From assembly GCF_900107605.1 (NCBI RefSeq), contig NZ_FNQJ01000020.1:1-64000 (forward strand): DNA of 64,000 nt, read 5' to 3'. Positions 1 through 64,000 of this stretch are shown here, one piece after another. This DNA comes from Acidovorax soli. GTDB taxonomy: Bacteria > Pseudomonadota > Gammaproteobacteria > Burkholderiales > Burkholderiaceae_C. A model generated the notes under the pieces. It was not told where the DNA came from and ran no database searches. It was given only the letters and a program-made list of their open reading frames with translations. The position numbers and the translations under genes are program-made. The number at the start of each line of letters is the position of its first letter. Within the stretch, counting starts at the first letter, position 1.

Positions 1-87
1 CGTGATGCGGGCGATCTCGCGTTGCGATGTATTGCGCTCCAGCAGTGTCTCTATGGTGGCGCGTTGGTTGGACTTCAAGACATTCAC
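1..87 (-). CDS. IS21-type transposase IstA, N-terminal end only (runs off the window)
   Basis: Read on the minus strand, this stretch encodes about 29 residues containing TLLERNTSQREIARIT, a helix-turn-helix of the kind that opens IS21-family IstA transposases. The first codon could be GTG at 87 or TTG at 78; an AAGGAG sits about 8 bases before the TTG, which favours it. The rest of the gene lies left of the window. The terminal repeats at 181-234 lie upstream of it, in the position expected for the end of this element. The family call rests on a short segment and on that context. Confidence 0.55.
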   Translation of the reverse strand, partial: MNVLKSNQRATIETLLERNTSQREIARIT

Positions 88-173
88 TCCTTGGCCTTCC
101 CTCGAGGAAGACCGGATCAATGTCCTGCCAACAGGTGCCGACGGCGCCGGCGTTTAACCCCTATCCCCGATCA

Positions 174-623
<450 letters not shown>

Positions 624-803
624 TCATCAGCCCGCATCAACTCAACCGCAGCAGTGTGCAGCGCGAGACTTCGGACGTCTTGTTCCTGGTGGTGTGCCAT
701 GTTGAGTACCAAATTTCCTCACGTATGCCGCCAGAGGTCTAGAACAATAGGTCGCTTGACTAAACCGCGGTCGTTGCATTCAATACGGGCGCTGGCGGGG
801 TGC

Positions 804-1667
804 TTAGCCACCGGTCAAAGGCCCATGGTGCGACTGATCTCTTGGGCAATTTAGATACAGCGTTCTGGCGGCGGACTGAACCGTCTCTGCGCCTGACATC
901 CAGCTTGCCATCAATGATTGCGAATATTGCTTCCAAACTGAAGCGGCGACATCAATAGTGACGTCTTGTCCGAGTTCATGTAATGCGAGTTGGACATTGC
1001 GCGCGTCTGATATCTCATCCTCCTCCAGCTGCAAAGCCACATTCGCGTCACTGCTTTTTTGGATCCATTGGGCTAAATCTGACTTAAATTTCTTCGCATC
1101 TTCGTCCATCAGTTTGTCGAAATCGGGACTTCCAAATTCACGACCTACTGGGGCCATTGAGTCCCATGCCAAATCTTCGTCAGAGGGTTTATACCGAGCC
1201 CCAGACATTGAAGTTGCCGAAATTTGATCCCCTGGGCCTATCCAGAACTCGTGATACCCGCATTGCTCTGTAAACACTGCTACTCGATGAATGGCCCCAT
1301 CAGCGGGTGTTTCGCCTACGTAAAACGCCCGCCGAAACGTCAGATCAGAGCCATCCTTAAATTGGACGTGAACACTGCCATCTGAGAAATCCGCCGCCAA
1401 AAGGTTGTCTTCAACAATGTCTGCGGCAGAGCGGCCAAGCCTCTGTGAAAGTGCAATCTGCCAGTACTCCAGCATACCGACCCAAGGCATGACTGCTTTT
1501 TTCCTAAGATGATCAAGCTCCTCTTGGGCTGCAGACCGGATATCGTGCTGAGATGGAGTGCCCTCCTCACTAAAGATGCGGTCTAGGTATGCTCCTCGCG
1601 CGTCCATGGTTGCGACTGCGTAATCAAGCCAAGACTGGAAATCCGTCGGCGGGGCTGGTGTACTCAT
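804..1667 (-). CDS. orphan hypothetical protein stranded between IS ends
   Basis: A 287-residue soluble protein of unrecognised family. The ATG at 1667 is chosen because GGAGGT lies 8 bases upstream. A longer frame back to 1772 would have its first residues encoded by the IS terminal repeat and is unlikely. The protein is acidic, with no signal peptide or membrane segment. A Trp- and aromatic-containing central stretch (VHVQFKDGSDLTFRRAFYVG, HEFWIGPGDQI) looks like a compact beta-rich fold. The last 20 or so residues are of low complexity and could be read-through after a truncation. Base composition is more AT-rich than the chromosomal part of the window. It may be cargo of a former mobile element; no function is proposed. 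Confidence 0.5.
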   Translation of the reverse strand: MSTPAPPTDFQSWLDYAVATMDARGAYLDRIFSEEGTPSQHDIRSAAQEELDHLRKKAVMPWVGMLEYWQIALSQRLGRSAADIVEDNLLAADFSDGSVHVQFKDGSDLTFRRAFYVGETPADGAIHRVAVFTEQCGYHEFWIGPGDQISATSMSGARYKPSDEDLAWDSMAPVGREFGSPDFDKLMDEDAKKFKSDLAQWIQKSSDANVALQLEEDEISDARNVQLALHELGQDVTIDVAASVWKQYSQSLMASWMSGAETVQSAARTLYLNCPRDQSHHGPLTGG

Positions 1668-1747
1668 ATCAAACCTCCATATTTCGTTGAGGACTTCAAT
1701 GACATCCATTGGAAATCGGAATGGGTAGATCTTCTGAATTGGAACCC

Positions 1748-1796
1748 TGATGGCCACTTCAAATTCCCCCACCTTTGGCCAGTCAAATTCCCCCAG
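1748..1796. repeat. IS21-type terminal repeat, element extending right (remnant)
   Basis: TGATGGCCACTTCAAATTCC opens this end and is followed by a second TGGCCA..CAAATTCCCCC unit. It is the inverted counterpart of the repeat at 181-234 and points right, away from it. No transposase gene of the same type follows; the different IS21-family element at 1893 begins instead. It is therefore a solo end. Confidence 0.6.
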
Positions 1797-1892
1797 GCAG
1801 GACGGCTAAATTATCAGTCTTTTGGTGTGACTGCCGCTGGCCGCCGATCTTGGTAATTTCTCCCTGGTTTTTTGGAGTTTTTATAAATGGCT

Positions 1893-1954
1893 TGTTGACG
1901 CCGACCGAAAACTGAGCCACTTTTTGGTGTGATGCCGACCTAAAACTGAGCCAG
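1893..1954. repeat. left terminal repeat of the IS21-family element
   Basis: Two tandem units, each containing GCCGACC(G/T)AAAACTGAGCCA, separated by about 12 bases. They match the units at 4461-4512 in inverted orientation. Confidence 0.85.
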
Positions 1955-2009
1955 GTGTTTTACCTACCCTGCTGTTTTGTGCAGCAAGGGAATGAAGAGG
2001 GTGATCACC

Positions 2010-3536
2010 ATGGACATGATTGGCAAGATACGGCGGATGCACCGCCGGGACAAGAAGACGAAGCGGGAGATATCGAGGGCCACGGGCCTGTCGCGCAACA
2101 CGGTGGCCAAGTGGCTGGACGAGGCGCAGCCGGTCGAGCCCAAGTACCGCCGGGAGGCGGCGAAGGCGACCAAGCTGTCGGCGCACGAGGCGGAGCTCAA
2201 GCAAGCCTTGAAGGCCGATGCCAAGCGGCCCAAGAAGGAGCGGCGCACGGCCAAGGCCTTGTTCACGCAGATCAAGGCAGCGGGCTACGAAGGTGGCTAC
2301 ACGCGGGTGACGGACTTCATCCGCAAGTGGCGCCAAGGTGAAGGCCAACAGGCGGCCTGCAAGGCCTTCGTGCCATTGACTTTCGAGCTTGGCGAGGCCT
2401 TCCAGTTCGACTGGAGCGAAGACGGCTTGCTGGTGGGCGGGGTGTACTACCGCATGCAGGTCTCGCACATGAAGCTGTGTGCCAGTGGGGCCTTCTGGCT
2501 GGTGGCCTACCCCAGCCAAGGCCACGAGATGCTGTTCGATGCGCACACCCGCAGCTTTGCAGCGCTGGGTGGCGTGGCACGCCGTGGCATCTACGACAAC
2601 ATGAAGACGGCGGTCGACAAAGTCAAGAAGGGCAAAGGCCGCGTGGTCAATGCGCGCTTTGCAGCCATGTGCGCGCACTATCTGTTCGACCCTGATTTTT
2701 GCAACCGTGCCAGCGGCTGGGAGAAGGGGCGCGTGGAGAAGGATGTGCAAGACAGCCGCCGTCGCATCTGGGTGGAGGCGGGGCAACGGCGCTTTGGCAG
2801 CTTTACCGAGCTCAATGCGTGGCTGGGCGAGCGCTGCCGGGCTCTGTGGCGAGAGCTGCGCCACCCGCAGCACAAAGCGTTCAGCATCGCCGAGATGCTG
2901 GAGCTGGAGCAAAGCCACCTGATGCCGATGCCGGTGGCCTTTGATGGCTATGTTGAGAACCCGGCCAAGGTGAGCAGCACCTGCCTGGTGACGGTGGCGC
3001 GCAACCGCTACTCGGTGCCCTGCGAATGGGCGGGGCAAATGGTCAGCACACACCTGTACCCGGCGCAGATCGTGGTGGTGGCCGGCGATGCTATGGTGGC
3101 CACGCACGAGCGCCTGAGCGATCGCAACCAGACCCGCTACGACTGGCAGCATTACGTGCCGCTGATCGAGCGCAAGCCGGGCGCGCTGCGCAACGGCGCG
3201 CCCTTTGCAGACCTGCCCGAGCCATTGCAGCGCATGCGCAAAGGCTTGCTGCACCAGGAGGGCGGCGACAGGGTGATGGCGCAGGTACTGGCCGAGGTGC
3301 CCAAGCAAGGGCTGGACGCCGTGCTGGTGGCGGTGGAGTTGGCCCTGGAGAGTGCGCCGCCATCGGGGCGGGTGAGCACCGAGCACGTCATCAACGTGCT
3401 CGGCCGCCTGCAAGCGCAGCCCCTGCCCGAGACGGTTGCGACCAACCTGCAAGTGAGCCAGACACCCCTGGCCGACACGGCGCGCTATGACAGCCTGCGC
3501 GCTGGCAGCGACATGCAGGAGGCCGATCATGCGTGA
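2010..3536 (+). CDS. istA: IS21-family transposase IstA
   Basis: IstA is the DDE transposase that cuts and joins the element's ends. The 508-residue product opens with a helix-turn-helix ([20 protein letters not shown]), followed by an rve-type catalytic core beginning around FQFDWSED, which carries the first catalytic Asp. A basic C-terminal region follows. ATG 2010 is preferred because AGAGGG lies 8 bases upstream; TTG 1977 and ATG 1992 are in-frame alternatives. The stop overlaps the istB start, so the two are probably translationally coupled. Confidence 0.92.
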
Positions 3537-4314
3537 GCTGGACAAGGAGTTCAAAGAGCTGCGCCTGTACGGCATGGCCGGGGCCTGGGAGGACCTGGTC
3601 AAGCAAGGCGGCCACGCCACGCTGGAGAGCTCGCGCTGGCTGCTGGAGCACCTGCTGCAAGCGGAAGTCACGGACAGGGCCATGCGCTCAGTGAGCTACC
3701 AGATGCACACGGCGAAGTTCCCCGTGCACCGCGACCTGGCGGGCTTCGACTTCGAATGCTCGCCCGTGGACAAAAAGCTCATCGAGCAGTTGGCCAGCAT
3801 GGCGTTCACCGAGCAGGCGCACAACGTGGTGCTAGTGGGTGGCCCCGGCACGGGCAAGACGCATCTGGCCACGGCCATCGGCGTGGCGGGCATCACGCGC
3901 CATGGCTCACGCGTGCGGTTTTACTCCACGGTGGACCTGGTCAACGCACTGGAGCAGGAGAAGGCCCAAGGCAAGGCAGGCCGCATCGCAGCGAGCTTGC
4001 AGCGCATGGACCTGGTCATCCTTGATGAGCTGGGCTACCTGCCCTTCAGCCAGGCAGGCGGCGCCTTGCTGTTCCACCTGCTGAGCAAGCTCTACGAGCA
4101 GACCAGCGTGATGATCACCACCAACCTGGACTTCAAGGAATGGTCCAGCGTGTTCGGCGATGCCAAGATGACCACGGCACTGCTGGATCGACTCACGCAC
4201 CACTGCCACATCGTCGAGACGGGCAACGAGTCCCACAGGTTCATGCACAGCACAGCCGTGGCCAAGAAACGCATCAAGGCACGCGAACAGGCCAAGAAGG
4301 CTGAGCCGTTCTGA
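3529..4314 (+). CDS. istB: IS21-family helper ATPase IstB
   Basis: IstB is the AAA+ ATPase that helps IstA choose targets. The 261-residue product has a Walker A motif GGPGTGKTH near residue 104 and a Walker B segment [12 protein letters not shown], as in DnaC-like IstB proteins. It starts at ATG 3529 inside the last codons of istA. Length and motifs are complete, so the protein is probably active. Confidence 0.93.
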
Positions 4315-4460
4315 GCGGTTCAAGGGCAAGCCGCTACGGGCTTCGCCCTGCGCGGCTTGCCCTCAACGGACGACCACCGAGCTCGATCACCAAGGAGACC
4401 AAAACCGACCCAAGGCACTACACTTATCCACAGCCGACCTTCACAGGTTGGCCATTAGCC

Positions 4461-4512
4461 CTGGCTCAAAATTCAATCGGCACGGTGGCTCAATTTTGAA
4501 TCGGCGCCAACA
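4461..4512. repeat. right terminal repeat of the IS21-family element
   Basis: Two inverted units (GGCTCAAAATTCAATCGG and GGCTCAATTTTGAATCGGCG) mirror the left end and finish in CAACA, the complement of the left TGTTG. Confidence 0.85.
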
Positions 4513-5597
4513 TGTAGGGGGACTTCTGCATCGGCGTCGGGGCCCATGAGCTTGCATGCGATCATCGAATATGCGCAAATCGCACAATTCACCGTCCTAT
4601 TTGGCGTGAGTGACGCGCGTCCCGGCGCGACGATGGTTATCGCCGGCGTACAGCCGTGTCACTTCTTGGACGCCAGGACATGCCGACCCGTCGCCAGGTC
4701 AGCCCGCGAGCCTCACGCTGATTCGGCGCCTTCGAGGTCTAACTCGTCGTCTTCGATCAGCACCATTTCGCCATCGAGCGGCCGGTCGCTCATGACGGAC
4801 GTTGGCACGCAGGCGCTCCAGCATCATGCGGCGCCTGCGCGCGCAAAACGCCTCCAGATCCGCAAACACACTCGGTCACTCAGCGCTTTTGGCACCTACG
4901 GGACTTGGAGTTCCGATGGATTCACCGTTCGAGCCAAGGCTGCCGAGTGGACGTGAGAAGCGGATTGGCGTCTCACTTAATTCGGTAGCGTCGCATCAAT
5001 TCGAGAACCCGACACCTCTGGCCAGAGTTCCAAAAAATGCGGGCTCTTTAAACGAACGTCCGCGTTACACAAAACACTGCAATAGTGGTCCAGAGACTGG
5101 CATCGCTCGATGTCGGCTCTGCAGCGCTTGCAGTCATTCTCCCTTGGCTCTCGTCTGCACGGTCTAGCCTGCGAAGCGGACATTGAATGTTCCCGTCAAG
5201 CACTGCATCTCAGCAGCTCAAGAACCGGCTAACCGACCGAGGAAACAAAAGTTGGGATTAGCCTAAAGAACGCTGGAGCTAGACCTCGAACTACGGAACG
5301 TAGCCTACAAACCTTGCAGATACGGCAGGGAAGCAGCGGCCAACCGCAAATCGGTGGAATCAGCGCAACTTAGTCTGCGCCTTTTTCCGTCCGCCCTGAT
5401 TCCCTGCCTTAGTTACTCCGCCACCCTGCCGAGCTCTCTGTCCCAAGGAGCGATAGCGGGAATAGCCGGGCTGATTGGTGTATTCGCTCTGAAATGTTTA
5501 GTCGACTCGCCAAACCCATGCGCATTGATGCATGCAATGCACGCTCTCAGGGCAGACCACGTCATGGGCATTTGTTACGAACGGATAAGATGCAACG
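4513..5597. other. 1.1 kb with no convincing gene, upstream of the GTPase operon
   Basis: Short frames exist on both strands, but none has a good start signal, plausible composition or a recognisable domain. On the minus strand around 4718-4860 there are Arg-rich and then acidic short frames that could be the broken end of a gene. The promoter of the operon starting at 5598 must lie in the last few hundred bases. No strong sigma-70 boxes or clear repeats could be identified by eye. Confidence 0.5.
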
Positions 5598-6944
5598 ATG
5601 CGTATCCTTCACCTGTCTGACATCCATTTCCGAGAGCCTGATTGCCTAGAGCCGGCGACTGATACGGACCGCCCATATCGGACGGTCCTTGAGCAAGACA
5701 TCGTCGATTTGTGCCGCGATGGTAAGCACGTCGACGCAATTCTCGTAGGCGGCGACATCGCTTACAAGGCTCACCCGGACGAATACAAAGCGGCGCAGGA
5801 GTGGTTGGAAGCGCTCGCCGCGAAGTGTCATTGCCCGCGCGAGAGCATCTACGTTGTTCCCGGGAACCATGACGTAGACCAGAAGGTCTGTCAGAAGGCC
5901 CTCGCGGTCTCCAACGCTCAGGAGGCGATTGTTCGAGCGCCGGACGCGAATCGCTCGCGAGTCCTGCGCGAACAACTTCGTGATGTAGAGGTCGGGCGCT
6001 CGCTGTTCCTCCCCCTTGAGGCTTATAACAACTTTGCGGCTTCGTTCAATTGCAACGTATACCCCTCCAGGCCCTACTGGTTTGACACGCTCGAACTCTC
6101 GGCGGGCTTGAAATTGCGCCTTTTCGGACTGACTTCGACGCTACTCTCCGGCCTTGGCAAGCGGGACGACGAACCCGGTCATCTTTACCTAAGTCCTTTG
6201 CAAACGGTCTTCGAGAAGGACCGGGACATCGTAAACCTAGTGATTTGCCACCACCCACCACACTGGTTCGTCGACGTTACGCAAGTAGACGACGACGTTA
6301 ACTCCCGGACGAAGCTGCAGTTCTTCGGCCATGAGCATACGCAGCGTTGCACACGCGACCCGGCCTACACGCGATTCAAGGCAGGCGCGGTCAACCCTGA
6401 TAAGAGAGAGCTCGGCTGGCGACCTGGGTATAACCTCGTAGACCTCGACGTCATCGACACTGGCGCGGCCCGCACCTTGCGCGTAACGGCGCATGTGCGG
6501 CAATGGCAGAACGCGCCCGAGATGTTTATCCCGGTCAAGGACCCGCTCGGCAATAACGTTTGGGTGAACAACATGGCTGCGCCTGAACATTTCCCCCTGA
6601 GCGCCCCGCCTTCTGTCGCAACGATACCGGAGCCGCACCTTCCGCACACCAAGATTGCAGAAGCCGCGCACACAACCGCTGACCTCGCTGCGAATACCGT
6701 GGCGAAGCTGGAGGCAACTATGAGTACTCCATCAACCCGAAATCTAATCTATCGGTTCTGGAATCATCTGGATGTCAGCGACCGACGAGATATTGCACTG
6801 AAGCTGGGGCTTATTACTCAAGAAGACCTCGCAGCCAAGGTGCCCGATTCCGAGCGCTACGGCAAAGCGCTTGAACTGGCAGGCAGCCGTGGTCTGTTGA
6901 TGGACCTTGCACGAGAAGTCGAAGCCATTGAGCAAAAGCAATAG
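5598..6944 (+). CDS. calcineurin-like metallophosphoesterase with C-terminal adaptor-like domain
   Basis: First gene of the five-gene GTPase operon. Residues 1-300 form a metallophosphoesterase with all the metal-binding motifs: D8-x-H10, GD at 52-53, GNHD at 89-92, HH at 218-219 and GHEH at 244-247. Such enzymes cleave phosphodiesters in nucleotides or nucleic acids. A Pro/Ala-rich linker (about 330-375) leads to a small helical domain (about 378-445) resembling the effector- or GTPase-associated adaptor domains that tether effectors to NTPase sensors. The coupling suggests this is the effector or signalling arm, switched by the GTPases downstream. Function in this system is inferred; the phosphoesterase fold is clear. 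There is no signal peptide, so it should be cytoplasmic. No strong ribosome-binding site precedes the ATG. Confidence 0.85.
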   Translation: MRILHLSDIHFREPDCLEPATDTDRPYRTVLEQDIVDLCRDGKHVDAILVGGDIAYKAHPDEYKAAQEWLEALAAKCHCPRESIYVVPGNHDVDQKVCQKALAVSNAQEAIVRAPDANRSRVLREQLRDVEVGRSLFLPLEAYNNFAASFNCNVYPSRPYWFDTLELSAGLKLRLFGLTSTLLSGLGKRDDEPGHLYLSPLQTVFEKDRDIVNLVICHHPPHWFVDVTQVDDDVNSRTKLQFFGHEHTQRCTRDPAYTRFKAGAVNPDKRELGWRPGYNLVDLDVIDTGAARTLRVTAHVRQWQNAPEMFIPVKDPLGNNVWVNNMAAPEHFPLSAPPSVATIPEPHLPHTKIAEAAHTTADLAANTVAKLEATMSTPSTRNLIYRFWNHLDVSDRRDIALKLGLITQEDLAAKVPDSERYGKALELAGSRGLLMDLAREVEAIEQKQ

Positions 6945-6967
6945 TCAACATACAGGGGGAGAAGAAA

Positions 6968-8026
6968 TTGCAAGCAAATTTCGCCACGTGGTACAGCAGT
7001 ATGCAGCTCGGCACTGATGCAGACATCCAGCTAGTACGCTGGAGTCAGGTCCAAGCGGTTGCGAAAGGTCCCTCTTCTACGGAGCTGACAAGCCTTGTAA
7101 GCCTGGCCTTCAAGTTGAAACAGTCGGAAGCCAGCAAGACGGCGATTCGGAGTAAATTTTCCAACGACGCGCCGGCGCCCGGTGACGCTGAACTTGCCAT
7201 GTTGGCGGCGTCATCGCTCGCTGTCGCCTTTCAGGGCCGGAACGCGACCGCTGCGAAGGCCGCGGCCCTGGTTGTGGCGACGACCGCCGCTGGTCAGCGC
7301 GCCCCTGAGTTGCCAGTACCCTTGGTCGGGATGGCTGAACAAGCGCTTTCGGACCTTGCTGAGACTACCCGCCAACGGCCGCAGCCGTTGTTGAATAAAA
7401 CCGCGCCGGTTGTGAACGTCAAGGCTGCACTCGAAGCGAACCCTGATTTCGATCAGTCAAATGTTCACGCTGTCTTCAATTCGATGGCGCAGGAGCTAAA
7501 CAAAGCCCTACAAGACGTCGTGAGCCGCCAGAAGTTGTTTGAAGCTGCGGTACAGGGTTACATCAAGGTGCAAGACGAGGAGCTGGACGTCTTGTGGTGG
7601 CTCCACGGTGGCTATAGTGAGCTTGCCAATCTCCCGTTTGGCGAGGTGTCCTCGGCTCAAAGGCCGCTCGTGCTCGCCGCAGAACTGAGCGAGTTGGCGA
7701 CGGTACTGCCGGGCCCTCCATCCCTCGCTGCGCTGCTTACGCGTGCAGGTGTAGAAAGCAGCGCAATGGTATCGGTAGAGGTGGCAGTCAACGCTTTGCC
7801 ACTCTCACTGTTGCATACGCTCCTGCCGGAATCGGACCATCCCAAAGTCTCGCCTGCTACCACGCCTATCCTCGAAGCGGTACGTCGCCGGCTAGAAATT
7901 GACGGCCAAGACGGCTGGACCGTGGGCTGGGATTCCGTGACTGGCCTTGCTCACAAGCAAGAGCTGTCGGCGCTGAAGTTCGCCCAGAGCGCGTTCCTCG
8001 AGCTTTTGCTCGTCCGACTGGGGTGA
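6968..8026 (+). CDS. GASH-like all-helical protein of the GTPase system
   Basis: A 352-residue, Ala/Leu/Glu-rich protein with no membrane segments, predicted almost wholly helical. The segment DVLWWLHGGYSELANLPFGE (about residues 199-218) and the following helices resemble the GTPase-associated system helical (GASH) proteins that accompany double-GTPase operons. It probably acts as a structural or regulatory partner. The start is taken as TTG 6968 because GGGGGAGAAG lies just upstream and the gap to the preceding gene is only 23 bases; ATG 7001 is an alternative. It overlaps the next gene. The family assignment comes from remembered motif resemblance plus context. Confidence 0.65.
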   Translation: MQANFATWYSSMQLGTDADIQLVRWSQVQAVAKGPSSTELTSLVSLAFKLKQSEASKTAIRSKFSNDAPAPGDAELAMLAASSLAVAFQGRNATAAKAAALVVATTAAGQRAPELPVPLVGMAEQALSDLAETTRQRPQPLLNKTAPVVNVKAALEANPDFDQSNVHAVFNSMAQELNKALQDVVSRQKLFEAAVQGYIKVQDEELDVLWWLHGGYSELANLPFGEVSSAQRPLVLAAELSELATVLPGPPSLAALLTRAGVESSAMVSVEVAVNALPLSLLHTLLPESDHPKVSPATTPILEAVRRRLEIDGQDGWTVGWDSVTGLAHKQELSALKFAQSAFLELLLVRLG

Positions 8027-9075
8027 CCGCAATGGCAGTCGACGGCAACACAAATCCTGTAGTGCGATGCGGCAACCCTGAATGCAATGTCGCGATTGAT
8101 TCGAAGTGCATGGAGGGCATCGCAGACCCGCCCAGCTGCCCACACTACGGCAAGGCTCTTGTCGTTGTCGAGGCATCCGACGGCGAAGCAATCAAGGCCG
8201 TTGCACCGGGCGTCCGCCTGCCGCACGCTGACGCGCTTTCCGCGACAGAAGCGGAATTGGTTCTTCGCGCGAAGGACAGCAACCTGGTCGCGCTGGTGGG
8301 CCCGCATGACGCGGGTAAAACGAGCCTCATCGCTGCGGTCTACGAGTTGTTCCAGTTGGGGCCTATCGGTCAATACCAATTCGGGGGGTCGGCCACCCTG
8401 CACGCTTTCGAGAAAACGGCCCACGATGCTCGAAGCGAGTCGCGCCGCAACGATCCGCATACAGAGCGAACGAAGCTCGGTGAACTCACCTTCTACCATC
8501 TGGACTTGGTAAGTGCCGACGGTCCTCCACGCCGCTGCGCTCTGTTTGCCAACAGAGCAGGCGAGGACTACATGGATACGCAGACGAACCAGGACCTGGC
8601 AAAAGGCTATCCCGAGCTTCCGCGCTCAGACACTCTGACTGTGCTTGTCGATGGTGAGAAGCTTCTCCTGAGCGCCGAGCGCCACCTGGCGCGTCGAGAC
8701 GCATTGCTCACTTTGCGCGCGCTTGTCGAAGCAGGCGTTACAAGGCGATGGCAACGGCTGGCATTGGTGCTTACGAAGGTTGATGCCGTTCGGTCGGCCG
8801 AGAAGGGAGCGCCCGAAGCCCTCCAGTTCTTCGAGAACCTTGCTACAAGCATGAGCACCGAGTACGGTTCCCACTTTGTCGAGTTCAAGACGTTTCCGGT
8901 GGCCGCGTCACCAAAGTCGACCAAGGCCGTTCGCGGTGAAGGTGTGGCTGCATTGCTCGACTTCTGGCTGAAGGCACCAGCCCGCAATGAGCACGCCACG
9001 ACCGTTCCGACCCCGCGCCCCGCAGCACGGGCGTTCGGGCGCCTTCGGGTCATTGAGAGCGAGGTTATGCCATGA
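8023..9075 (+). CDS. TRAFAC-type GTPase with N-terminal cysteine cluster (double-GTPase 2-like)
   Basis: The 350-residue protein starts with a possible zinc-binding module (C16, C21, C29, C39) and then a P-loop GTPase: Walker A GPHDAGKTS at 93-101, a switch-II-like NRAGED near 177 and a base-specificity motif TKVD at 251-254. It fits the GTPase family that occurs in pairs in conflict operons. The GTG start at 8023 overlaps the preceding stop (GTGA); ATG 8032 is possible. Its stop overlaps the next gene by ATGA. Co-translation suggests a stoichiometric complex with the neighbouring GTPase. It probably acts as a molecular switch sensing invasion, which is inference. Confidence 0.8.
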   Translation: MTAMAVDGNTNPVVRCGNPECNVAIDSKCMEGIADPPSCPHYGKALVVVEASDGEAIKAVAPGVRLPHADALSATEAELVLRAKDSNLVALVGPHDAGKTSLIAAVYELFQLGPIGQYQFGGSATLHAFEKTAHDARSESRRNDPHTERTKLGELTFYHLDLVSADGPPRRCALFANRAGEDYMDTQTNQDLAKGYPELPRSDTLTVLVDGEKLLLSAERHLARRDALLTLRALVEAGVTRRWQRLALVLTKVDAVRSAEKGAPEALQFFENLATSMSTEYGSHFVEFKTFPVAASPKSTKAVRGEGVAALLDFWLKAPARNEHATTVPTPRPAARAFGRLRVIESEVMP

Positions 9076-9929
9076 ACAGGCAAGACGTCGTCGTGCTAGG
9101 CTTGCCAAGCAGCGGAAAGACCACCTACCTCGCCGCACTGCGGCATCTCATGACCGCCAACGAAGTGGACGTGGAGCTCAGGCTCGTCCACCTACGCGGT
9201 GAGGGGACCGAGCACCTGCATTTGCTCGTAGACCGTTGGTTGCGCGCAAAGGCGCAGGAACGAACCACTGAGGTCAAGAGCCGCACGGTGACGATGACCC
9301 TTCGGGAGAAAACCGGCGCGGAGTTCGAACTGCACTTCCCGGACATGGCGGGTGAGTCGTTCCAGCGCATGTGGGAGAAGCGAGAGTGCGATCCTTCGGT
9401 CGCGGCGCAGCTCCGTAGCCGCGGCGTTCTCCTCTTCGTTCATGCAAACAAGTACAAGGCCCCTACATGGGTTGTAGATGAAGTCCAGCAGAACAAGGCG
9501 CTAGGCATCGCTCCTGAACCGGAACAACCAGTCCCTTGGAAGCCAGAACACTCGGCCACGCAGGTCCAGCTTGTAGACCTTCTGCAGTCTCTCCAGTCAG
9601 CTCCCTTGGACGCCGGTCCGCGGCGCCTTGCCATAGTGCTCTCGGCGTGGGACAAGGCCGCCGCTGAAGGCCATGCGCCTGTAACGTATTTGGACCGCCA
9701 CTTCCCGTTCCTGCGGCAATATCTTGAGAATGGCCTTGGCGAAGGCTGGACGTGGACGGTGTTCGGCGTCAGCGCCCAGGGCGGCGAGTACGACGAGGAC
9801 GACAAGCCGCCTCGGGAAGAGGCGCAGCGCATGCGGGATGTGGACATTCCCTCGCAGCGAATCAAGGTTGTGACTGAGGGCGCAGAGTCCCATGACCTAA
9901 CTGAGCCCCTCACTTGGCTGTTGGGATAG
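9072..9929 (+). CDS. TRAFAC-type GTPase (double-GTPase 1-like)
   Basis: A 285-residue P-loop protein with Walker A GLPSSGKTT at 10-18, switch-II DMAGE at 91-95 and an atypical specificity motif SAWDK at 191-195 in place of NKxD. It has no other recognisable domain. It begins inside the stop of the previous GTPase gene (ATGA), the arrangement that gives these pairs their double-GTPase name. The altered specificity motif leaves the nucleotide preference open. It most likely works with its neighbour as a paired switch controlling the phosphoesterase and the GAP1-like protein. Confidence 0.82.
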   Translation: MNRQDVVVLGLPSSGKTTYLAALRHLMTANEVDVELRLVHLRGEGTEHLHLLVDRWLRAKAQERTTEVKSRTVTMTLREKTGAEFELHFPDMAGESFQRMWEKRECDPSVAAQLRSRGVLLFVHANKYKAPTWVVDEVQQNKALGIAPEPEQPVPWKPEHSATQVQLVDLLQSLQSAPLDAGPRRLAIVLSAWDKAAAEGHAPVTYLDRHFPFLRQYLENGLGEGWTWTVFGVSAQGGEYDEDDKPPREEAQRMRDVDIPSQRIKVVTEGAESHDLTEPLTWLLG

Positions 9930-9937
9930 GGTTGGTA

Positions 9938-12004
9938 GTGGGTACAACCGTTCATCAGGCGTTGCATGGCTATTCCGATGGCCATCGTCAACTGGCTTGC
10001 TCAGCCGCTTTGTCGCCGAAGGACGCGCGCCTGGTCCTCGTCATGAGCGACGTGTCGGGCTCCGGCGTGACCGGCGAGGGCATCCCGTACATCACGGGCT
10101 ACCCGCTCGCGGAGTCGGGCCTCTACGCGCTGGCGAAGACATGGCCCGCGACCGAGCTTCCCAGGCCAGGTTCTGTCTGGACGCACACCATCTTTGTCGA
10201 GTTCGCCGAGCTTGCAACTCTTGACCGTCCGTCCAGCCTAGCCAAACTGTTCCGCCGTCCTTCCATGGAGCAGCGATTCGGCTATGACAACGCGCTGCTA
10301 CTTGGTAACGACCCTCTATGTTCGGAGATGTTGAGCGATGAAGAGCTGTTCTGGTTTGGACGCCTCGCCACAGGACTCTACGGACTCCCCGACGAGCCGA
10401 TTTGGGCTCGACGTGACCCTGATTTCTATGTCGACGAAGTAGTGCTTCGGATATGGGACCAACAATGGCCCCGCCTGCGGCGCTCCTTCAAGTTCTGTAC
10501 GCTCACGACCACCGACCGTTCTCAGGACGGATTTGCCTTCGACCTCCAGCTCTGTCCCAGTTCGGCGGCGACATCTCGCCTTCGATTCCAGGGGCGCTTC
10601 GAAGGGTGGGAAGCGGTAACCTCCAGTGACGAGGCTTGGATGCGAGGGCTACTTGCCGATGTTTGGCACCCCGAACGATCAGAGATACGACAAGCCCTGC
10701 GTCTGATAGGCACGGACGTACTCGGCGGGCGCGCAGCCATGCGCCCCATTTGCGAGCTTCTGGTGTCCCAGTCAGCCTCGATTCAGATGGACGTCAACCA
10801 GATTGTTGATTTGGTCAACGAACCTGGGCTTCTGGCGACGTCCAAGCTGGCCAAGATGTTTGCGCTTAGGACCGTGTTGCCTAGATCCGAGCACCTGAGC
10901 GACGAATCGTTGCGCTTCGTGGCAAAGAACATTGACTTCCTGCCTTCCGAGGAGCTCGAGGAATTTGCGCCGCCTTTCTCTGAGCGGCTCTGGGCGACTA
11001 ACCCGGTCATGCTCGCCAGCCTTTGGCTTGATGATCGGCCTTCAGTTCAAATTCCTCTGCGCCACGCAGCCCAAGGCATCATCGCCGCCGAGCTTCTGGA
11101 TGGACTTTCGGCCGCTCCTGACCTCGTCCACCCACTTCTAACGGTCAGACCCGACCTGGCGGAGCTTCCCGAGTTTTGGGGGCGTACTCAGTGTTGGCCA
11201 AAGGTTGTCGCAAACATCGGGATCGACCTCACGAGTCACGCAGTTCTTGATGCACTGGTCCTCGGGCTACATGATGAAGGGGCAATGACCTCTGCACTGC
11301 ATGAGGTCGGTACGCTTGCCGTCTTGAAATGCATCCAGACCCTGGATCAGCAGCCTCAGGTCAGCCAGAACCTCGATGCTTGGGTGCGACATGCATGCTC
11401 CGACACGGACGCCGTGGCGAAATTCCTTGCGCAGTCGACGGCGTCAAGCGCCGGCACCATTTACCTCGTCTCGCAGCAGCTCCAGCCGGACGCTGTGCCC
11501 AATGACTTTGGCGACGACCCCTGGCTCATCGCATTGCGCTCGTACTCCAAATCTAGGAGGAAGCTTCCTGTTGAGTTGCTAGCCTACGGGTTCCGCAGGG
11601 GCATGGGCTGGCGCTCTAGGAGTGTGGCAGAGCTTCTTAGCATCACCTTTGAAGCACTGCATCGGGCTGCGGAGCAGGACAGCATCCCGGAGACAAGTTG
11701 GAGCATGCTTGAGAACGCGCTGCCTTCGGTGAGAAGCGACTTCTCTTGGGATCGCGCTCTAAGGCTCAGGAAGGCCGCAGCCAAGCGCGCAACGGACATG
11801 CGGTTCAGCGCTGAAGACTTCCTTGGTCTTGCTGAGTCGGAGGTTCTGTTCGGGGCACTTCTCGAGGAAGTTTGGCAGTTGTGGGACGGGTCATGGTTCC
11901 TGAAATCTATGGCCAAGGAGAGGGGACGCGGCAACACCCCGACTGCCCACAAATGTCATCAGCTTCTAATCGATTTCGTCGAACGGAAATCCCACTGGTG
12001 GTGA
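9938..12004 (+). CDS. GTPase-associated protein 1 (GAP1)-like large protein
   Basis: Last and largest gene of the operon, 688 residues. The N terminus carries HQALHGYSDGHRQLA, which resembles the signature of the GAP1 N-terminal domain in GTPase-centred conflict operons. A largely helical middle and C-terminal region follows. No catalytic motif is visible; in such systems the protein is thought to be a scaffold or sensor partner of the GTPases. GTG 9938 is chosen as start, 8 bases after the previous stop; TTG 9914 and 9932 are in frame. It has no membrane segments. The name comes from the N-terminal motif and the neighbours. Confidence 0.75.
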   Translation: MGTTVHQALHGYSDGHRQLACSAALSPKDARLVLVMSDVSGSGVTGEGIPYITGYPLAESGLYALAKTWPATELPRPGSVWTHTIFVEFAELATLDRPSSLAKLFRRPSMEQRFGYDNALLLGNDPLCSEMLSDEELFWFGRLATGLYGLPDEPIWARRDPDFYVDEVVLRIWDQQWPRLRRSFKFCTLTTTDRSQDGFAFDLQLCPSSAATSRLRFQGRFEGWEAVTSSDEAWMRGLLADVWHPERSEIRQALRLIGTDVLGGRAAMRPICELLVSQSASIQMDVNQIVDLVNEPGLLATSKLAKMFALRTVLPRSEHLSDESLRFVAKNIDFLPSEELEEFAPPFSERLWATNPVMLASLWLDDRPSVQIPLRHAAQGIIAAELLDGLSAAPDLVHPLLTVRPDLAELPEFWGRTQCWPKVVANIGIDLTSHAVLDALVLGLHDEGAMTSALHEVGTLAVLKCIQTLDQQPQVSQNLDAWVRHACSDTDAVAKFLAQSTASSAGTIYLVSQQLQPDAVPNDFGDDPWLIALRSYSKSRRKLPVELLAYGFRRGMGWRSRSVAELLSITFEALHRAAEQDSIPETSWSMLENALPSVRSDFSWDRALRLRKAAAKRATDMRFSAEDFLGLAESEVLFGALLEEVWQLWDGSWFLKSMAKERGRGNTPTAHKCHQLLIDFVERKSHWW

Positions 12005-12455
12005 TAGCGACATAACACCCTTTATCGCTGATGGCTCGCAGCGGATGACCATCAGTCAGACAGCCCTCGTTCCACCACCCAGAACCCGAACAGACCTGGC
12101 CGACAGATTCTGCTTCGGCAATTCACATCCCATAAGGTCTATAACCAAGGTCGTGATGCCATGATCGTAGAGTGACACCAGGGCTTCCGGTGCCACGATG
12201 AATCTACCCGGATCCGGTAGTCGCCTTCGCGCCACGCACAAGTGAGTCGCTGGCCGACGACTGGTGTTAGTCGTTGCAGTCATTGATGCAGCCCACCGTG
12301 AACGACTGAGATCAGCCTGAAGCGGCCAAGCCCAGGTCGGTTCTGCAACGAATGCTGCGGCCGTGTCCGCACCGCGATCCGGTCCCTGCGCTATGTCGAT
12401 CATCCGGGACTCGGCGTTCTCGCCGAAGGGCGGGCATCACAGCCTTTGTGGTCGC
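12005..12455. other. island right flank with no convincing gene
   Basis: A minus-strand frame of 115 codons (12056-12403) has a plausible-looking C-terminal half but no ribosome-binding site and no recognisable domain. It may be the tail of a decayed gene. No other gene or strong repeat is seen before the junction with comM. Confidence 0.45.
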
Positions 12456-12495
12456 ATTAAATATTGTAGAGTCTTAAAAATTATTGTAATTCACA
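12456..12495 (-). mobile_element. putative island terminus inside comM (Tn7-like end)
   Basis: Where comM stops matching, the minus strand begins TGTGAATTACAATAA. A second TACAATA copy follows, spaced exactly 20 bases from the first (ATTGTA at 12483 and 12463 on the plus strand). Ends starting TGT with regularly spaced short repeats are typical of Tn7-like heteromeric transposons, and comM is a known target of that group (for example AbaR/Tn6022-type islands). No transposase gene of this type is in the window, so the assignment is inferred. Confidence 0.45.
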
Positions 12496-13387
12496 AACCC
12501 CCACCCACCAGTGCCACCGCCGATGCCGTGTGGTGCGGCTGGCAGGTGGGTCGCTGCGCCCAGCGCGCGGGGGTGAAGCGCCCGGCCAGGCTGGCCACGG
12601 CGGCGCTCTCCAGGGCCTCTTCCATGGTCATGGCCGGCAGCAGCCCGGCAAAGCGCTGGGCCAGCATGGATTTGCCGGATCCGGGCGGCCCCATCATCAG
12701 CAGGCTGTGCCCGCCAGCGGCCGCGATCTCCAGTGCGCGCTTGGAGGCCGCCTGGCCCTTGATGTCCGAAAGATCGGCATAGGCCACCTGCGTGGCCAGC
12801 GGCGCGGGTTGCAGCAGACACCAGCCGTCGTCCGGGGCGCTGGCGTCGTCCATGGATTCCTGGCTGCCTGCCGGCAGGAACTGCCGCACGACATCGAGCA
12901 GATGCCGGGCGCGGTACACCTGTGCGTCGGGTACCAGGGCGGCCTCTTCGGCACTGCCGGGCGGCAGCACCAGCCGCACCGCCACGCCGTGGGCCCGCAG
13001 TGCCAGGCTCGTGGCCAGCGCGCCGCGCACGGGGCGCAATTGCCCGGACAGCGACAGCTCCCCGGCGAATTCATGGCCGGCCAGGCGGCCCGCGTCGATC
13101 TGCCCGCTGGCGGCCAGGATGCCCAGGGCAATGGGCAGGTCGAAGCGGCCCGAATCCTTGGGCAGATCGGCGGGCGCCAGATTGACCGTGATGCGCTTGT
13201 TGTGGGGGAACTCCAGCCCTGCGTTCTGCAGTGCCGAGCGCACCCGCTCGCGCGCTTCCTTCACTTCCAGATCGGCCAGGCCGACCAGGGTGAAGCTGGG
13301 AAGCCCGTTGGCCAGATGCACCTCGACGGTGACGGAGGGCGCTTCCAGCCCCAGGAGCGCGCGACTTTGCACCAATGCAAGACTCAT
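12491..13387 (-). pseudogene. comM: comM (YifB/Mg-chelatase-like AAA+ helicase), 3' half removed by island insertion
   Basis: ComM is a hexameric helicase that promotes branch migration during natural transformation. The gene starts at ATG 13387 with GGGGAG upstream and encodes the N-terminal Lon-like domain and the Walker A motif GPPGSGKS. After SAVALVGGG it runs into foreign DNA and a stop, giving 298 residues instead of about 505. Walker B, sensor and C-terminal regions are lost. The missing part presumably lies on the far side of the island, left of the window. Transformation is expected to be impaired unless the island excises. Confidence 0.92.
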
Positions 13388-13448
13388 GAACGGTTTTCTC
13401 CCCAGATGGGTGCGGTGGGTGGAGGGTTGTTGTCTGCTGGCGGCGTTG

Positions 13449-13465
13449 CGCACCAAGGGGGTGCA
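13449..13465 (+). promoter_or_regulatory. NtrC-binding site
   Basis: CGCACC-AAGGG-GGTGCA matches the NtrC consensus TGCACC-N5-GGTGCA with one mismatch. It lies about 95 bases upstream of a sigma-54 promoter, a typical enhancer distance, ahead of torF-glnK-amtB. Confidence 0.7.
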
Positions 13466-13543
13466 ACGGTGCGGCGCCACTGCCAATGTAAGGGCGAATG
13501 CACGCCGTGGGTGCGGACCTTGTCGCCATGGAGATCCGCAACA

Positions 13544-13559
13544 TGGCACGGACCGTGCT
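13544..13559 (+). promoter_or_regulatory. sigma-54 promoter for torF-glnK-amtB
   Basis: TGGCAC-GGACC-GTGCT has GG and GC elements at the exact -24/-12 spacing. It ends 40 bases before the torF start. With the NtrC site it explains nitrogen control of glnK-amtB. Confidence 0.75.
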
Positions 13560-13599
13560 TTGCACAACTGTCCCCACTCTTCATTACACCGGAGGAACC

Positions 13600-14711
<1,112 letters not shown>

Positions 14712-14753
14712 GCGCGCCCCAGGGCCCGCTGCATTCCACAGAGAGAACATGCC

Positions 14754-16193
14754 ATGAAAAAACTGCTTGCCTCCTTCATCCTGGGACTGGGCCTGCTGTC
14801 CGCAGGATCGATGTCCCTGGCCCAGGCGCCCGCCCCGGCTGAAACCACCGCTGCCGCTCCGGCGGCAGAAGCCGCGGCGCCCGCCGCCCCCGTGGCTGCG
14901 CCGGCCGATGCCGCCGCAGCACCCGCAGCCGCCACTGCCGAGGCCGCCCCTGCAGCACCCGCGCCCAAGCTCGATTCGGGCGACACCGCGTGGATGCTCA
15001 CCTCCACCCTGCTCGTGATCCTGATGGTCATCCCGGGCCTGGCCCTGTTCTACGGCGGCCTGGCACGCTCCAAGAACATGCTGTCGGTACTGGTGCAGGT
15101 GTTCGTGATCTTTGCGCTGATCACCGTGCTGTGGGCCGTCTATGGCTACAGCCTGACCTTTGCCGGCGAGGGCCAGTTCTTCGGTGGCTTCGACAAGCTC
15201 TTCCTCAAGGGCATCGCGCCAGACACGCTGTCGGGTCTGCTGCCGACGATTCCCGAATACGTGTTCGTGGCCTTCCAGTCCACCTTTGCCGCCATCACCG
15301 TGGCGCTGATCGTGGGTTCGTTCGCCGAGCGCATCAAGTTTGCTGCCGTGCTGATCTTCGCCGTGCTGTGGTTCACCTTCAGCTACATCCCCATGGCCCA
15401 CATGGTGTGGGGCGGCGGCCTGCTGGGCAAGGACGGCGCGCTTGACTTTGCTGGCGGCACCGTGGTGCACATCAATGCCGGTATCGCCGGCCTGGTGGGT
15501 GCCTACATGGTGGGCAAGCGCATCGGTTTCGGCCGCGAAGCGCTCACGCCCCACAGCCTGACGCTGACCATGGTGGGCGCCTCGCTGCTGTGGGTGGGCT
15601 GGTTCGGTTTCAACGCCGGCTCGGCCGGCGCCGCCAACGGCGCAGCCGGCCTGGCCTTCATCAACACCATCCTGGCCACGGGCGCTGCCACGCTGTCCTG
15701 GCTGGCCGGTGAAGCCCTGCACAAGGGCAAGGCCTCCATGCTGGGTGCTGCCTCGGGTGCGGTGGCGGGTCTGGTGGCCGTCACGCCGGCCGCCGGTTTC
15801 GTGGGTCCCATGGGTTCCATCGTGATGGGCCTGATTGCTGGCGTCATCTGCCTGTGGGGCGTGGGTGGCCTCAAGAAGATGCTGGGCGCCGACGATGCGT
15901 TCGACGTGTTCGGCGTGCACGGCGTGGGCGGCATCCTCGGTGCCATCCTGACCGGTGTGTTTGCCTCGCAGAACCTGGGCGGCACAGGTGGCCTCGCTCC
16001 CGATACCTTTGCCATGGGTGCCCAGGTGTGGATCCAGACCAAGAGCGTGCTGCTCACCATCGTGTGGTCGGGCGTGGTCTCGTTCATCGCTTACAAGATC
16101 GCCGATCTGCTCGTGGGTCTGCGGGTATCCGAGGAAGCCGAACGCGAAGGGCTGGACATCACTTCGCACGGCGAAACAGCCTACAACCGCTGA
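14754..16193 (+). CDS. amtB: ammonium transporter AmtB
   Basis: A 479-residue inner-membrane ammonium channel of the Amt/Rh family. A cleavable signal peptide (1-23) is followed by an Ala/Pro-rich segment (about 24-72) that makes the protein longer than usual, then about 11 membrane helices with the family signature DFAGGTVVHINAG. Pore His positions are present (VFGVHGVGG). It lies 42 bases after glnK and before a strong terminator, so torF-glnK-amtB is one nitrogen-regulated unit. Confidence 0.95.
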   Translation: MKKLLASFILGLGLLSAGSMSLAQAPAPAETTAAAPAAEAAAPAAPVAAPADAAAAPAAATAEAAPAAPAPKLDSGDTAWMLTSTLLVILMVIPGLALFYGGLARSKNMLSVLVQVFVIFALITVLWAVYGYSLTFAGEGQFFGGFDKLFLKGIAPDTLSGLLPTIPEYVFVAFQSTFAAITVALIVGSFAERIKFAAVLIFAVLWFTFSYIPMAHMVWGGGLLGKDGALDFAGGTVVHINAGIAGLVGAYMVGKRIGFGREALTPHSLTLTMVGASLLWVGWFGFNAGSAGAANGAAGLAFINTILATGAATLSWLAGEALHKGKASMLGAASGAVAGLVAVTPAAGFVGPMGSIVMGLIAGVICLWGVGGLKKMLGADDAFDVFGVHGVGGILGAILTGVFASQNLGGTGGLAPDTFAMGAQVWIQTKSVLLTIVWSGVVSFIAYKIADLLVGLRVSEEAEREGLDITSHGETAYNR

Positions 16194-16262
16194 TCGCTCC
16201 CGCGCTGCGGTGTCTGGTGGCACCGCAGCGCTTGCTGATGGAGGGAGAAACCTCCAGGTCTT

Positions 16263-16289
16263 GGCCCGCCCTTTCGGCGGGCCTTTTTT
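16263..16289 (+). terminator. rho-independent terminator after amtB
   Basis: GGCCCGCC-CTTTC-GGCGGGCC forms a perfect 8-bp stem followed by six T residues. Confidence 0.9.
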
Positions 16290-16406
16290 CTGGGGGCAAG
16301 GCCCTGGTGTGCGCTGTGACCTGCGTGGGGCGCGGGTGGAATGCACGGTCCCTGTTCAAAAAATTCACATGCCCAGGCCGGCATACCCAGGAACAGTGCC
16401 GCTACC

Positions 16407-17528
16407 ATGCAGGCCATGGAATTCGCCCTTCGCCAGCTGGTTGACCGTGTCCGCGCCGCCGCCGCCGCGCAAACCCCCCTGCGCATCCGGGGTGGGGGCA
16501 CCAAGGACTTTCATGGCCTTGCGCTGCGCGGCGAGGTGCTCGATACCCGTGCATTCACCGGCATCGTGGGCTATGAGCCCAGCGAGCTGGTCGTCACGGC
16601 GCGCGCGGGCACGCCCTTGTCCGAGCTGGAGGCCGTGCTGGCCGAAAAAGGCCAGTGCCTGCCCTTCGAGCCCCCCCATTTCGGACCGGGTGCCACCGTG
16701 GGCGGCATGGTGGCCGCTGGCCTCAGCGGCCCTGCCCGCGCCAGCGTGGGCGCCGTGCGCGATTATCTGCTGGGTGTGGTGCTGCTCAACGGCCGCGCCG
16801 AGCTGCTCACCTTCGGCGGCCAGGTCATGAAGAATGTGGCGGGCTACGACGTTTCGCGCCTCATGGCGGGCGCCTGGGGCACGCTGGGCCTGCTCACCGA
16901 GGTGAGCCTCAAGGTGCTGCCCGTGGCGCCCGCCGAGGCCACGCTGCGCTTTGAATGCAGCCAGGCCGATGCCCTGCGCCGGCTGCACGCCTGGGGCGGC
17001 CTGCCCCTGCCGCTCAACGCCAGCTGCTGGGTAGAGGACGCGGGCGTGGGCACGCTGTTTGTGCGCCTGCGTGGCGCGGTGGCGGCGGTGGATGCGGCCT
17101 GCCGCAGCATGGGCGGTACGCGGCTCGACAACGCCACCGTGGCGCCCGACTGGCAGGCCTGCCGCGAGCAGACGCTGCCCTGGTTTTCCGCCCGCCAGGC
17201 CCAGCCTGGGCAGGCGCTGTGGCGCCTGTCTGTGCCCGCCACGGCCCCCGTGCTGGCGCTGCCCGAGGGGGCTTCGCCGCTGATCGAATGGCATGGCGCC
17301 CTGCGCTGGGTGCAGGCGCCGCTGGCGAAGGGCGATGCGTTGCGCCAAGCCGCCCGGGCTGTGGGTGGAAGTGCTGCGTTATTCATGGCTGATGGCGCAG
17401 AGCAATCAAGCGTTGCCGGCCCATTGGATCTGGAATCTTCGGCGCTGGCACAGATCCATGCGCGCCTCAAGCACAGCTTCGACCCGGCCGGCATCTTCAA
17501 CCCCGGTCGCATGGCGCCGCAGTGGTGA
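16407..17528 (+). CDS. glcE: glycolate oxidase FAD-binding subunit GlcE
   Basis: GlcE is a subunit of the membrane-associated GlcDEF complex that oxidises glycolate to glyoxylate. The 373-residue product has an N-terminal FAD_binding_4 (PCMH-type) fold with RIRGGGTKDF and GATVGGMVAAGLSGP, as in GlcE. The start at ATG 16407 (or 16416) is set by homology to the usual N terminus. glcF follows after one intervening gene. No glcD is present nearby, so the catalytic subunit must be encoded elsewhere. Confidence 0.92.
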   Translation: MQAMEFALRQLVDRVRAAAAAQTPLRIRGGGTKDFHGLALRGEVLDTRAFTGIVGYEPSELVVTARAGTPLSELEAVLAEKGQCLPFEPPHFGPGATVGGMVAAGLSGPARASVGAVRDYLLGVVLLNGRAELLTFGGQVMKNVAGYDVSRLMAGAWGTLGLLTEVSLKVLPVAPAEATLRFECSQADALRRLHAWGGLPLPLNASCWVEDAGVGTLFVRLRGAVAAVDAACRSMGGTRLDNATVAPDWQACREQTLPWFSARQAQPGQALWRLSVPATAPVLALPEGASPLIEWHGALRWVQAPLAKGDALRQAARAVGGSAALFMADGAEQSSVAGPLDLESSALAQIHARLKHSFDPAGIFNPGRMAPQW

Positions 17529-17595
17529 GGGGCGCGCACATGGTGGCCAGCGACATCGGGCAAGCGAAGCCGCACCAGGGCGCCGCAGGCTGAAC

Positions 17596-18381
17596 ATGCG
17601 CCGCCTGCGTCATCTCACCGGCCACCACCGCACGGGCACCAGCAACCGCGTGCTCGGTCTGTTGCTGGCCTTCAATGCCGGGGCGGTGAATGCAGGTGGT
17701 TTTCTGGTGGTCCACCTGTACACCTCGCACATGACGGGTTTTCTGTCGATGCTGGCCGACAACCTCGTGCTGGGCAACATGGTGCTGGTGCTCAGCGCCC
17801 TGGGGGCCTTGCTGGCCTTCATCAGCGGGGCGGCCACCACGGCGGTGATGGTGAACTGGGCGCTGCAGCGCAAACTGCACAGCAGCTATGCGCTGCCGCT
17901 GTTGCTGGTGGCGCTGCTCATGCTCGTGTTCGGGCTGGTGGGCGCCATCACGCTCGACTGGCGCACACCTTTTGCCGTGCCCATGACGGTGCTGCTGCTG
18001 TCCTTCATCATGGGGCTGCAGAACGCCACCGTGACCAAGATGTCCTCGTCCCAGATCCGCACCACCCACATGACGGGCGTGGTGACCGACCTGGGCATCG
18101 AGCTGGGCAAGATGCTGTACTGGAACCGCACCGGCACCGCGCTCGAAAACCAGGTGCGCGCCAACCAGGCCCGGCTGCGGCTGTTCGCGGGGCTGGCGTC
18201 GGTGTTTCTCGTGGGCGGCATTGCCGGGGCGGCCGGCTTCAAGCATGTGGGCTTTGTCTTTGTGGTGCCGCTGGCGCTGGTGCTGCTGGTCCTGTCGCTG
18301 CCCCCGCTGTGGGCCGACCGCGCGCGCCTGCGCCATCCGCTGCGCAAGGCCGGGCCCGCCCGGCTGCCCCCCATTCCTTGA
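17596..18381 (+). CDS. YoaK/DUF1275-family membrane protein
   Basis: A 261-residue inner-membrane protein with about six hydrophobic helices. It contains the family hallmarks NAGAVNAGGFL and GLQNATVTKMSSSQIRTTHM. The function of DUF1275 proteins is not established; they are thought to be transporters. It sits between glcE and glcF on the same strand, an unusual interruption of the glycolate genes. The ATG is set by the domain start. Confidence 0.88.
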   Translation: MRRLRHLTGHHRTGTSNRVLGLLLAFNAGAVNAGGFLVVHLYTSHMTGFLSMLADNLVLGNMVLVLSALGALLAFISGAATTAVMVNWALQRKLHSSYALPLLLVALLMLVFGLVGAITLDWRTPFAVPMTVLLLSFIMGLQNATVTKMSSSQIRTTHMTGVVTDLGIELGKMLYWNRTGTALENQVRANQARLRLFAGLASVFLVGGIAGAAGFKHVGFVFVVPLALVLLVLSLPPLWADRARLRHPLRKAGPARLPPIP

Positions 18382-18414
18382 AGTGATCTTGTTGACCCGT
18401 CCAGGCTGCACCCC

Positions 18415-19716
18415 ATGCAAACCCAACTGACCCCTGAATACCGCGCGCGCCCCGATGGCCTGGAGGCCGAAGCCATCCTGCGCAAATGCGTGCACTGCGG
18501 TTTCTGCACGGCCACCTGCCCCACCTACCAGCTGCTGGGCGACGAGCTCGACGGCCCGCGCGGCCGCATCTACCTCATCAAGCAGGTGCTCGAAGGCGAG
18601 GCCCCCACGCGCAAGACGCAGATGCACCTGGACCGGTGCCTGACCTGCCGCAACTGCGAAAGCACCTGCCCCAGCGGCGTGCAGTATGGCCACCTGATCG
18701 ACATCGGCCGCAAGATCGTTGATGAAAAAGTGGCCCGACCCCTGGGCGAGAAGGCCCTGCGCTGGGCGCTGAAAGAGGGCCTGCCATCGCCCCTGTTTGC
18801 CCCCGCCATGAAGATGGGCCAGGCAGTGCGCGGCCTGCTGCCCCCATCCCTCCAGGCCAAGGTGCCCGCGCCGCAGCCGGCCGGGGCCTGGCCCACGCGC
18901 GAACATGCGCGCAAGGTGCTCATGCTGGCCGGCTGTGTGCAGCCGGCCATGATGCCCAACATCAACACCGCCACGGCGCGCGTGCTCGACGCGGTGGGCA
19001 TCCAGACCGTGATCGCATCCAAGGCGGGCTGCTGCGGCGCCGTCAAGTTCCACCTCAACGACCAGGAAGGCGGCAAGGCCGAGATGCGCGCCAACATCGA
19101 TGCCTGGTGGCCGCTGGTGGAGGCGGGCGGCGTCGAATCCATCGTCATGAACGCCTCGGGCTGCGGCGTCACCGTCAAGGAATACGGCCACGTCCTCAAG
19201 GACGACCCGCAGTACGCCGCCAAGGCCGCGCGCATCAGCGCCCTCACGCGGGATCTGTCGGAACTGCTACCCGCCATGCTGCCCGAGCTGGCGCAAAAAC
19301 TGGCGGGCCGCGTGCAGCCGCCCGACGTACTTTTTGCCTACCACCCGCCCTGCACGCTGCAGCATGGCCAGCAACTGCGCGGCGGCGTCGAGACGCACCT
19401 GAACCAGCTGGGCTTCCAGCTGCGCGTGGCGCGCAACGAATCCCATCTGTGCTGCGGCTCGGCGGGCACGTATTCGGTGCTCAACCCGGGCCTCTCGTAC
19501 CAGCTGCGCGACCGCAAGCTCGGTGTGCTGGGCGACGCCTTTGGCGAGCAGGCCCCCGACGTCATCCTGTCGGCCAACATCGGTTGCATCACGCACCTGC
19601 AAAGCGGCACCTCCACCCCCGTGCGGCACTGGGTGGAAGTGCTGGACGAGGCGCTGGACGCTGCCGATGCGATGCCCGCAGGTGAACCGGGCGGGCAGAA
19701 GCGCAATGTTCGATGA
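18415..19716 (+). CDS. glcF: glycolate oxidase iron-sulfur subunit GlcF
   Basis: A 433-residue electron-transfer subunit of glycolate oxidase. Two ferredoxin-type 4Fe-4S motifs are at C25/C28/C31/C35 and C75/C78/C81/C85. Two CCG-type domains follow (AGCCGA and HLCCGSAGTY), as in heterodisulfide-reductase-like proteins. It passes electrons from the flavin subunits to the quinone pool at the membrane. Confidence 0.95.
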   Translation: MQTQLTPEYRARPDGLEAEAILRKCVHCGFCTATCPTYQLLGDELDGPRGRIYLIKQVLEGEAPTRKTQMHLDRCLTCRNCESTCPSGVQYGHLIDIGRKIVDEKVARPLGEKALRWALKEGLPSPLFAPAMKMGQAVRGLLPPSLQAKVPAPQPAGAWPTREHARKVLMLAGCVQPAMMPNINTATARVLDAVGIQTVIASKAGCCGAVKFHLNDQEGGKAEMRANIDAWWPLVEAGGVESIVMNASGCGVTVKEYGHVLKDDPQYAAKAARISALTRDLSELLPAMLPELAQKLAGRVQPPDVLFAYHPPCTLQHGQQLRGGVETHLNQLGFQLRVARNESHLCCGSAGTYSVLNPGLSYQLRDRKLGVLGDAFGEQAPDVILSANIGCITHLQSGTSTPVRHWVEVLDEALDAADAMPAGEPGGQKRNVR

Positions 19717-19739
19717 GCCCTTGAGCGAGGTGTAATGCC

Positions 19740-20414
19740 ATGCAATCCGCAACCCAACAACTGGTTCGCATTCCGGTGGACAGCGGGTTTATCGAGGGCG
19801 CATGGGAGAGTCCACCCGACAGCCAGGGTCTGGTGCTCTTTGCCCACGGCAGCGGCAGCAGCCGGCACAGCCCGCGCAACAACCATGTGGCACGGGTGTT
19901 GCGGGAACGGGGCTTGGCCACCTTGCTGGTCGATCTGCTGACGCCCGAGGAAGACCGCGCCGAGGCCACGCGGTTTGATATTGCGCTTTTGACACAGCGC
20001 CTGCTGGATGTGACCGACTGGGCCAGGCGCCAGCCAGCGATGGCGTTGGTGCCCATGGGGTATTTTGGTGCGAGCACCGGTGCCGCTGCGGCCTTGCGTG
20101 CGGCCGCGGCGCTGGGGGGCAGCATACGGGCCGTGGTGTCCCGCGGTGGCCGCCCGGACCTGGCATCCGCCCGTGATCTTGCACGGGTGCGGTGTCCGAC
20201 CTTGCTGTTGGTGGGCGCTTGCGATGAAGAGGTGCTGGCGCTCAACCGGCGCGCTGCCGCACACATGCCCGGGACCACGGTCTTGACGGTCGTCCCCCAT
20301 GCCACCCATCTGTTTGAGGAGCCGGGGGCGCTGGAAACCGTGGCCCAGCTGGCGGCGGACTGGTTCGCGCAGCATCTGCCGGCACCGGGGGTGCCGGCTT
20401 CAGGCGCCCAGTAG
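19740..20414 (+). CDS. alpha/beta-hydrolase (dienelactone hydrolase-like)
   Basis: A 224-residue cytoplasmic hydrolase. The oxyanion segment FAHGSGSSRHSPRN is followed by the nucleophile elbow GASTG, and a His lies near the end (PHATHLFEE), giving a plausible catalytic triad. The substrate is unknown. In many genomes this family is paired with the phosphoribosyltransferase encoded next to it. The two genes converge here and overlap by 15 bases at their 3' ends. Confidence 0.8.
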   Translation: MQSATQQLVRIPVDSGFIEGAWESPPDSQGLVLFAHGSGSSRHSPRNNHVARVLRERGLATLLVDLLTPEEDRAEATRFDIALLTQRLLDVTDWARRQPAMALVPMGYFGASTGAAAALRAAAALGGSIRAVVSRGGRPDLASARDLARVRCPTLLLVGACDEEVLALNRRAAAHMPGTTVLTVVPHATHLFEEPGALETVAQLAADWFAQHLPAPGVPASGAQ

Positions 20415-21020
20415 CGAGATCACTTCCGCGTCGTCCACCTGCGGAAAGTGGCGGTAAAACTGGCCCACGGCCTGGAAGTGGGCCGGCGCATGCAGGCACA
20501 CCACGTCGTCGGCCATGGGGCGGATTTTCTCCAGGGCCTCGGGCGATGCCACGGGAATGGCGCAAACCAGCCGCGCGGGCTGGCGCAGGCGCAGGCTGTG
20601 CAGCGCGGAAATCATGGTTGCGCCCGTGGCCAGGCCGTCGTCCACCACGATCACCACGCGCCCGTGCGGATCGACCGGGGGACGGATTGGGGTGTACTGC
20701 ACCCGGCGCGAGTGGATCGTGGCCATCTGCTTCTGTTTTTCCGCGGCGATGTAATCCTGGTCGGCTCCCACTGCGGCTGCGTAGGGTGCGATGTAGGTCC
20801 ACCCGTTTTCCGCCACCGAGCCGATGGCCACTTCCGGCTCGAAGGGGGCGCGCAGCTTGCGCACCAGCACCACATCCAGGTCGCCACCGAGCTGTGCTGC
20901 AACGATCTTGCCGATGGGCACGGCGCCCCGCGGAATGGCCAGCACCAGGGGATGCTGGGCGCTGAAAGCGGCCAGGCGGTCCGCCAGCTGGTGGGCGGCG
21001 TCGTCGCGGTCTTTGAACAT
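20400..21020 (-). CDS. phosphoribosyltransferase-family protein
   Basis: A 206-residue type I PRTase with the PRPP-binding motif VVIVVDDGLATGATM and an N-terminal LAIPRGAVPIG. The substrate base cannot be told from sequence. Such proteins are often encoded near alpha/beta-hydrolases and are not core purine-salvage enzymes. ATG 21020 starts the conserved domain. A second PRTase gene lies immediately upstream on the same strand, 19 bases away. Confidence 0.85.
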   Translation of the reverse strand: MFKDRDDAAHQLADRLAAFSAQHPLVLAIPRGAVPIGKIVAAQLGGDLDVVLVRKLRAPFEPEVAIGSVAENGWTYIAPYAAAVGADQDYIAAEKQKQMATIHSRRVQYTPIRPPVDPHGRVVIVVDDGLATGATMISALHSLRLRQPARLVCAIPVASPEALEKIRPMADDVVCLHAPAHFQAVGQFYRHFPQVDDAEVISLLGA

Positions 21021-21039
21021 GGGGGTGCCTCGGGCGGTT

Positions 21040-21606
21040 TCAGCGCGGCCGATCGGGCTGCACGAGCTCAATGCGGAAATCGGGCTCGTAGGGGGGGACA
21101 TGGCACTCGATGATGTCCGGCGGGGCAACGCCCAGGCGCACGCCCACCACATCGGCATGGAGGGGCAGGCGGGTGGTGACCCGGTCCACCAGGCAGGCCA
21201 CACGGATGGCCGCGGGTTGCTTGCGTGCCAGATAGTCCACCACCTTCAGCAGCGAATGCCCGGTGTACAAGACGTCGTCCACGACCAGCACCGTGTGCCC
21301 GCGCAAATCCAGTGCCGCATGCTGCGCCTGCTCTGTCAGCTGGGTTTCCGGATGGAGCAGGGTGAGGTCGTCCGCATACCGCTTGACCTGCAGATCCAGC
21401 CGCAAGGGCTGCGGCAGGCCATACCGCTCCATCATCCGTGTGCACAGACGGTCCGCCAGGGGGGCGCCCCGGCGCAGCACGCCAATCACCGCCACCTGGC
21501 GGGCTGCATCCAGCAGAGCGTGGGCCTGCCGAGCCATCCCGTCGATGACGGACAGCAACGCCTGTGTGCCATACAGGACGGTTCGTGCGCCGGAGGGAGC
21601 CGTCAT
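21040..21606 (-). CDS. PyrR-like phosphoribosyltransferase
   Basis: A 188-residue PRTase with the motif VLVVDDVLYTGHSL and IGVLRRGAPLADRL, closely resembling PyrR/Upp-type enzymes. In Proteobacteria such PyrR-like proteins may have uracil phosphoribosyltransferase activity; an attenuation role is unproven. It is the first gene of a two-gene PRTase unit with 20400-21020. The start is set at the ATG before the conserved region. Confidence 0.82.
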   Translation of the reverse strand: MTAPSGARTVLYGTQALLSVIDGMARQAHALLDAARQVAVIGVLRRGAPLADRLCTRMMERYGLPQPLRLDLQVKRYADDLTLLHPETQLTEQAQHAALDLRGHTVLVVDDVLYTGHSLLKVVDYLARKQPAAIRVACLVDRVTTRLPLHADVVGVRLGVAPPDIIECHVPPYEPDFRIELVQPDRPR

Positions 21607-21862
21607 GGGAGCCGTCGCTTGTGGAGGCGGTCGTTGACGGCGGCCTTGAACCGGCCAGCCAGCCGGCCGCTGCAGAATATCCGTGAAGCCATGGTGTCTC
21701 CTCCGAGGATTGAACACGCGCGGGACAGAGCCCACTTTATGGGGCACCGCCGCGGGCGTCAATCCCGCGCCGCGTTGCGGTTTGCAACGCGGCTTCGCTT
21801 GCGGTACTGTCTGAGGCGTGGTCGGGGAAGCTTTGGCCTTGGGCCACCTACAGGAGATCTTC

Positions 21863-22069
21863 ATGGCGATCCATCACAACCCGCGCGACAAGCAAGCGCC
21901 CCACACGGGCAAGGTCGAGAACGACACCAACAAGGTGGGCGAGCAGGACCCCACCCAGATCAACCAGGGCAAGCGCACGCCCGAAAGCCGCAGCGACCGC
22001 GAATCGCATGTGGGCGGCAGCAACCAGTCGCAATCGCGGCGAGACCCGCCGGGAAACAGCAACCGTTAG
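21863..22069 (+). CDS. small hydrophilic protein of unknown function
   Basis: A 68-residue, very polar protein rich in Asn, Gln, Asp, Lys, Arg and Ser with no hydrophobic core, so probably intrinsically disordered. A good ribosome-binding site (CAGGAGATC) precedes the ATG, which supports a real gene. It is transcribed away from the PRTase genes. It could be a stress-related small protein, but no family is recognised. Confidence 0.7.
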   Translation: MAIHHNPRDKQAPHTGKVENDTNKVGEQDPTQINQGKRTPESRSDRESHVGGSNQSQSRRDPPGNSNR

Positions 22070-22267
22070 GGAAGGCCATCCTTTCCGGGATGCGCCTTGT
22101 TTGTGTACGGTGGTCCGCTCTCCTGCGGCGCATATCGGGCTACTTTCGGGGCCACCAGCGGCATGCATCCCCTTGTCTTGAATGGGTTGTTGCGGCGCGG
22201 GTCGGAAGGGCCTTGGCGCCAACGCTGGCATGATCGAGGGTTTTGTTGCCCTCCGATCCGCTACGCC

Positions 22268-23131
22268 ATGACCGACAACGTGCCAGAACAAGAACCCACA
22301 GCGGCGCCCGCCGCCCCGGTAGCCGCTGCCAGTGCCCCGCAGGCATTGCAGCAGCCCGAGACTGGCGACAGTGCTCCGGCAGCCATTGCCGAGGCCGCTG
22401 CTGCGGCGGATGCCCAGCGCGGCCATCGTCCCCCCCGGGGTGGGCGTGGTGGCCGCAACAGCGGCCGTGATCGCTCCCGTGCCCAGGGCCAGGCGCCGGC
22501 AGGCCCACAGGCACCGTCGCGCACGCCGCCCCGCACCCACCCGGTGCTGGAGCAGCTGGCGGGGCTCTATCCCCATCTGTTTGGTGCGGTGTTCCTGCCG
22601 CTCAAGCGCGGCATCTTTCAGGATCTGCTCGAAGCACATCCCGAGCTGTTCGAGCGCGATGCGCTCAAGGTGGCGCTGGGCATCCACACCCGCTCCACCC
22701 GCTACCTGCAGAGCGTGGCCGCCGGTGAAAAGCGCCACGACCTGGCGGGCCAGCCCGTCGAGGACATGGCTCCCGAGCATGTGCACCATGCGCTGCTGGA
22801 GGTGTTCCGCCGCCGCAAGGCCCGGGCGGGCGAAGACGTTTTGCCCAAGCTGCGCAAGCGCATGATCCAGGCGTTCGAGACTTCGGGCCTCACGCGCGAG
22901 GCCTACACCGAGCTGGTCACCGGCCGCGATGAAGCGGCCAATGCCATCCTGCAAGAAGCCTTCGCGGAATGGGCGGCCCGCAATGCCAAGGACGAAGCCC
23001 TGCTGCGCGCCTTCGAGGCCAGCGGCCAGACGCTGGAGGCCTTTGCCGACATGTACGGCATGGATTCGCGCCAGACCGGCCAGATGCTGGAGCGCGCGCG
23101 CCGCCAGCGTCCGCCCGCAGCGGCAGACTGA
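22268..23131 (+). CDS. ProQ/FinO-domain RNA-binding protein
   Basis: The 287-residue protein has an Ala/Pro-rich N-terminal tail, a basic RGG-like patch (PPRGGRGGRNSGRDRSR), and then a ProQ/FinO domain (about residues 90-200, HPVLEQLAGLYPHLFGAVF to HALLEVFRRRKAR). A helical C-terminal extension follows. ProQ proteins are RNA chaperones that bind structured small RNAs and 3' ends of mRNAs. The long disordered N terminus is unlike E. coli ProQ, whose extra domain is C-terminal. Confidence 0.88.
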   Translation: MTDNVPEQEPTAAPAAPVAAASAPQALQQPETGDSAPAAIAEAAAAADAQRGHRPPRGGRGGRNSGRDRSRAQGQAPAGPQAPSRTPPRTHPVLEQLAGLYPHLFGAVFLPLKRGIFQDLLEAHPELFERDALKVALGIHTRSTRYLQSVAAGEKRHDLAGQPVEDMAPEHVHHALLEVFRRRKARAGEDVLPKLRKRMIQAFETSGLTREAYTELVTGRDEAANAILQEAFAEWAARNAKDEALLRAFEASGQTLEAFADMYGMDSRQTGQMLERARRQRPPAAAD

Positions 23132-23300
23132 TCGCTGTGTTCTGGGGATGGCCTGCATAACTCCCTGCGGTCGGTGATAGCGCGCCTCGGGCGGTCCACT
23201 GCGTTGCTTTTCTTGCCCATAGCCGGGCTATTGGCTGCAAAAAGACGCCTGGTGGCCCATCCCGATCCGCACTACCCCCGGCTCGCGCGGGTCCTGCAGG

Positions 23301-23792
23301 TCATCCCTGGGTGGCCAGCGCCGCCTCGATGTCGCCCGCCAGCTTTTGGGGCGCATCCTGCGGCGCATAGCGGCGGATCACGCGGCCATCCCGGCCCACG
23401 AGGAACTTCGTGAAGTTCCACTTGATGGCCTTGCTGCCCAGCAGGCCCGGGGCTTCGGCGGTGAGCCACTGGTACAGCGGCGACGCCTGGGCGCCGTTCA
23501 CATCGATCTTGGCCATCATCGGAAAGCCCACGCCGTAGTTGCGCTGGCAGAAGCTGGCGATCTCATCGTTGCTGCCCGGGTCCTGGTGGCCGAACTGGTT
23601 GCAGGGAAACCCCAGCACCACCAGGCCCTTGTCGCCGTATTGCTGATGCAGCTCTTGCAGCCCGCCGAACTGCGGCGTGAAGCCGCAGGCGCTGGCCGTG
23701 TTGACGATCAGCAAGACCTTGCCCTCGAACTGCCGCAATGGCACGGCAGGCCCGCTCATGGGCTGGACTTCCAAGTCATACAGGCTGGACAT
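23301..23792 (-). CDS. glutathione peroxidase
   Basis: A 163-residue thiol peroxidase that reduces hydroperoxides in the cytoplasm. The catalytic tetrad is visible: Cys36 in NTASACGFTP, Gln in the GLQELH segment, and Trp/Asn in KWNFTKFLV. The second signature LGFPCNQFG is present. It uses Cys rather than selenocysteine. A good GGAG-type site precedes the ATG at 23792. Confidence 0.95.
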   Translation of the reverse strand: MSSLYDLEVQPMSGPAVPLRQFEGKVLLIVNTASACGFTPQFGGLQELHQQYGDKGLVVLGFPCNQFGHQDPGSNDEIASFCQRNYGVGFPMMAKIDVNGAQASPLYQWLTAEAPGLLGSKAIKWNFTKFLVGRDGRVIRRYAPQDAPQKLAGDIEAALATQG

Positions 23793-23864
23793 TGGCAACT
23801 CCTTGGGGAAGAACCTTTTCGAAGAGCCCATGGTAGCGGCTGGCGCCGGGTATTGCCCCGGCTG

Positions 23865-24755
23865 TCAGGTGCTGGCCTGGCGCCGGGGTGGCGATGCCGC
23901 CAGCAGCGCCGCCAGCATGATCAGCGCGCCGCCCAGCAGGGTGCGCGGTGCCAGCGTGGCAGAAGTCAGCAGGGCCGACGACACGCTGGCAAACACCACT
24001 TCCGACAGCATCACCAGCGCCGTGGTGCCCGCGGCCAGCCGGGCGGCGCCGTACTGCAGGGCGTAGTTGCCCAGCACAAAGGCCAGAGCCAGCGCGAGCG
24101 CCAGCAACACCCAGGCCAGCGCCGGAGCGGGCAGGGCGGGCACGGTCCCCGCTGCCAGCCCCAGCGCGGCACTGGTGCAGGCCAGCAGGGCACCGCCACC
24201 AAACATGGCCAGCATGCGCGCATCGCCGGGCACGGCATGCAGGCGCCGCAGCGTGACGTTGGTGAGGGCAAAGCAGAAGCCACCTGCCAGCGCCAGCAGG
24301 TCGGCGCCCGAGAGGTGGGCCGCCAGCCTGCCCCACGATGCGCCGGCCGGCACCAGCACCAGCGCCACGCCCGCAAAGGCCAGCAGCAGCCGCACCAGTG
24401 CCATGCCCGTGGGGCGTTCGCCTAGCACCTTCCAGGCCAGCAGCACCGACCAGGCGGGCATCAGGTAGAACAGCAGCACCACGCGCACCACGTCGCCCAC
24501 CGTCACGGCCCAATTGAAGGCCACGTTGGTCAGGCCCGAGCTCAGTGCCAGCAGCCACAGGGCGGGGTGCTGCCGCGCGTTGCGCAGCGCCTGCGGCCGG
24601 GCCAGCAGCAGGCAGGCCAGGGCCAGCGCATACATCAGCGCCGTGGCCCACAGCGGGTGCAGCCCGGCGGCGTGCAGCTGCCGAAAGGGCCACCACGAGA
24701 CGCCCCACACAAAGGCGTTGAGCACCAGGGCCAGTATGGGGAAGATGGTAGGCAT
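23865..24755 (-). CDS. EamA-family (DMT) membrane transporter
   Basis: A 296-residue protein with about ten membrane helices arranged as two EamA repeats, as in the drug/metabolite transporter superfamily. The N-terminal repeat starts VWGVSWWPFRQLH. The substrate (often amino acids or metabolites for export) cannot be deduced. ATG 24755 begins the first helix. It lies downstream of lplT on the same strand, separated by a short repeat element. Confidence 0.88.
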   Translation of the reverse strand: MPTIFPILALVLNAFVWGVSWWPFRQLHAAGLHPLWATALMYALALACLLLARPQALRNARQHPALWLLALSSGLTNVAFNWAVTVGDVVRVVLLFYLMPAWSVLLAWKVLGERPTGMALVRLLLAFAGVALVLVPAGASWGRLAAHLSGADLLALAGGFCFALTNVTLRRLHAVPGDARMLAMFGGGALLACTSAALGLAAGTVPALPAPALAWVLLALALALAFVLGNYALQYGAARLAAGTTALVMLSEVVFASVSSALLTSATLAPRTLLGGALIMLAALLAASPPRRQAST

Positions 24756-24780
24756 CAAAAGCGCGTGCAGCGCTCATGTG

Positions 24781-24812
24781 TCAAGCGCCAATAGCTATTC
24801 AGCAAATAGCAT
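24781..24812. repeat. short intergenic repeat (AATAGCTATT type)
   Basis: CAATAGCTATTCAGCAAATAGCATC contains AATAGC/GCTATT inverted halves. It is related to elements at 42146-42172 and 44431-44447 and belongs to the small repeats common between genes in Comamonadaceae. Confidence 0.5.
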
Positions 24813-26116
24813 CAATGGTGGGTGTCCTGCCGGGCGATGTGCAGCAGGTGGTTCAGTTCCTCGCCATGGTGGCGGCAGTTGCGGGCGTGCCAGCGCTGGA
24901 TGATCCACATGGTGCCCGCCACCACCACGCCAAACACGATGATGGCGCCGAAGACCGACAGCCCCAGCTTGAGCGACAGGCTGTAGAAAGCGCCCAGGCC
25001 CAGGATGCAGGCCTGTTCGTTGAAGTTCTGCACCGCAATCGAGCGCCCCGCACCCATGAGGTTGTGCCCCCGGTGCTGCAGCAGGGCGTTCATGGGGACG
25101 ACCAGGAAGCCGCCCAGCCCGCCCAGCAGGATCAGGAATGGAATGGCCACCCAGATGTTGCGGATGAACACCATCAGGATCAGCAGCAGTCCCATCGTGA
25201 TGCCCAGCGGAATCACGCGCGTGGCCATGTCCAGGCGCATGCGCATCGATGCCGCCACGGCGCCCACGGCGGTGCCAATGGCCACCACGCCGGTCAGGGC
25301 CGAGGCCTGCGTGGTGTTGTAGCCCAGGGCCACGCCGGCCCAGGCCAGCACGATGAACTTGAGGTTGCCGCCGGCACCCCAGAACAGGGTGGTGGTGGAC
25401 AGCGAAATCTGCCCCAGCTTGTCGCGCCACAGGCGGCTGTTGCAGGCCCAGAAGTCGGGCAGCAGGGCCAGGGTGCTGGAGATCAGGCCGCGCTGCGGGT
25501 CCTGGCGCAGCGGGCGCATCTCCACGCCCGTGTGCGGGATGCGCGTGTTGAACCAGGCGGCCAGGGCATACACCACGATGAGTGCGGCAATGGCCGCTTC
25601 GGCAGCGGTATCAACACCGGTGTCTATCTTGGGAACGTCGATGGACAGCAGCGCCGCCGACAGCTGCGGCCCTACGAGCTGCCCGCCCAGCAGCACCCCG
25701 AGAATGATGGAGGCAATGGTCAGCCCCTCGATCCAGCCGTTGGCCTTGACCAGCTGCGATGCCGGCAGCAGCTCGGTGAGGATGCCGTACTTGGCAGGCG
25801 AATAGGCCGCTGCGCCCAGCCCCACCACGGCATAGGCAATCAGGGGATGGGAGCCGAACAGCATCATCAGGCAGCCGGCGATCTTGATGGCATTGCTGAC
25901 GAACATGACCTTGCCCTTGGGCAAGGCATCGGCAAACGCGCCCACGAAAGGCGCCAGTACCACATAGAACAGGGCAAACATGGGCACCAGCGCGGCGCGT
26001 TGCCACTCGGGGGCGCCCCCTGTGCGCAGAAGTTCGACGGCGGCCACGAAGAGTGCGTTGTCGGCGAGCGAGCTGAAAAACTGCGCCGACATGATGGTGT
26101 AGAAACCGCGCTTCAT
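24812..26116 (-). CDS. lplT: lysophospholipid transporter LplT
   Basis: A 434-residue MFS protein with about 12 membrane helices. It flips lysophospholipids such as 2-acyl-glycerophosphoethanolamine to the inner leaflet for re-acylation. The N terminus (YTIMSAQFFSSLADNALFVA) and the motif GAAAYSPAKYGILTELLP are characteristic of LplT. No acyltransferase gene (aas) is adjacent. Transcription is divergent from alr. Confidence 0.93.
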   Translation of the reverse strand: MKRGFYTIMSAQFFSSLADNALFVAAVELLRTGGAPEWQRAALVPMFALFYVVLAPFVGAFADALPKGKVMFVSNAIKIAGCLMMLFGSHPLIAYAVVGLGAAAYSPAKYGILTELLPASQLVKANGWIEGLTIASIILGVLLGGQLVGPQLSAALLSIDVPKIDTGVDTAAEAAIAALIVVYALAAWFNTRIPHTGVEMRPLRQDPQRGLISSTLALLPDFWACNSRLWRDKLGQISLSTTTLFWGAGGNLKFIVLAWAGVALGYNTTQASALTGVVAIGTAVGAVAASMRMRLDMATRVIPLGITMGLLLILMVFIRNIWVAIPFLILLGGLGGFLVVPMNALLQHRGHNLMGAGRSIAVQNFNEQACILGLGAFYSLSLKLGLSVFGAIIVFGVVVAGTMWIIQRWHARNCRHHGEELNHLLHIARQDTHH

Positions 26117-26251
26117 CGAATGGCTGGAGGGGTATCAGTGAGGCTGATGCGCGATTAAATTGGGAGGCCGCATACAGGTGACTGGCGGTTATATCACGCC
26201 CCCCCGGGCCCGCAATGCCAGAATCCCATGCTCGTTTCCCCCACTCTTCCC

Positions 26252-27358
26252 ATGCCGCGCCCGATCCACGCCACCATCCATACCGCTGCCCTGCACCACA
26301 ACCTTGAGCGCGTGCGCCAGGCCGTGCCCGACGCCAGAACCTGGGCCGTGGTCAAGGCCAATGCCTACGGCCACGGCATCGAGCGGGCCTTTGAAGGCCT
26401 GCGTGCCGCCGACGGTTTTGCCCTGCTCGACCTGGCCGAGGCCGAGCGTGTGCGCCACCTGGGCTGGCGCGGCCCCATCCTGCTGCTGGAGGGCGTGTTC
26501 GAGCCGCGCGACCTGGAGCTGTGCTCGCGCCTGTCGCTGTGGCACGCCGTGCACTGCGACGAGCAGATCGACATGCTGGCCGCCCACAAGACGCAGGTGC
26601 CGCACCGCGTGTTCCTCAAGCTGAACTCGGGCATGAACCGCCTGGGCTTCACGCCACAGCGCTACCGCAGCGCCTGGGCGCGCCTGAATGCGCTGCCGCA
26701 GGTGGACGAGATCTCGTTCATGACCCATTTCAGCGATGCCGACGGCGCGCGGGGCATTGCGCACCAGATGGCGGCGTTCAATGCGGCCACGCAGGACCTG
26801 CCCGGCGAGCGCAGCCTGTGCAACAGTGCCGCCGCGCTGCGCCATGCCAGCGACGCCCAGGTGCGGGGCGACTGGGTGCGTGCCGGCATCGTGCTGTACG
26901 GCAGCGCGCCCGACCACCCCGAGCACCGGGCGGCGCAGTGGGACCTGCAGCCCACCATGACGCTGGCCACCCGCATCATCGGCACGCAGCAGCTGCAGGC
27001 GGGCGATACCGTGGGCTACGGCTCGCGTTTCACGGCCGAGGGGCCGCTCACCATCGGCGTGGCCGCCTGCGGCTATGCCGACGGCTACCCGCGCCATTGC
27101 GACACCGGCACGCCCGTGCTGGTGAACGGCGTGCGCACGCGCCTGGTCGGCCGCGTCAGCATGGACATGGTCACCGTGGACCTGAACCCCGTCATGGCAG
27201 CGGGCGTGGAGGCCGGTTTCGGCAGCGAAGTCACGATGTGGGGGCGGGCGGGCAACGGCACGGTCCTGCCCATCGACGAGGTGGCGCAGGCCGCCGGCAC
27301 CGTGGGCTACGAGCTGATGTGCGCCCTGGCGCCGCGCGTGCCCGTGGCGGTGGACTGA
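26252..27358 (+). CDS. alr: alanine racemase
   Basis: A PLP enzyme that interconverts L- and D-alanine for peptidoglycan. In 368 residues it has the PLP lysine K35 in [10 protein letters not shown] and the catalytic Tyr256 in VGYGSRF. ATG 26252 begins the conserved PRPIHATI segment. It stands alone and is divergent from lplT, with radA a few genes further on, a neighbourhood common in Comamonadaceae. Confidence 0.95.
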
Positions 27359-27456
27359 GCTCACGGCGAGGCCAGGGGCTGGGAACCTGGCAAAAACCGT
27401 CCGTCGCGCGACGGGTATGCACTATCTGCAAGTCAAGTTCAATAGCCTTCCTTGTT

Positions 27457-27473
27457 GCTCCCTTTTAGGGAGC
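27457..27473. terminator. short hairpin after alr, possible weak terminator
   Basis: GCTCCCT-TTT-AGGGAGC is a perfect 7-bp stem followed by only three T residues. It lies in the 226-base gap between alr and the transglycosylase gene. Confidence 0.4.
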
Positions 27474-27584
27474 TTTCACCGCTTGTAGAGCAACGGGTTT
27501 GACCTGTTTTGACCGCAGCCTGAACGTCAGCATGGGTTGGCGTGGGCCGTGACGAATGGCGCAAAGACGCGCATACTGAAAACC

Positions 27585-28493
27585 ATGCGTGCCAGCCTGT
27601 TGATCCTTGCGCCGCTAGCGGTGGTGTCGTTGTGCACCTGGGGTGCGGGTGCGGGTGCGGCGCGGGCGCAGTCCGGTGAATCCGACGCCAACCGGGCGGC
27701 CGGCCTGCGCCAGGAGGCCATCGCCTACGAACATGGCGAAGGCGTGGCGCGCGATCCGCTGCGGGCCGCCGCACTCTACTGCGCCAGCGCACGGCTGGGC
27801 GACATGCTGGCCCAGTACAACCTCGGGTGGATGTACGCCCACGGGCGGGGTGTGGTGCGCGACGATGGGGCGGCCGCCTTTTTCTTCCAGGCCGCCGCCG
27901 AGCAGGGCCTGGGCGTGGCTGCGCGCATGCTGCAGGTGGTGGGCGGCGCCACGGACGAAGTGCCCGAGTGCCTGCGGCCGCCACCGCCCGCTCCGGTTCA
28001 GGTGGCCCAGCCCGGCGTCAACTACCAGCGGGTCGCGCCGCGCAAGATCGTGGAGCTGGTGCTCAAGATGGCGCCGCAATACCAGGTCGAGCCGCAGCTG
28101 GCGCTGGCCATCATTGCCGCCGAGTCGAACTTCAACACCCAGGCACTGTCGCCCAAAAATGCGCAGGGCCTGATGCAGCTGATTCCCGAAACCAGCGAGC
28201 GCTTCAACGTCAAGAACCCGTATGACCCGGCACAGAACATCCGTGGTGGCCTGACCTACCTGCGCTGGCTGCTGGCCTACTTCGAAGGCGACGTGGCGCT
28301 GGTGGCTGCGGCCTACAACGCCGGCGAGGGCAAGGTCGAGCGCTACCGCGGCGTGCCGCCCTACCTGGAGACGCGCGCCTACGTGCAACGCATCCTGAAA
28401 GCCGTTGGTGCCACCGCGCACCCGTTCGATCGCAGCGTGGCGCAGCCCTCGCCAGCGCTGGAGCGCATTCGACTGGCGCTGCGGCACAAGTAG
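27585..28493 (+). CDS. lytic transglycosylase with Sel1-like repeats
   Basis: A 302-residue exported cell-wall enzyme. A signal peptide (about 1-28, ARAQ) is followed by Sel1-type repeats (about 45-110) and a Pro-rich linker. An SLT domain (about 150-280) carries catalytic Glu180 in AAESNFNTQALSPKNAQGLM. Such enzymes cleave peptidoglycan glycan strands to 1,6-anhydro products. The Sel1 part probably mediates protein contacts. ATG 27585 starts the signal peptide. Confidence 0.92.
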   Translation: MRASLLILAPLAVVSLCTWGAGAGAARAQSGESDANRAAGLRQEAIAYEHGEGVARDPLRAAALYCASARLGDMLAQYNLGWMYAHGRGVVRDDGAAAFFFQAAAEQGLGVAARMLQVVGGATDEVPECLRPPPPAPVQVAQPGVNYQRVAPRKIVELVLKMAPQYQVEPQLALAIIAAESNFNTQALSPKNAQGLMQLIPETSERFNVKNPYDPAQNIRGGLTYLRWLLAYFEGDVALVAAAYNAGEGKVERYRGVPPYLETRAYVQRILKAVGATAHPFDRSVAQPSPALERIRLALRHK

Positions 28494-28635
28494 GCTGGGC
28501 GCTCTGGCGCAGGTGCCTTGGCGGCTGCTTTCAGGGCGCCGACCCCACGGTGCATATGGATACAAGCACAAAGTTGTTTCGGCGGCGCCCACCCTGGGTC
28601 ACAGTAGGGTTTTGTTTTCTGAGAGGCACAAGCCC

Positions 28636-30216
28636 ATGCAATTCAAACCCCTGCTCCTTGCCGCCGCGCTGGCTGCCACCCTGCCCCTGGCCGCGCAGGC
28701 CACGACCTTCCGCTGGGCGCGTGCGGTGGATGTGTCGTCGTGGGACGTGCATGCCCAGAACGTGGGCGTGAACAACGCCCTGCACGCGGCCGTGTACGAC
28801 ACGCTGGTCGAATACAACAGCAAGACCTTCAAGCCCGAGCCCGCGCTGGCCACCGAATGGAAGCCGGTGAGCCCCACCCAGCTGCGCCTGAGCCTGCGCA
28901 AGGGCGTGAAGTTCAGCGACGGCAGCGAGTTCACGGCCGACGACGCCAAGTTCTCGCTCGAGCGCGCCAAGTCGAAAAGTTCCAACTACGCGGTCTATGC
29001 CCAGGGCATCGACCGGGTGGAAAAGGTCAACAGCCACACCATCGACATCTTCTCGGACGTTCCCAACCCGGTGCTGCTCAACCAGCTGACCGAGCTGCGC
29101 ATGCTCAGCAAGGCCTGGGCCGAGAAGAACAAGTCGGTCGAGCCCAAGGACATCAAGAACAAGGACGAAACCTTTGCCCACCGCAACGCCCTGGGCACGG
29201 GGCCGTTCGTGCTCCAATCGTGGACGCCCGACCAGCGCGTGGTGCTGGCGCCCAATCCGCACTGGTGGGGCAAGGGCAAGTTCGCCACCAACGTGACCGA
29301 GGTGGTCTACACCCCCATCAAGTCCGATGCCACGCGCACGGCGGCGCTGCTGTCGGGCGAGATCGACTTCATCATCGACCCGAGCCTGCAGGATCTGGCG
29401 CGGGTGCGCCAGACGCAGGGTCTGAAGGTGCTGGAAGGCGCCGAATACCGCACCATCTTTCTGGGCATGGACCAGTTCCGCAGCGAGTTGCCAGGCTCGA
29501 ACGTCAAGGGCCAGAACCCGCTCAAGGATGTGCGCGTGCGCAAGGCCCTGTACCAGGCGATCGACATCAACGCCATCCAGCGCGTGGTAATGCGCGGCCT
29601 GGCCCAGCCCACGGGCGCGCTGATTGCCCACCAGGTCAACGGCTGGACGCCCAAGGCCGATGTGCGCTACCCCTTCGATATCAAGGCGGCGCAGAAGCTG
29701 CTGGCCGATGCGGGCTACCCGAACGGCTTCGAGGTGGACTTTGCCTGCAGCGCAGGCCGCTACATCAACGATGAGCAGCTGTGCCAGGCCATCACGGCGC
29801 AGTGGGCCAAGGTGGGGGTGAAGGCCAAGCTGCGCTCGCTGCCGTTTGCCACCTATTTCCCCATGATCCAGCGCAACGAGGCCAGCATCTACCTGCTGGG
29901 CTGGGGCGTGCCCACGTTCGATGCGTTCTATTCGCTGCAGTCGCTGATCCGCTCGCCGGGCGCCGGGGGCGACGGCAACTTCAACCTGGGCCGTTTCAGC
30001 AACCCGCAGCAGGATGCGCTGATCGAGCGCATCAAGAAGGAAACCGATCCGGCCACACGCAATGGCCTGATCGAAAAGGCCCTGGTGCAGGACCATGAGC
30101 TCATTTCCCACATCCCGCTGTACAACCAAGTGATCCCGTGGGCCGCCACGCAGAAGGTGGAGTTGCCGCACCGCGCGGACAACCGCATTGACTGGCGCGC
30201 GCTCAAGGTCAACTGA
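28636..30216 (+). CDS. ABC transporter periplasmic binding protein, peptide (family 5) type
   Basis: A 526-residue exported protein with a signal peptide (about 1-22, AQA). The SBP_bac_5 fold covers the rest, with typical motifs YDTLVEYNSKTFKPEPALA and LRKGVKFSDGSEFTADD. It should bind di- or oligopeptides or similar ligands for an ABC importer. No permease or ATPase gene is adjacent, so it is an orphan receptor here. A terminator follows. Confidence 0.9.
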   Translation: MQFKPLLLAAALAATLPLAAQATTFRWARAVDVSSWDVHAQNVGVNNALHAAVYDTLVEYNSKTFKPEPALATEWKPVSPTQLRLSLRKGVKFSDGSEFTADDAKFSLERAKSKSSNYAVYAQGIDRVEKVNSHTIDIFSDVPNPVLLNQLTELRMLSKAWAEKNKSVEPKDIKNKDETFAHRNALGTGPFVLQSWTPDQRVVLAPNPHWWGKGKFATNVTEVVYTPIKSDATRTAALLSGEIDFIIDPSLQDLARVRQTQGLKVLEGAEYRTIFLGMDQFRSELPGSNVKGQNPLKDVRVRKALYQAIDINAIQRVVMRGLAQPTGALIAHQVNGWTPKADVRYPFDIKAAQKLLADAGYPNGFEVDFACSAGRYINDEQLCQAITAQWAKVGVKAKLRSLPFATYFPMIQRNEASIYLLGWGVPTFDAFYSLQSLIRSPGAGGDGNFNLGRFSNPQQDALIERIKKETDPATRNGLIEKALVQDHELISHIPLYNQVIPWAATQKVELPHRADNRIDWRALKVN

Positions 30217-30233
30217 CCGGGCCGGCAACGCCG

Positions 30234-30269
30234 AAAGCCCCGCCACCCGCCCGGTGCCGGGGCTTTTTT
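30234..30269. terminator. bidirectional terminator between convergent genes
   Basis: AAAGCCCCG and CGGGGCTTTTTT form a stem around a 14-base loop, between the binding-protein gene and the convergent GST gene. Confidence 0.8.
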
Positions 30270-30276
30270 GTGCCGT

Positions 30277-30888
30277 TTATGCCAGCGCGCGTTGCACGGC
30301 GGGGCGCTCGGCCATGCGGCGCCGGTGGTCGGCCACCTTGGGGAACTGCGCCACGTCCACGCCGTCGCTGCGCAGCCAGCCGGACACGGTGAACAGGTAG
30401 GCGTCGGCGACGGAATATTGTTCGCCCAGCACCCAGGGGCCTTGCAGGTAATGGTGTTCGATCACACCAAAGCACTCCGCCATGTTCTGCGGCACCTTGC
30501 GCTGCATGGCCTCGATGGCGTGGGCGTCATCGGCCCAGCGGCTGGCGCGGGGGCGGTGGGCGTGGGCCACATGCACGGTGGAGGCCAGGTAATTGTTGAA
30601 CTCCTGCATGCGCGCGAAGGCAAACGGGTCCAGCGGCGCCAGCTGCGCCTGGGCAAAGCGTTGCGCCACATAGGCCAGCAGGGCCGGGGTTTCGGTCAGC
30701 ACGCCGTGTTCGGTCACCAGCGCGGGCACGCGGCCCTTGGGGTTGATGGCCAGGTACTCGGGGCTGCGTTGCTGCTGGGTGGCGAAGTCGAGACGAACCA
30801 GCTCGTGGCCTGCCTGCGCCTCGTGCAAGGCAATGTGAACGGCCAGGGCGCAGGTGCCGGGAGCGAAGTAAAGCGTGGGTGCGGACAT
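30277..30888 (-). CDS. glutathione S-transferase family protein
   Basis: A 203-residue cytosolic GST. The N-terminal thioredoxin-like half starts TLYFAPGTCALAVHIAL (a beta-class-like active-site region with Cys), contains NPKGRVPAL and LTETPALLAYVA for glutathione binding, and is followed by an all-helical C-terminal half. It probably conjugates or reduces electrophiles; the substrate is unknown. ATG 30888 gives the full-length domain. Confidence 0.92.
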   Translation of the reverse strand: MSAPTLYFAPGTCALAVHIALHEAQAGHELVRLDFATQQQRSPEYLAINPKGRVPALVTEHGVLTETPALLAYVAQRFAQAQLAPLDPFAFARMQEFNNYLASTVHVAHAHRPRASRWADDAHAIEAMQRKVPQNMAECFGVIEHHYLQGPWVLGEQYSVADAYLFTVSGWLRSDGVDVAQFPKVADHRRRMAERPAVQRALA

Positions 30889-31105
30889 GGTGGAGGTTGA
30901 AAAGGTGGCGGGGTGCAGGCTCCGCAGCGCTGAGGCCCCGGGGGCGTCGATATGCGCGCTGGTATTGCGGGCCTGAGTCGCCATCCTAAGGGGTTTGGTC
31001 GTTGGGTGCGGGCGCATGGCTTCGTTGCCCCCGAGGGAGCGGTGACGGCCGGTGGTGCGTTGGTGGCCGCTATAGTGGCCAGCCGCTTTGCAAGATCCCG
31101 CTCCC

Positions 31106-32485
31106 ATGGCCAAAGACAAAACCCTTTTCACCTGCACCGAATGTGGCGGCACCAGCCCGCGCTGGCTGGGCAAGTGTCCATCGTGTGGTGCCTGGAACAC
31201 CCTGATCGAATCGGTGGCGGAGGCCGGGCCTGGCAAGAACCGCTACAGCGGTGCGCAGTTCGCCGGTCTGGCGCAGGCGCAGGCCGTCATGCCGCTGGCG
31301 GCCATCGAGGCCACGGACATCGCGCGCACGCCCAGCGGCATCGACGAACTCGACCGGGTACTAGGTGGGGGCATCGTGGAAGGCGGCGTGGTGCTGATCG
31401 GGGGCGACCCGGGCATCGGCAAGTCCACGCTGCTGCTGCAGGCGCTGGACGCGCTGCAGCGCGCGGGCTTGCCCACCCTTTATGTCACGGGCGAGGAAAG
31501 CGGCGCCCAGGTGGCGCTGCGTTCGCGCCGGCTGGGGCTGGACCACAGCCAGGTGAATGTGCTGGCCGAGATCCAGCTGGAGAAAATCCTGGCCACCATC
31601 GAGTCGATGCAGCCGGCCGTGGCCGTGATCGATTCGATCCAGACGGTGTATTCCGACCAGCTCACCTCGGCACCCGGCTCGGTGGCCCAGGTGCGCGAGT
31701 GCGCGGCGCACCTCACGCGCGCTGCCAAATCTTCGGGCGTGGCCGTGGTGCTGGTGGGCCATGTGACCAAGGAGGGCGCGCTGGCCGGCCCCCGCGTGCT
31801 GGAGCACATGGTGGACACGGTGCTGTACTTCGAGGGCGACACGCACAGCCAGTTCCGCCTGGTGCGCGCCATCAAGAACCGTTTTGGCGCCGTCAACGAG
31901 ATCGGCGTGTTCGCCATGACCGAAAAGGGCCTCAAGGGCGTGAGCAACCCCAGCGCCATCTTCCTGAGCCAGCACAGCGAGCCGGTGCCGGGCAGCTGCG
32001 TGATGGTCACGCTCGAAGGCACGCGGCCCTTGCTGGTCGAGATCCAGGCCCTGGTGGACAGCGGCGGCCCCAGTCCGCGGCGCCTTTCCGTGGGGCTCGA
32101 CAAGGATCGTCTGGCCATGCTGCTGGCCGTGCTGCACCGCCATGCGGGCGTGGCCTGCATGGACCAGGACGTTTTTGTGAATGCCGTGGGCGGCGTGCGC
32201 ATCAGCGAGCCCGCCGCCGATCTGGCCGTGATGCTGGCCATCACCTCCAGCCTGCGCGGCAAGGCCTTGCCGCAGGGGTTCATCGCCTTTGGCGAGGTGG
32301 GGCTGGCGGGCGAGGTGCGCCCGGCGCCACGCGGGCAGGAACGTCTGCGCGAAGCGGCCAAACTGGGCTTCAGCGTGGCCGTGGTGCCCAAGGCCAATGC
32401 CCCCAGGAAACCGATCGAAGGCCTGACCATCCACGCCGTGGAGCGGGTCGAGGAGGCCATGAACGTGGTGCGCGGCATGGGTTGA
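31106..32485 (+). CDS. radA: DNA repair protein RadA (Sms)
   Basis: A RecA-like branch-migration helicase acting in recombination and transformation. The 459-residue product has an N-terminal zinc finger (C10, C13, C24, C27), Walker A GGDPGIGKS (about 99-107), the RadA-specific KNRFG motif, and a C-terminal Lon-like domain. ATG 31106 starts MAKDKTLF as in most RadA proteins. With comM broken in the same window, RadA remains as a branch-migration enzyme. Confidence 0.96.
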   Translation: MAKDKTLFTCTECGGTSPRWLGKCPSCGAWNTLIESVAEAGPGKNRYSGAQFAGLAQAQAVMPLAAIEATDIARTPSGIDELDRVLGGGIVEGGVVLIGGDPGIGKSTLLLQALDALQRAGLPTLYVTGEESGAQVALRSRRLGLDHSQVNVLAEIQLEKILATIESMQPAVAVIDSIQTVYSDQLTSAPGSVAQVRECAAHLTRAAKSSGVAVVLVGHVTKEGALAGPRVLEHMVDTVLYFEGDTHSQFRLVRAIKNRFGAVNEIGVFAMTEKGLKGVSNPSAIFLSQHSEPVPGSCVMVTLEGTRPLLVEIQALVDSGGPSPRRLSVGLDKDRLAMLLAVLHRHAGVACMDQDVFVNAVGGVRISEPAADLAVMLAITSSLRGKALPQGFIAFGEVGLAGEVRPAPRGQERLREAAKLGFSVAVVPKANAPRKPIEGLTIHAVERVEEAMNVVRGMG

Positions 32486-32542
32486 CAGGCGATACGCACT
32501 CCCCACACGAGGGCGGGGGCGCCGTCGTAAGACAATCGGGCC

Positions 32543-32977
32543 ATGAATTTTCGAAATATCCTGGTGCCCGTGGGGCTGGTGATGGTGCTGGTCGTAGGCT
32601 TTCGGTCCTATGGCTGGATGGGCGTCGCGGCCGTCGGCGGGGGAGTCCTCATGTGGGCGCTGCTGCATTTCACGCGGCTCATGAATGTGCTGCGCAAGGC
32701 GTCCGATCGTCCGATCGGCCATGTGGGCAGCGCCGTCATGCTCAATGCCAGGCTGCAGGCGGGGGTGAGCCTGATGCATGTGGTGGCCATGACGCGTTCG
32801 CTGGGGGCGCTGCAATCGCCCGAGAACGAACAACCCGAGGTCTACCGCTGGACCGATGGCACCCACTCGCATGTGACCTGCGAGTTCCACGGTGGCAAGC
32901 TGGTGAAATGGGCACTGGAACGCCCTGTGGCTCCTGAGGATGCGCCGGAAGGCGATGCGGGATCTGCGGCCCCGTAA
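32543..32977 (+). CDS. conserved membrane protein of unknown function
   Basis: A 144-residue protein with one or two N-terminal membrane helices (about 5-45) and a soluble C-terminal part that includes a HSHVTCEFHGGKLVKW segment. No catalytic motif is seen and the family is not recognised. It lies between radA and ilvE in the same direction, 57 bases after radA, so it may be cotranscribed with radA or ilvE. Confidence 0.75.
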   Translation: MNFRNILVPVGLVMVLVVGFRSYGWMGVAAVGGGVLMWALLHFTRLMNVLRKASDRPIGHVGSAVMLNARLQAGVSLMHVVAMTRSLGALQSPENEQPEVYRWTDGTHSHVTCEFHGGKLVKWALERPVAPEDAPEGDAGSAAP

Positions 32978-33018
32978 AATCTCCTCTTTTGCGACACCCA
33001 GCAACCCAAAGGACACCC

Positions 33019-33969
33019 ATGAGCCCCGTAGTTCCCTCGATGGCCGACCGTGACGGCAAGATCTGGATGGACGGCCAGATGGTCGACTGGCGCGATGCCA
33101 AGATCCATGTGCTGACCCACACCCTGCACTACGGCTGCGGCGCCTTCGAAGGCGTGCGGGCCTACAACACGGCCGCTGGCACGGCCATCTTCCGCCTGCA
33201 GGACCATACCGAGCGCCTGTTCAACAGCGCCAAGATCCTGCGCATGAAGATCCCTTTCACCCAGGACCAGGTGAACGCAGCCCAGTGCGCCGTGGTGCGT
33301 GAGAACCAGCTGGAGTCGTGCTACCTGCGCCCCCTGACCTGGATCGGCGACAAGAAGCTGGGCGTCTCGCCCAAGGGCAACGACATCCACCTGATGGTGG
33401 CCGCCTGGGCCTGGGGCGCCTACCTGGGCGAGGACGGCATGGCCCGCGGTATCCGCGTCAAGACCAGCAGCTATTCGCGCCACCACGTCAACATCACCAT
33501 GAGCCAGGCCAAGGCGGTGAGCAACTACACCAATTCCATCCTGGCCAACACCGAAGCCACCGATGATGGTTACGACGAAGCCCTGCTGCTGGATACTTCC
33601 GGTTTCGTGTCCGAAGGTTCGGGCGAGAACGTGTTCATCGTCAAGGACGGCGTGGTCTATACCCCCGACCTGTCGGCCGGTGCGCTCAAGGGCATCACGC
33701 GCGACACCGTCATGCACATCTGCAAGGACCTGGGCCTGGAGCTGGTGCAAAAGCGCATCACGCGCGACGAGGTGTATATCGCCGACGAAGCCTTCTTCAC
33801 CGGCACGGCCGCCGAAGTGACGCCCATCCGTGAACTCGATCGCATCGAGATCGGAAAAGAAGACTATGTGGGCCGCCGCGGCCCCATCACCGAGAAGATC
33901 CAGAGCGCGTTCTTTGACATCGTCAATGGCCGCAATCCCAAGTATGCCCACTGGCTCACCAAGGTCTGA
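33019..33969 (+). CDS. ilvE: branched-chain amino acid aminotransferase
   Basis: A PLP enzyme for the last step of Leu, Ile and Val synthesis. In 316 residues it has the PLP-binding Lys165 (SQAKAVSNYTNS) and class IV motifs HYGCGAFEGVRAY and FVSEGSGENVF. ATG 33019 has AAAGGA upstream. The zinc-finger gene follows after only two bases, so the two are cotranscribed. Confidence 0.95.
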   Translation: MSPVVPSMADRDGKIWMDGQMVDWRDAKIHVLTHTLHYGCGAFEGVRAYNTAAGTAIFRLQDHTERLFNSAKILRMKIPFTQDQVNAAQCAVVRENQLESCYLRPLTWIGDKKLGVSPKGNDIHLMVAAWAWGAYLGEDGMARGIRVKTSSYSRHHVNITMSQAKAVSNYTNSILANTEATDDGYDEALLLDTSGFVSEGSGENVFIVKDGVVYTPDLSAGALKGITRDTVMHICKDLGLELVQKRITRDEVYIADEAFFTGTAAEVTPIRELDRIEIGKEDYVGRRGPITEKIQSAFFDIVNGRNPKYAHWLTKV

Positions 33970-33971
33970 CC

Positions 33972-34178
33972 ATGTCGCAAGCAGTCATTGAACTTCTGGC
34001 CAAAGACCTGAACGCCCAGGGCGGCGTGTTCTGTCCCAACCCCAAGGCCGACATGAAGCTGTGGAACAGCCACCCCAAGGTGTACCTGGACGTGGCCCAT
34101 GCCGGCGAAGCCAAGTGCCCGTATTGCGGCACGGTGTACCGGCTGAAGGCCGGCGAGGTGTTCGCGGGCGGGCATTGA
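33972..34178 (+). CDS. small zf-CHCC zinc-finger protein (NDUFS6-like)
   Basis: A 68-residue protein with C21, a His, and CPYC near residues 49-52, followed by GTVYRLK. This is the zf-CHCC pattern of the NDUFS6-like complex I accessory family. It follows ilvE by two bases and precedes a strong terminator. Its role in bacteria is uncertain. Confidence 0.88.
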   Translation: MSQAVIELLAKDLNAQGGVFCPNPKADMKLWNSHPKVYLDVAHAGEAKCPYCGTVYRLKAGEVFAGGH

Positions 34179-34201
34179 TCGGGCCTTTGTCGGCTGAATG
34201 G

Positions 34202-34245
34202 CACCAGGCACGGCCTAGATCAGGCCGGCTTTGGTGTTTTTTTTT
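34202..34245 (+). terminator. rho-independent terminator after ilvE-zinc finger
   Basis: A long stem (CACCA..ACGGCCT / AGGCCGGCT..TGGTG) is followed by nine T residues, just before the glycosyltransferase gene. Confidence 0.9.
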
Positions 34246-34254
34246 GGGTGAATC

Positions 34255-35343
34255 ATGCGCATCCTGCATTTCGTCACAGGCGGGTTTTCCGGTGCCACGC
34301 AAGTGGCCATCGATCTGTGCCTGGCCGCCCGGCAGACCCCGGGCACCGAGGTGCTGCTGGTGCTGCGGCGCAAGCGCACCACGCACATGGACCGGGTTCA
34401 GGCGCTGCGCGACCAGGGTCTGGAGGTCCGCATCGTGTCGAACTGGCTGCACGTGCTGACGGTCTGGGAGTTGCGCAGGATCATTCGTGCATGGCACCCC
34501 GATGTGCTGTTTGCGCACGGTTTCAGCGACCATATCTGGGGACGTCAGGCCGCCCGGGCCGAGGGCGTGGCGCGGATCTTTCATGTCGAGCACAACTCGC
34601 GCGAGCGCTACACAACGCGCCGTCTGGCCCAGGCCTTGGCCTTGGCGCCCTGTACAGAGGCCAGCATTGGCGTCTCGGAGGGGGTGCGCAGCAGTCTGAT
34701 TGCGCACGGTTTCCCGCCGGACAAATGCATTGCCATCCCGAATGGCATCGCGCTGGAGCGCTTTCCAGAGCAACTGATGCGGCCGTGGGCTGAACGCGAC
34801 GCCGCGATCTTGATGGCATCGCGTTTCGCGCGCCAGAAGGACCATGCGACCCTGATCCGGGCGCTGGCCTGGCTGAAGCAGCAGGGCCTGATGCCCACGC
34901 TGTACCTGGCTGGCGGTGGCAAGAAGCGCCTGCTGAAGCAGGCGCGGCAACTGGCCCAGGCACTGGGCGTGCAGGCCCAGGTGCAGTTTCTGGGCAACGT
35001 GGGTGATTTGCCCCAGCGCTTGGCGGCGACCCAGATCTTTGTGCTGTCCACGCACTGGGAAGGCATGCCGCTGGCCTTGGTGGAGGGCATGGCCGCCGGT
35101 TGTGCCTGCGTGGCATCGGATGTGATCGGTGCGCGCGAGGTGCTCAGCGATGGCCTGACCGGCCGTCTGGTGCCCGAGTCTGATGCTGGCGCCTTGGGAC
35201 AGGTACTCGCACAACTGTTGCGACAGCCGGAGATGGCTGCCCAGCTGGGACAGGCCGCGCGGCGCAAGGCCTTGTCCTCCTATGGCCGCTCGCATATGTG
35301 GGCGCAGTACCAGGCGCTTCTGGCGCAGGGCGGGCATTCGTAA
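34255..35343 (+). CDS. GT4-type glycosyltransferase
   Basis: A 362-residue GT-B fold glycosyltransferase (Glyco_transf_4 followed by group 1). The N-terminal glycine-rich loop is HFVTGGFSGATQVA, and the donor-binding region contains EGMPLALVEGMAAG with the EX7E-type pair. It is likely cytoplasmic at the inner membrane and adds a sugar to LPS core or another envelope glycan. The neighbouring GT25 and O-antigen-ligase genes support that role. The gene begins 10 bases after a terminator. Confidence 0.9.
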   Translation: MRILHFVTGGFSGATQVAIDLCLAARQTPGTEVLLVLRRKRTTHMDRVQALRDQGLEVRIVSNWLHVLTVWELRRIIRAWHPDVLFAHGFSDHIWGRQAARAEGVARIFHVEHNSRERYTTRRLAQALALAPCTEASIGVSEGVRSSLIAHGFPPDKCIAIPNGIALERFPEQLMRPWAERDAAILMASRFARQKDHATLIRALAWLKQQGLMPTLYLAGGGKKRLLKQARQLAQALGVQAQVQFLGNVGDLPQRLAATQIFVLSTHWEGMPLALVEGMAAGCACVASDVIGAREVLSDGLTGRLVPESDAGALGQVLAQLLRQPEMAAQLGQAARRKALSSYGRSHMWAQYQALLAQGGHS

Positions 35344-35359
35344 CCCGCCCTGGCGCGTG

Positions 35360-36082
35360 TCAGCGGTGCCAAGCGTTGCCCAGAGTCAGGCGCAGCTTCA
35401 TCAGCAGCTTGCGTCGGCGTTGCGACAGCGTGAGCCGGTCGCGTTGCTCCCAAATGCTGCTGACTTCGCTGGTGTCATCCAGCGCCATGACGGAGGGGTA
35501 GACCCCGGCGACCCGCAGGTCGTTTTCGAACCAGAAACGGAAATCCACATCCACCGGGCGACCGAATGGCAGGCGGGATGCCAGCAACTTCTGGGCGCCG
35601 GCACGGGTGATCACATAGCCCGCCGCAAAGCTGGGGATGCGCTGGTACGTGATCAAGGAATGGGCGGTGAACAGACGCGATTGGTTGCAAATTTTTTCCT
35701 GATCCCGGCTGTACAGTTTGATCATGTCCCAGCCGGTTGTTCGTTGGGCCAGGGCTTCCAAAGCCGGGATAATGTCCGGCAGCAGCTTGACGTCGTCCTC
35801 GAAAATTGCCATGGCCGGTGCGGAGCTGTCCAGCAACGCCTGCCAAGCCTTGATATGGCTGCAATAACAGCCCTTCTCGCCATTGGCCAGGGCCTTGAAG
35901 TATTGCGCCTGGTTCAGCGTCTCGCTGTAGTACTGGTTTTGCTCCTCTTGCGCCAGGTCTTGCCACCAGACGGCTGGCAACCGCTGGGCAGCCAGCTGGA
36001 GGTGGTTGAACTGGGCTTGCATGCGCTGTCTGCGTTCAACATCTTTGTCGAGGTTGATGTAGAGGATGGGAAAAGGTGCCAT
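35360..36082 (-). CDS. GT25-family glycosyltransferase (LPS biosynthesis)
   Basis: A 240-residue glycosyltransferase of family 25. It contains YINLDKDVERRQRMQ at the N terminus and AIFEDDVKLLP, the acidic metal/donor motif of LgtB/LpsA-type enzymes, then GYVITRAGAQKLL. It probably adds galactose or a similar sugar to LPS. It is on the opposite strand, convergent with the GT4 gene and divergent from the ligase gene. The DNA is less GC-rich than its flanks. Confidence 0.9.
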   Translation of the reverse strand: MAPFPILYINLDKDVERRQRMQAQFNHLQLAAQRLPAVWWQDLAQEEQNQYYSETLNQAQYFKALANGEKGCYCSHIKAWQALLDSSAPAMAIFEDDVKLLPDIIPALEALAQRTTGWDMIKLYSRDQEKICNQSRLFTAHSLITYQRIPSFAAGYVITRAGAQKLLASRLPFGRPVDVDFRFWFENDLRVAGVYPSVMALDDTSEVSSIWEQRDRLTLSQRRRKLLMKLRLTLGNAWHR

Positions 36083-36138
36083 GGTGCGGAAAGCGGGCTT
36101 TGTGGCATCGCGCGCAGTGTTTTGGGACGAAAGGTGTG

Positions 36139-37413
36139 ATGAGAAAAGATACGGTCAGTCTGTACCAGCGCATCGTCGGATGCGGAATGAGCATTTCGTG
36201 CTTTGTTTTTTTTGCATTGTCGCTGGCCGTGCCTTCTGGGTACTCTTATGGCGCAGCAGCCTGTGTCATTTTTGCGCTGGCGGGCGTGGGGTTGTGCCGC
36301 CACAAGACTTGGTCGACCGAGTTGAAAGCCCTGTGCGCCGTGATGGTGCTCATGGGGTTGATCTGGGGGTTGTCGTTTGACGGCTGGTGGTCGTGGACCG
36401 GTTCGGACTATCTGTTCAAGTACTGGCTGGCCGCGTTGTGCCTGGGTGTCGCCTACCAGGTCGGCGTGCATGCAGGCAGCGCCGTGTGGGGTTGCGCGTT
36501 GGGTGGTGCGGGTGCTTTGGGTATTGCCGCCTATCAGTACCTGGTATTGGGGTGGAGCAAGGCCACGGGGCATACCAATGCCATCCAGTATGGCGGAATC
36601 GCCATGTACCTTGGGATCGCCACATGGGCCATGGCTTCGTTTGGCGCCTGGCCGCGCAGGCAGTCTCTGCTGTTGTGGCTGTTGGGCGGGTGCGGGGTAC
36701 TGGCGTCTTTGCTGTCCGGATCACGGGGTGCATGGGTTGTGGCCCCCCTGCTGCTGGCGGTGGTGCTGGGCGTGATGTGGCACCACGGCCAAGGTCGGCG
36801 GGCCATGTGGACGGCCGTCGGTGCCGCCCTGTGTGTTGCGGCCATGGTGATTCCTGCTGCGGGCAAGTTCGAGGCGCGCGTGGACCAGGCCATGGCGGAG
36901 GTTCCGTTGTATTGGGACCACCCGCAGCAGGGTGCGACAACCTCGGCCGGTCAGCGCCTGGAGCAGTGGCGCCTGGCCTTGCGCATGGGCGCGCAGCGTC
37001 CGCTGACGGGCTGGGGCGTGAGCGGCGTGGTCGTGCAAAAACAGAAGATGGTCGCGGCGGGTCTGGCGCATCCATCGGTCCTGGAGTATGGGCATGCGCA
37101 CAATGAAATCCTGGACATGTGGGCCAAGCGCGGCCTGATCGGCGTGGCCGTGTTGCTGGCCTTCTATGCGATTCCGCTGGCCGTGATGTGGCCGACGCGC
37201 ACCCGGCTGGCCCGGGCGCCGCCAGTGCAGCGGCCCGCGCTGCTGGCTGTGCGCGTGGCGGCCTCCCTGCTGCCCATCGCCTACTTCGGCTTTGGCTGGA
37301 CGCAGGTTTTCTTTGCCCACAACAGCGGCAATATTTTCTATCTCTTCAGCTTGGTGGCGTTCGTGGGCTGCATCCGCTGGCTGGAGAAACCACAGGGAGT
37401 GCGGCCCGGCTGA
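36139..37413 (+). CDS. O-antigen ligase/polymerase family membrane protein
   Basis: A 424-residue integral membrane protein with about 11-12 helices and the Wzy_C region. The periplasmic loop contains GWGVSGVVVQKQK and HAHNEILDMWAKRGLIG, characteristic of WaaL-like O-antigen ligases. It should transfer O-chains to lipid A-core or polymerise repeat units at the periplasmic face. ATG 36139 has AAAGG upstream. Confidence 0.88.
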   Translation: MRKDTVSLYQRIVGCGMSISCFVFFALSLAVPSGYSYGAAACVIFALAGVGLCRHKTWSTELKALCAVMVLMGLIWGLSFDGWWSWTGSDYLFKYWLAALCLGVAYQVGVHAGSAVWGCALGGAGALGIAAYQYLVLGWSKATGHTNAIQYGGIAMYLGIATWAMASFGAWPRRQSLLLWLLGGCGVLASLLSGSRGAWVVAPLLLAVVLGVMWHHGQGRRAMWTAVGAALCVAAMVIPAAGKFEARVDQAMAEVPLYWDHPQQGATTSAGQRLEQWRLALRMGAQRPLTGWGVSGVVVQKQKMVAAGLAHPSVLEYGHAHNEILDMWAKRGLIGVAVLLAFYAIPLAVMWPTRTRLARAPPVQRPALLAVRVAASLLPIAYFGFGWTQVFFAHNSGNIFYLFSLVAFVGCIRWLEKPQGVRPG

Positions 37414-37444
37414 GCGCGTCCAGGCCGTTCTGAAGGTCAGGCCC

Positions 37445-38440
37445 TCAAACCAGCAGCGCCCGCGCCTGCGCATCCATGCGCTGAACCAGCGCGCCCGCCG
37501 TCGGCAGGTCGTGGATGAGCCCGACAGCCTCTCCCGCCGTGGCGTGCGCGGCCTCAAAGTTGCCGCTGCGCACGCCCTCGTCATAGGCGGCCCGAGCCGT
37601 CCCGGGGTCGGCGCGCAGGGCGTCGATGCGATCTTCCCACTGCCGGTGCAACGCGTTGCGCAGGGCGCGGAAATCGTAGGGTGCAGGCCAGTTTTTGCGC
37701 CGCAGGATGTCGAAGACAGCCGTGCGCGCCGTGCCGTCGCCGTCGGTGGCGACGGCCATGTCCTTGGCGCCCTGCGGCGCCAGGCTTTCCTGCGTGGCCC
37801 ACAGGCGTGAGCCCACGAGCGCGCCATCGGCGCCCAGCACCAGGGCTGCCGCGAGCGTGCGCCCGTCGGCAATGCCGCCGGCGGCCAGCAGCAGGGTGGT
37901 GGGCGAATGGGCGGACAGCCAGTCGGCCAGCTCGGGCACAAAGGTCATGGTGGAGCGGCCATTGAGCGCGTTCATGCCGTGGCCCCCGGCCTCCGCGCCC
38001 TGCGCCACGATCACCTGCGCACCGGCCTCGATGGCCTGCGGGACCTGGTCCATGCGCTGCACCTGGCAAATGAGCGCGGCGCCGCTGTCGGCAATGCGGC
38101 GCGCATAGGGGCGCGGATCGCCAAACGACAGCATCAGGGCCCGGGGGCACTGGACGGGCGGCCGGTCCAGCACCCAGTCGAGGGCCGAGGCGTCTTCATC
38201 GAGCTTCCAGGTGATGAAGCCGCAGCCAATGCGGCCGGTATCCGCAGCCTGCAGCGCCAGCTGGTATTCGCGCTGCGTCCAGGCCAGGTCGCCATAGCCG
38301 CCGCCGACCAGGCCCAGCGCCCCGGCGCGGGCGCAGGCGCTCGCCAAGGCTCCGCCCGAGGCCAGCGCCATGGGCGCCAGTGCGACGGGGGTGGTCAGAC
38401 CGAAGCGGGTGCAAAAACGGGAGTTGATGAAGGTGTGCAT
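37445..38440 (-). CDS. nitronate monooxygenase-like flavoprotein
   Basis: A 331-residue FMN-binding TIM barrel of the NMO/2-nitropropane dioxygenase family. It contains PVALAPMALASGGALA near the start and the signature QVIVAQGAEAGGHG, followed by AAGGIADGRTLAAAL for phosphate binding. It oxidises alkyl nitronates such as propionate-3-nitronate, or it is a related flavin oxidoreductase. ATG 38440 starts the conserved domain. It stands alone, divergent from the YbfB-type transporter gene. Confidence 0.9.
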   Translation of the reverse strand: MHTFINSRFCTRFGLTTPVALAPMALASGGALASACARAGALGLVGGGYGDLAWTQREYQLALQAADTGRIGCGFITWKLDEDASALDWVLDRPPVQCPRALMLSFGDPRPYARRIADSGAALICQVQRMDQVPQAIEAGAQVIVAQGAEAGGHGMNALNGRSTMTFVPELADWLSAHSPTTLLLAAGGIADGRTLAAALVLGADGALVGSRLWATQESLAPQGAKDMAVATDGDGTARTAVFDILRRKNWPAPYDFRALRNALHRQWEDRIDALRADPGTARAAYDEGVRSGNFEAAHATAGEAVGLIHDLPTAGALVQRMDAQARALLV

Positions 38441-38583
38441 GCGGGCATTGTCCATGGGCGAATGCTTGGCGTCCAATGGGCCCATGGCGCCAGTGCGCGG
38501 GCGTGTGCGCATGCGCCGCCCTTCGCGCAGGGACCGTGCGGCGCTGAGCGTAGGATAAAGAAAACAGACATGGAAACCACGCT

Positions 38584-39858
38584 ATGGAACCACAGGCCAC
38601 CGCCCACCCCGCACCAACGCCCTGGGCTGACCGGCCCCTTGTCGTGGCGCTGGCGGGCATGCTGGCGCTGGCCGTGGCCATGGGCGTGGGGCGCTTTGCG
38701 TTCACACCGCTGCTGCCCATGATGCTGCACGACGGCGTGCTCACGCTCGCCGAGGGCAGCTGGCTGGCCACGGCCAATTACGTGGGCTACCTGGTGGGCG
38801 CCCTGGCCTGCATGGCACTGCCCTGGCTGGCGCCCGGGTTCTACGCCCGCTGGCACCCGGCACGGCTGGCGCGCGCGGGGCTGGTGGCCACGGTGCTGCT
38901 CACGCTGGCCATGGCGCTGCCGATACCCGCCAGCTGGCCGGCGCTGCGTTGGGTGGCGGGGGCGGCCAGCGCCGTGGTGCTGCTCAACGTGGCGGCCTGG
39001 TGCATGGTGCGCCTGGCGGCGCTGGGCCGGCCGGCCATGGGCGGGCTGATCTTCTGCGGGCCGGGCGTGGGCATCGTGCTCACGGGGCTGGCGGCCAGCG
39101 CCATGGTGGCCGGGCAGTGGCGGGCGGCTTCGGGCTGGGTGGTGTTCGGCGGGCTGTCGGTGCTGCTGTGCGTGGGGGTCTGGCCCGTGGTGCGGGGTCG
39201 GGCGGCCCAGGTCCGGGCCACGGACCCTGCAAAGGGGGCGCCGCCGGCTGCGGCGCGGGCGCAGGGCGCCGGTACGGCGGTGGCGCGGGCCGTGCATGCG
39301 CTGGCCTATGGCCTGGCGGGGCTGGGTTACATCGTCACCGCCACCTTTCTGCCCGTCATCGCGCGCGCCGCGCTGCCGCCGGGTTCACCCTGGCCGGACC
39401 TTTTCTGGCCGGTGTTCGGTGCCGGCGTGGCGATGGGCGCGGCGCTGAGCACGCGGGCGCCCCCGGCCTGGGACCGGCGCTGGCTGCTGCTGGCCGCCTA
39501 TGCGCTGCAGGCGCTGGGCATTGCGCTGGGGCTGGCCTGGCCCACGCCCGCCGGTTTTGCGCTCAGCAGCCTGTGCGTGGGCCTGCCGTTCACGGCCATC
39601 ACCTTCTATGGCCTGCAGGAGGCGCGGCGCCTGTGGCCGGCTTCGGCCGACAGTTTTGCCAGCCTGGTGACGGCCGTCTACGGCCTGGGCCAGATCGCCG
39701 GGCCGCCCCTGGTGGCCTGGCTGATTGCGCAGGGCGATCCGGGCCGGGGCTTTGCGCGCGGCCTGGCGCTGGCGGCGGCCGCGCTGGTGGCCGGGGCGGT
39801 GATGTACGGGCTGTCGGCCTGGCGTTGGCCACTGCCGCCGCACCGCAGGGCGCGCTGA
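38584..39858 (+). CDS. YbfB/YjiJ-family MFS transporter
   Basis: A 424-residue inner-membrane protein with about 12 helices. The first helix region MGVGRFAFTPLLPMM is the hallmark of the YbfB/YjiJ family. The substrate is unknown. Its stop (TGA) directly abuts the stop of the convergent sensor kinase gene without a spare base. Confidence 0.9.
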   Translation: MEPQATAHPAPTPWADRPLVVALAGMLALAVAMGVGRFAFTPLLPMMLHDGVLTLAEGSWLATANYVGYLVGALACMALPWLAPGFYARWHPARLARAGLVATVLLTLAMALPIPASWPALRWVAGAASAVVLLNVAAWCMVRLAALGRPAMGGLIFCGPGVGIVLTGLAASAMVAGQWRAASGWVVFGGLSVLLCVGVWPVVRGRAAQVRATDPAKGAPPAAARAQGAGTAVARAVHALAYGLAGLGYIVTATFLPVIARAALPPGSPWPDLFWPVFGAGVAMGAALSTRAPPAWDRRWLLLAAYALQALGIALGLAWPTPAGFALSSLCVGLPFTAITFYGLQEARRLWPASADSFASLVTAVYGLGQIAGPPLVAWLIAQGDPGRGFARGLALAAAALVAGAVMYGLSAWRWPLPPHRRAR

Positions 39859-41121
39859 TCAGTGCGGAGCGGGTGCCGTGGTGGCTGTGGGTGAGGCAGG
39901 TGCCAGCGGCAAGGACAGCACAAAACATGCGCCACTGGCGCCGTCGGGTCGATCATCGCACCGCACCGAGCCGTTGTGCCGCTCGGCAATCGAGCGCACC
40001 AGGGCCAGCCCCAGGCCCACGCCGCCGGCACGTTCGCTGGCACCCGGCAGGCGGTAGAAGGGCTCGAAGATGCGTTCGCGCAAGGCGGGGGGAACGCCAG
40101 GCCCCTGGTCGAGCACGCTCAAGCGCGCCTGGCCGTTGTGCCGCTGCACCACCGCCGTGATGGTGCCCTGGCTGTAGCGGCGTGCGTTTTCCAGCAGATT
40201 GCGCAGCGCGCGGCGCAGCAGCTTGGCCACGCCGCGCACTTGCAGCGCATCGGCGCTGGCGCTGACATCCAGGTCGGCACCGACCCGGGCGCATTCCTCG
40301 GCGGCCAGTCCGATCAGGTCCACCAGCTCCACCGTGCCCACATCGGCCTCGCGCGCGTCCAGCCGGCTGGACAACAGGATTTCGTCGACCAGCTGGTCGA
40401 GCTCGGCGATGTTGCGCAGGATTTCTTCGCGGAACGCGGGTGAGGGCTGCTGTCCGCCCATCAGCTCCAGGCCCATGCGGATGCGCGTGAGCGGCGAGCG
40501 CAGCTCGTGCGAGGCATTGGCCAGCAGCGACTTGTGGGTCTTGACCAGGGCCTCGATGCGGGCGGCGGCGGCATTGAACTGGCGCGCCAGGTGGGCCACC
40601 TCGTCCTGCCCCTGCTCGGGCACGCGCACCGACAGGTCGCCCTCGCCAAAGCGCTGCACGCTGCGCTGCAGGGTCTCCAGCCGCTGCAGCAGGCGGCGGA
40701 TGATGGGAAACACCCCCACGGCCACGGCCAGGCCCACCAGGCCCAGCATCCACAGGAAGCCGAAGGGGGGCCGGGTCCAGAAGGCGGCGTCGGCGCGGCG
40801 GTTGGGCCCGGGGTGATTGCCCCGGTCGCCGCGCGGTGCCAGCTGCAGGCTGTAGGTGCTGCCGTCGGCGCTGTCAATGCTCAGCTCCAGCCCCTCGCCC
40901 GGCGGTCCGGGCACGCGCGTGGCGAGCCCGGCGACCAGCGTGTGGCCCTCGCTGTCGCGCAGCACCACTTCGCGGGCGGGCGGCGCCATGGGTTGTGCGT
41001 TCTGCTCGGCGGCAATGCGCCAGGCCCAGCCCACGGCCAGGGTGAGCACGGCCACGCCGCCGACCACGGCCAGCCAGATGCGCAGGTACAGGCGGCGCGA
41101 AAAAAGATCAAACACCGCCAT
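39859..41121 (-). CDS. two-component sensor histidine kinase
   Basis: A 420-residue membrane kinase with an N-terminal helix (about 13-35), a short periplasmic region, a second helix (about 117-140), a HAMP-like linker, a HisKA domain with phospho-acceptor His205 (NASHELRSPLTR), and a HATPase_c domain (NLLENARRYS, DQGPGVP, GGVGLGLAL). It is the partner of the OmpR-type regulator encoded 161 bases upstream. The signal is unknown; the small sensory loop resembles RstB/CpxA-type kinases. Confidence 0.93.
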   Translation of the reverse strand: MAVFDLFSRRLYLRIWLAVVGGVAVLTLAVGWAWRIAAEQNAQPMAPPAREVVLRDSEGHTLVAGLATRVPGPPGEGLELSIDSADGSTYSLQLAPRGDRGNHPGPNRRADAAFWTRPPFGFLWMLGLVGLAVAVGVFPIIRRLLQRLETLQRSVQRFGEGDLSVRVPEQGQDEVAHLARQFNAAAARIEALVKTHKSLLANASHELRSPLTRIRMGLELMGGQQPSPAFREEILRNIAELDQLVDEILLSSRLDAREADVGTVELVDLIGLAAEECARVGADLDVSASADALQVRGVAKLLRRALRNLLENARRYSQGTITAVVQRHNGQARLSVLDQGPGVPPALRERIFEPFYRLPGASERAGGVGLGLALVRSIAERHNGSVRCDDRPDGASGACFVLSLPLAPASPTATTAPAPH

Positions 41122-41282
41122 GCCCCGCACCCGTGGACTGCGGCCCGCGCAAGGGGCGCGGCCCCAGCCAGGGCCGCCGTGCAAGGGCCGCCCCGCCGCA
41201 CTGGCGGCGTCCCTCTTCCCGCAGCGCGCAGCGATGCGAGAGAAGGGGGAAAGCGCGCAGCGCCACAGGGGGATGTTTCACG

Positions 41283-42002
41283 TCAATCCTGCTGCTTGGC
41301 AAAGACGTAGCCCACGCCGCGCACCGTCAGGATGCGGCGCGGGTTCTTGGCGTCCACCTCGATGGCCGCGCGGATGCGGCCCATGTGCACGTCGATCGAG
41401 CGGTCAAACGCCTCCAGTTCGCGGCCGCGCACGGCTTCCATGATCTGGTCGCGCGTGAGCACGCGGCCGGCGCGCTCGGCCAGCGCCACCAGCAGGTCGA
41501 ACTGGTAGGAGGTGAGGTCGGCCGCCGCGCCGGCCACCGTCACGCTGCGGGCATCGCGGTCGATTTCGAGGGTACCGAAGCGCAGGGTCTGCGCGGCCGG
41601 CGCGCTGGCGCCGTCGGTGCGCCGGCGCAATATGGCGCGGATGCGGGCCAGCAGCTCGCGGGGTTCAAACGGCTTGGGCAGGTAGTCGTCGGCGCCCAGC
41701 TCCAGGCCGATGATGCGGTCCATGGGGTCGCCCTTGGCGGTGAGCATGAGCACCGGCACCTGGGCGGCGGGCCCCTGCAGCGCGCGGATGCGGCGGCAGA
41801 CATCCAGGCCGTCCATGTCGGGCAGCATCAGGTCGAGGATGACCAGGTCGGGCAAGGGGCCCGCGCTTTCGCCCTGCAACTGCGCCAGGCCGCTGGCGCC
41901 GTCGGCGCGGTGCGTGACATGCAGGCCCGACTGGCCCAGGTATTCGCCCACCATCTGGGCCAGGCGGGCGTCGTCTTCGATCATCAGCAGGTGCGAGCTC
42001 AT
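41283..42002 (-). CDS. OmpR-family response regulator
   Basis: A 239-residue regulator with a receiver domain (1-120, phospho-acceptor Asp57 in DLVILDLMLPD) and a C-terminal winged helix (about 135-235, RSIDVHMGRIRAAIE). It should be phosphorylated by the kinase encoded downstream and control an envelope-related regulon. The target genes cannot be seen from sequence. Confidence 0.94.
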   Translation of the reverse strand: MSSHLLMIEDDARLAQMVGEYLGQSGLHVTHRADGASGLAQLQGESAGPLPDLVILDLMLPDMDGLDVCRRIRALQGPAAQVPVLMLTAKGDPMDRIIGLELGADDYLPKPFEPRELLARIRAILRRRTDGASAPAAQTLRFGTLEIDRDARSVTVAGAAADLTSYQFDLLVALAERAGRVLTRDQIMEAVRGRELEAFDRSIDVHMGRIRAAIEVDAKNPRRILTVRGVGYVFAKQQD

Positions 42003-42145
42003 CGGGGCAGTGTAGTGGGGTGGTGGAGCCGGTGGGGGCAGGGCTCCATGGTGGCCCGCAGGCGTCGCGCAGCGTTGAAGCCGCCGTAAAGTTCCGGTAA
42101 ACCGGGCAAGCGGAGAAATGCTAGAGTGCTATTTCTTCAATAGCG

Positions 42146-42172
42146 GCTAGCGCTTTATATTCAAGCGCTAGC
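42146..42172. repeat. intergenic repeat hairpin overlapping the ampG stop codon
   Basis: GCTAGCGCTT and AAGCGCTAGC form a perfect 10-bp stem with a 7-base loop. The minus-strand ampG stop codon (42161-42163) begins inside the repeat, so the last codons of ampG are supplied by it. Confidence 0.8.
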
Positions 42173-43543
42173 GGGTGTTTTGATTCGTGAAACAAACCAC
42201 ACCAGCGCCAGCACCGGCAGCCCCAGCAGGGCCGTGGCCGTGAAGAAATGCGCATAGCCATGCGCGTTGACATAGTCGCCCGAGAAACCCGCCACAAACT
42301 TCGGCAGCAGCAGCATCATCGAGCTGAACAGCGCGTACTGCGTGGCCGAATAGCTCACATTGGTCAGGCTCGACAGGTAGGCAATGAAGGCGGCCGAGGC
42401 AATGCCGCTGGCCAGGTTGTCGGCCGACACCACGGCGATCAGCGCCGTCACGTCGTGCCCGTGCCCCGCCAGCCAGGCAAACAGCAGGTTGCTGCCGGCG
42501 CTGAGCACGGCGCCCAGCATCAGGATGCGCATCACCCCCAGGCGCATGGACAGCACGCCGCCCACAAAGGCGCCCACCAGCGTCATGACGACGCCATAGA
42601 CTTTGGTGACCGCCGCCACCTCGTCCTTGGTAAACCCCATGTCCACATAAAACGGGTTGGCCATGATGCCCATGACCACGTCGCTGATGCGGTACACGGC
42701 GATCAGCGCCAGGATCTGCGCGGCCTGCCAGCCATAGCGGCCCAGAAAATCGGCGAACGGATCGACCACGGCACCCTTGAGCCATTCGGCGGCGTTCTTG
42801 GCAGGCGGCAGCACCACCGGCACCGGCTCGCGCGAGAACAGCACCGTGACGATGCCCACGGCCATCGATGCCGCCATGGCCAGGTAGGCGGCCTGCCAGG
42901 CGCCGTTTTGGTAGGCGGCCGCACCCTGGGCCACGGCCTCGCCCGCCACCTGCCCCACGGCGGGCGCCACTTCCGAGCGCGCAGCGATCCACAGCACGCC
43001 GGCGCCGGCCCAGATCATGGCCAGGCGGTAGCCCGTCTGGTACGAGGCGGCCAGTGCGGCCTGGCGGTCGGCGTCGGCCGATTCGATGCGAAAGGCATCG
43101 AGCGCAATGTCCTGCGTGGCCGAACCAAAGGCCACCGCCAGGGCGCACCACACGATGGGGCCGAGCGTCAGGCGCGGGTCGGCCAGCGCCATGCCCACGA
43201 GGCCGGCCACCACCATGCCCTGCGACAGCAACAGCCAGCTGCGCCGCCGCCCCAGCCAGCGCGTGAGCAGCGGCAGCGGCATGCGGTCCACCAGCGGCGC
43301 CCACAGCCATTTGAAGCCATAGGCCAGGCCCACCCAGCTGAGATACCCGATGGTGCTGCGGTCGATGCCCGCCTCGCGCAGGCGAAACGAGAGTGTGCCC
43401 AGCACCAGCAGCAGCGGCAGGCCCGCCGAGAAGCCCAGCGTCAGCATGCGCAGGCTGGCGGGTTCGAGGTACACGCGCAGGGTCTGCAGCCAGGGGGGGC
43501 GCACGGCGGGGGGGTGGGGTGGGGTCGGGGAGGTGTCTGACAT
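42161..43543 (-). CDS. ampG: AmpG-family muropeptide transporter
   Basis: A 460-residue MFS protein with about 12-14 helices. It imports anhydro-muropeptides for peptidoglycan recycling. It contains the AmpG-type segment GFSAGLPLLLVLGTLSFRLR near the start and QDIALDAFRIE. The final residues (KTPASA) are encoded by a repeat element. An M48 protease gene is divergent from it. Confidence 0.88.
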   Translation of the reverse strand: MSDTSPTPPHPPAVRPPWLQTLRVYLEPASLRMLTLGFSAGLPLLLVLGTLSFRLREAGIDRSTIGYLSWVGLAYGFKWLWAPLVDRMPLPLLTRWLGRRRSWLLLSQGMVVAGLVGMALADPRLTLGPIVWCALAVAFGSATQDIALDAFRIESADADRQAALAASYQTGYRLAMIWAGAGVLWIAARSEVAPAVGQVAGEAVAQGAAAYQNGAWQAAYLAMAASMAVGIVTVLFSREPVPVVLPPAKNAAEWLKGAVVDPFADFLGRYGWQAAQILALIAVYRISDVVMGIMANPFYVDMGFTKDEVAAVTKVYGVVMTLVGAFVGGVLSMRLGVMRILMLGAVLSAGSNLLFAWLAGHGHDVTALIAVVSADNLASGIASAAFIAYLSSLTNVSYSATQYALFSSMMLLLPKFVAGFSGDYVNAHGYAHFFTATALLGLPVLALVWFVSRIKTPASA

Positions 43544-43575
43544 GGGGCCGGGCGGTTTTTGTCTATTATTCCTGC

Positions 43576-44427
43576 ATGTGCCTGCTCTGCCTCCCACCCT
43601 CCGTTGCGCCGTCGTCACCCTGGTCTGCGCGCCGCGCCTTCCTGCTGGCTGCGGGTGCCAGCGCCGCCGCGCCCGTGCTGGCGCAGGTGGATGTGGGCTC
43701 GGCATCGAGCCTGCGCAAGCTGGTGCCCGCCGAGACGCTGGAGAACTCCGCCGCCCAGCAGTACCAGCAGATGCTGCAGCAGGCCAAGGCCCAGCGCGCC
43801 CTGGCGCCGGCAGGGCACCCGCAGCTGCAGCGCCTGCATGCCATTGCCAAAAGGCTGATCCCGCATGCCGCACCCTGGAACGACCGGGCACGGCAATGGC
43901 GTTGGGAGGTCAACCTCATCGGCAGCTCGCAGGTCAATGCCTTTTGCATGCCGGGCGGCAAGATCGCCTTCTACACCGGCATCCTCGACCAGCTCAAGCT
44001 CACCGACGACGAGGCCGCGATGATCATGGGCCACGAAATGGCCCACGCCCTGCGCGAGCATGCGCGCGAGCGCATCGCCAAGACGCAGGGCACCAACCTG
44101 GCGCTGCGCCTGGGTTCGCAGTTGCTGGGCCTGGGCGACCTGGGCAATGCGGCAGCCAGCCTGGGCGGGCAGCTGCTCACGCTGCAGTTCAGCCGTGCTG
44201 ACGAAAGCGATGCGGACCTGGTGGGGCTGGAGCTGGCCGCGCGCGCGGGCTACCAGCCCTCGGCCGCCGTGAGTCTGTGGCAAAAGATGGGCAACGCCAC
44301 CGGCAGCAAGCAGGGCGGCCTGGCCTTTTTGTCCACCCACCCCTCGGGTCCGGCGCGCATCCGCGCGCTGGAGCAGAACGTACCCAAGGTGCAGGGGCTG
44401 TACGAAGCGGCCCGGCGCGGCGGCTAG
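43576..44427 (+). CDS. M48-family metalloprotease, exported
   Basis: A 283-residue zinc protease with HEXXH at H153-E154-H157 (MGHEMAHALREH) and a downstream Glu in the SRADESDADLVG segment, as in M48/Loi-type peptidases. The N terminus carries ARRAFLLAAGASAAAPVLAQ, a signal with a twin-arginine-like pair, suggesting export. It is likely involved in envelope protein quality control, similar to BepA or LoiP. ATG 43576 begins the signal. Confidence 0.88.
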   Translation: MCLLCLPPSVAPSSPWSARRAFLLAAGASAAAPVLAQVDVGSASSLRKLVPAETLENSAAQQYQQMLQQAKAQRALAPAGHPQLQRLHAIAKRLIPHAAPWNDRARQWRWEVNLIGSSQVNAFCMPGGKIAFYTGILDQLKLTDDEAAMIMGHEMAHALREHARERIAKTQGTNLALRLGSQLLGLGDLGNAAASLGGQLLTLQFSRADESDADLVGLELAARAGYQPSAAVSLWQKMGNATGSKQGGLAFLSTHPSGPARIRALEQNVPKVQGLYEAARRGG

Positions 44428-44430
44428 TTT

Positions 44431-44447
44431 GCTATTGAAGTAATAGC
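44431..44447. repeat. short intergenic inverted repeat
   Basis: GCTATT-GAAGT-AATAGC directly follows the protease gene and shares the AATAGC/GCTATT unit with the element at 24781-24812. Confidence 0.55.
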
Positions 44448-44469
44448 GAAAAATCTCTTCCGCCATGCA

Positions 44470-45108
44470 TCACGTGCCGCCCACATAAGGGTTGCTCTGC
44501 CGCTCCCGTCCGAACGAGCTTTCCGGCCCGTGGCCGGGGATGAACACCGTCTGGTCGCCCATGGGCCACAGGCGCTGCGTGATGCTGGCTATGAGCTGCT
44601 GGTGGTTGCCCTGGGGGAAGTCGGTGCGGCCGATGCTGCCGGCAAACAGCACGTCGCCCACAAAGGCCCGGTCGATCTGCGGCGCATGGAACACCACATG
44701 GCCCGGCGTATGGCCGGGGCAGTGGCGCACGTTCAGCGTTTCGTGGCCGATCTGCACCTGGTCGCCATCGTGCAGCCAGCGGGTGGGCGTGAAGTGCTGC
44801 GCGGGCGGAAAACCGAACATCGCGCTTTGCTGCGGCAGGCCATCAATCCAGAACTGGTCGCCGGGGTGCGGCCCCACGATGGGCAGCGCAAGGCGCTGGG
44901 CCAGCTCGCCGGTGCCGCCGGCGTGGTCAATATGGGCGTGGGTGAGCCAGATCTGTTCCAGCGTGAGGCCCAGGCGCTGGATCTCGGCCAGCAGCAGATC
45001 CAGATCGCCACCGGGGTCGATGACGGTGGCCTTGCGGGTGGCGTCGCACCAGACGATGGAGCAGTTTTGCTGGAAGGGCGTGACGGGGATGGTGAGGTAC
45101 TGGAGCAT
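44470..45108 (-). CDS. MBL-fold metallohydrolase (glyoxalase II-like)
   Basis: A 212-residue metallo-beta-lactamase fold enzyme with HAHIDHAGG (THxHxDH motif), a His in HCPGHTPGH, Asp in FVGDVLFAGS, and a final His in IPGHGPESS. The metal-binding set is complete. The pattern resembles hydroxyacylglutathione hydrolases and related small thioesterases. The substrate is unproven. It is cytoplasmic and monocistronic. Confidence 0.9.
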   Translation of the reverse strand: MLQYLTIPVTPFQQNCSIVWCDATRKATVIDPGGDLDLLLAEIQRLGLTLEQIWLTHAHIDHAGGTGELAQRLALPIVGPHPGDQFWIDGLPQQSAMFGFPPAQHFTPTRWLHDGDQVQIGHETLNVRHCPGHTPGHVVFHAPQIDRAFVGDVLFAGSIGRTDFPQGNHQQLIASITQRLWPMGDQTVFIPGHGPESSFGRERQSNPYVGGT

Positions 45109-45161
45109 GGAGGGGACCGTTCTGGTGCCGCGGCGGCAGGCCCGAACGATAGCGCAAACGT

Positions 45162-45935
45162 TCAGCCGGCCATCGGTGCGGGCGCGGCGTCAGGGGGGGC
45201 CCCTGTGGGTAAGGTCAGCTGGCCGTTGCGCAGTGCCTGCGCCAGCAGGTCGGGTGTGGCGCGGATATGGGCTTCCAGCGCCAGCGCCGCGCGGGCTTCG
45301 CGGCCTGCGATGGCCTGCTCGAAGATCTCGGTGTGCTCGGCGTGCACGTCGCGCACCGAGCCGGGCAGGCCCATGGCGTAGCGGCGGTAGCGCTCGCCAT
45401 GGCGCGCCAGCAGGCCCAGTACCTTGCGTGTCCATGGCGATTCCTGTCCGGCCAGCAGGGCTTCATGAAAACGCACGTTCAGGATTTCCCACCGGCGCCG
45501 GTGCGCCGTCTGAAAGGGTTGCTCCAGTGCCGAGATGGCGTCGTAGCTTTGCCGCAGCGCGGCCCGCCAGTGCGCTCCGCCGTTGCGGATCGACAGGCGC
45601 AGCGCATCGATCTCGACATGCACCCGCAGGCGGGTGATGTCTTCCAGTTCCTCGAGCGTGATCGGGGCCACGCGAAAGCCACGCTGCCCTTCCGTGGTCA
45701 CCAGCGCATCGCTGGCCAGCCGGGTGATGGCCTCGCGCAGCGTGCCGGCGCCCACGTTGTACTGCACCCGCAGGTGCTCGATCGGCAGCTTGCTGCCGGG
45801 CTCCAGCCGGCCTTCGATGATGTCGTCGCGCAGCTCGGCATAGGTCTGCTCGATCAGGGTGCGCGAGATGGTGTCGCCCGCGCCTGCAAGGTCGTGGTCG
45901 GTGTTCAGCGCGTGCAGATAGGGACGTTTGGCCAT
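45162..45935 (-). CDS. GntR/FCD-family repressor of the phenol genes
   Basis: A 257-residue regulator with an N-terminal winged helix (about 25-95, GAGTLREAITRLASDALV) and a C-terminal FCD ligand-binding domain. It lies directly downstream of the DmpR-type activator gene (gap about 14 bases) at the border of the phenol cluster. In Comamonas testosteroni TA441 the equivalent gene aphS encodes a repressor of aphKLMNOPQB and aphR. By position and family this is probably its counterpart. Confidence 0.85.
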   Translation of the reverse strand: MAKRPYLHALNTDHDLAGAGDTISRTLIEQTYAELRDDIIEGRLEPGSKLPIEHLRVQYNVGAGTLREAITRLASDALVTTEGQRGFRVAPITLEELEDITRLRVHVEIDALRLSIRNGGAHWRAALRQSYDAISALEQPFQTAHRRRWEILNVRFHEALLAGQESPWTRKVLGLLARHGERYRRYAMGLPGSVRDVHAEHTEIFEQAIAGREARAALALEAHIRATPDLLAQALRNGQLTLPTGAPPDAAPAPMAG

Positions 45936-45949
45936 GGTGATCCGTGGGG

Positions 45950-47677
45950 TCAGGCCTGCGCGCGCTCGTTCAGGCGCGATAGCCGGTAGCTCAACTGGGG
46001 GCGCGTCAGGCCCAGTGCGCGCGCGGCGGCCGAGAGATTGCCGCCGGCGCGTGCCACGGCTTCGCGGATCAGTGTGTCTTCCAGGGCCTCCAGGGTCAGG
46101 CCGCTGTTTTGCAGCTGGTCGTAGAGCTGCGTGGCCTGGGCCGTGGCGGTGGTGGTGCGCTCCAGCGTGCCGGCGGCATTGACGGTGGCGCCCGGCTGCA
46201 TCGTGATGTGCGGAAACAGCACCTCGGCGTCCACGCTCTCGTCCGACGGGGTGAGGATGACACCGCGCTCGATCAGGTTCTCCAGCTCGCGCACATTGCC
46301 TGGCCAGGCATGGGCGCGCATCGCCAGCAGGGCCCGGTCGGTGAAGCCCGCCATGCGCTTGCCGTGTTGCACCGCATACTTTTGCAGCAGGTGCATGGCA
46401 ATCAGTTCGATGTCGTCGGTGCGTTCGCGCAGCGAGGGAATGCGGATGGGATAGATGTTCAGGCGGTACAGCAGGTCGCGCCGGAAGCGCCCCTCGGCCA
46501 CGGCCTTTTCGAGGTCCACATTGGTGGCGGCCACCACGCGCACATCCACCTTGCGCACCTGGGTGCCGCCCAGGCGTTCGATTTCGCCGCTTTGCAGCAC
46601 GCGCAGCAACTTGGCCTGCGCGGGCAGGGGCAGCTCGCCCAGCTCGTCGAGCATCAGGGTGCCGCCGTGCGCGCGCTCGAAGCGGCCGATGCGCGTGGCA
46701 GCGGCGCCGGTGTAGGCACCTTTCTCGGCGCCGAAGAGTTCGCTCTCGATCAGCTCGGCGGGCAGCGCCGCGCAGTTCACGGCCACGAAGGGTTTGTCGG
46801 CCCGTGCGCCCATGGCGTGCAGCGCACGGGCAAAGCGCTCCTTGCCCACACCGGTTTCGCCCGTGAGCAGCACGGTGACCTGCGTCTGCGCGGCCTTGCG
46901 CAGCAGCGCCACGGTCTGCTCGAATGCGTGCGAGCGCCCCACCAGCGGCCCCAGCTCATCGGCGGGCTGCAGCTGGGTGCGCAGGGTCTGCACCTGCGAC
47001 TGCAGCTCGTCGAGCTTGACCAGCACCGATTCGGCGTCGTAGTCGCGTGCTATGGCGTCCCCGTCGGGCCACTCGTGCTGGAAGCGGCCCTCGATCATGC
47101 AGTGCCCTTGGCCACAGGCCGCGCATTGCACTTCCTTGAAGAGCGCCGCGCGGTGAAAGAACGCGCTGGTGTAGCCCGAGGCATAGCCCAGCAGCATCCA
47201 GCAGACGGGGCCATCCTGGGGGCCGAAGTCGCGCACATGGCTCTCGACCTCCCAGCTGTGGTCCCAGCGGAAAAACCCATGAAAGTGGCCCGCCGCTTCG
47301 TCGAGTTCAAAGACCTGCGGGGTGACCTGGACCGCGCCTTCCAGCATGTGCAACTGGGGGCCGACCGAGAACATCTCGAACAGCGATGCCTCGGGGCGCA
47401 CCTGGCGTGCAAGCTGCGCGTCGCGCTCGCCCGAGGCATAGCCCGCGCGCATCAGCAGGCGGCGGGTCTGCGCCGGTCCCAGGGTGTTCATCAGCTCCCG
47501 GCGCAGGGCGCCCAGTGCGGCCGCATGCACCAGCAGCATGCGTTGCCCAGAAAGCCAGATGCGGCCGTCGCCCGCAGAAAAGTGCACCAGGCGGCGCAGA
47601 TCGATATCGGGAGGCAGCGGGGGCAGGGCGGAGGCAGGCATCGGCGCACTATCGATAAAAAAATTGATGAGCGCCAT
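45950..47677 (-). CDS. phenol-responsive sigma-54 activator (DmpR/AphR type)
   Basis: A 575-residue NtrC-family activator. An XylR_N sensor domain (about 25-120) and a V4R region (about 130-195, with C185/C188/C193 possibly binding zinc) precede an AAA+ domain with Walker A GETGVGKE (273-280), GAYTGA (320-325) and Walker [12 protein letters not shown] Fis-type HTH closes the protein. It should bind phenols and activate the promoter at 47882. The loop motif has Tyr where GAFTGA is usual. The start could also be the ATG at 47641. Confidence 0.92.
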
Positions 47678-47848
47678 CGGGTATGACCCCAGTACCGGTG
47701 GAATTCACCATTTCATCAGTTCCTGCTCGGTGGATTTGAGCATTTGATCATGCTGCACCGCGGCATCTTGCGGGCAAGGCGCCGGTGCGCGGCCGCCAGG
47801 GGGGCGCGGCAGCTTCCCGGTGCGGGGTTTTGTAGGGGCTAACCCTTG

Positions 47849-47877
47849 TTTTATCGATATTGAAGCTGTTTTATCGA
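47849..47877 (+). promoter_or_regulatory. TTTTATCGA direct repeats, candidate activator site
   Basis: Two copies of TTTTATCGA start 20 bases apart (47849 and 47869), ending just before the sigma-54 promoter. They are two helical turns apart, as a binding site for IHF or a regulator might be. Another copy lies at about 48020 inside dmpK and one near 47650, so chance occurrence is possible. Confidence 0.35.
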
Positions 47878-47881
47878 CAGT

Positions 47882-47897
47882 TGGCACGGCCCGTGCA
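47882..47897 (+). promoter_or_regulatory. sigma-54 promoter of the phenol hydroxylase operon
   Basis: TGGCAC-GGCCC-GTGCA has GG and GC at the correct -24/-12 spacing and lies 37 bases before the dmpK start, matching the presence of a DmpR-type activator gene on the other strand. Confidence 0.8.
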
Positions 47898-47934
47898 CCT
47901 GTTGACGGGCTAAAGCCAAAACATGGAGCCCGCA

Positions 47935-48168
47935 ATGAACCCAGAACCACTGGCCACCGACAGCCTGCAATGCGATGTGTCGCGCAAGTTCGTCCGTGTG
48001 CTGAAAAGACGGGACAACGGTTTTATCGAGTTCGAGTTTTCGATCGGCTGGCCGGAGCTGGCGGTGGAGCTGATGCTGCCGCAGCGCGCGTTCGAGGCGT
48101 TCTGTCGGGCGCAACAGGTGCGCCCCCTCGGCGATCCGATCGAAGACCGCACCACCACCATCGTTTGA
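47935..48168 (+). CDS. dmpK: phenol hydroxylase assembly subunit DmpK (P0)
   Basis: A 77-residue small protein required to assemble an active phenol hydroxylase oxygenase. It contains KFVRVLKRRDNGFIEFEF and the GWPELAVELMLPQ region typical of P0. ATG 47935 is chosen because GGAG lies 8 bases upstream; ATG 47923 is in frame. It is the first gene after the sigma-54 promoter. Confidence 0.92.
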   Translation: MNPEPLATDSLQCDVSRKFVRVLKRRDNGFIEFEFSIGWPELAVELMLPQRAFEAFCRAQQVRPLGDPIEDRTTTIV

Positions 48169-48181
48169 GGAGACACCGCAC

Positions 48182-49174
48182 ATGAACATTGACCTGCAGG
48201 CGCGCGAAATCCAGCCTTTGCGCAGCACCTTCGCCCGCGTGGCCGCGTACACGGGTGACAAACCCGCGTCGCGCTACCTGGAAGCCACGGTGGGCGTGCA
48301 GCCCACCGCGCATTTCCATTACCGCCCGACCTGGGAACCCGAATTCGAGCTGTTCGACACCGCACGCACGGCCGTCAAGCTGGCCGACTGGGATGCGCTG
48401 CGCGACCCGCGCCAGTTCTATTACGCCAACTGGACCATGGCGCGTGCGCGCCAGCAGGAGGCGATGGAGGCCAACTACCAGTTCGTGGAGTCGCGGGGGC
48501 TGATCGACAAGATTCCCGACGCGCAGCGCGCCGCCGCCTGCGCAGTGCTCATGCCGCTGCGCCATGTGGCCTGGGGCGGCAACATGAACAACAGCACGAT
48601 CTGCTCACGCGGCTATGGCACGGCATTCACGGCGCCAGCCATGTTCCATGCCATGGACCAACTGGCCGTGGCCCAGTACCTCACGCGCCTGGGGCTGGCC
48701 CTGGGCGAGCCCGGTGCGCTCGACGCGGGCAAGAACGACTGGCTGCACGACCCGCGCTGGCAGCCGCTGCGCAAGCTGGTGGAAGACACGCTCGTCGTCA
48801 ACGATCCGTTCGAGCTGTTCGTGGCACAGGACCTGGTCCTTGACGGCCTGCTGTACCCGCTGGTCTACACGCATTTCGTGGACGACCGCCTGGCAGTGCA
48901 GGGCGGCACGGCGGTGGCCATGCTGACGGCCTTCATGCCCGAGTGGCACGACGAGAGCGCGCGCTGGGTGGATGCGGTCACCAAGGTGGCTGCCGCCGCG
49001 TCGGACGAGAACCGGGCGCTGATCACCGGCTGGTTCAAGACCTGTGCCGACCTGGCGCAGGCCGCGCTGGCACCGGTGGCGGACATGGCGCTGGGGGCGC
49101 AAGGCAGTGTGGCCCTGGCCGCCGTGCGCACGGCGCTGGATGCCCGGGCGCGCAAGTCGGGCCTGGTCCTGTGA
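48182..49174 (+). CDS. dmpL: phenol hydroxylase oxygenase beta subunit DmpL (P1)
   Basis: A 330-residue helical subunit of the multicomponent phenol 2-monooxygenase. It pairs with DmpN but does not hold the diiron site. Family features include FYYANWTMARARQQEAMEAN, and the length is as usual. A GAGGAG site precedes the ATG. It is the second gene of dmpKLMNOPQB. Confidence 0.95.
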   Translation: MNIDLQAREIQPLRSTFARVAAYTGDKPASRYLEATVGVQPTAHFHYRPTWEPEFELFDTARTAVKLADWDALRDPRQFYYANWTMARARQQEAMEANYQFVESRGLIDKIPDAQRAAACAVLMPLRHVAWGGNMNNSTICSRGYGTAFTAPAMFHAMDQLAVAQYLTRLGLALGEPGALDAGKNDWLHDPRWQPLRKLVEDTLVVNDPFELFVAQDLVLDGLLYPLVYTHFVDDRLAVQGGTAVAMLTAFMPEWHDESARWVDAVTKVAAAASDENRALITGWFKTCADLAQAALAPVADMALGAQGSVALAAVRTALDARARKSGLVL

Positions 49175-49188
49175 AGGAAGTCACCACC

Positions 49189-49482
49189 ATGAACGCATCT
49201 ACCGCACCCGTTGTCTCCAGCGTCTTCATCGCCTTTCAGGACAACGAAGAATCCCGCCCGGTCGTGGACGCCATCCTGGCGGACAACGCCCAGGCCAGCG
49301 CCACCTATCCACCGGGGCTCGTGAAGATCAACGCGCCCGGTCGCCTCGTGATCCGCCGCGAAACCATCGAAGAGCAGACCGGCCAGCGCTTCAACCTGCA
49401 GCAGCTGCACGTCAACCTGGTGACGCTGTCGGGATACATCGACGAAGACGACGACGAGTTTTCGCTGAGCTGGGAACACTGA
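49189..49482 (+). CDS. dmpM: phenol hydroxylase effector subunit DmpM (P2)
   Basis: A 97-residue cofactor-free regulatory protein that binds the oxygenase and boosts turnover. It shows the MmoB/DmpM-family motifs FIAFQDNEESRPVVDAIL and the acidic C terminus IDEDDDEFSLSW. It follows dmpL by 14 bases. Confidence 0.95.
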   Translation: MNASTAPVVSSVFIAFQDNEESRPVVDAILADNAQASATYPPGLVKINAPGRLVIRRETIEEQTGQRFNLQQLHVNLVTLSGYIDEDDDEFSLSWEH

Positions 49483-49521
49483 GCCTGCGGGCCGTTGCAC
49501 GAAACCATTAGGAGACAAACC

Positions 49522-51105
49522 ATGGACGCACCTGTCATCAAGAAGAAACTGGGCCTCAAGGACCGCTACGCCGCCATGACGCGCGGCCTGGCCTGGGATA
49601 CGACCTACCAGCCAATGGAAAAGGTCTTTCCGTTCGACCAGTACGAAGGCATCAAGATCCACGACTGGGACAAATGGGAAGACCCGTTTCGCCTGACCAT
49701 GGACGCCTACTGGAAGTACCAGGGCGAGAAAGAAAAGAAACTCTACGCCGTGATCGAGGCCTTTGCGCAGAACAACGGCCAGCTCGGCATCTCGGATGCG
49801 CGCTATGTGAACGCGCTCAAGCTGTTCATCCAGGGCGTGACGCCGCTGGAGTACTACGCGCACCGCGGCTTTGCGCATGTGGGCCGGCATTTCACCGGTG
49901 CCGGGGCCCGCGTGGCCGCGCAGATGCAGTCCATCGATGAGCTGCGCCACTTCCAGACCGAGACGCACGCGCTGTCGCACTACAACAAGTACTTCAACGG
50001 CCTGCACCAGCCAACGCAATGGTTCGACCGCGTGTGGTACCTGTCGGTGCCCAAGTCGTTCTTCGAGGATGCGCTGTCGGGCGGGCCGTTCGAGTTCCTC
50101 ACCGCCGTGAGCTTCTCGTTCGAGTACGTGCTGACCAACCTGCTGTTCGTGCCCTTCATGTCGGGTGCGGCGCACAACGGCGACATGTCCACGGTGACCT
50201 TCGGCTTCTCGGCGCAGTCCGACGAGTCGCGCCACATGACGCTGGGCATCGAGTGCATCAAGTTCATGCTGGAGCAGGATCCGGCCAACGTGCCCATCGT
50301 GCAGCGCTGGATCGACAAATGGTTCTGGCGCGGCTACCGCCTGCTCACACTGGTGGCCATGATGCAGGACTACATGCTGCCCAAGCGCGTGATGAGCTGG
50401 AAGGAAAGCTGGGAGATGTATGTCGAGGAAAACGGCGGCGCGCTGTTCCGCGACCTGGCGCGCTATGGCATCCGCGAGCCCAAGGGCTGGAAAGAAGCCT
50501 GCGAGGGCAAGGACCACATCAGCCACCAGGCCTGGAACACCTTCTACAACTACGGTGCCGCAGCCCCCTTCCACACCTGGATTCCCAAGGAGGACGAGCT
50601 GCAGTGGCTGAGCGAGAAGTACCCCGACACCTTCGACAAGTACTACCGCCCGCGCTTCGAGTACCTGCGCGAAGAACAAAAGGCCGGTCGGCGCATCTAC
50701 AGCAAGACGCTGCCGATGCTGTGCAACACCTGCCAGATTCCGCTGCTCTTCACCGAACCGGGCGACCCCACCAAGATCTGCCACCGCGAGACCGAATACA
50801 AGGGCGACAAGTACCACTTCTGCAGCGATGGCTGCAAGGATGTGTTCGAGCACGAGCCCGAGAAGTACGTGCAGTCCTGGCTGCCGGTGCAGCAGATCTA
50901 CCAGGGCCACTGCTTCAAGCCCGGTGTGGACCCAACGGCCGAAGGCTTCGATCCGCTGCTGGCCGTGCTCGACTGGTACGGCATGAACGTAGGCCGCGAC
51001 AACTTCGACTTCGAGGGTTCGGAAGACCAGAAGAACTTTGCCGCCTGGCGCGGCGATCCAGTGCCGGGTGCAACGGCCGCCGCAGACCAAGGAGCACAGC
51101 CATGA
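49522..51105 (+). CDS. dmpN: phenol hydroxylase large (diiron) subunit DmpN (P3)
   Basis: The catalytic subunit that hydroxylates phenol to catechol with O2. In 527 residues the diiron ligands are all visible: E110, E140/H143 (DELRH), E201 and E235/H238 (DESRH). A YHS-like Cys-rich segment (CNTC, CHRE, HFCSDGCKD, about 400-440) is also present, as in other P3 proteins. GGAG precedes the ATG, and the stop overlaps the next ATG by ATGA. Confidence 0.97.
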   Translation: MDAPVIKKKLGLKDRYAAMTRGLAWDTTYQPMEKVFPFDQYEGIKIHDWDKWEDPFRLTMDAYWKYQGEKEKKLYAVIEAFAQNNGQLGISDARYVNALKLFIQGVTPLEYYAHRGFAHVGRHFTGAGARVAAQMQSIDELRHFQTETHALSHYNKYFNGLHQPTQWFDRVWYLSVPKSFFEDALSGGPFEFLTAVSFSFEYVLTNLLFVPFMSGAAHNGDMSTVTFGFSAQSDESRHMTLGIECIKFMLEQDPANVPIVQRWIDKWFWRGYRLLTLVAMMQDYMLPKRVMSWKESWEMYVEENGGALFRDLARYGIREPKGWKEACEGKDHISHQAWNTFYNYGAAAPFHTWIPKEDELQWLSEKYPDTFDKYYRPRFEYLREEQKAGRRIYSKTLPMLCNTCQIPLLFTEPGDPTKICHRETEYKGDKYHFCSDGCKDVFEHEPEKYVQSWLPVQQIYQGHCFKPGVDPTAEGFDPLLAVLDWYGMNVGRDNFDFEGSEDQKNFAAWRGDPVPGATAAADQGAQP

Positions 51106-51458
51106 GCGTTACCGCCCTCAAGCCCTACGACTTTCCCGCCAAGGACGTGCGCGCCAACTTCCCGGCGCCCCTGCTCTTCATCGGTTGGGACGAGCATCTG
51201 ATGTTTCCCTGCCCGGTGGCGCTGCCCCTGCCTGCCGACATGCCTTTTGGCGCGCTGGCCCAGGCGGTGCTGCCCGGTGTCTATGGCGTGCACCCCGACT
51301 TTGACCGCATCGACTGGAACGAAGTCCAGTGGTTCAAGTCGGGCCAGCCCTGGACGCCCGATCCGGCCAAGAGCCTGGCCGACAACGGCCTGGGGCACAA
51401 GGACGCGATCCGCTTTCGGACACCGGGCCTGACCGGTATCCAGGGGTCTTTCAGCTAA
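51102..51458 (+). CDS. dmpO: phenol hydroxylase subunit DmpO (P4)
   Basis: A 118-residue gamma subunit of the oxygenase with the family segments NFPAPLLFIGWDEHLMFPCP and IDWNEVQWFKSGQPW. It overlaps dmpN by four bases, so the two are coupled. P4 completes the alpha-beta-gamma hexamer. Confidence 0.95.
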   Translation: MSVTALKPYDFPAKDVRANFPAPLLFIGWDEHLMFPCPVALPLPADMPFGALAQAVLPGVYGVHPDFDRIDWNEVQWFKSGQPWTPDPAKSLADNGLGHKDAIRFRTPGLTGIQGSFS

Positions 51459-51521
51459 CCGTACCAGCCCGCACAGACGACGGGTGCCGCCACCGCGCAG
51501 CCCCGTCGTCCAGGACATGCC

Positions 51522-52586
51522 ATGAGCTACCAACTGACACTCGAACCCCTGGGCGCCACCATCGAGGTGGAAGAAGGCCAGACCCTGCTGGACGCCGCGC
51601 TGCGCCAGGGCATCTACATTCCGCACGCCTGCGGCCATGGCCTGTGCGGCACCTGCAAGGTGCAGGTGACCGACGGCGAGGTGGACCATGGCGCGGCCAA
51701 CCCGTTCGCCCTGATGGAAATGGAGCGTGACGACGGCAAGACCCTGGCCTGCTGCGCCACCCTGCAGTCGGACGCCACCATCGAGGCCGACTTTGACGAC
51801 GACCCCGATGCCAAGGTGATACCGGTGCGCGACTTCACCGCCACGGTGGCGCGCATCGAGCAGCTCACGCCGACCATCAAGGCCCTGCACCTGCGCCTGG
51901 ACCGGCCCATCCATTACCAGGCCGGGCAGTATGTGCAAGTGCAGATTCCGGGCGTTGACGGGGGGCGCGCCTTCTCGATTGCCAATGCGCCCGGTGCCGA
52001 TGGCCAGAGCAGCGAGATCGAGCTGAACGTGCGCCAGGTGCCCGGCGGCGCTGGAACCACCTGGCTGCACGAGTCTTTGAGAGAAGGCGACCGGCTGCAA
52101 CTGACCGGGCCCTACGGCCGTTTCTTTGTGCGCCGTTCGGCCGCCATGCCCATGGTGTTCATGGCGGGCGGTTCGGGCCTGTCCAGCCCGCGCGCCATGA
52201 TTCTGGAGCTGCTGGCCAGTGGCTGCACGCAGCCCATCACGCTGGTGTACGGGCAGCGCAGCGCGCAGGAGCTGTACTACGACGCCGAGTTCCGCGCCCT
52301 CGCAGAGTGCCACCCGCATTTCACCTACGTGCCGGCACTTTCGGACGCCGCCGGGAGCGATGGCTGGAACGGCGCGCGCGGCTTTGTTCACGAAGCGGCG
52401 AAAGCGCACTTTGGTGGCAGCTTCGCCGGCCACAAGGCCTACCTGTGCGGCCCCCCGCCCATGATCGAAGCCTGTATCGGCGCGCTGATGCAGGGGCGCC
52501 TGTTCGAGCGCGACATCTACACCGAGAAATTCCTCTCGGCCGCCGATGCGCAGCAGGCGCGCAGCCCCTTGTTCAAAACCATCTAG
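51522..52586 (+). CDS. dmpP: phenol hydroxylase reductase DmpP (P5)
   Basis: A 354-residue NADH:oxygenase reductase. A plant-type 2Fe-2S ferredoxin domain (C37, C42, C45, C77) is followed by an FAD domain (RAFSIANAP) and an NAD domain (GGSGLSSPRAM, YLCGPPPM). It passes electrons from NADH to the diiron centre of DmpN. Confidence 0.96.
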   Translation: MSYQLTLEPLGATIEVEEGQTLLDAALRQGIYIPHACGHGLCGTCKVQVTDGEVDHGAANPFALMEMERDDGKTLACCATLQSDATIEADFDDDPDAKVIPVRDFTATVARIEQLTPTIKALHLRLDRPIHYQAGQYVQVQIPGVDGGRAFSIANAPGADGQSSEIELNVRQVPGGAGTTWLHESLREGDRLQLTGPYGRFFVRRSAAMPMVFMAGGSGLSSPRAMILELLASGCTQPITLVYGQRSAQELYYDAEFRALAECHPHFTYVPALSDAAGSDGWNGARGFVHEAAKAHFGGSFAGHKAYLCGPPPMIEACIGALMQGRLFERDIYTEKFLSAADAQQARSPLFKTI

Positions 52587-52594
52587 GAGCCGCC

Positions 52595-52951
52595 ATGGGA
52601 GCCAACCCCTGTTCGCAAGTGCGCGTCAGCGTGTCGCAGACCGGCGACTGTTTTGACTGTGCCACCAACGAAAGCCTGCTGGCCGGCATGTTGCGGCTGG
52701 GCCGCAAGGGCATCCCGGCCGGCTGCGTCAACGGCGGCTGCGGGGTCTGCAAGGTGCGCATTGTGGAAGGGGCGGTGCAGTCGCTCGGACCCGTCAGCCG
52801 GGCGCATGTCAGCACCGAAGAAGAAGCCAGTGGCTACACGCTGGCCTGCCGCGTGGCGCCCACCCAGGCGGTGTGCCTGGAAGTGGCCGCCCGGTTGCGC
52901 AAGCCTTTTCTGGGCAGCGCTACCCCGGTGGCGCAACGCCCTGCCAACTGA
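52595..52951 (+). CDS. dmpQ: 2Fe-2S ferredoxin DmpQ (XylT-like)
   Basis: A 118-residue plant-type ferredoxin with C44, C49, C52 and C85. DmpQ/XylT proteins re-reduce the oxidised iron of catechol 2,3-dioxygenase after inactivation by substituted catechols. It starts 8 bases after dmpP and immediately precedes dmpB, as expected for that job. Confidence 0.93.
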   Translation: MGANPCSQVRVSVSQTGDCFDCATNESLLAGMLRLGRKGIPAGCVNGGCGVCKVRIVEGAVQSLGPVSRAHVSTEEEASGYTLACRVAPTQAVCLEVAARLRKPFLGSATPVAQRPAN

Positions 52952-52986
52952 ACCAATGAAGATTTACCAACCGAAGGAGACATGAA

Positions 52987-53931
52987 ATGGGTGTACTAAG
53001 AATCGGCCACGCGAGCCTGCGGGTCATGGATATCGCCGCTGCCGTCAAGCACTACGAAGAGGTCCTGGGCCTCAAGACGGTCATGAAGGACAACGCCGGC
53101 AACGTCTATCTGAAGTGCTGGGACGAGTGGGACAAATACTCCATCATCCTCACGCCCAGCGACCGTGCGGGCCTGAACCACGTGGCCTACAAGGTGGAGA
53201 AAGACGAGGACCTGGAGGCGCTGCAGGCCCGCATCGAGGCCTGGGGCATCCAGACCACGCTGCTGCCGGAAGGCACGCTGCCCTCCACCGGCCGCATGCT
53301 GCAGTTCAACCTGCCCAGCGGCCACGAAATGCGCCTGTATGCCATGAAGGAATACGTGGGCACCGACGTGGGCACCGTCAATCCCGATCCCTGGCCCGAC
53401 GGCATCCGGGGCGCGGGCGCGCACTGGCTCGACCACCTGCTGCTGATGTGCGAGATGAACCCCGAGGCGGGCATCAACAAAGTGCAGGACAACACGCGCT
53501 TCATGAAGGAATGCCTGGACTTCTTCCTGACCGAGCAGGTGCTGGTCGGCCCCCAGGGCGATATGCAGGCCGCCACCTGGATGGCGCGCACCACCACGCC
53601 GCACGACATCGCCTTTGTGGGCGGCCCGGTCAGCGGCCTGCACCACATCGCGTTCTTCCTGGATTCGTGGCACGACGTGCTCAAGGCCGCCGATGTCATG
53701 GCCAAGAAGAAGGTCAAGATCGACGTGGCCCCCACGCGCCACGGCATCACGCGCGGCGAGACCATCTACTTCTTCGACCCCAGCGGCAACCGCAACGAAA
53801 CCTTTGCCGGCCTCGGTTACCTGGCGCAGCCCGACCGCCCCGTGACCACCTGGAGCGAGGACAAGCTGGGCAGCGGGATCTTCTTTCACACCGGTGAACT
53901 GGTGGCGTCCTTCACGGACGTGTACACCTGA
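52987..53931 (+). CDS. dmpB: catechol 2,3-dioxygenase
   Basis: An extradiol dioxygenase that opens catechol to 2-hydroxymuconic semialdehyde. In 314 residues the Fe(II) ligands are visible as H150 (HWLDH), His in GLHHIAF (219 or 220) and E271 (SGNRNETF). AAGGAG precedes ATG 52987; an out-of-frame ATG lies five bases earlier. It belongs to the I.2.C-like XylE/DmpB/AphB group. Confidence 0.96.
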
Positions 53932-53984
53932 AGCGGCGCCCCGGCTCCGCTATTTCCTCTTTGCTTCGTTGTACGAGAAAACCC

Positions 53985-54878
53985 ATGAAGAAAACATTTG
54001 CAGCGACCGCCCTGCTGGCGGGTCTGGGCAGCCTGGCGCCCCTGGCCGCCCAGGCGGAAGGCCATTACGTTCCCGGTGTGGAAGGCGCACAGGCCGCCAG
54101 CGTGCCGCCGCCCGGCTTGTATTACCTGGGCTATGTGGTGAACTACAACATCAACAGCTTTCGCGCACCGGGCTCCAGCACCGATCTGCCGGGGCACAAC
54201 AGCGGCACCGTCACCGCGCTGGCCAATCGCTTTGTCTGGATGACGGGCCACAAGGTGCTGGGTGCCGATTACGGTGTCGAGGCCATCGTGCCGCTGGTGC
54301 GGACCTCGCTGACCATCCATGCCGCGGGCATCGCGGACAGCCGTTCGGGTGTGGGCGACGTTTACGTCGGCCCCCTGGTGCTGGGCTGGCACGGCGCGCA
54401 GTGGGATGCCGTGGCGGCCGCCGGCATGTGGCTGGATTCGGGCAACACCGACCATCCGGCATCGGCGGGCAAGGGCTTCAAGAGCACGATGCTGACCGGT
54501 GGTGCGACCTACTACTTCGATGCCGCCAAGACGATTTCGGGTTCGGCCTTGTTGCGCTTCGAGCGCCATGGCAAGACCGACAGTGGCTTTCGCCATGGCA
54601 ACCAGGCCACGGTGGAGTGGGGGCTGGCCAAGGTGTTTGGCCCGGTGCAGGCGGGGGTGGTGGGCTACAGCCAGTGGCAGACCAGCAACGACAGCGGCCC
54701 GGGCGCCAGCGCCGACAAGTCCTCGCGGCACGCGCTGGGCGCCGAACTGGTGTACCCGATCGCTGCCGCCGGCGTGTTCCTCAAGGGCGCGGTCTACAAG
54801 GAGTTTCGCGCCGAAGCCGGCACCGGCCCGCAGCCCAAGGGGAACCTGGTGCGGCTGACGATGGTCAAGGCCTTCTGA
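53985..54878 (+). CDS. outer-membrane phenol meta-pathway protein (SphA/MetA-pathway type)
   Basis: A 297-residue exported protein with a signal peptide (about 1-23, AQAEG), then alternating beta strands ending MVKAF, with a terminal Phe as in outer-membrane barrels. It matches the family of porin-like proteins found in aromatic meta-cleavage clusters, proposed to help aromatic compounds cross the outer membrane. It is cotranscribed after dmpB. The function is inferred from context. Confidence 0.85.
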   Translation: MKKTFAATALLAGLGSLAPLAAQAEGHYVPGVEGAQAASVPPPGLYYLGYVVNYNINSFRAPGSSTDLPGHNSGTVTALANRFVWMTGHKVLGADYGVEAIVPLVRTSLTIHAAGIADSRSGVGDVYVGPLVLGWHGAQWDAVAAAGMWLDSGNTDHPASAGKGFKSTMLTGGATYYFDAAKTISGSALLRFERHGKTDSGFRHGNQATVEWGLAKVFGPVQAGVVGYSQWQTSNDSGPGASADKSSRHALGAELVYPIAAAGVFLKGAVYKEFRAEAGTGPQPKGNLVRLTMVKAF

Positions 54879-54883
54879 ACGCC

Positions 54884-55360
54884 ATGGCCATGCCAGATCC
54901 CAGCGTTGGCTCCGGTGCTGCCTCTCTGAGCCGGGAGCAGCGCGTGATCGATGCCACCGCGGCCCTGTGCGCCGTGGCGGCAGCGGTGCAGGCCGCCACC
55001 GCCCTGGGCGTGCAGGTCAACGTGGCGGTGGTCGATACCGCCGGCGTGCTGGCGGCGTTCGTGCGCATGCCCGGCGCGCCGCTGCATTCGGTCGATATTG
55101 CCATCGACAAGGCCTACACCGCCACCAGTTTCGGCCTGCCGACCTCCCAGTGGCATGCGGTGCTGCAGCAACATTCGCCTGCGGTGCGCGAGGGGCTGGT
55201 GTTGCGCCCGCGCTTTGTCGCCTTTGGGGGCGGACTGCCCATCGTGGAGGGCGGCATGCGCATCGGTGCCATCGGTGTCTCGGGTGGCAGCGAAGCGCAG
55301 GACGAAGCCATCGCGGTCGCCGGCTTGCAGGCGCTGGGGCTTGCGCCTTCCGAGGCCTGA
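54884..55360 (+). CDS. HbpS/GlcG-family protein of the phenol cluster
   Basis: A 158-residue cytoplasmic protein of the heme-binding HbpS/GlcG-like fold, with VAVVDTAGVLAAFVRMPGAP and IGAIGVSGGS motifs. Similar genes occur in many aromatic and glycolate clusters without a settled role. It starts five bases after the outer-membrane gene. ATG 54890 is an alternative start. A reductant or cofactor role is possible but unproven. Confidence 0.85.
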   Translation: MAMPDPSVGSGAASLSREQRVIDATAALCAVAAAVQAATALGVQVNVAVVDTAGVLAAFVRMPGAPLHSVDIAIDKAYTATSFGLPTSQWHAVLQQHSPAVREGLVLRPRFVAFGGGLPIVEGGMRIGAIGVSGGSEAQDEAIAVAGLQALGLAPSEA

Positions 55361-55403
55361 CGGGAAGACCATGGCCGACCTACCATCCATGGCCATGGCA
55401 GGG

Positions 55404-56327
55404 TCAATCCCGCCCGCCCGCGTCCCGGCCCTTCGTGCTCTGGGCGTTGGCAAACGCACCCACCACCTCCAGAAATGCCGCCAGTACCGGCGACATGTCG
55501 TCGGTGCGGTACAGGCAGCTGAGCTCGATGTCGCGCAGGTGGCGCGAGCGCAGCGGCCGGTACACCACCCCCGGCAGGCGCAGGCTGGTGGCCGAATGGG
55601 TGGTGATGCAGGCGCCAAAACCGCCCGCCACCAGGGCCACGCAGGTCAGCACATCTTCCACCGCCTGCACCACGTTCAGGCGAATGCCCTCGCGGTGGAA
55701 GGCGCTGGCCACCTCCTGGGCCAGCCCGGGCAGCGGGGCGTTGGGGTAGACGATCATCGGCTCGCCGTCCAGGTCGCGCAGCGTGATCTCCTGGCGTGCA
55801 CACAGGGGATGGGTTTCCGGCAGGCCGACGACCAGTGTTTCCTGCAGCACGTTCAGTACCTCCAAGCCTGGCTCGGGGGGCACCAGCCGGTTGAAGCCGA
55901 TGGTGATGCGGCGCTCGCGCAGCGCCTGCAACTGTTCGCCCTTGGTCAGGTTGTGCAGTTCGATGCGCACCTCGGGACGTGCCTGGTGGAAGGTGGCCAG
56001 CAGCCGGGGGATCACGTCCAGCACCCCCGAGCCGAAGATGCCCACGTCGAGCAGGCCGATCAGCCCCTGCCCGGCCTGCTGCGTGCGGTCGCGCGCGCGT
56101 TGCGTCAGCGACAGGATGTTGGGCACCTCGTCCAGCAGTGCCTGGCCGGCAGCGGTCAGCTCCACGCCCTTGGCGGTGCGCAGGAACAAAGGGGTTCCCA
56201 GTTCGTCCTCCAGCCCCCGGATCTGCCGTGTCAGCGGCGGCTGCGCCATGTGCAGCCGCGCTGCTGCCCGGCCGAAGTGCAGCTCCTGGGCGAGCGCAAG
56301 AAAGTATTTCATCTGGCGCAAATCCAC
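55404..56327 (-). CDS. LysR-family regulator of the lower meta pathway (AphT-like)
   Basis: A 307-residue activator with an N-terminal winged helix (about 1-60, HFGRAAARLHMAQPPLTRQI) and a LysR substrate-binding domain. It is divergent from dmpC. The start is GTG 56327 with GGAGGTG upstream. In Comamonas strains the equivalent gene aphT activates the lower pathway genes. The inducer is probably a pathway intermediate. Confidence 0.88.
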   Translation of the reverse strand: MDLRQMKYFLALAQELHFGRAAARLHMAQPPLTRQIRGLEDELGTPLFLRTAKGVELTAAGQALLDEVPNILSLTQRARDRTQQAGQGLIGLLDVGIFGSGVLDVIPRLLATFHQARPEVRIELHNLTKGEQLQALRERRITIGFNRLVPPEPGLEVLNVLQETLVVGLPETHPLCARQEITLRDLDGEPMIVYPNAPLPGLAQEVASAFHREGIRLNVVQAVEDVLTCVALVAGGFGACITTHSATSLRLPGVVYRPLRSRHLRDIELSCLYRTDDMSPVLAAFLEVVGAFANAQSTKGRDAGGRD

Positions 56328-56346
56328 TGTGCACCTCCTTTTTTTA

Positions 56347-56361
56347 ATACCTCGAAGGTAT
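56347..56361. promoter_or_regulatory. LysR-type operator upstream of dmpC
   Basis: ATACCT-CGA-AGGTAT is a perfect inverted repeat containing a T-N11-A box, the signature of LysR binding, in the gap between the LysR gene and dmpC. Confidence 0.75.
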
Positions 56362-56448
56362 CAGATTTGGAAAATTTGGTATTGGACAGTATGAGTCTCC
56401 CACCCTATCGTTACAGCCAGTCAGTGCTTGCGAGATAAGAAAGTCACC

Positions 56449-57909
56449 ATGAAACAGATACTGAATTTCATCAACGGCGAATATGTTCGCAACACCAGCG
56501 GCAAGACGTTCCAGGACATCAACCCGGTCAACGGCAGCGTCATCGGCAACATCTACGAAGCCGGCCAGGTGGAAGTCAATGCCGCTGTCGCCGCGGCCAA
56601 AGCGGCGCTCAAGGGCGACTGGGGCCGCCTGTCGGTGGCCGAGCGCTGCAAGCTGCTGGACGCCGTGGCGATCGAGATCAACCGCCGCTTCGACGACTTC
56701 CTGCAGGCCGAGATTGCCGACACCGGCAAGCCGCACCACCTGGCTTCGCATGTGGACATTCCGCGCGGCGCCGCCAACTTCCAGATCTTCATCGACACCA
56801 TCAAGAGCACGGCCACCGAGTCGTTCAACATGCGCACGCCCGACGGCAAGACGGCGCTGAGCTACGGCGTGCGCGTGCCGCGCGGCGTCATCGCCGTGGT
56901 CTGTCCGTGGAACCTGCCGCTCTTGCTGATGACCTGGAAGGTCGGCCCGGCGCTGGCCTGCGGCAACACCGTGGTCGTCAAGCCGAGCGAGGAAACCCCC
57001 GCCACCGCCACGCTGCTGGGCGAGGTGATGAATGCGGTGGGCATGCCCAAGGGCGTGTACAACGTGGTGCACGGCTTTGGCGCCAACTCCGCCGGCGCCT
57101 TCCTGACCGAACACCCCGACGTCAACGGCATCACCTTCACCGGCGAAACGCGCACCGGCAGCATCATCATGAAGGCGGCCGCCAACGGCGTGCGCCCGGT
57201 GTCGCTGGAGATGGGCGGCAAGAACGCCGCCGTGGTGTTTGCCGACTGCGACTTCCAGGCCACCATCGACACGCTGACGCGCTCTTGCTTCGAGAACGCC
57301 GGCCAGGTTTGCCTGGGCACCGAGCGCGTGTACGTGGAGCGCCCGATCTTCGAGAAGGTCGTGGCCGCACTGAAGGACCGCGCAGAGAGCATGAAACCCG
57401 GCCTGCCCTTCGACAAGGACACCAAGATCGGCCCGCTGATCAGCAAGAAGCACCAGGCCAAGGTGCTGGGCCTGTACAAAACGGCCAAGGACGAAGGCGC
57501 CACCATCGTCACCGGCGGCGGCATCCCCGACATGCCCGGCGACCTGAAGAACGGCTCGTGGATCCAGCCCACCATCTGGACCGGCCTGCCCGAGACCGCC
57601 ACCGTGGTCACCGAAGAAATCTTCGGCCCCTGCTGCCACATCAGCCCCTTCGACAGCGAAGAAGAAGTGCTGGGCAAGGTCAACGCCAACCGCTACGGCC
57701 TGGCCACCGCCGTCTTCACGCAGGACATTGCGCGCGCCAACCGCCTGGCGCAGCAGATCGAAGTGGGCCTGTGCTGGATCAACGCCTGGTTCCTGCGCGA
57801 CCTGCGCACGCCGTTCGGCGGCTCCAAGCAGTCGGGCATCGGCCGCGAAGGCGGTGTGCATTCGCTGGAGTTCTACACCGATCTGCGCAACGTGATGGTG
57901 AAGTTTTAA
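56449..57909 (+). CDS. dmpC: 2-hydroxymuconic semialdehyde dehydrogenase
   Basis: An NAD-dependent aldehyde dehydrogenase making 2-hydroxymuconate (the oxalocrotonate branch). In 486 residues the active-site Cys288 (NAGQVCLGTERV) and Glu254 (LEMGGKN) are in place. ATG 56449 follows the divergent promoter region by about 90 bases. It is the first gene of the lower pathway operon. Confidence 0.96.
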   Translation: MKQILNFINGEYVRNTSGKTFQDINPVNGSVIGNIYEAGQVEVNAAVAAAKAALKGDWGRLSVAERCKLLDAVAIEINRRFDDFLQAEIADTGKPHHLASHVDIPRGAANFQIFIDTIKSTATESFNMRTPDGKTALSYGVRVPRGVIAVVCPWNLPLLLMTWKVGPALACGNTVVVKPSEETPATATLLGEVMNAVGMPKGVYNVVHGFGANSAGAFLTEHPDVNGITFTGETRTGSIIMKAAANGVRPVSLEMGGKNAAVVFADCDFQATIDTLTRSCFENAGQVCLGTERVYVERPIFEKVVAALKDRAESMKPGLPFDKDTKIGPLISKKHQAKVLGLYKTAKDEGATIVTGGGIPDMPGDLKNGSWIQPTIWTGLPETATVVTEEIFGPCCHISPFDSEEEVLGKVNANRYGLATAVFTQDIARANRLAQQIEVGLCWINAWFLRDLRTPFGGSKQSGIGREGGVHSLEFYTDLRNVMVKF

Positions 57910-57918
57910 GTTGAATCG

Positions 57919-57951
57919 GCTTCTAGCGATTGCCCGGCATGCGCTAGAAGC
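57919..57951. repeat. inverted repeat between dmpC and dmpD
   Basis: GCTTCTAGCG and CGCTAGAAGC form a 10-bp stem with a 13-base loop. There is no T run, so it is not a classic terminator. It shares the TAGCG core of the other intergenic repeats. Confidence 0.6.
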
Positions 57952-57981
57952 TCCTATAAATATGGCAATGAGACATTTCTG

Positions 57982-58839
57982 ATGAGCGCCACCGCCTCCA
58001 ACCCCGAGATCGGGCACAGCATCGAAGCAGCGGGCATCCGCACCAACTACCACGACCTGGGCAGCGGCCACCCGCTGCTGATGATCCATGGCTCCGGCCC
58101 GGGCGTGTCGGCCTGGGCCAACTGGCGCCTGGTGATGCCCGAGCTGGCCAAGCAGGCCCGCGTGATCGCGCCCGACATGGTCGGCTTCGGCTTCACCGAC
58201 CGCCCGGCAGGCCAGCGCTATGACATGGACAGCTGGGTGCGCCAGGCCGTGGGCCTGCTGGACGCGCTGGGCATCGAGAAAACCGACCTGGTCGGCAACT
58301 CCTTTGGCGGTGCGCTGGCCCTGGCGCTGGCCATCCGCCACCCGCAACGCGTGCGCCGCCTGGTTCTGATGGGCAGCGTGGGCGTGCACTTTCCCATCAC
58401 GCAGGGGCTGGACGCCGTGTGGGGCTACACGCCCTCGGTGCAGAACATGCGCGCCATCATGGCTTACTTTGCCTTCAACCAGGGCCTGATGAGCGACGAC
58501 CTGGCCCGCATGCGCTACGAGGCCAGCATCCGCCCGGGCTTCCAGGAGTCGTTCTCGGCCATGTTCCCCGCGCCCCGCCAGCGCTGGGTGGACGCCATGG
58601 CTAGCCGCGAGGAAGACATCCGCGCCCTGCCGCACCAGACCTTGCTGGTGCATGGGCGCGAGGACCAGGTGATCCCGCTGTCCACCTCGCTGACGCTGTC
58701 CAGCTGGATCCCGCGCTCGCAGCTGCACGTGTACGGCCAGTGCGGGCACTGGACGCAGATCGAACACGCCGCGCGCTTTGCCCGCCTGGTGGGCGATTTC
58801 CTGGCCGAGGCTGCAACCGACGAACCCCATTCCCTTTGA
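57982..58839 (+). CDS. dmpD: 2-hydroxymuconic semialdehyde hydrolase
   Basis: A 285-residue alpha/beta-hydrolase that cleaves the ring-fission product to 2-hydroxypenta-2,4-dienoate and formate (or a carboxylate). The nucleophile Ser107 lies in GNSFGGALA. HGREDQVIPL carries the catalytic Asp, and His lies in QCGHWTQIEH. The oxyanion motif is IHGSGPG. Confidence 0.95.
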   Translation: MSATASNPEIGHSIEAAGIRTNYHDLGSGHPLLMIHGSGPGVSAWANWRLVMPELAKQARVIAPDMVGFGFTDRPAGQRYDMDSWVRQAVGLLDALGIEKTDLVGNSFGGALALALAIRHPQRVRRLVLMGSVGVHFPITQGLDAVWGYTPSVQNMRAIMAYFAFNQGLMSDDLARMRYEASIRPGFQESFSAMFPAPRQRWVDAMASREEDIRALPHQTLLVHGREDQVIPLSTSLTLSSWIPRSQLHVYGQCGHWTQIEHAARFARLVGDFLAEAATDEPHSL

Positions 58840-58852
58840 GATCGAGGACTTC

Positions 58853-59635
58853 ATGCAAGCACCACTGATTGAGCAGCTCGGCGACGAGCTCTACGACGCC
58901 CTGAAGGGCTGCCGCACCGTGGCGCCGCTGACCGCGCGCCATGCCGATATCACCATCAACGACGCCTATGCCATCCAGCAACGCATGCTGGCGCGCCGTC
59001 TGGCCGCCGGCGAGCGCGTGGTGGGCAAGAAGATCGGCGTGACCAGCCAGGCGGTGATGGACATGCTGGGCGTGTTCCAGCCCGACTTTGGCTGGCTCAC
59101 CGACGGCATGCTCTACAACGAAGGCCAGGCCATCCCCGCCGGCACGTTGATCCAGCCCAAGGCCGAGGGCGAGATCGCTTTCGTGCTGAAAAAGACGCTG
59201 AAGGGCCCCGGCGTCACCGCCGCCGATGTGCTGGCCGCCACCGAGGGCGTGATGGCCTGCTTCGAGATCGTCGACTCGCGCATCCAGGACTGGAAGATCA
59301 AGATCCAGGACACCGTGGCCGACAACGCTTCGTGCGGCGTGTTCGTGCTGGGTGACAGCCTGGTCGATCCGCGCGATGTCGATCTGGCCACCGTCGGCAT
59401 GGTGCTGGAGAAAAACGGCGACATCGTCGCCACCGGCGCCGGAGCCGCTGCGCTGGGCCACCCGGCCAATGCCGTGGCCTGGCTGGCCAACACGCTGGGC
59501 CAGCATGGCATTGCGCTGGAGGCGGGCGAGGTCGTGCTGTCGGGTTCGCTCGGCATCATGGTTCCGGTCACCGCGGGCGACAGCCTGCGCGTGACCATGG
59601 GCGGCATCGGCGGCTGCTCGGTGCGCTTCATCTGA
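58853..59635 (+). CDS. dmpE: 2-oxopent-4-enoate hydratase
   Basis: Adds water to 2-hydroxypenta-2,4-dienoate to give 4-hydroxy-2-oxovalerate. The 260-residue product belongs to the hydratase/decarboxylase (FAH-like) family, with metal ligands in KAEGEIAFV and [11 protein letters not shown]. It starts 13 bases after dmpD. It is related to the decarboxylase gene dmpH downstream. Confidence 0.95.
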
Positions 59636-59657
59636 CGGATTCCAGAAAGTGACTGCC

Positions 59658-60569
59658 ATGAAGAAAATCAAATGCGCCCTGATCGGCCCCGGCAACATCG
59701 GCACCGACCTGCTGGCCAAGCTGCAGCGCAGCCCCGTGCTGGAGCCGGTGTGGATGGTGGGCATCGACCCCAATTCCGACGGCCTCAAACGCGCCCGCGA
59801 AATGGGCATCAAGACTACCCACGAAGGTGTGGATGGCCTCATCCCCCACATGAAGGCCGACGGCGTGCAGATCGTCTTTGACGCCACCAGCGCCTATGTG
59901 CATGCCGAAAACAGCCGCAAGGTCAACGCCCAGGGCGCGCTGATGATCGACCTCACGCCGGCCGCCATCGGCCCGTTCTGCGTGCCGCCGGTGAACCTGA
60001 AGGAGCATGTCGGCAAGGCCGAGATGAATGTCAACATGGTCACCTGCGGCGGCCAGGCCACCATTCCCATGGTCGCGGCAGTCTCGCGGGTGCAGCCCGT
60101 GGCCTATGGCGAGATCGTGGCCACCGTGTCGTCCAAGTCGGTGGGCCCCGGCACGCGCAAGAACATCGACGAGTTCACCCGCACCACGGCCAGTGCGGTC
60201 GAGCAGGTGGGCGGTGCCACAAAGGGCAAGGCCATCATCATCATCAACCCGGCCGAGCCGCCGCTGATCATGCGCGACACCGTGCACTGCCTCACCGAAG
60301 ACGAGCCCGACCAGGCCAGGATCACCGAGTCCATCCACGCGATGCTCAAGGAAGTGCAGAAATACGTGCCCGGCTACCGCCTGGTCAATGGCCCGGTGTT
60401 CGACGGCAAGCGCGTGAGCGTGTTCCTCGAAGTCGAGGGCCTGGGCGACTACCTGCCCAAGTACGCCGGCAACCTGGACATCATGACCGCCGCCGCCGCC
60501 CGCACGGCCGAGATGTTTGCCGAAGAAATCCTGTCCGTTTCGCTCACGCTCGAACCCGTGGCTGCGTAA
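59658..60569 (+). CDS. dmpF: acylating acetaldehyde dehydrogenase
   Basis: Converts acetaldehyde to acetyl-CoA with NAD and CoA. In 303 residues it has a GPGNIGTDL nucleotide-binding loop and catalytic Cys130 (MVTCGGQAT). It works in a channelling complex with DmpG, encoded next. ATG 59658 is preferred to the ATG three codons earlier by family alignment. Confidence 0.96.
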
Positions 60570-60582
60570 GGAGAAGCCGCAC

Positions 60583-61623
60583 ATGACCAACACCCTCCAA
60601 GGCAAGAAAGTCCGCCTGCACGACATGACGCTGCGCGACGGCATGCATCCCAAGCGCCACCTGATGACGCTGGAGCAGATGAAGACCATCGCCTGCGGCC
60701 TGGACGCCGCGGGCATGGCCCTGATCGAGGTCACCCACGGCGACGGCCTGGGTGGCAGCTCGGTCAACTATGGCTTTCCCGCGCACACCGACGAGGAATA
60801 CCTGGGCACCGTGGTGCCCCTGATGAAGCAGGCCAAGGTCTCGGCCCTGCTGATTCCCGGTATCGGCACGGTGGACCACCTGAAGATGGCGCATGAACTG
60901 GGCGTCAGCACCATCCGCGTGGCCACGCACTGCACCGAGGCCGACGTGAGCGAGCAGCACATCACCCTGGCCCGCAAGATGGGCATGGACACCGTGGGCT
61001 TTCTGATGATGAGCCACATGAACAGTGCCCAAGGCCTGGTCACGCAGGCGAAGTTGATGGAAGGCTACGGCGCCAACTGCATCTACATCACCGACTCGGC
61101 CGGCCACATGCTGCCGCACGACGTGAAGGAAAAGCTCGGCGCCGTGCGCCAGGCCCTCAAGCCTGAGACCGAGCTGGGCTTTCACGGCCACCACAACCTG
61201 GCCATGGGCGTGGCCAACAGCCTGGCCGCCATCGAGGTGGGCTGCAGCCGCATCGACGCTGCCGCTGCCGGCCTGGGCGCCGGCGCCGGCAACACGCCCA
61301 TGGAAGTGCTGGTGGCGGTGTGCGACCTGATGGGCATCGAGACCGGCGTGGACGTGTTCAAGATCCAGGACGTGGCCGAAGACCTGGTGGTGCCCATCAT
61401 GGACTTCCCCATCCGCATCGACCGCGACGCGCTCACGCTGGGCTATGCCGGCGTGTACGGCTCCTTCCTGCTGTTCGCCAAGCGCGCCAGCCAGAAGTAC
61501 GGCGTGCCGGCGCGCGAAATCCTCGTCGAGATGGGCCGCCGCGGCATGGTGGGCGGCCAGGAAGACATGATCGAAGACACCGCGCTCACCCTCGCCAAGG
61601 CGCGCGGCCTGCAGACAGCTTGA
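60583..61623 (+). CDS. dmpG: 4-hydroxy-2-oxovalerate aldolase
   Basis: A Mn-dependent class II aldolase that splits 4-hydroxy-2-oxovalerate into pyruvate and acetaldehyde. The 346-residue protein shows the HMGL-like motifs [14 protein letters not shown] and [15 protein letters not shown] with the metal-binding His pair. The aldehyde product is passed directly to DmpF. The ribosome-binding site is AAGGAG. Confidence 0.96.
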
Positions 61624-61634
61624 AGGAAAAGAAC

Positions 61635-62423
61635 ATGGCACTGAACGCATCCACCCTCGACCAGCTGGCCGACCACCTGGAAACCTGCCAGCTGAAGGCG
61701 CAGGACACCCTCAAGATCACCGAGTCCCACCCCGACATGGACTGGGACGATGCCTACGCCATCCAGGACCGCATCCTGGCGCGCAAGCTGGCGCGCGGCG
61801 CCCGCGTGGTCGGCTACAAGGCGGGCCTGACCTCGCACGCCAAGATGAAGCAGATGGGCGTGACCGACCCGGTCTTCGGCTTCCTGGTGGACGAGTTCGT
61901 CGTGCCCGAAGGCGCGGAGGTCCAGGTCAGCGACCTGATCCATCCCAAGGTCGAGCCCGAGATCTGCTTCATCACCCGCACCGAGCTCAAGGGCCCCGGC
62001 TGCCACATCGGCGCCGTGCTGGCCGCCAGCGATGTCGTGCTGCCCGGCATCGAAGTCATCGACAGCCGCTACCGCGACTTCAAGTTCGACCTCAAGAGCG
62101 TGGTGGCCGACAACACCTCGGCCGCGCGCTTCGTGGTCGGCGGGCGCATTGCCTCGGCCCGCGACGTGGACTTGCGCACCCTGGGCGTGGTGCTCGAAAA
62201 GAACGGCCAGCCCGTGGCCATGGGCGCCGGCGCCGCGGTGTTGGGGCACCCGGCGGCCGCCGTGGCCATGCTGGTCAACCACCTGGGCCGGCGCGGCCAG
62301 TCGCTGCCGGCCGGCAGCCTGGTGCTGTCGGGCGGCATCACCGAGGCCGTGGCGGTGCAGGCGGGCGACAACGTCACGCTGCGCATCCAGAACCTGGGCA
62401 GCGTGTCGGTTCGTTTTGTGTAA
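61635..62423 (+). CDS. dmpH: 4-oxalocrotonate decarboxylase
   Basis: Decarboxylates 2-oxo-3-hexenedioate to 2-hydroxypenta-2,4-dienoate. A 262-residue member of the same family as DmpE, with metal-binding KVEPEICFI and IEVIDSRYRDF. It normally forms a complex with the hydratase to limit loss of the unstable product. Confidence 0.95.
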   Translation: MALNASTLDQLADHLETCQLKAQDTLKITESHPDMDWDDAYAIQDRILARKLARGARVVGYKAGLTSHAKMKQMGVTDPVFGFLVDEFVVPEGAEVQVSDLIHPKVEPEICFITRTELKGPGCHIGAVLAASDVVLPGIEVIDSRYRDFKFDLKSVVADNTSAARFVVGGRIASARDVDLRTLGVVLEKNGQPVAMGAGAAVLGHPAAAVAMLVNHLGRRGQSLPAGSLVLSGGITEAVAVQAGDNVTLRIQNLGSVSVRFV

Positions 62424-62441
62424 CAGAAGAGGGAAGAAAAA

Positions 62442-63434
62442 ATGCAACGGAGACATTTCATCGCCACCGGCATGGGTACCGCCCTGTCGACATCCCTGGC
62501 AACGTTTCCACTGGCCAGCTGGGCGCAAGACGCCTGGCCCGCCAAGCCGATCAAGCTGGTCGTGCCGTTCCCGCCGGGTGGTCCGACCGACATCATGGGC
62601 CGCACGGCGGCCAAGGTGATGGGCGACAAGCTGGGCCAGCAGCTGGTGGTGGAGAACAAGGCCGGCGCCGGCGGCAACATCGGCACCGACGCCGTGGCCA
62701 AGGCGGCGGGCGACGGCTACACCATCGGCCTGTCGGCCATCAGCAGCCTGGCCATTGCGCCCACGCTCTATCCCAAGCTGTCGTTCTCCGTGGAAAAGGA
62801 CCTGGCGCCGGTGTCGCTGGTGGGGTTCACACCCTGCGCCATCGTGGCGCACCCGAGCGCGCCGTTCGATGACCTCAAGGGACTGATCGCCTATGCCAAG
62901 GCCAATCCCGGCAAGCTCAGCTACGGCACCTCGGGCATCGGTACCAGCACCCACCTGGCGGCCGAGCTGCTGCAATCCGCCACTGGCATTGCACTCACCC
63001 ACATCCCCTACAAGGGCACCAGCCAGATCGCCCAGGACCTGCTGGCCGGCACGATTCCCCTGAGCTTCGAGAGCTCGCTGACCACCACCCTGCCCAACGT
63101 GAAGTCGGGCAAGCTCAAGGTGATAGCCGTGACCTCGGCCCAGCGCTCGCGTGCCTTGCCCAACGTGCCAACGGTGGCCGAGCAGGGCGTTGCCGGCTTC
63201 GATGTGGTGACCTGGTTCGGCCTGATTGCACCGGCGTCCACGCCGCGCGACATCGTCAACAAGCTGGCCGATGCCTGGAAAACCGGCGCAGCCACCGCAC
63301 CCGCCCTGACGGCCTTCGAGAACATCGGCGCCGATATCAAGGTCAACACGCCACAGCAGTTTGCCGAGTTCATCCGCGCTGAAAACACGCGCTGGGGCAG
63401 CCTGATCCAGAAACTGGGCATCAAGCTCGACTGA
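62442..63434 (+). CDS. Bug-family (tripartite tricarboxylate) periplasmic binding protein
   Basis: A 330-residue exported receptor with a signal peptide carrying RRHF and ending SWAQ (about 1-28). The Bug fold includes PIKLVVPFPPGGPTDIMGR and GAGGNIGTDAVAKA. Such proteins bind carboxylates for TctAB-type transporters. No TctA or TctB gene is adjacent. Its position between dmpH and dmpI suggests capture of an aromatic or carboxylate substrate of the pathway, or a sensory role. Confidence 0.9.
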   Translation: MQRRHFIATGMGTALSTSLATFPLASWAQDAWPAKPIKLVVPFPPGGPTDIMGRTAAKVMGDKLGQQLVVENKAGAGGNIGTDAVAKAAGDGYTIGLSAISSLAIAPTLYPKLSFSVEKDLAPVSLVGFTPCAIVAHPSAPFDDLKGLIAYAKANPGKLSYGTSGIGTSTHLAAELLQSATGIALTHIPYKGTSQIAQDLLAGTIPLSFESSLTTTLPNVKSGKLKVIAVTSAQRSRALPNVPTVAEQGVAGFDVVTWFGLIAPASTPRDIVNKLADAWKTGAATAPALTAFENIGADIKVNTPQQFAEFIRAENTRWGSLIQKLGIKLD

Positions 63435-63488
63435 TCGCCCACCGGCAATGAACCCAGCCCATGCTTTGAGAATTCCAAGGACATCCCC

Positions 63489-63680
63489 ATGCCATTTGCC
63501 CAGATTTACATGATCGAAGGCCGCACCGAAGAGCAGAAGAAGGCCGTCATCGAGAAGGTGACCCAGGCCCTCGTGGATGCCGTGGGTGCGCCGCCGGCCA
63601 ACGTGCGCGTGTGGATCCACGATGTTCCCAAGGAGAACTGGGGCATTGCCGGCGTCAGCGCCAAGGCGCTGGGGCGCTGA
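63489..63680 (+). CDS. dmpI: 4-oxalocrotonate tautomerase
   Basis: Isomerises 2-hydroxymuconate to 2-oxo-3-hexenedioate. The 63-residue product gives a 62-residue mature enzyme after Met removal, exposing the catalytic Pro1. Arg11 and Arg39 are in place, and position 50 is Trp where Phe is found in Pseudomonas CF600. It is the last gene of the lower pathway. Confidence 0.95.
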   Translation: MPFAQIYMIEGRTEEQKKAVIEKVTQALVDAVGAPPANVRVWIHDVPKENWGIAGVSAKALGR

Positions 63681-63695
63681 GGCGGCGGCAGTACC

Positions 63696-64000
63696 TCAGT
63701 TTCCGTGGCCGTCTTGCGCCGGGTCGATCGCCGCGACCGTTTGGCCGCGCGACGGCAGGCCGAACGCCAGTGCACCCAGCGCACCTTGCACCAGGCCATA
63801 AACGCCGTACAGCATCGCGGCGCCCACGGCGGCAGGGACCGCCACACCAAACGGCGCCAGCGCGGCGACCGCTGCCGCCTCGCGGGTGCCCCAGCCGCCC
63901 ACGCTCACGGGGAGCGCCGCCATCAGGAACACGGGGGCGATGGCCCAGGCCCATGCAGCAGGCGGCAGCTGTATGCCGAGCGCCAGCCCGCCCGCGGCCA
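63696..64000 (-). CDS. C-terminal part of a YbhN/UPF0104-type membrane protein (partial)
   Basis: The last 100 or so residues of an integral membrane protein; the start lies beyond the window. The stretch LPVSVGGWGTREAAAVAAL is the conserved C-terminal segment of the lysylphosphatidylglycerol-synthase-like/UPF0104 flippase-type family. It converges on dmpI, with 15 bases between stops. The exact function is unknown. Confidence 0.75.
   Translation of the reverse strand, partial: AAGGLALGIQLPPAAWAWAIAPVFLMAALPVSVGGWGTREAAAVAALAPFGVAVPAAVGAAMLYGVYGLVQGALGALAFGLPSRGQTVAAIDPAQDGHGN

Follow-up and report, generated by a model that had tools for sequence, protein, structure and literature searches.

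The locus studied here raises the question of what a compact, GTPase-centred operon at the end of a mobile island does for Acidovorax soli and for the DNA that carries it. The window is the whole 64,000-nt stretch that was analyzed (contig NZ_FNQJ01000020.1, positions 1 to 64,000). An earlier note on this DNA, written from the sequence, had described five tightly packed genes at 5598 to 12004 and had matched them to a class of double-GTPase/GAP1/GASH conflict systems predicted by the Aravind group.

The operon encodes a GAP1-N1-type protein set

The five open reading frames were all confirmed as a close-set group on the plus strand, and each protein scored above its Pfam gathering score, which bore out the reading of every gene in the earlier note, from the phosphoesterase with an adaptor-like tail to the GAP1-like protein:

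5598–6944, plus strand: effector, calcineurin-type metallophosphoesterase (residues 1–248; PF00149, 51.8 bits) with a C-terminal GTPase-associated adaptor domain, GAAD (residues 379–442, about 6732–6923; PF19976, 52.5 bits)
6968–8026, plus strand: GASH, all-helical protein, TTG start (PF19994, 65.4 bits, cut-off 27)
8023–9075, plus strand: DO-GTPase2 with an N-terminal Cys4 zinc-ribbon-like segment (C16, C21, C29, C39; PF19993, 189.5 bits)
9072–9929, plus strand: DO-GTPase1 (PF19975, 238.3 bits)
9938–12004, plus strand: GAP1, with a GAP1-N1 domain, a middle alpha/beta region and a C-terminal alpha-solenoid, GTG start (PF20012, 99.2 bits, or 99.1 bits with the longer start)

With the GTG at 9938 taken as the GAP1 start, the genes are spaced by +23, −4, −4 and +8 bases; a start at the TTG at 9914 would give a 16-base overlap with the DO-GTPase1 gene. 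The GTG is favored because the homologues are 688 amino acids long. The GC content of the operon is 59.5%, as compared to 67.1% in positions 12501–64000 of the window.

The motif residues for catalysis and nucleotide binding that are kept among relatives are all retained in the window proteins. In the phosphoesterase, residues D8, H10, D53, N90, H91, H218, H219, H245 and H247 were common to all 29 aligned phosphoesterase-type homologues, the window protein included. This protein did not reach the NCBIfam cut-offs for the anti-phage proteins DS8 (70.3 bits versus 790) or DS9 (66.8 bits versus 420), and it matched the PADLOC model PDC-S60 in part (E 2.5e-16); because the matches to these defence models are only partial, it does not belong to PDC-S60 or DS8. 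In DO-GTPase2 the four cysteines were unchanged in 14/14 aligned sequences, and its P-loop G98-K99 and D254 were kept in 37/37 loci, as were the P-loop G15-K16, D91-xx-G94-E95 and D194 of DO-GTPase1. The profiles of the two GTPases are related to each other (hhalign probability 98.8%). The Pfam match of GASH spans only profile positions 198–398 of 398, which is the C-terminal half, and its AF2 model (pLDDT 89.9) is helical almost throughout. In the PADLOC scan GASH and GAP1 had no match and the GTPases had only weak P-loop-type matches, and a search of the operon's core proteins for a homotypic GAAD partner found none.

The class named in the earlier note corresponds to the GAP1-N1 system of Kaur, Burroughs, Iyer and Aravind (eLife 2020; PMC7159879). 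In the sections of that paper drawn on here, the set is described as a DO-GTPase pair, GAP1-N1, GASH and an effector joined to GAAD, one GTPase carries an N-terminal zinc ribbon, the phosphoesterase is the commonest effector, and activity against invaders is a prediction. The window operon shares with their GTPase-centric subsystem 1 all five components, the single zinc-ribbon DO-GTPase, the GAAD adaptor, the occurrence of GASH with GAP1-N1 only, and the calcineurin-type phosphoesterase that is the usual effector there; as far as those sections go, no essential difference was found. Judged by its protein families, the operon is a complete GAP1-N1-type set and a further member of the predicted class. 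The earlier note had also thought the class little characterized, and a search of the open-access literature found no experiments on GAP1-N1 GTPase-centric systems.

A constant core with exchanged effectors

Forty related loci were examined, of which 37 were distinct after removal of duplicates (L050 is the same as L034, L065 the same as L039, and L080 is much like L059). DO-GTPase1 is present in all 37 by construction, since every locus was recruited through it, and DO-GTPase2 and GAP1 accompany it in 37/37. The front slot held a GAAD-type effector gene in 31 loci: 29 phosphoesterase-GAAD homologues, most of them called with an HMM that was built up from the window's own protein, one alpha/beta-hydrolase-GAAD (L058) and one phosphorylase-GAAD (L055). 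The effector in the other six carried EAD1 (four caspases and two phosphorylases). The GAP1 protein also ends in EAD1, above the Pfam cut-off in L031, L032, L041 and L044, below it in L084, and by alignment in L037. These EAD1-type systems share GASH, the GTPase pair and the GAP1 core with the window operon; they differ in the effector and in its joining via EAD1, a domain unrelated to GAAD by profile (hhalign probability 0.1%). A search for GASH in L054 found none, and GASH is interrupted in L081.

The loci found by tblastn or alignment are skewed to the window's own operon type; in other genomes, the Pfam model found 14 operons, nine of the phosphoesterase type and five of the EAD1 type. Open reading frames were called by a simple routine that picks the longest ORF and sometimes favors antisense frames in this GC-rich DNA. 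Swappable enzymes on an unvarying core are what one would expect of effector modules.

A Tn7-like transposon in comM carries the operon

The earlier note had placed the operon between IS elements and the end of an island inserted in comM. The island end proved real, being the right end of a Tn6022-like transposon of the Tn7 family, which adjoins the operon, while the IS elements are only neighbors on its left:

171–611: IS3-type fragment
1977–4314: IS21-like istA/istB
12470–12495, minus strand: right terminal inverted repeat of the transposon, which agrees with the left end (L089 2202–2227, G000:C86) at 22/26 positions
12496–12500, no strand: 5-bp target-site duplication, read from the window letters (AACCC on the plus strand, GGGTT on the comM strand) and repeated at the left junction
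12491–13612, minus strand: 5′ part of the interrupted comM, the transposon target, ORF extent (PF13541/PF01078)

A 5-bp target duplication is a hallmark of Tn7. The 3′ part of comM lies on another contig of the same genome (G000:C86:237543-238202), and joining of the two flanks gave one uninterrupted ComM frame. The transposon was read at its two ends, each on its own contig. TnsA (PF08722, 61.1 bits), TnsB (PF09299, 26.9 bits), TnsC (PF05621, 185.4 bits) and TniQ (PF06527, 49.2 bits) scored above the Pfam cut-offs. A 532-amino-acid ORF with no Pfam match was assigned to TnsF by position only, and an opposite-strand 578-amino-acid ORF in the TnsE position, scanned on a 190-amino-acid part, gave 17.9 bits for TnsE_C versus a cut-off of 26.7. 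In TnsA, TnsB, TnsC and TniQ, and by position also in the candidate TnsF gene and the opposite-strand candidate TnsE ORF, the element resembles the Tn6022-like transposons of comM described by Faure et al. (2023; PMC10293859), and it is inserted about 14 codons ahead of the VLFLDE segment of comM; the present carrier differs in its cargo, the GTPase system. A second operon, L044, is adjoined by TnsA/TnsB homologues. IS21 genes were also seen within the stretches around the plasmid-borne relatives L080 and L083.

Distribution and neighborhood of the relatives

With the Pfam model, matches above the cut-off were obtained in 12 of 299 genomes of the family and 4 of 398 of the phylum, the own genome counted, and the 14 control genomes gave no such match; weak matches below the cut-off occurred in five more family and five more phylum genomes. 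Relatives were present on 19 plasmid records, 13 of them conjugative; 14 of the 19 were viewed, and the remaining five resembled these by match statistics. No match was found in 50,697 phage records, and none of the 61 candidate stretches from viral contigs contained a relative. The relatives are rare and patchy in their distribution.

One copy of the operon is adjoined by the RADAR genes rdrAB, and others have a BsuBI/PstI restriction system or Abi and TrlF as neighbors. A PADLOC scan (E ≤ 1e-15) of 128 ORFs that flank 12 loci (L033 and L036, on short contigs, not included) gave matches to 66 families, among which the 25 listed include type I restriction, AbiEi, PDC-S53, PDC-M11, PDC-S22 and mad5. 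In 12 control regions of the same genomes, 177 ORFs (two long ones of 179 were omitted) matched 11 families (mad2, mad3, type II and Dru/DISARM-type methyltransferases, and PycTIR), so that the controls were not empty, and families are not genes, as one gene can match several models. In several relatives' neighborhoods no named defence gene was seen. The Tn7-like cargo position in comM, the 13/19 conjugative plasmid records and the RADAR genes beside one copy fit a role in conflict better than one in housekeeping.

Possible function of the operon

We consider it likely, with a probability of roughly two in three, that this GAP1-N1 double-GTPase operon on a Tn7-like transposon is an anti-phage alarm, in which a GAP1-regulated GTPase pair switches on the phosphoesterase. 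DO-GTPase1 and the zinc-ribbon DO-GTPase2 would form a heterodimeric GTP switch, and GAP1 would bind the pair and set its nucleotide state, with R76, unchanged in 37/37 GAP1 proteins, as a candidate catalytic, arginine-finger-like residue. An infection product might be sensed by the GAP1 solenoid, by GASH or by both, and the altered GTP state would release or assemble the GAAD-tethered phosphoesterase. The enzyme could then cut nucleic acid or a nucleotide and halt phage growth, probably to the detriment of the infected cell, while the transposon would spread the module and gain from a protected host.

The plasmid records, the Tn7-like carrier, the transposase homologues by L044 and the null results in phage records and viral contigs could also be explained if the module guards its carrier against competing plasmids and transposons, not phages. 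The element breaks comM and could restrict transformation by other mobile elements, as proposed in the portions of Faure et al. (PMC10293859) used here. We consider this explanation unlikely, though not negligible: mobility is compatible with both readings, RADAR, which adjoins one copy, is annotated as antiviral, and Tn7-like cargo is enriched in defence genes according to the parts of Benler et al. consulted (PMC8649781).

The effector gene lies beside the core in 37/37 distinct loci, and toxin–antitoxin genes occur near some copies, which would suit an addiction module, with the GAAD-phosphoesterase as a toxin restrained by the GTPase–GAP1–GASH core and stabilizing plasmids or transposons. 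The antitoxin would then consist of four proteins, two of them GTPases, encoded in 5 kb, and we know of no toxin–antitoxin pair that approaches this size; the swapping of enzyme classes on one core also favors a regulated output, and this explanation appears improbable. Still harder to credit is a housekeeping or stress-signaling complex that rides on mobile DNA. A bacterial GTPase and its regulator, MglA/MglB, are described as also serving cell polarity, but the sparse distribution, low GC content, mobile carriers and exchanged effectors speak against such a role.

GAP1 and eukaryotic GTPase regulators

The AF2 model of GAP1 is confident (pLDDT 86.8), and it gave weak matches to DENND1A/B, which belong to the longin-DENN GTPase regulators together with FLCN-FNIP2 and C9orf72-SMCR8. 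For 66 and 21 GAP1 members, the listed Pfam matches (E ≤ 10) included no DENN, longin, folliculin or FNIP model; the HMMER filters discard most matches weaker than E 0.1. None of the terms DENN, longin, roadblock and folliculin appears in the main text of Kaur et al. (PMC7159879). The kinship is only a lead, suggested by a predicted model and not backed by sequence profiles. It is possible, but doubtful, that GAP1 is a bacterial DENN-type regulator. It would then consist of a longin domain, an alpha/beta domain resembling DENN and a tail of helices, and would hold on to a Rag-like pair of GTPases and trigger the pair through the invariant R76.

What is new here is the defined carrier transposon (22/26 inverted ends, GGGTT), the constant core with swapping of effector and adaptor over 37 loci, the plasmid spread of relatives, the RADAR adjacency, and the weak GAP1–DENN matches together with the invariant R76. 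The class predicted in 2020 gains a complete representative whose carrier transposon is defined, identified relatives that can be taken into the laboratory, and a short list of residues for mutation: the P-loops, GAP1 R76 and the phosphoesterase ligands. The DENN survey of 2012, in the part used here, places many homologues of the DENN module in the ancestral eukaryote (PMC3521125). If GAP1 is longin-DENN-like, this module would get a bacterial comparison, and bacterial conflict systems would be connected with proteins that regulate GTPases of eukaryotic membranes. The FLCN/SMCR8 logic, in which paired GTPases are acted on by a longin-DENN protein, would then gain a bacterial immune counterpart carried by transposons and plasmids.

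The GAP1-N1 operon and its proteins

The five window ORFs at 5598-12004 on the + strand follow one another with spacings of +23, −4, −4 and +8 bases, given a GAP1 start at 9938, in agreement with the overlaps and tiny gaps described in the earlier note. All five proteins exceeded the Pfam cut-offs when checked against the GTPase-associated families, which bore out the proposed phosphoesterase with an adaptor-like tail (Metallophos and GAAD), GASH-like protein (GASH), two distinct GTPases (DO-GTPase2 and DO-GTPase1) and GAP1-like protein (GAP1-N1). The phosphoesterase residues D8, H10, D53, N90, H91, H218, H219, H245 and H247, which we take to be the metal ligands of calcineurin-type enzymes, are common to 29/29 aligned phosphoesterase-type homologues, and the lone deviating member of the 30-protein alignment set, L058, is a different enzyme. 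Both DO-GTPases contain a P-loop and a D-x-x-G-E or G-E segment.

As described by Kaur et al. 2020 (PMC7159879), GAP1-N1 GTPase-centric systems combine GAP1-N1, GASH and two DO-GTPases, one of which carries a zinc ribbon, with an effector that is most commonly a calcineurin-type phosphoesterase and often has GAAD. All the sequence features of the set outlined there were found in the window operon, and the assignment to the double-GTPase/GAP1/GASH systems was correct. An anti-invader function is a prediction in that paper too. The view that this class has little or no experimental characterization agrees with our search of the open-access literature by family names (most subscription papers lie outside it), which yielded Kaur et al. 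2020 and no experiment on GAP1-N1 or double-GTPase systems; in the text available, PMC11237479 names DO-GTPase once, and the alignment-method paper PMC8998981 names double-GTPase once.

A constant core with exchanged effectors

Each window protein was expanded into an HMM, and the operon partners were sought with these models in 37 distinct loci (40 examined minus three duplicates), every one recruited by DO-GTPase1. The data showed that DO-GTPase2 and GAP1 adjoin DO-GTPase1 in 37/37 loci; window-type GASH was detected in 30/37, as was a phosphoesterase-GAAD homologue. One of these 30 homologues, on an Acetobacter plasmid (L058:4684-5871), is an alpha/beta-hydrolase fused to GAAD, and a Flavobacterium locus (L055:244-1389) has a phosphorylase-family enzyme with GAAD in the effector slot; in both, another effector has naturally taken the place of the phosphoesterase. 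The adaptor EAD1 is used in six loci (L031, L032, L037, L041, L044 and L084), with four caspase-EAD1 and two phosphorylase-EAD1 effectors. Across the five EAD1 loci whose GAP1 was scanned, it ends in EAD1 over the cut-off in L031, L032, L041 and L044, and below it in L084. The GASH proteins of L031, L037, L041 and L084 match Pfam GASH though missed by the window HMM; GASH was not found in L054, and in L081:3407-15894 (Aliivibrio salmonicida plasmid pVSAL840) an IS30 element interrupts the GASH gene.

Profile comparison indicated that GAAD and EAD1 are unrelated, and the core proteins compared contained no GAAD relative, so that GAAD looks like a heterotypic adaptor. Docking of GAAD on GAP1 was predicted by Kaur et al. 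(PMC7159879). GASH could be considered an equally open docking candidate, because GAAD effectors directly precede GASH; this gene-order argument is weakened by L084, where an EAD1 effector likewise precedes GASH.

A Tn6022-like carrier inserted in comM

The 5′ part of comM ends at window position 12496, and the 3′ part lies at G000:C86:237543-238202, on another contig of the same genome. The junctions bear the inverted ends TGTGAATTACAATAATTTTTAAGACT and TGTCGATTACAATAATTTATGAGACT (22/26 identical), with the target GGGTT duplicated at both; with the flanks joined, ComM reads without interruption. At the left junction GC drops from ~0.71 to 0.56. The break lies ~14 codons ahead of the VLFLDE segment, which is probably the Walker B of ComM; the TnsF target is the Walker B region, according to Faure et al. 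(PMC10293859). Near the left end, genes with TnsA, Mu-type transposase (TnsB), TniB (TnsC) and TniQ domains scored over the cut-off and are followed by a 532-aa ORF without a match, while an opposite-strand 578-aa ORF matched TnsE_C below the cut-off. According to Faure et al. 2023 (PMC10293859), Tn6022 has this gene set, with TnsF, an opposite-strand tnsE and a comM insertion; the window carrier is alike in its TnsA, TnsB, TnsC and TniQ genes and its comM site. On this evidence the comM-inserted island end of the earlier note belongs to a Tn6022-like transposon, whose right end it is; the transposon was identified from the sequence of its two ends on two contigs, and the operon is cargo at the right end. 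Enrichment of Tn7-like cargo in defence genes is reported by Benler et al. 2021 (PMC8649781), whose main text lacks the words GTPase and phosphoesterase.

In another genome of the same genus (G689:C1:505883-536193; loci L072, L077, L086 and L087) comM is split by ~29 kb at a different codon, hence comM has been struck at least twice within the genus. In a distant genome, an EAD1-type operon is preceded by homologues of TnsA (34% identity) and TnsB (29%) at L044:3093-5157, which suggests that systems of this class have another Tn7-like carrier.

Other features of the window were as follows.
178-1774, stretch flanked by 25-nt inverted repeats (92%), containing an IS3-type HTH_21/rve fragment
804-1772 (−), 322-aa ORF inside that stretch, no Pfam match
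1896-4482, IS21-like element (istA 1977-3536, istB 3487-4314) whose terminal repeats resemble TGACGCCGACCGAAAACTGAGCCA (direct copies at 1896 and 1930, an inverted one near 4460); IS21 genes also occur in the stretches inspected around two relatives on plasmids, L080 and L083
36001-37000, GC skew 0.22, AT skew −0.31
39001-40000, GC 75%, AT skew −0.34

Distribution and defence neighbourhood

The DO-GTPase1 Pfam model matched over the cut-off in 12/299 host-family genomes and 4/398 phylum genomes (own genome counted in both), with weak matches alone, below the cut-off, in five more genomes of each set, and in 0/14 control genomes. Among 72,556 plasmid records 19 matched, some near-identical to one another, and 13 of these are conjugative; none of 50,697 phage records matched, and 61 candidate stretches of viral contigs yielded no relative. 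Named relatives include Limnohabitans, Herbaspirillum, Polaromonas, Sphingobium, Afipia, Chloroflexi, Flavobacterium and Nocardioides, and a Simplicispira plasmid also bears one.

ORFs of 120 aa or more flanking 12 loci, and ORFs of 12 control stretches from the same genomes, were scanned with PADLOC (E ≤ 1e-15). The 128 case ORFs matched 66 PADLOC families, and 177 of 179 control ORFs (two omitted for length) matched 10 + 1; these counts give direction only, because families rather than genes were counted. The 25 case families listed included type I restriction subunits, AbiEi, PDC-S53, PDC-M11A/B, PDC-S22 and mad5, while the control matches were mad2 (two ORFs), mad3, type II and Dru/DISARM-type methyltransferases, and PycTIR. 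By annotation, RADAR rdrAB lies directly downstream of the operon on pVSAL840 (L081), and other plasmid copies neighbour a BsuBI/PstI restriction system, Abi with TrlF, a TIR-domain protein and a DUF4231 protein, or a patatin with a nucleotidyltransferase; some further copies had no named defence neighbour.

Proposed mechanism

Overall, the operon is read, with about two chances in three, as a GTP-switched effector system. The data establish the parts list with its intact motifs, the modular exchange of effectors and the mobile carrier, whereas we infer what concerns sensing, control by GTP, the substrate and the fate of the cell. The GTPase pair would form the switch and GAP1 would regulate it, GASH and the GAP1 solenoid would likely serve in sensing and as scaffold, and the output would come from the GAAD-phosphoesterase; a DENN-like GAP1 is a candidate and our boldest idea. 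The observation is confirmed, and the window operon adds a further member to an already described class of systems that is experimentally open.
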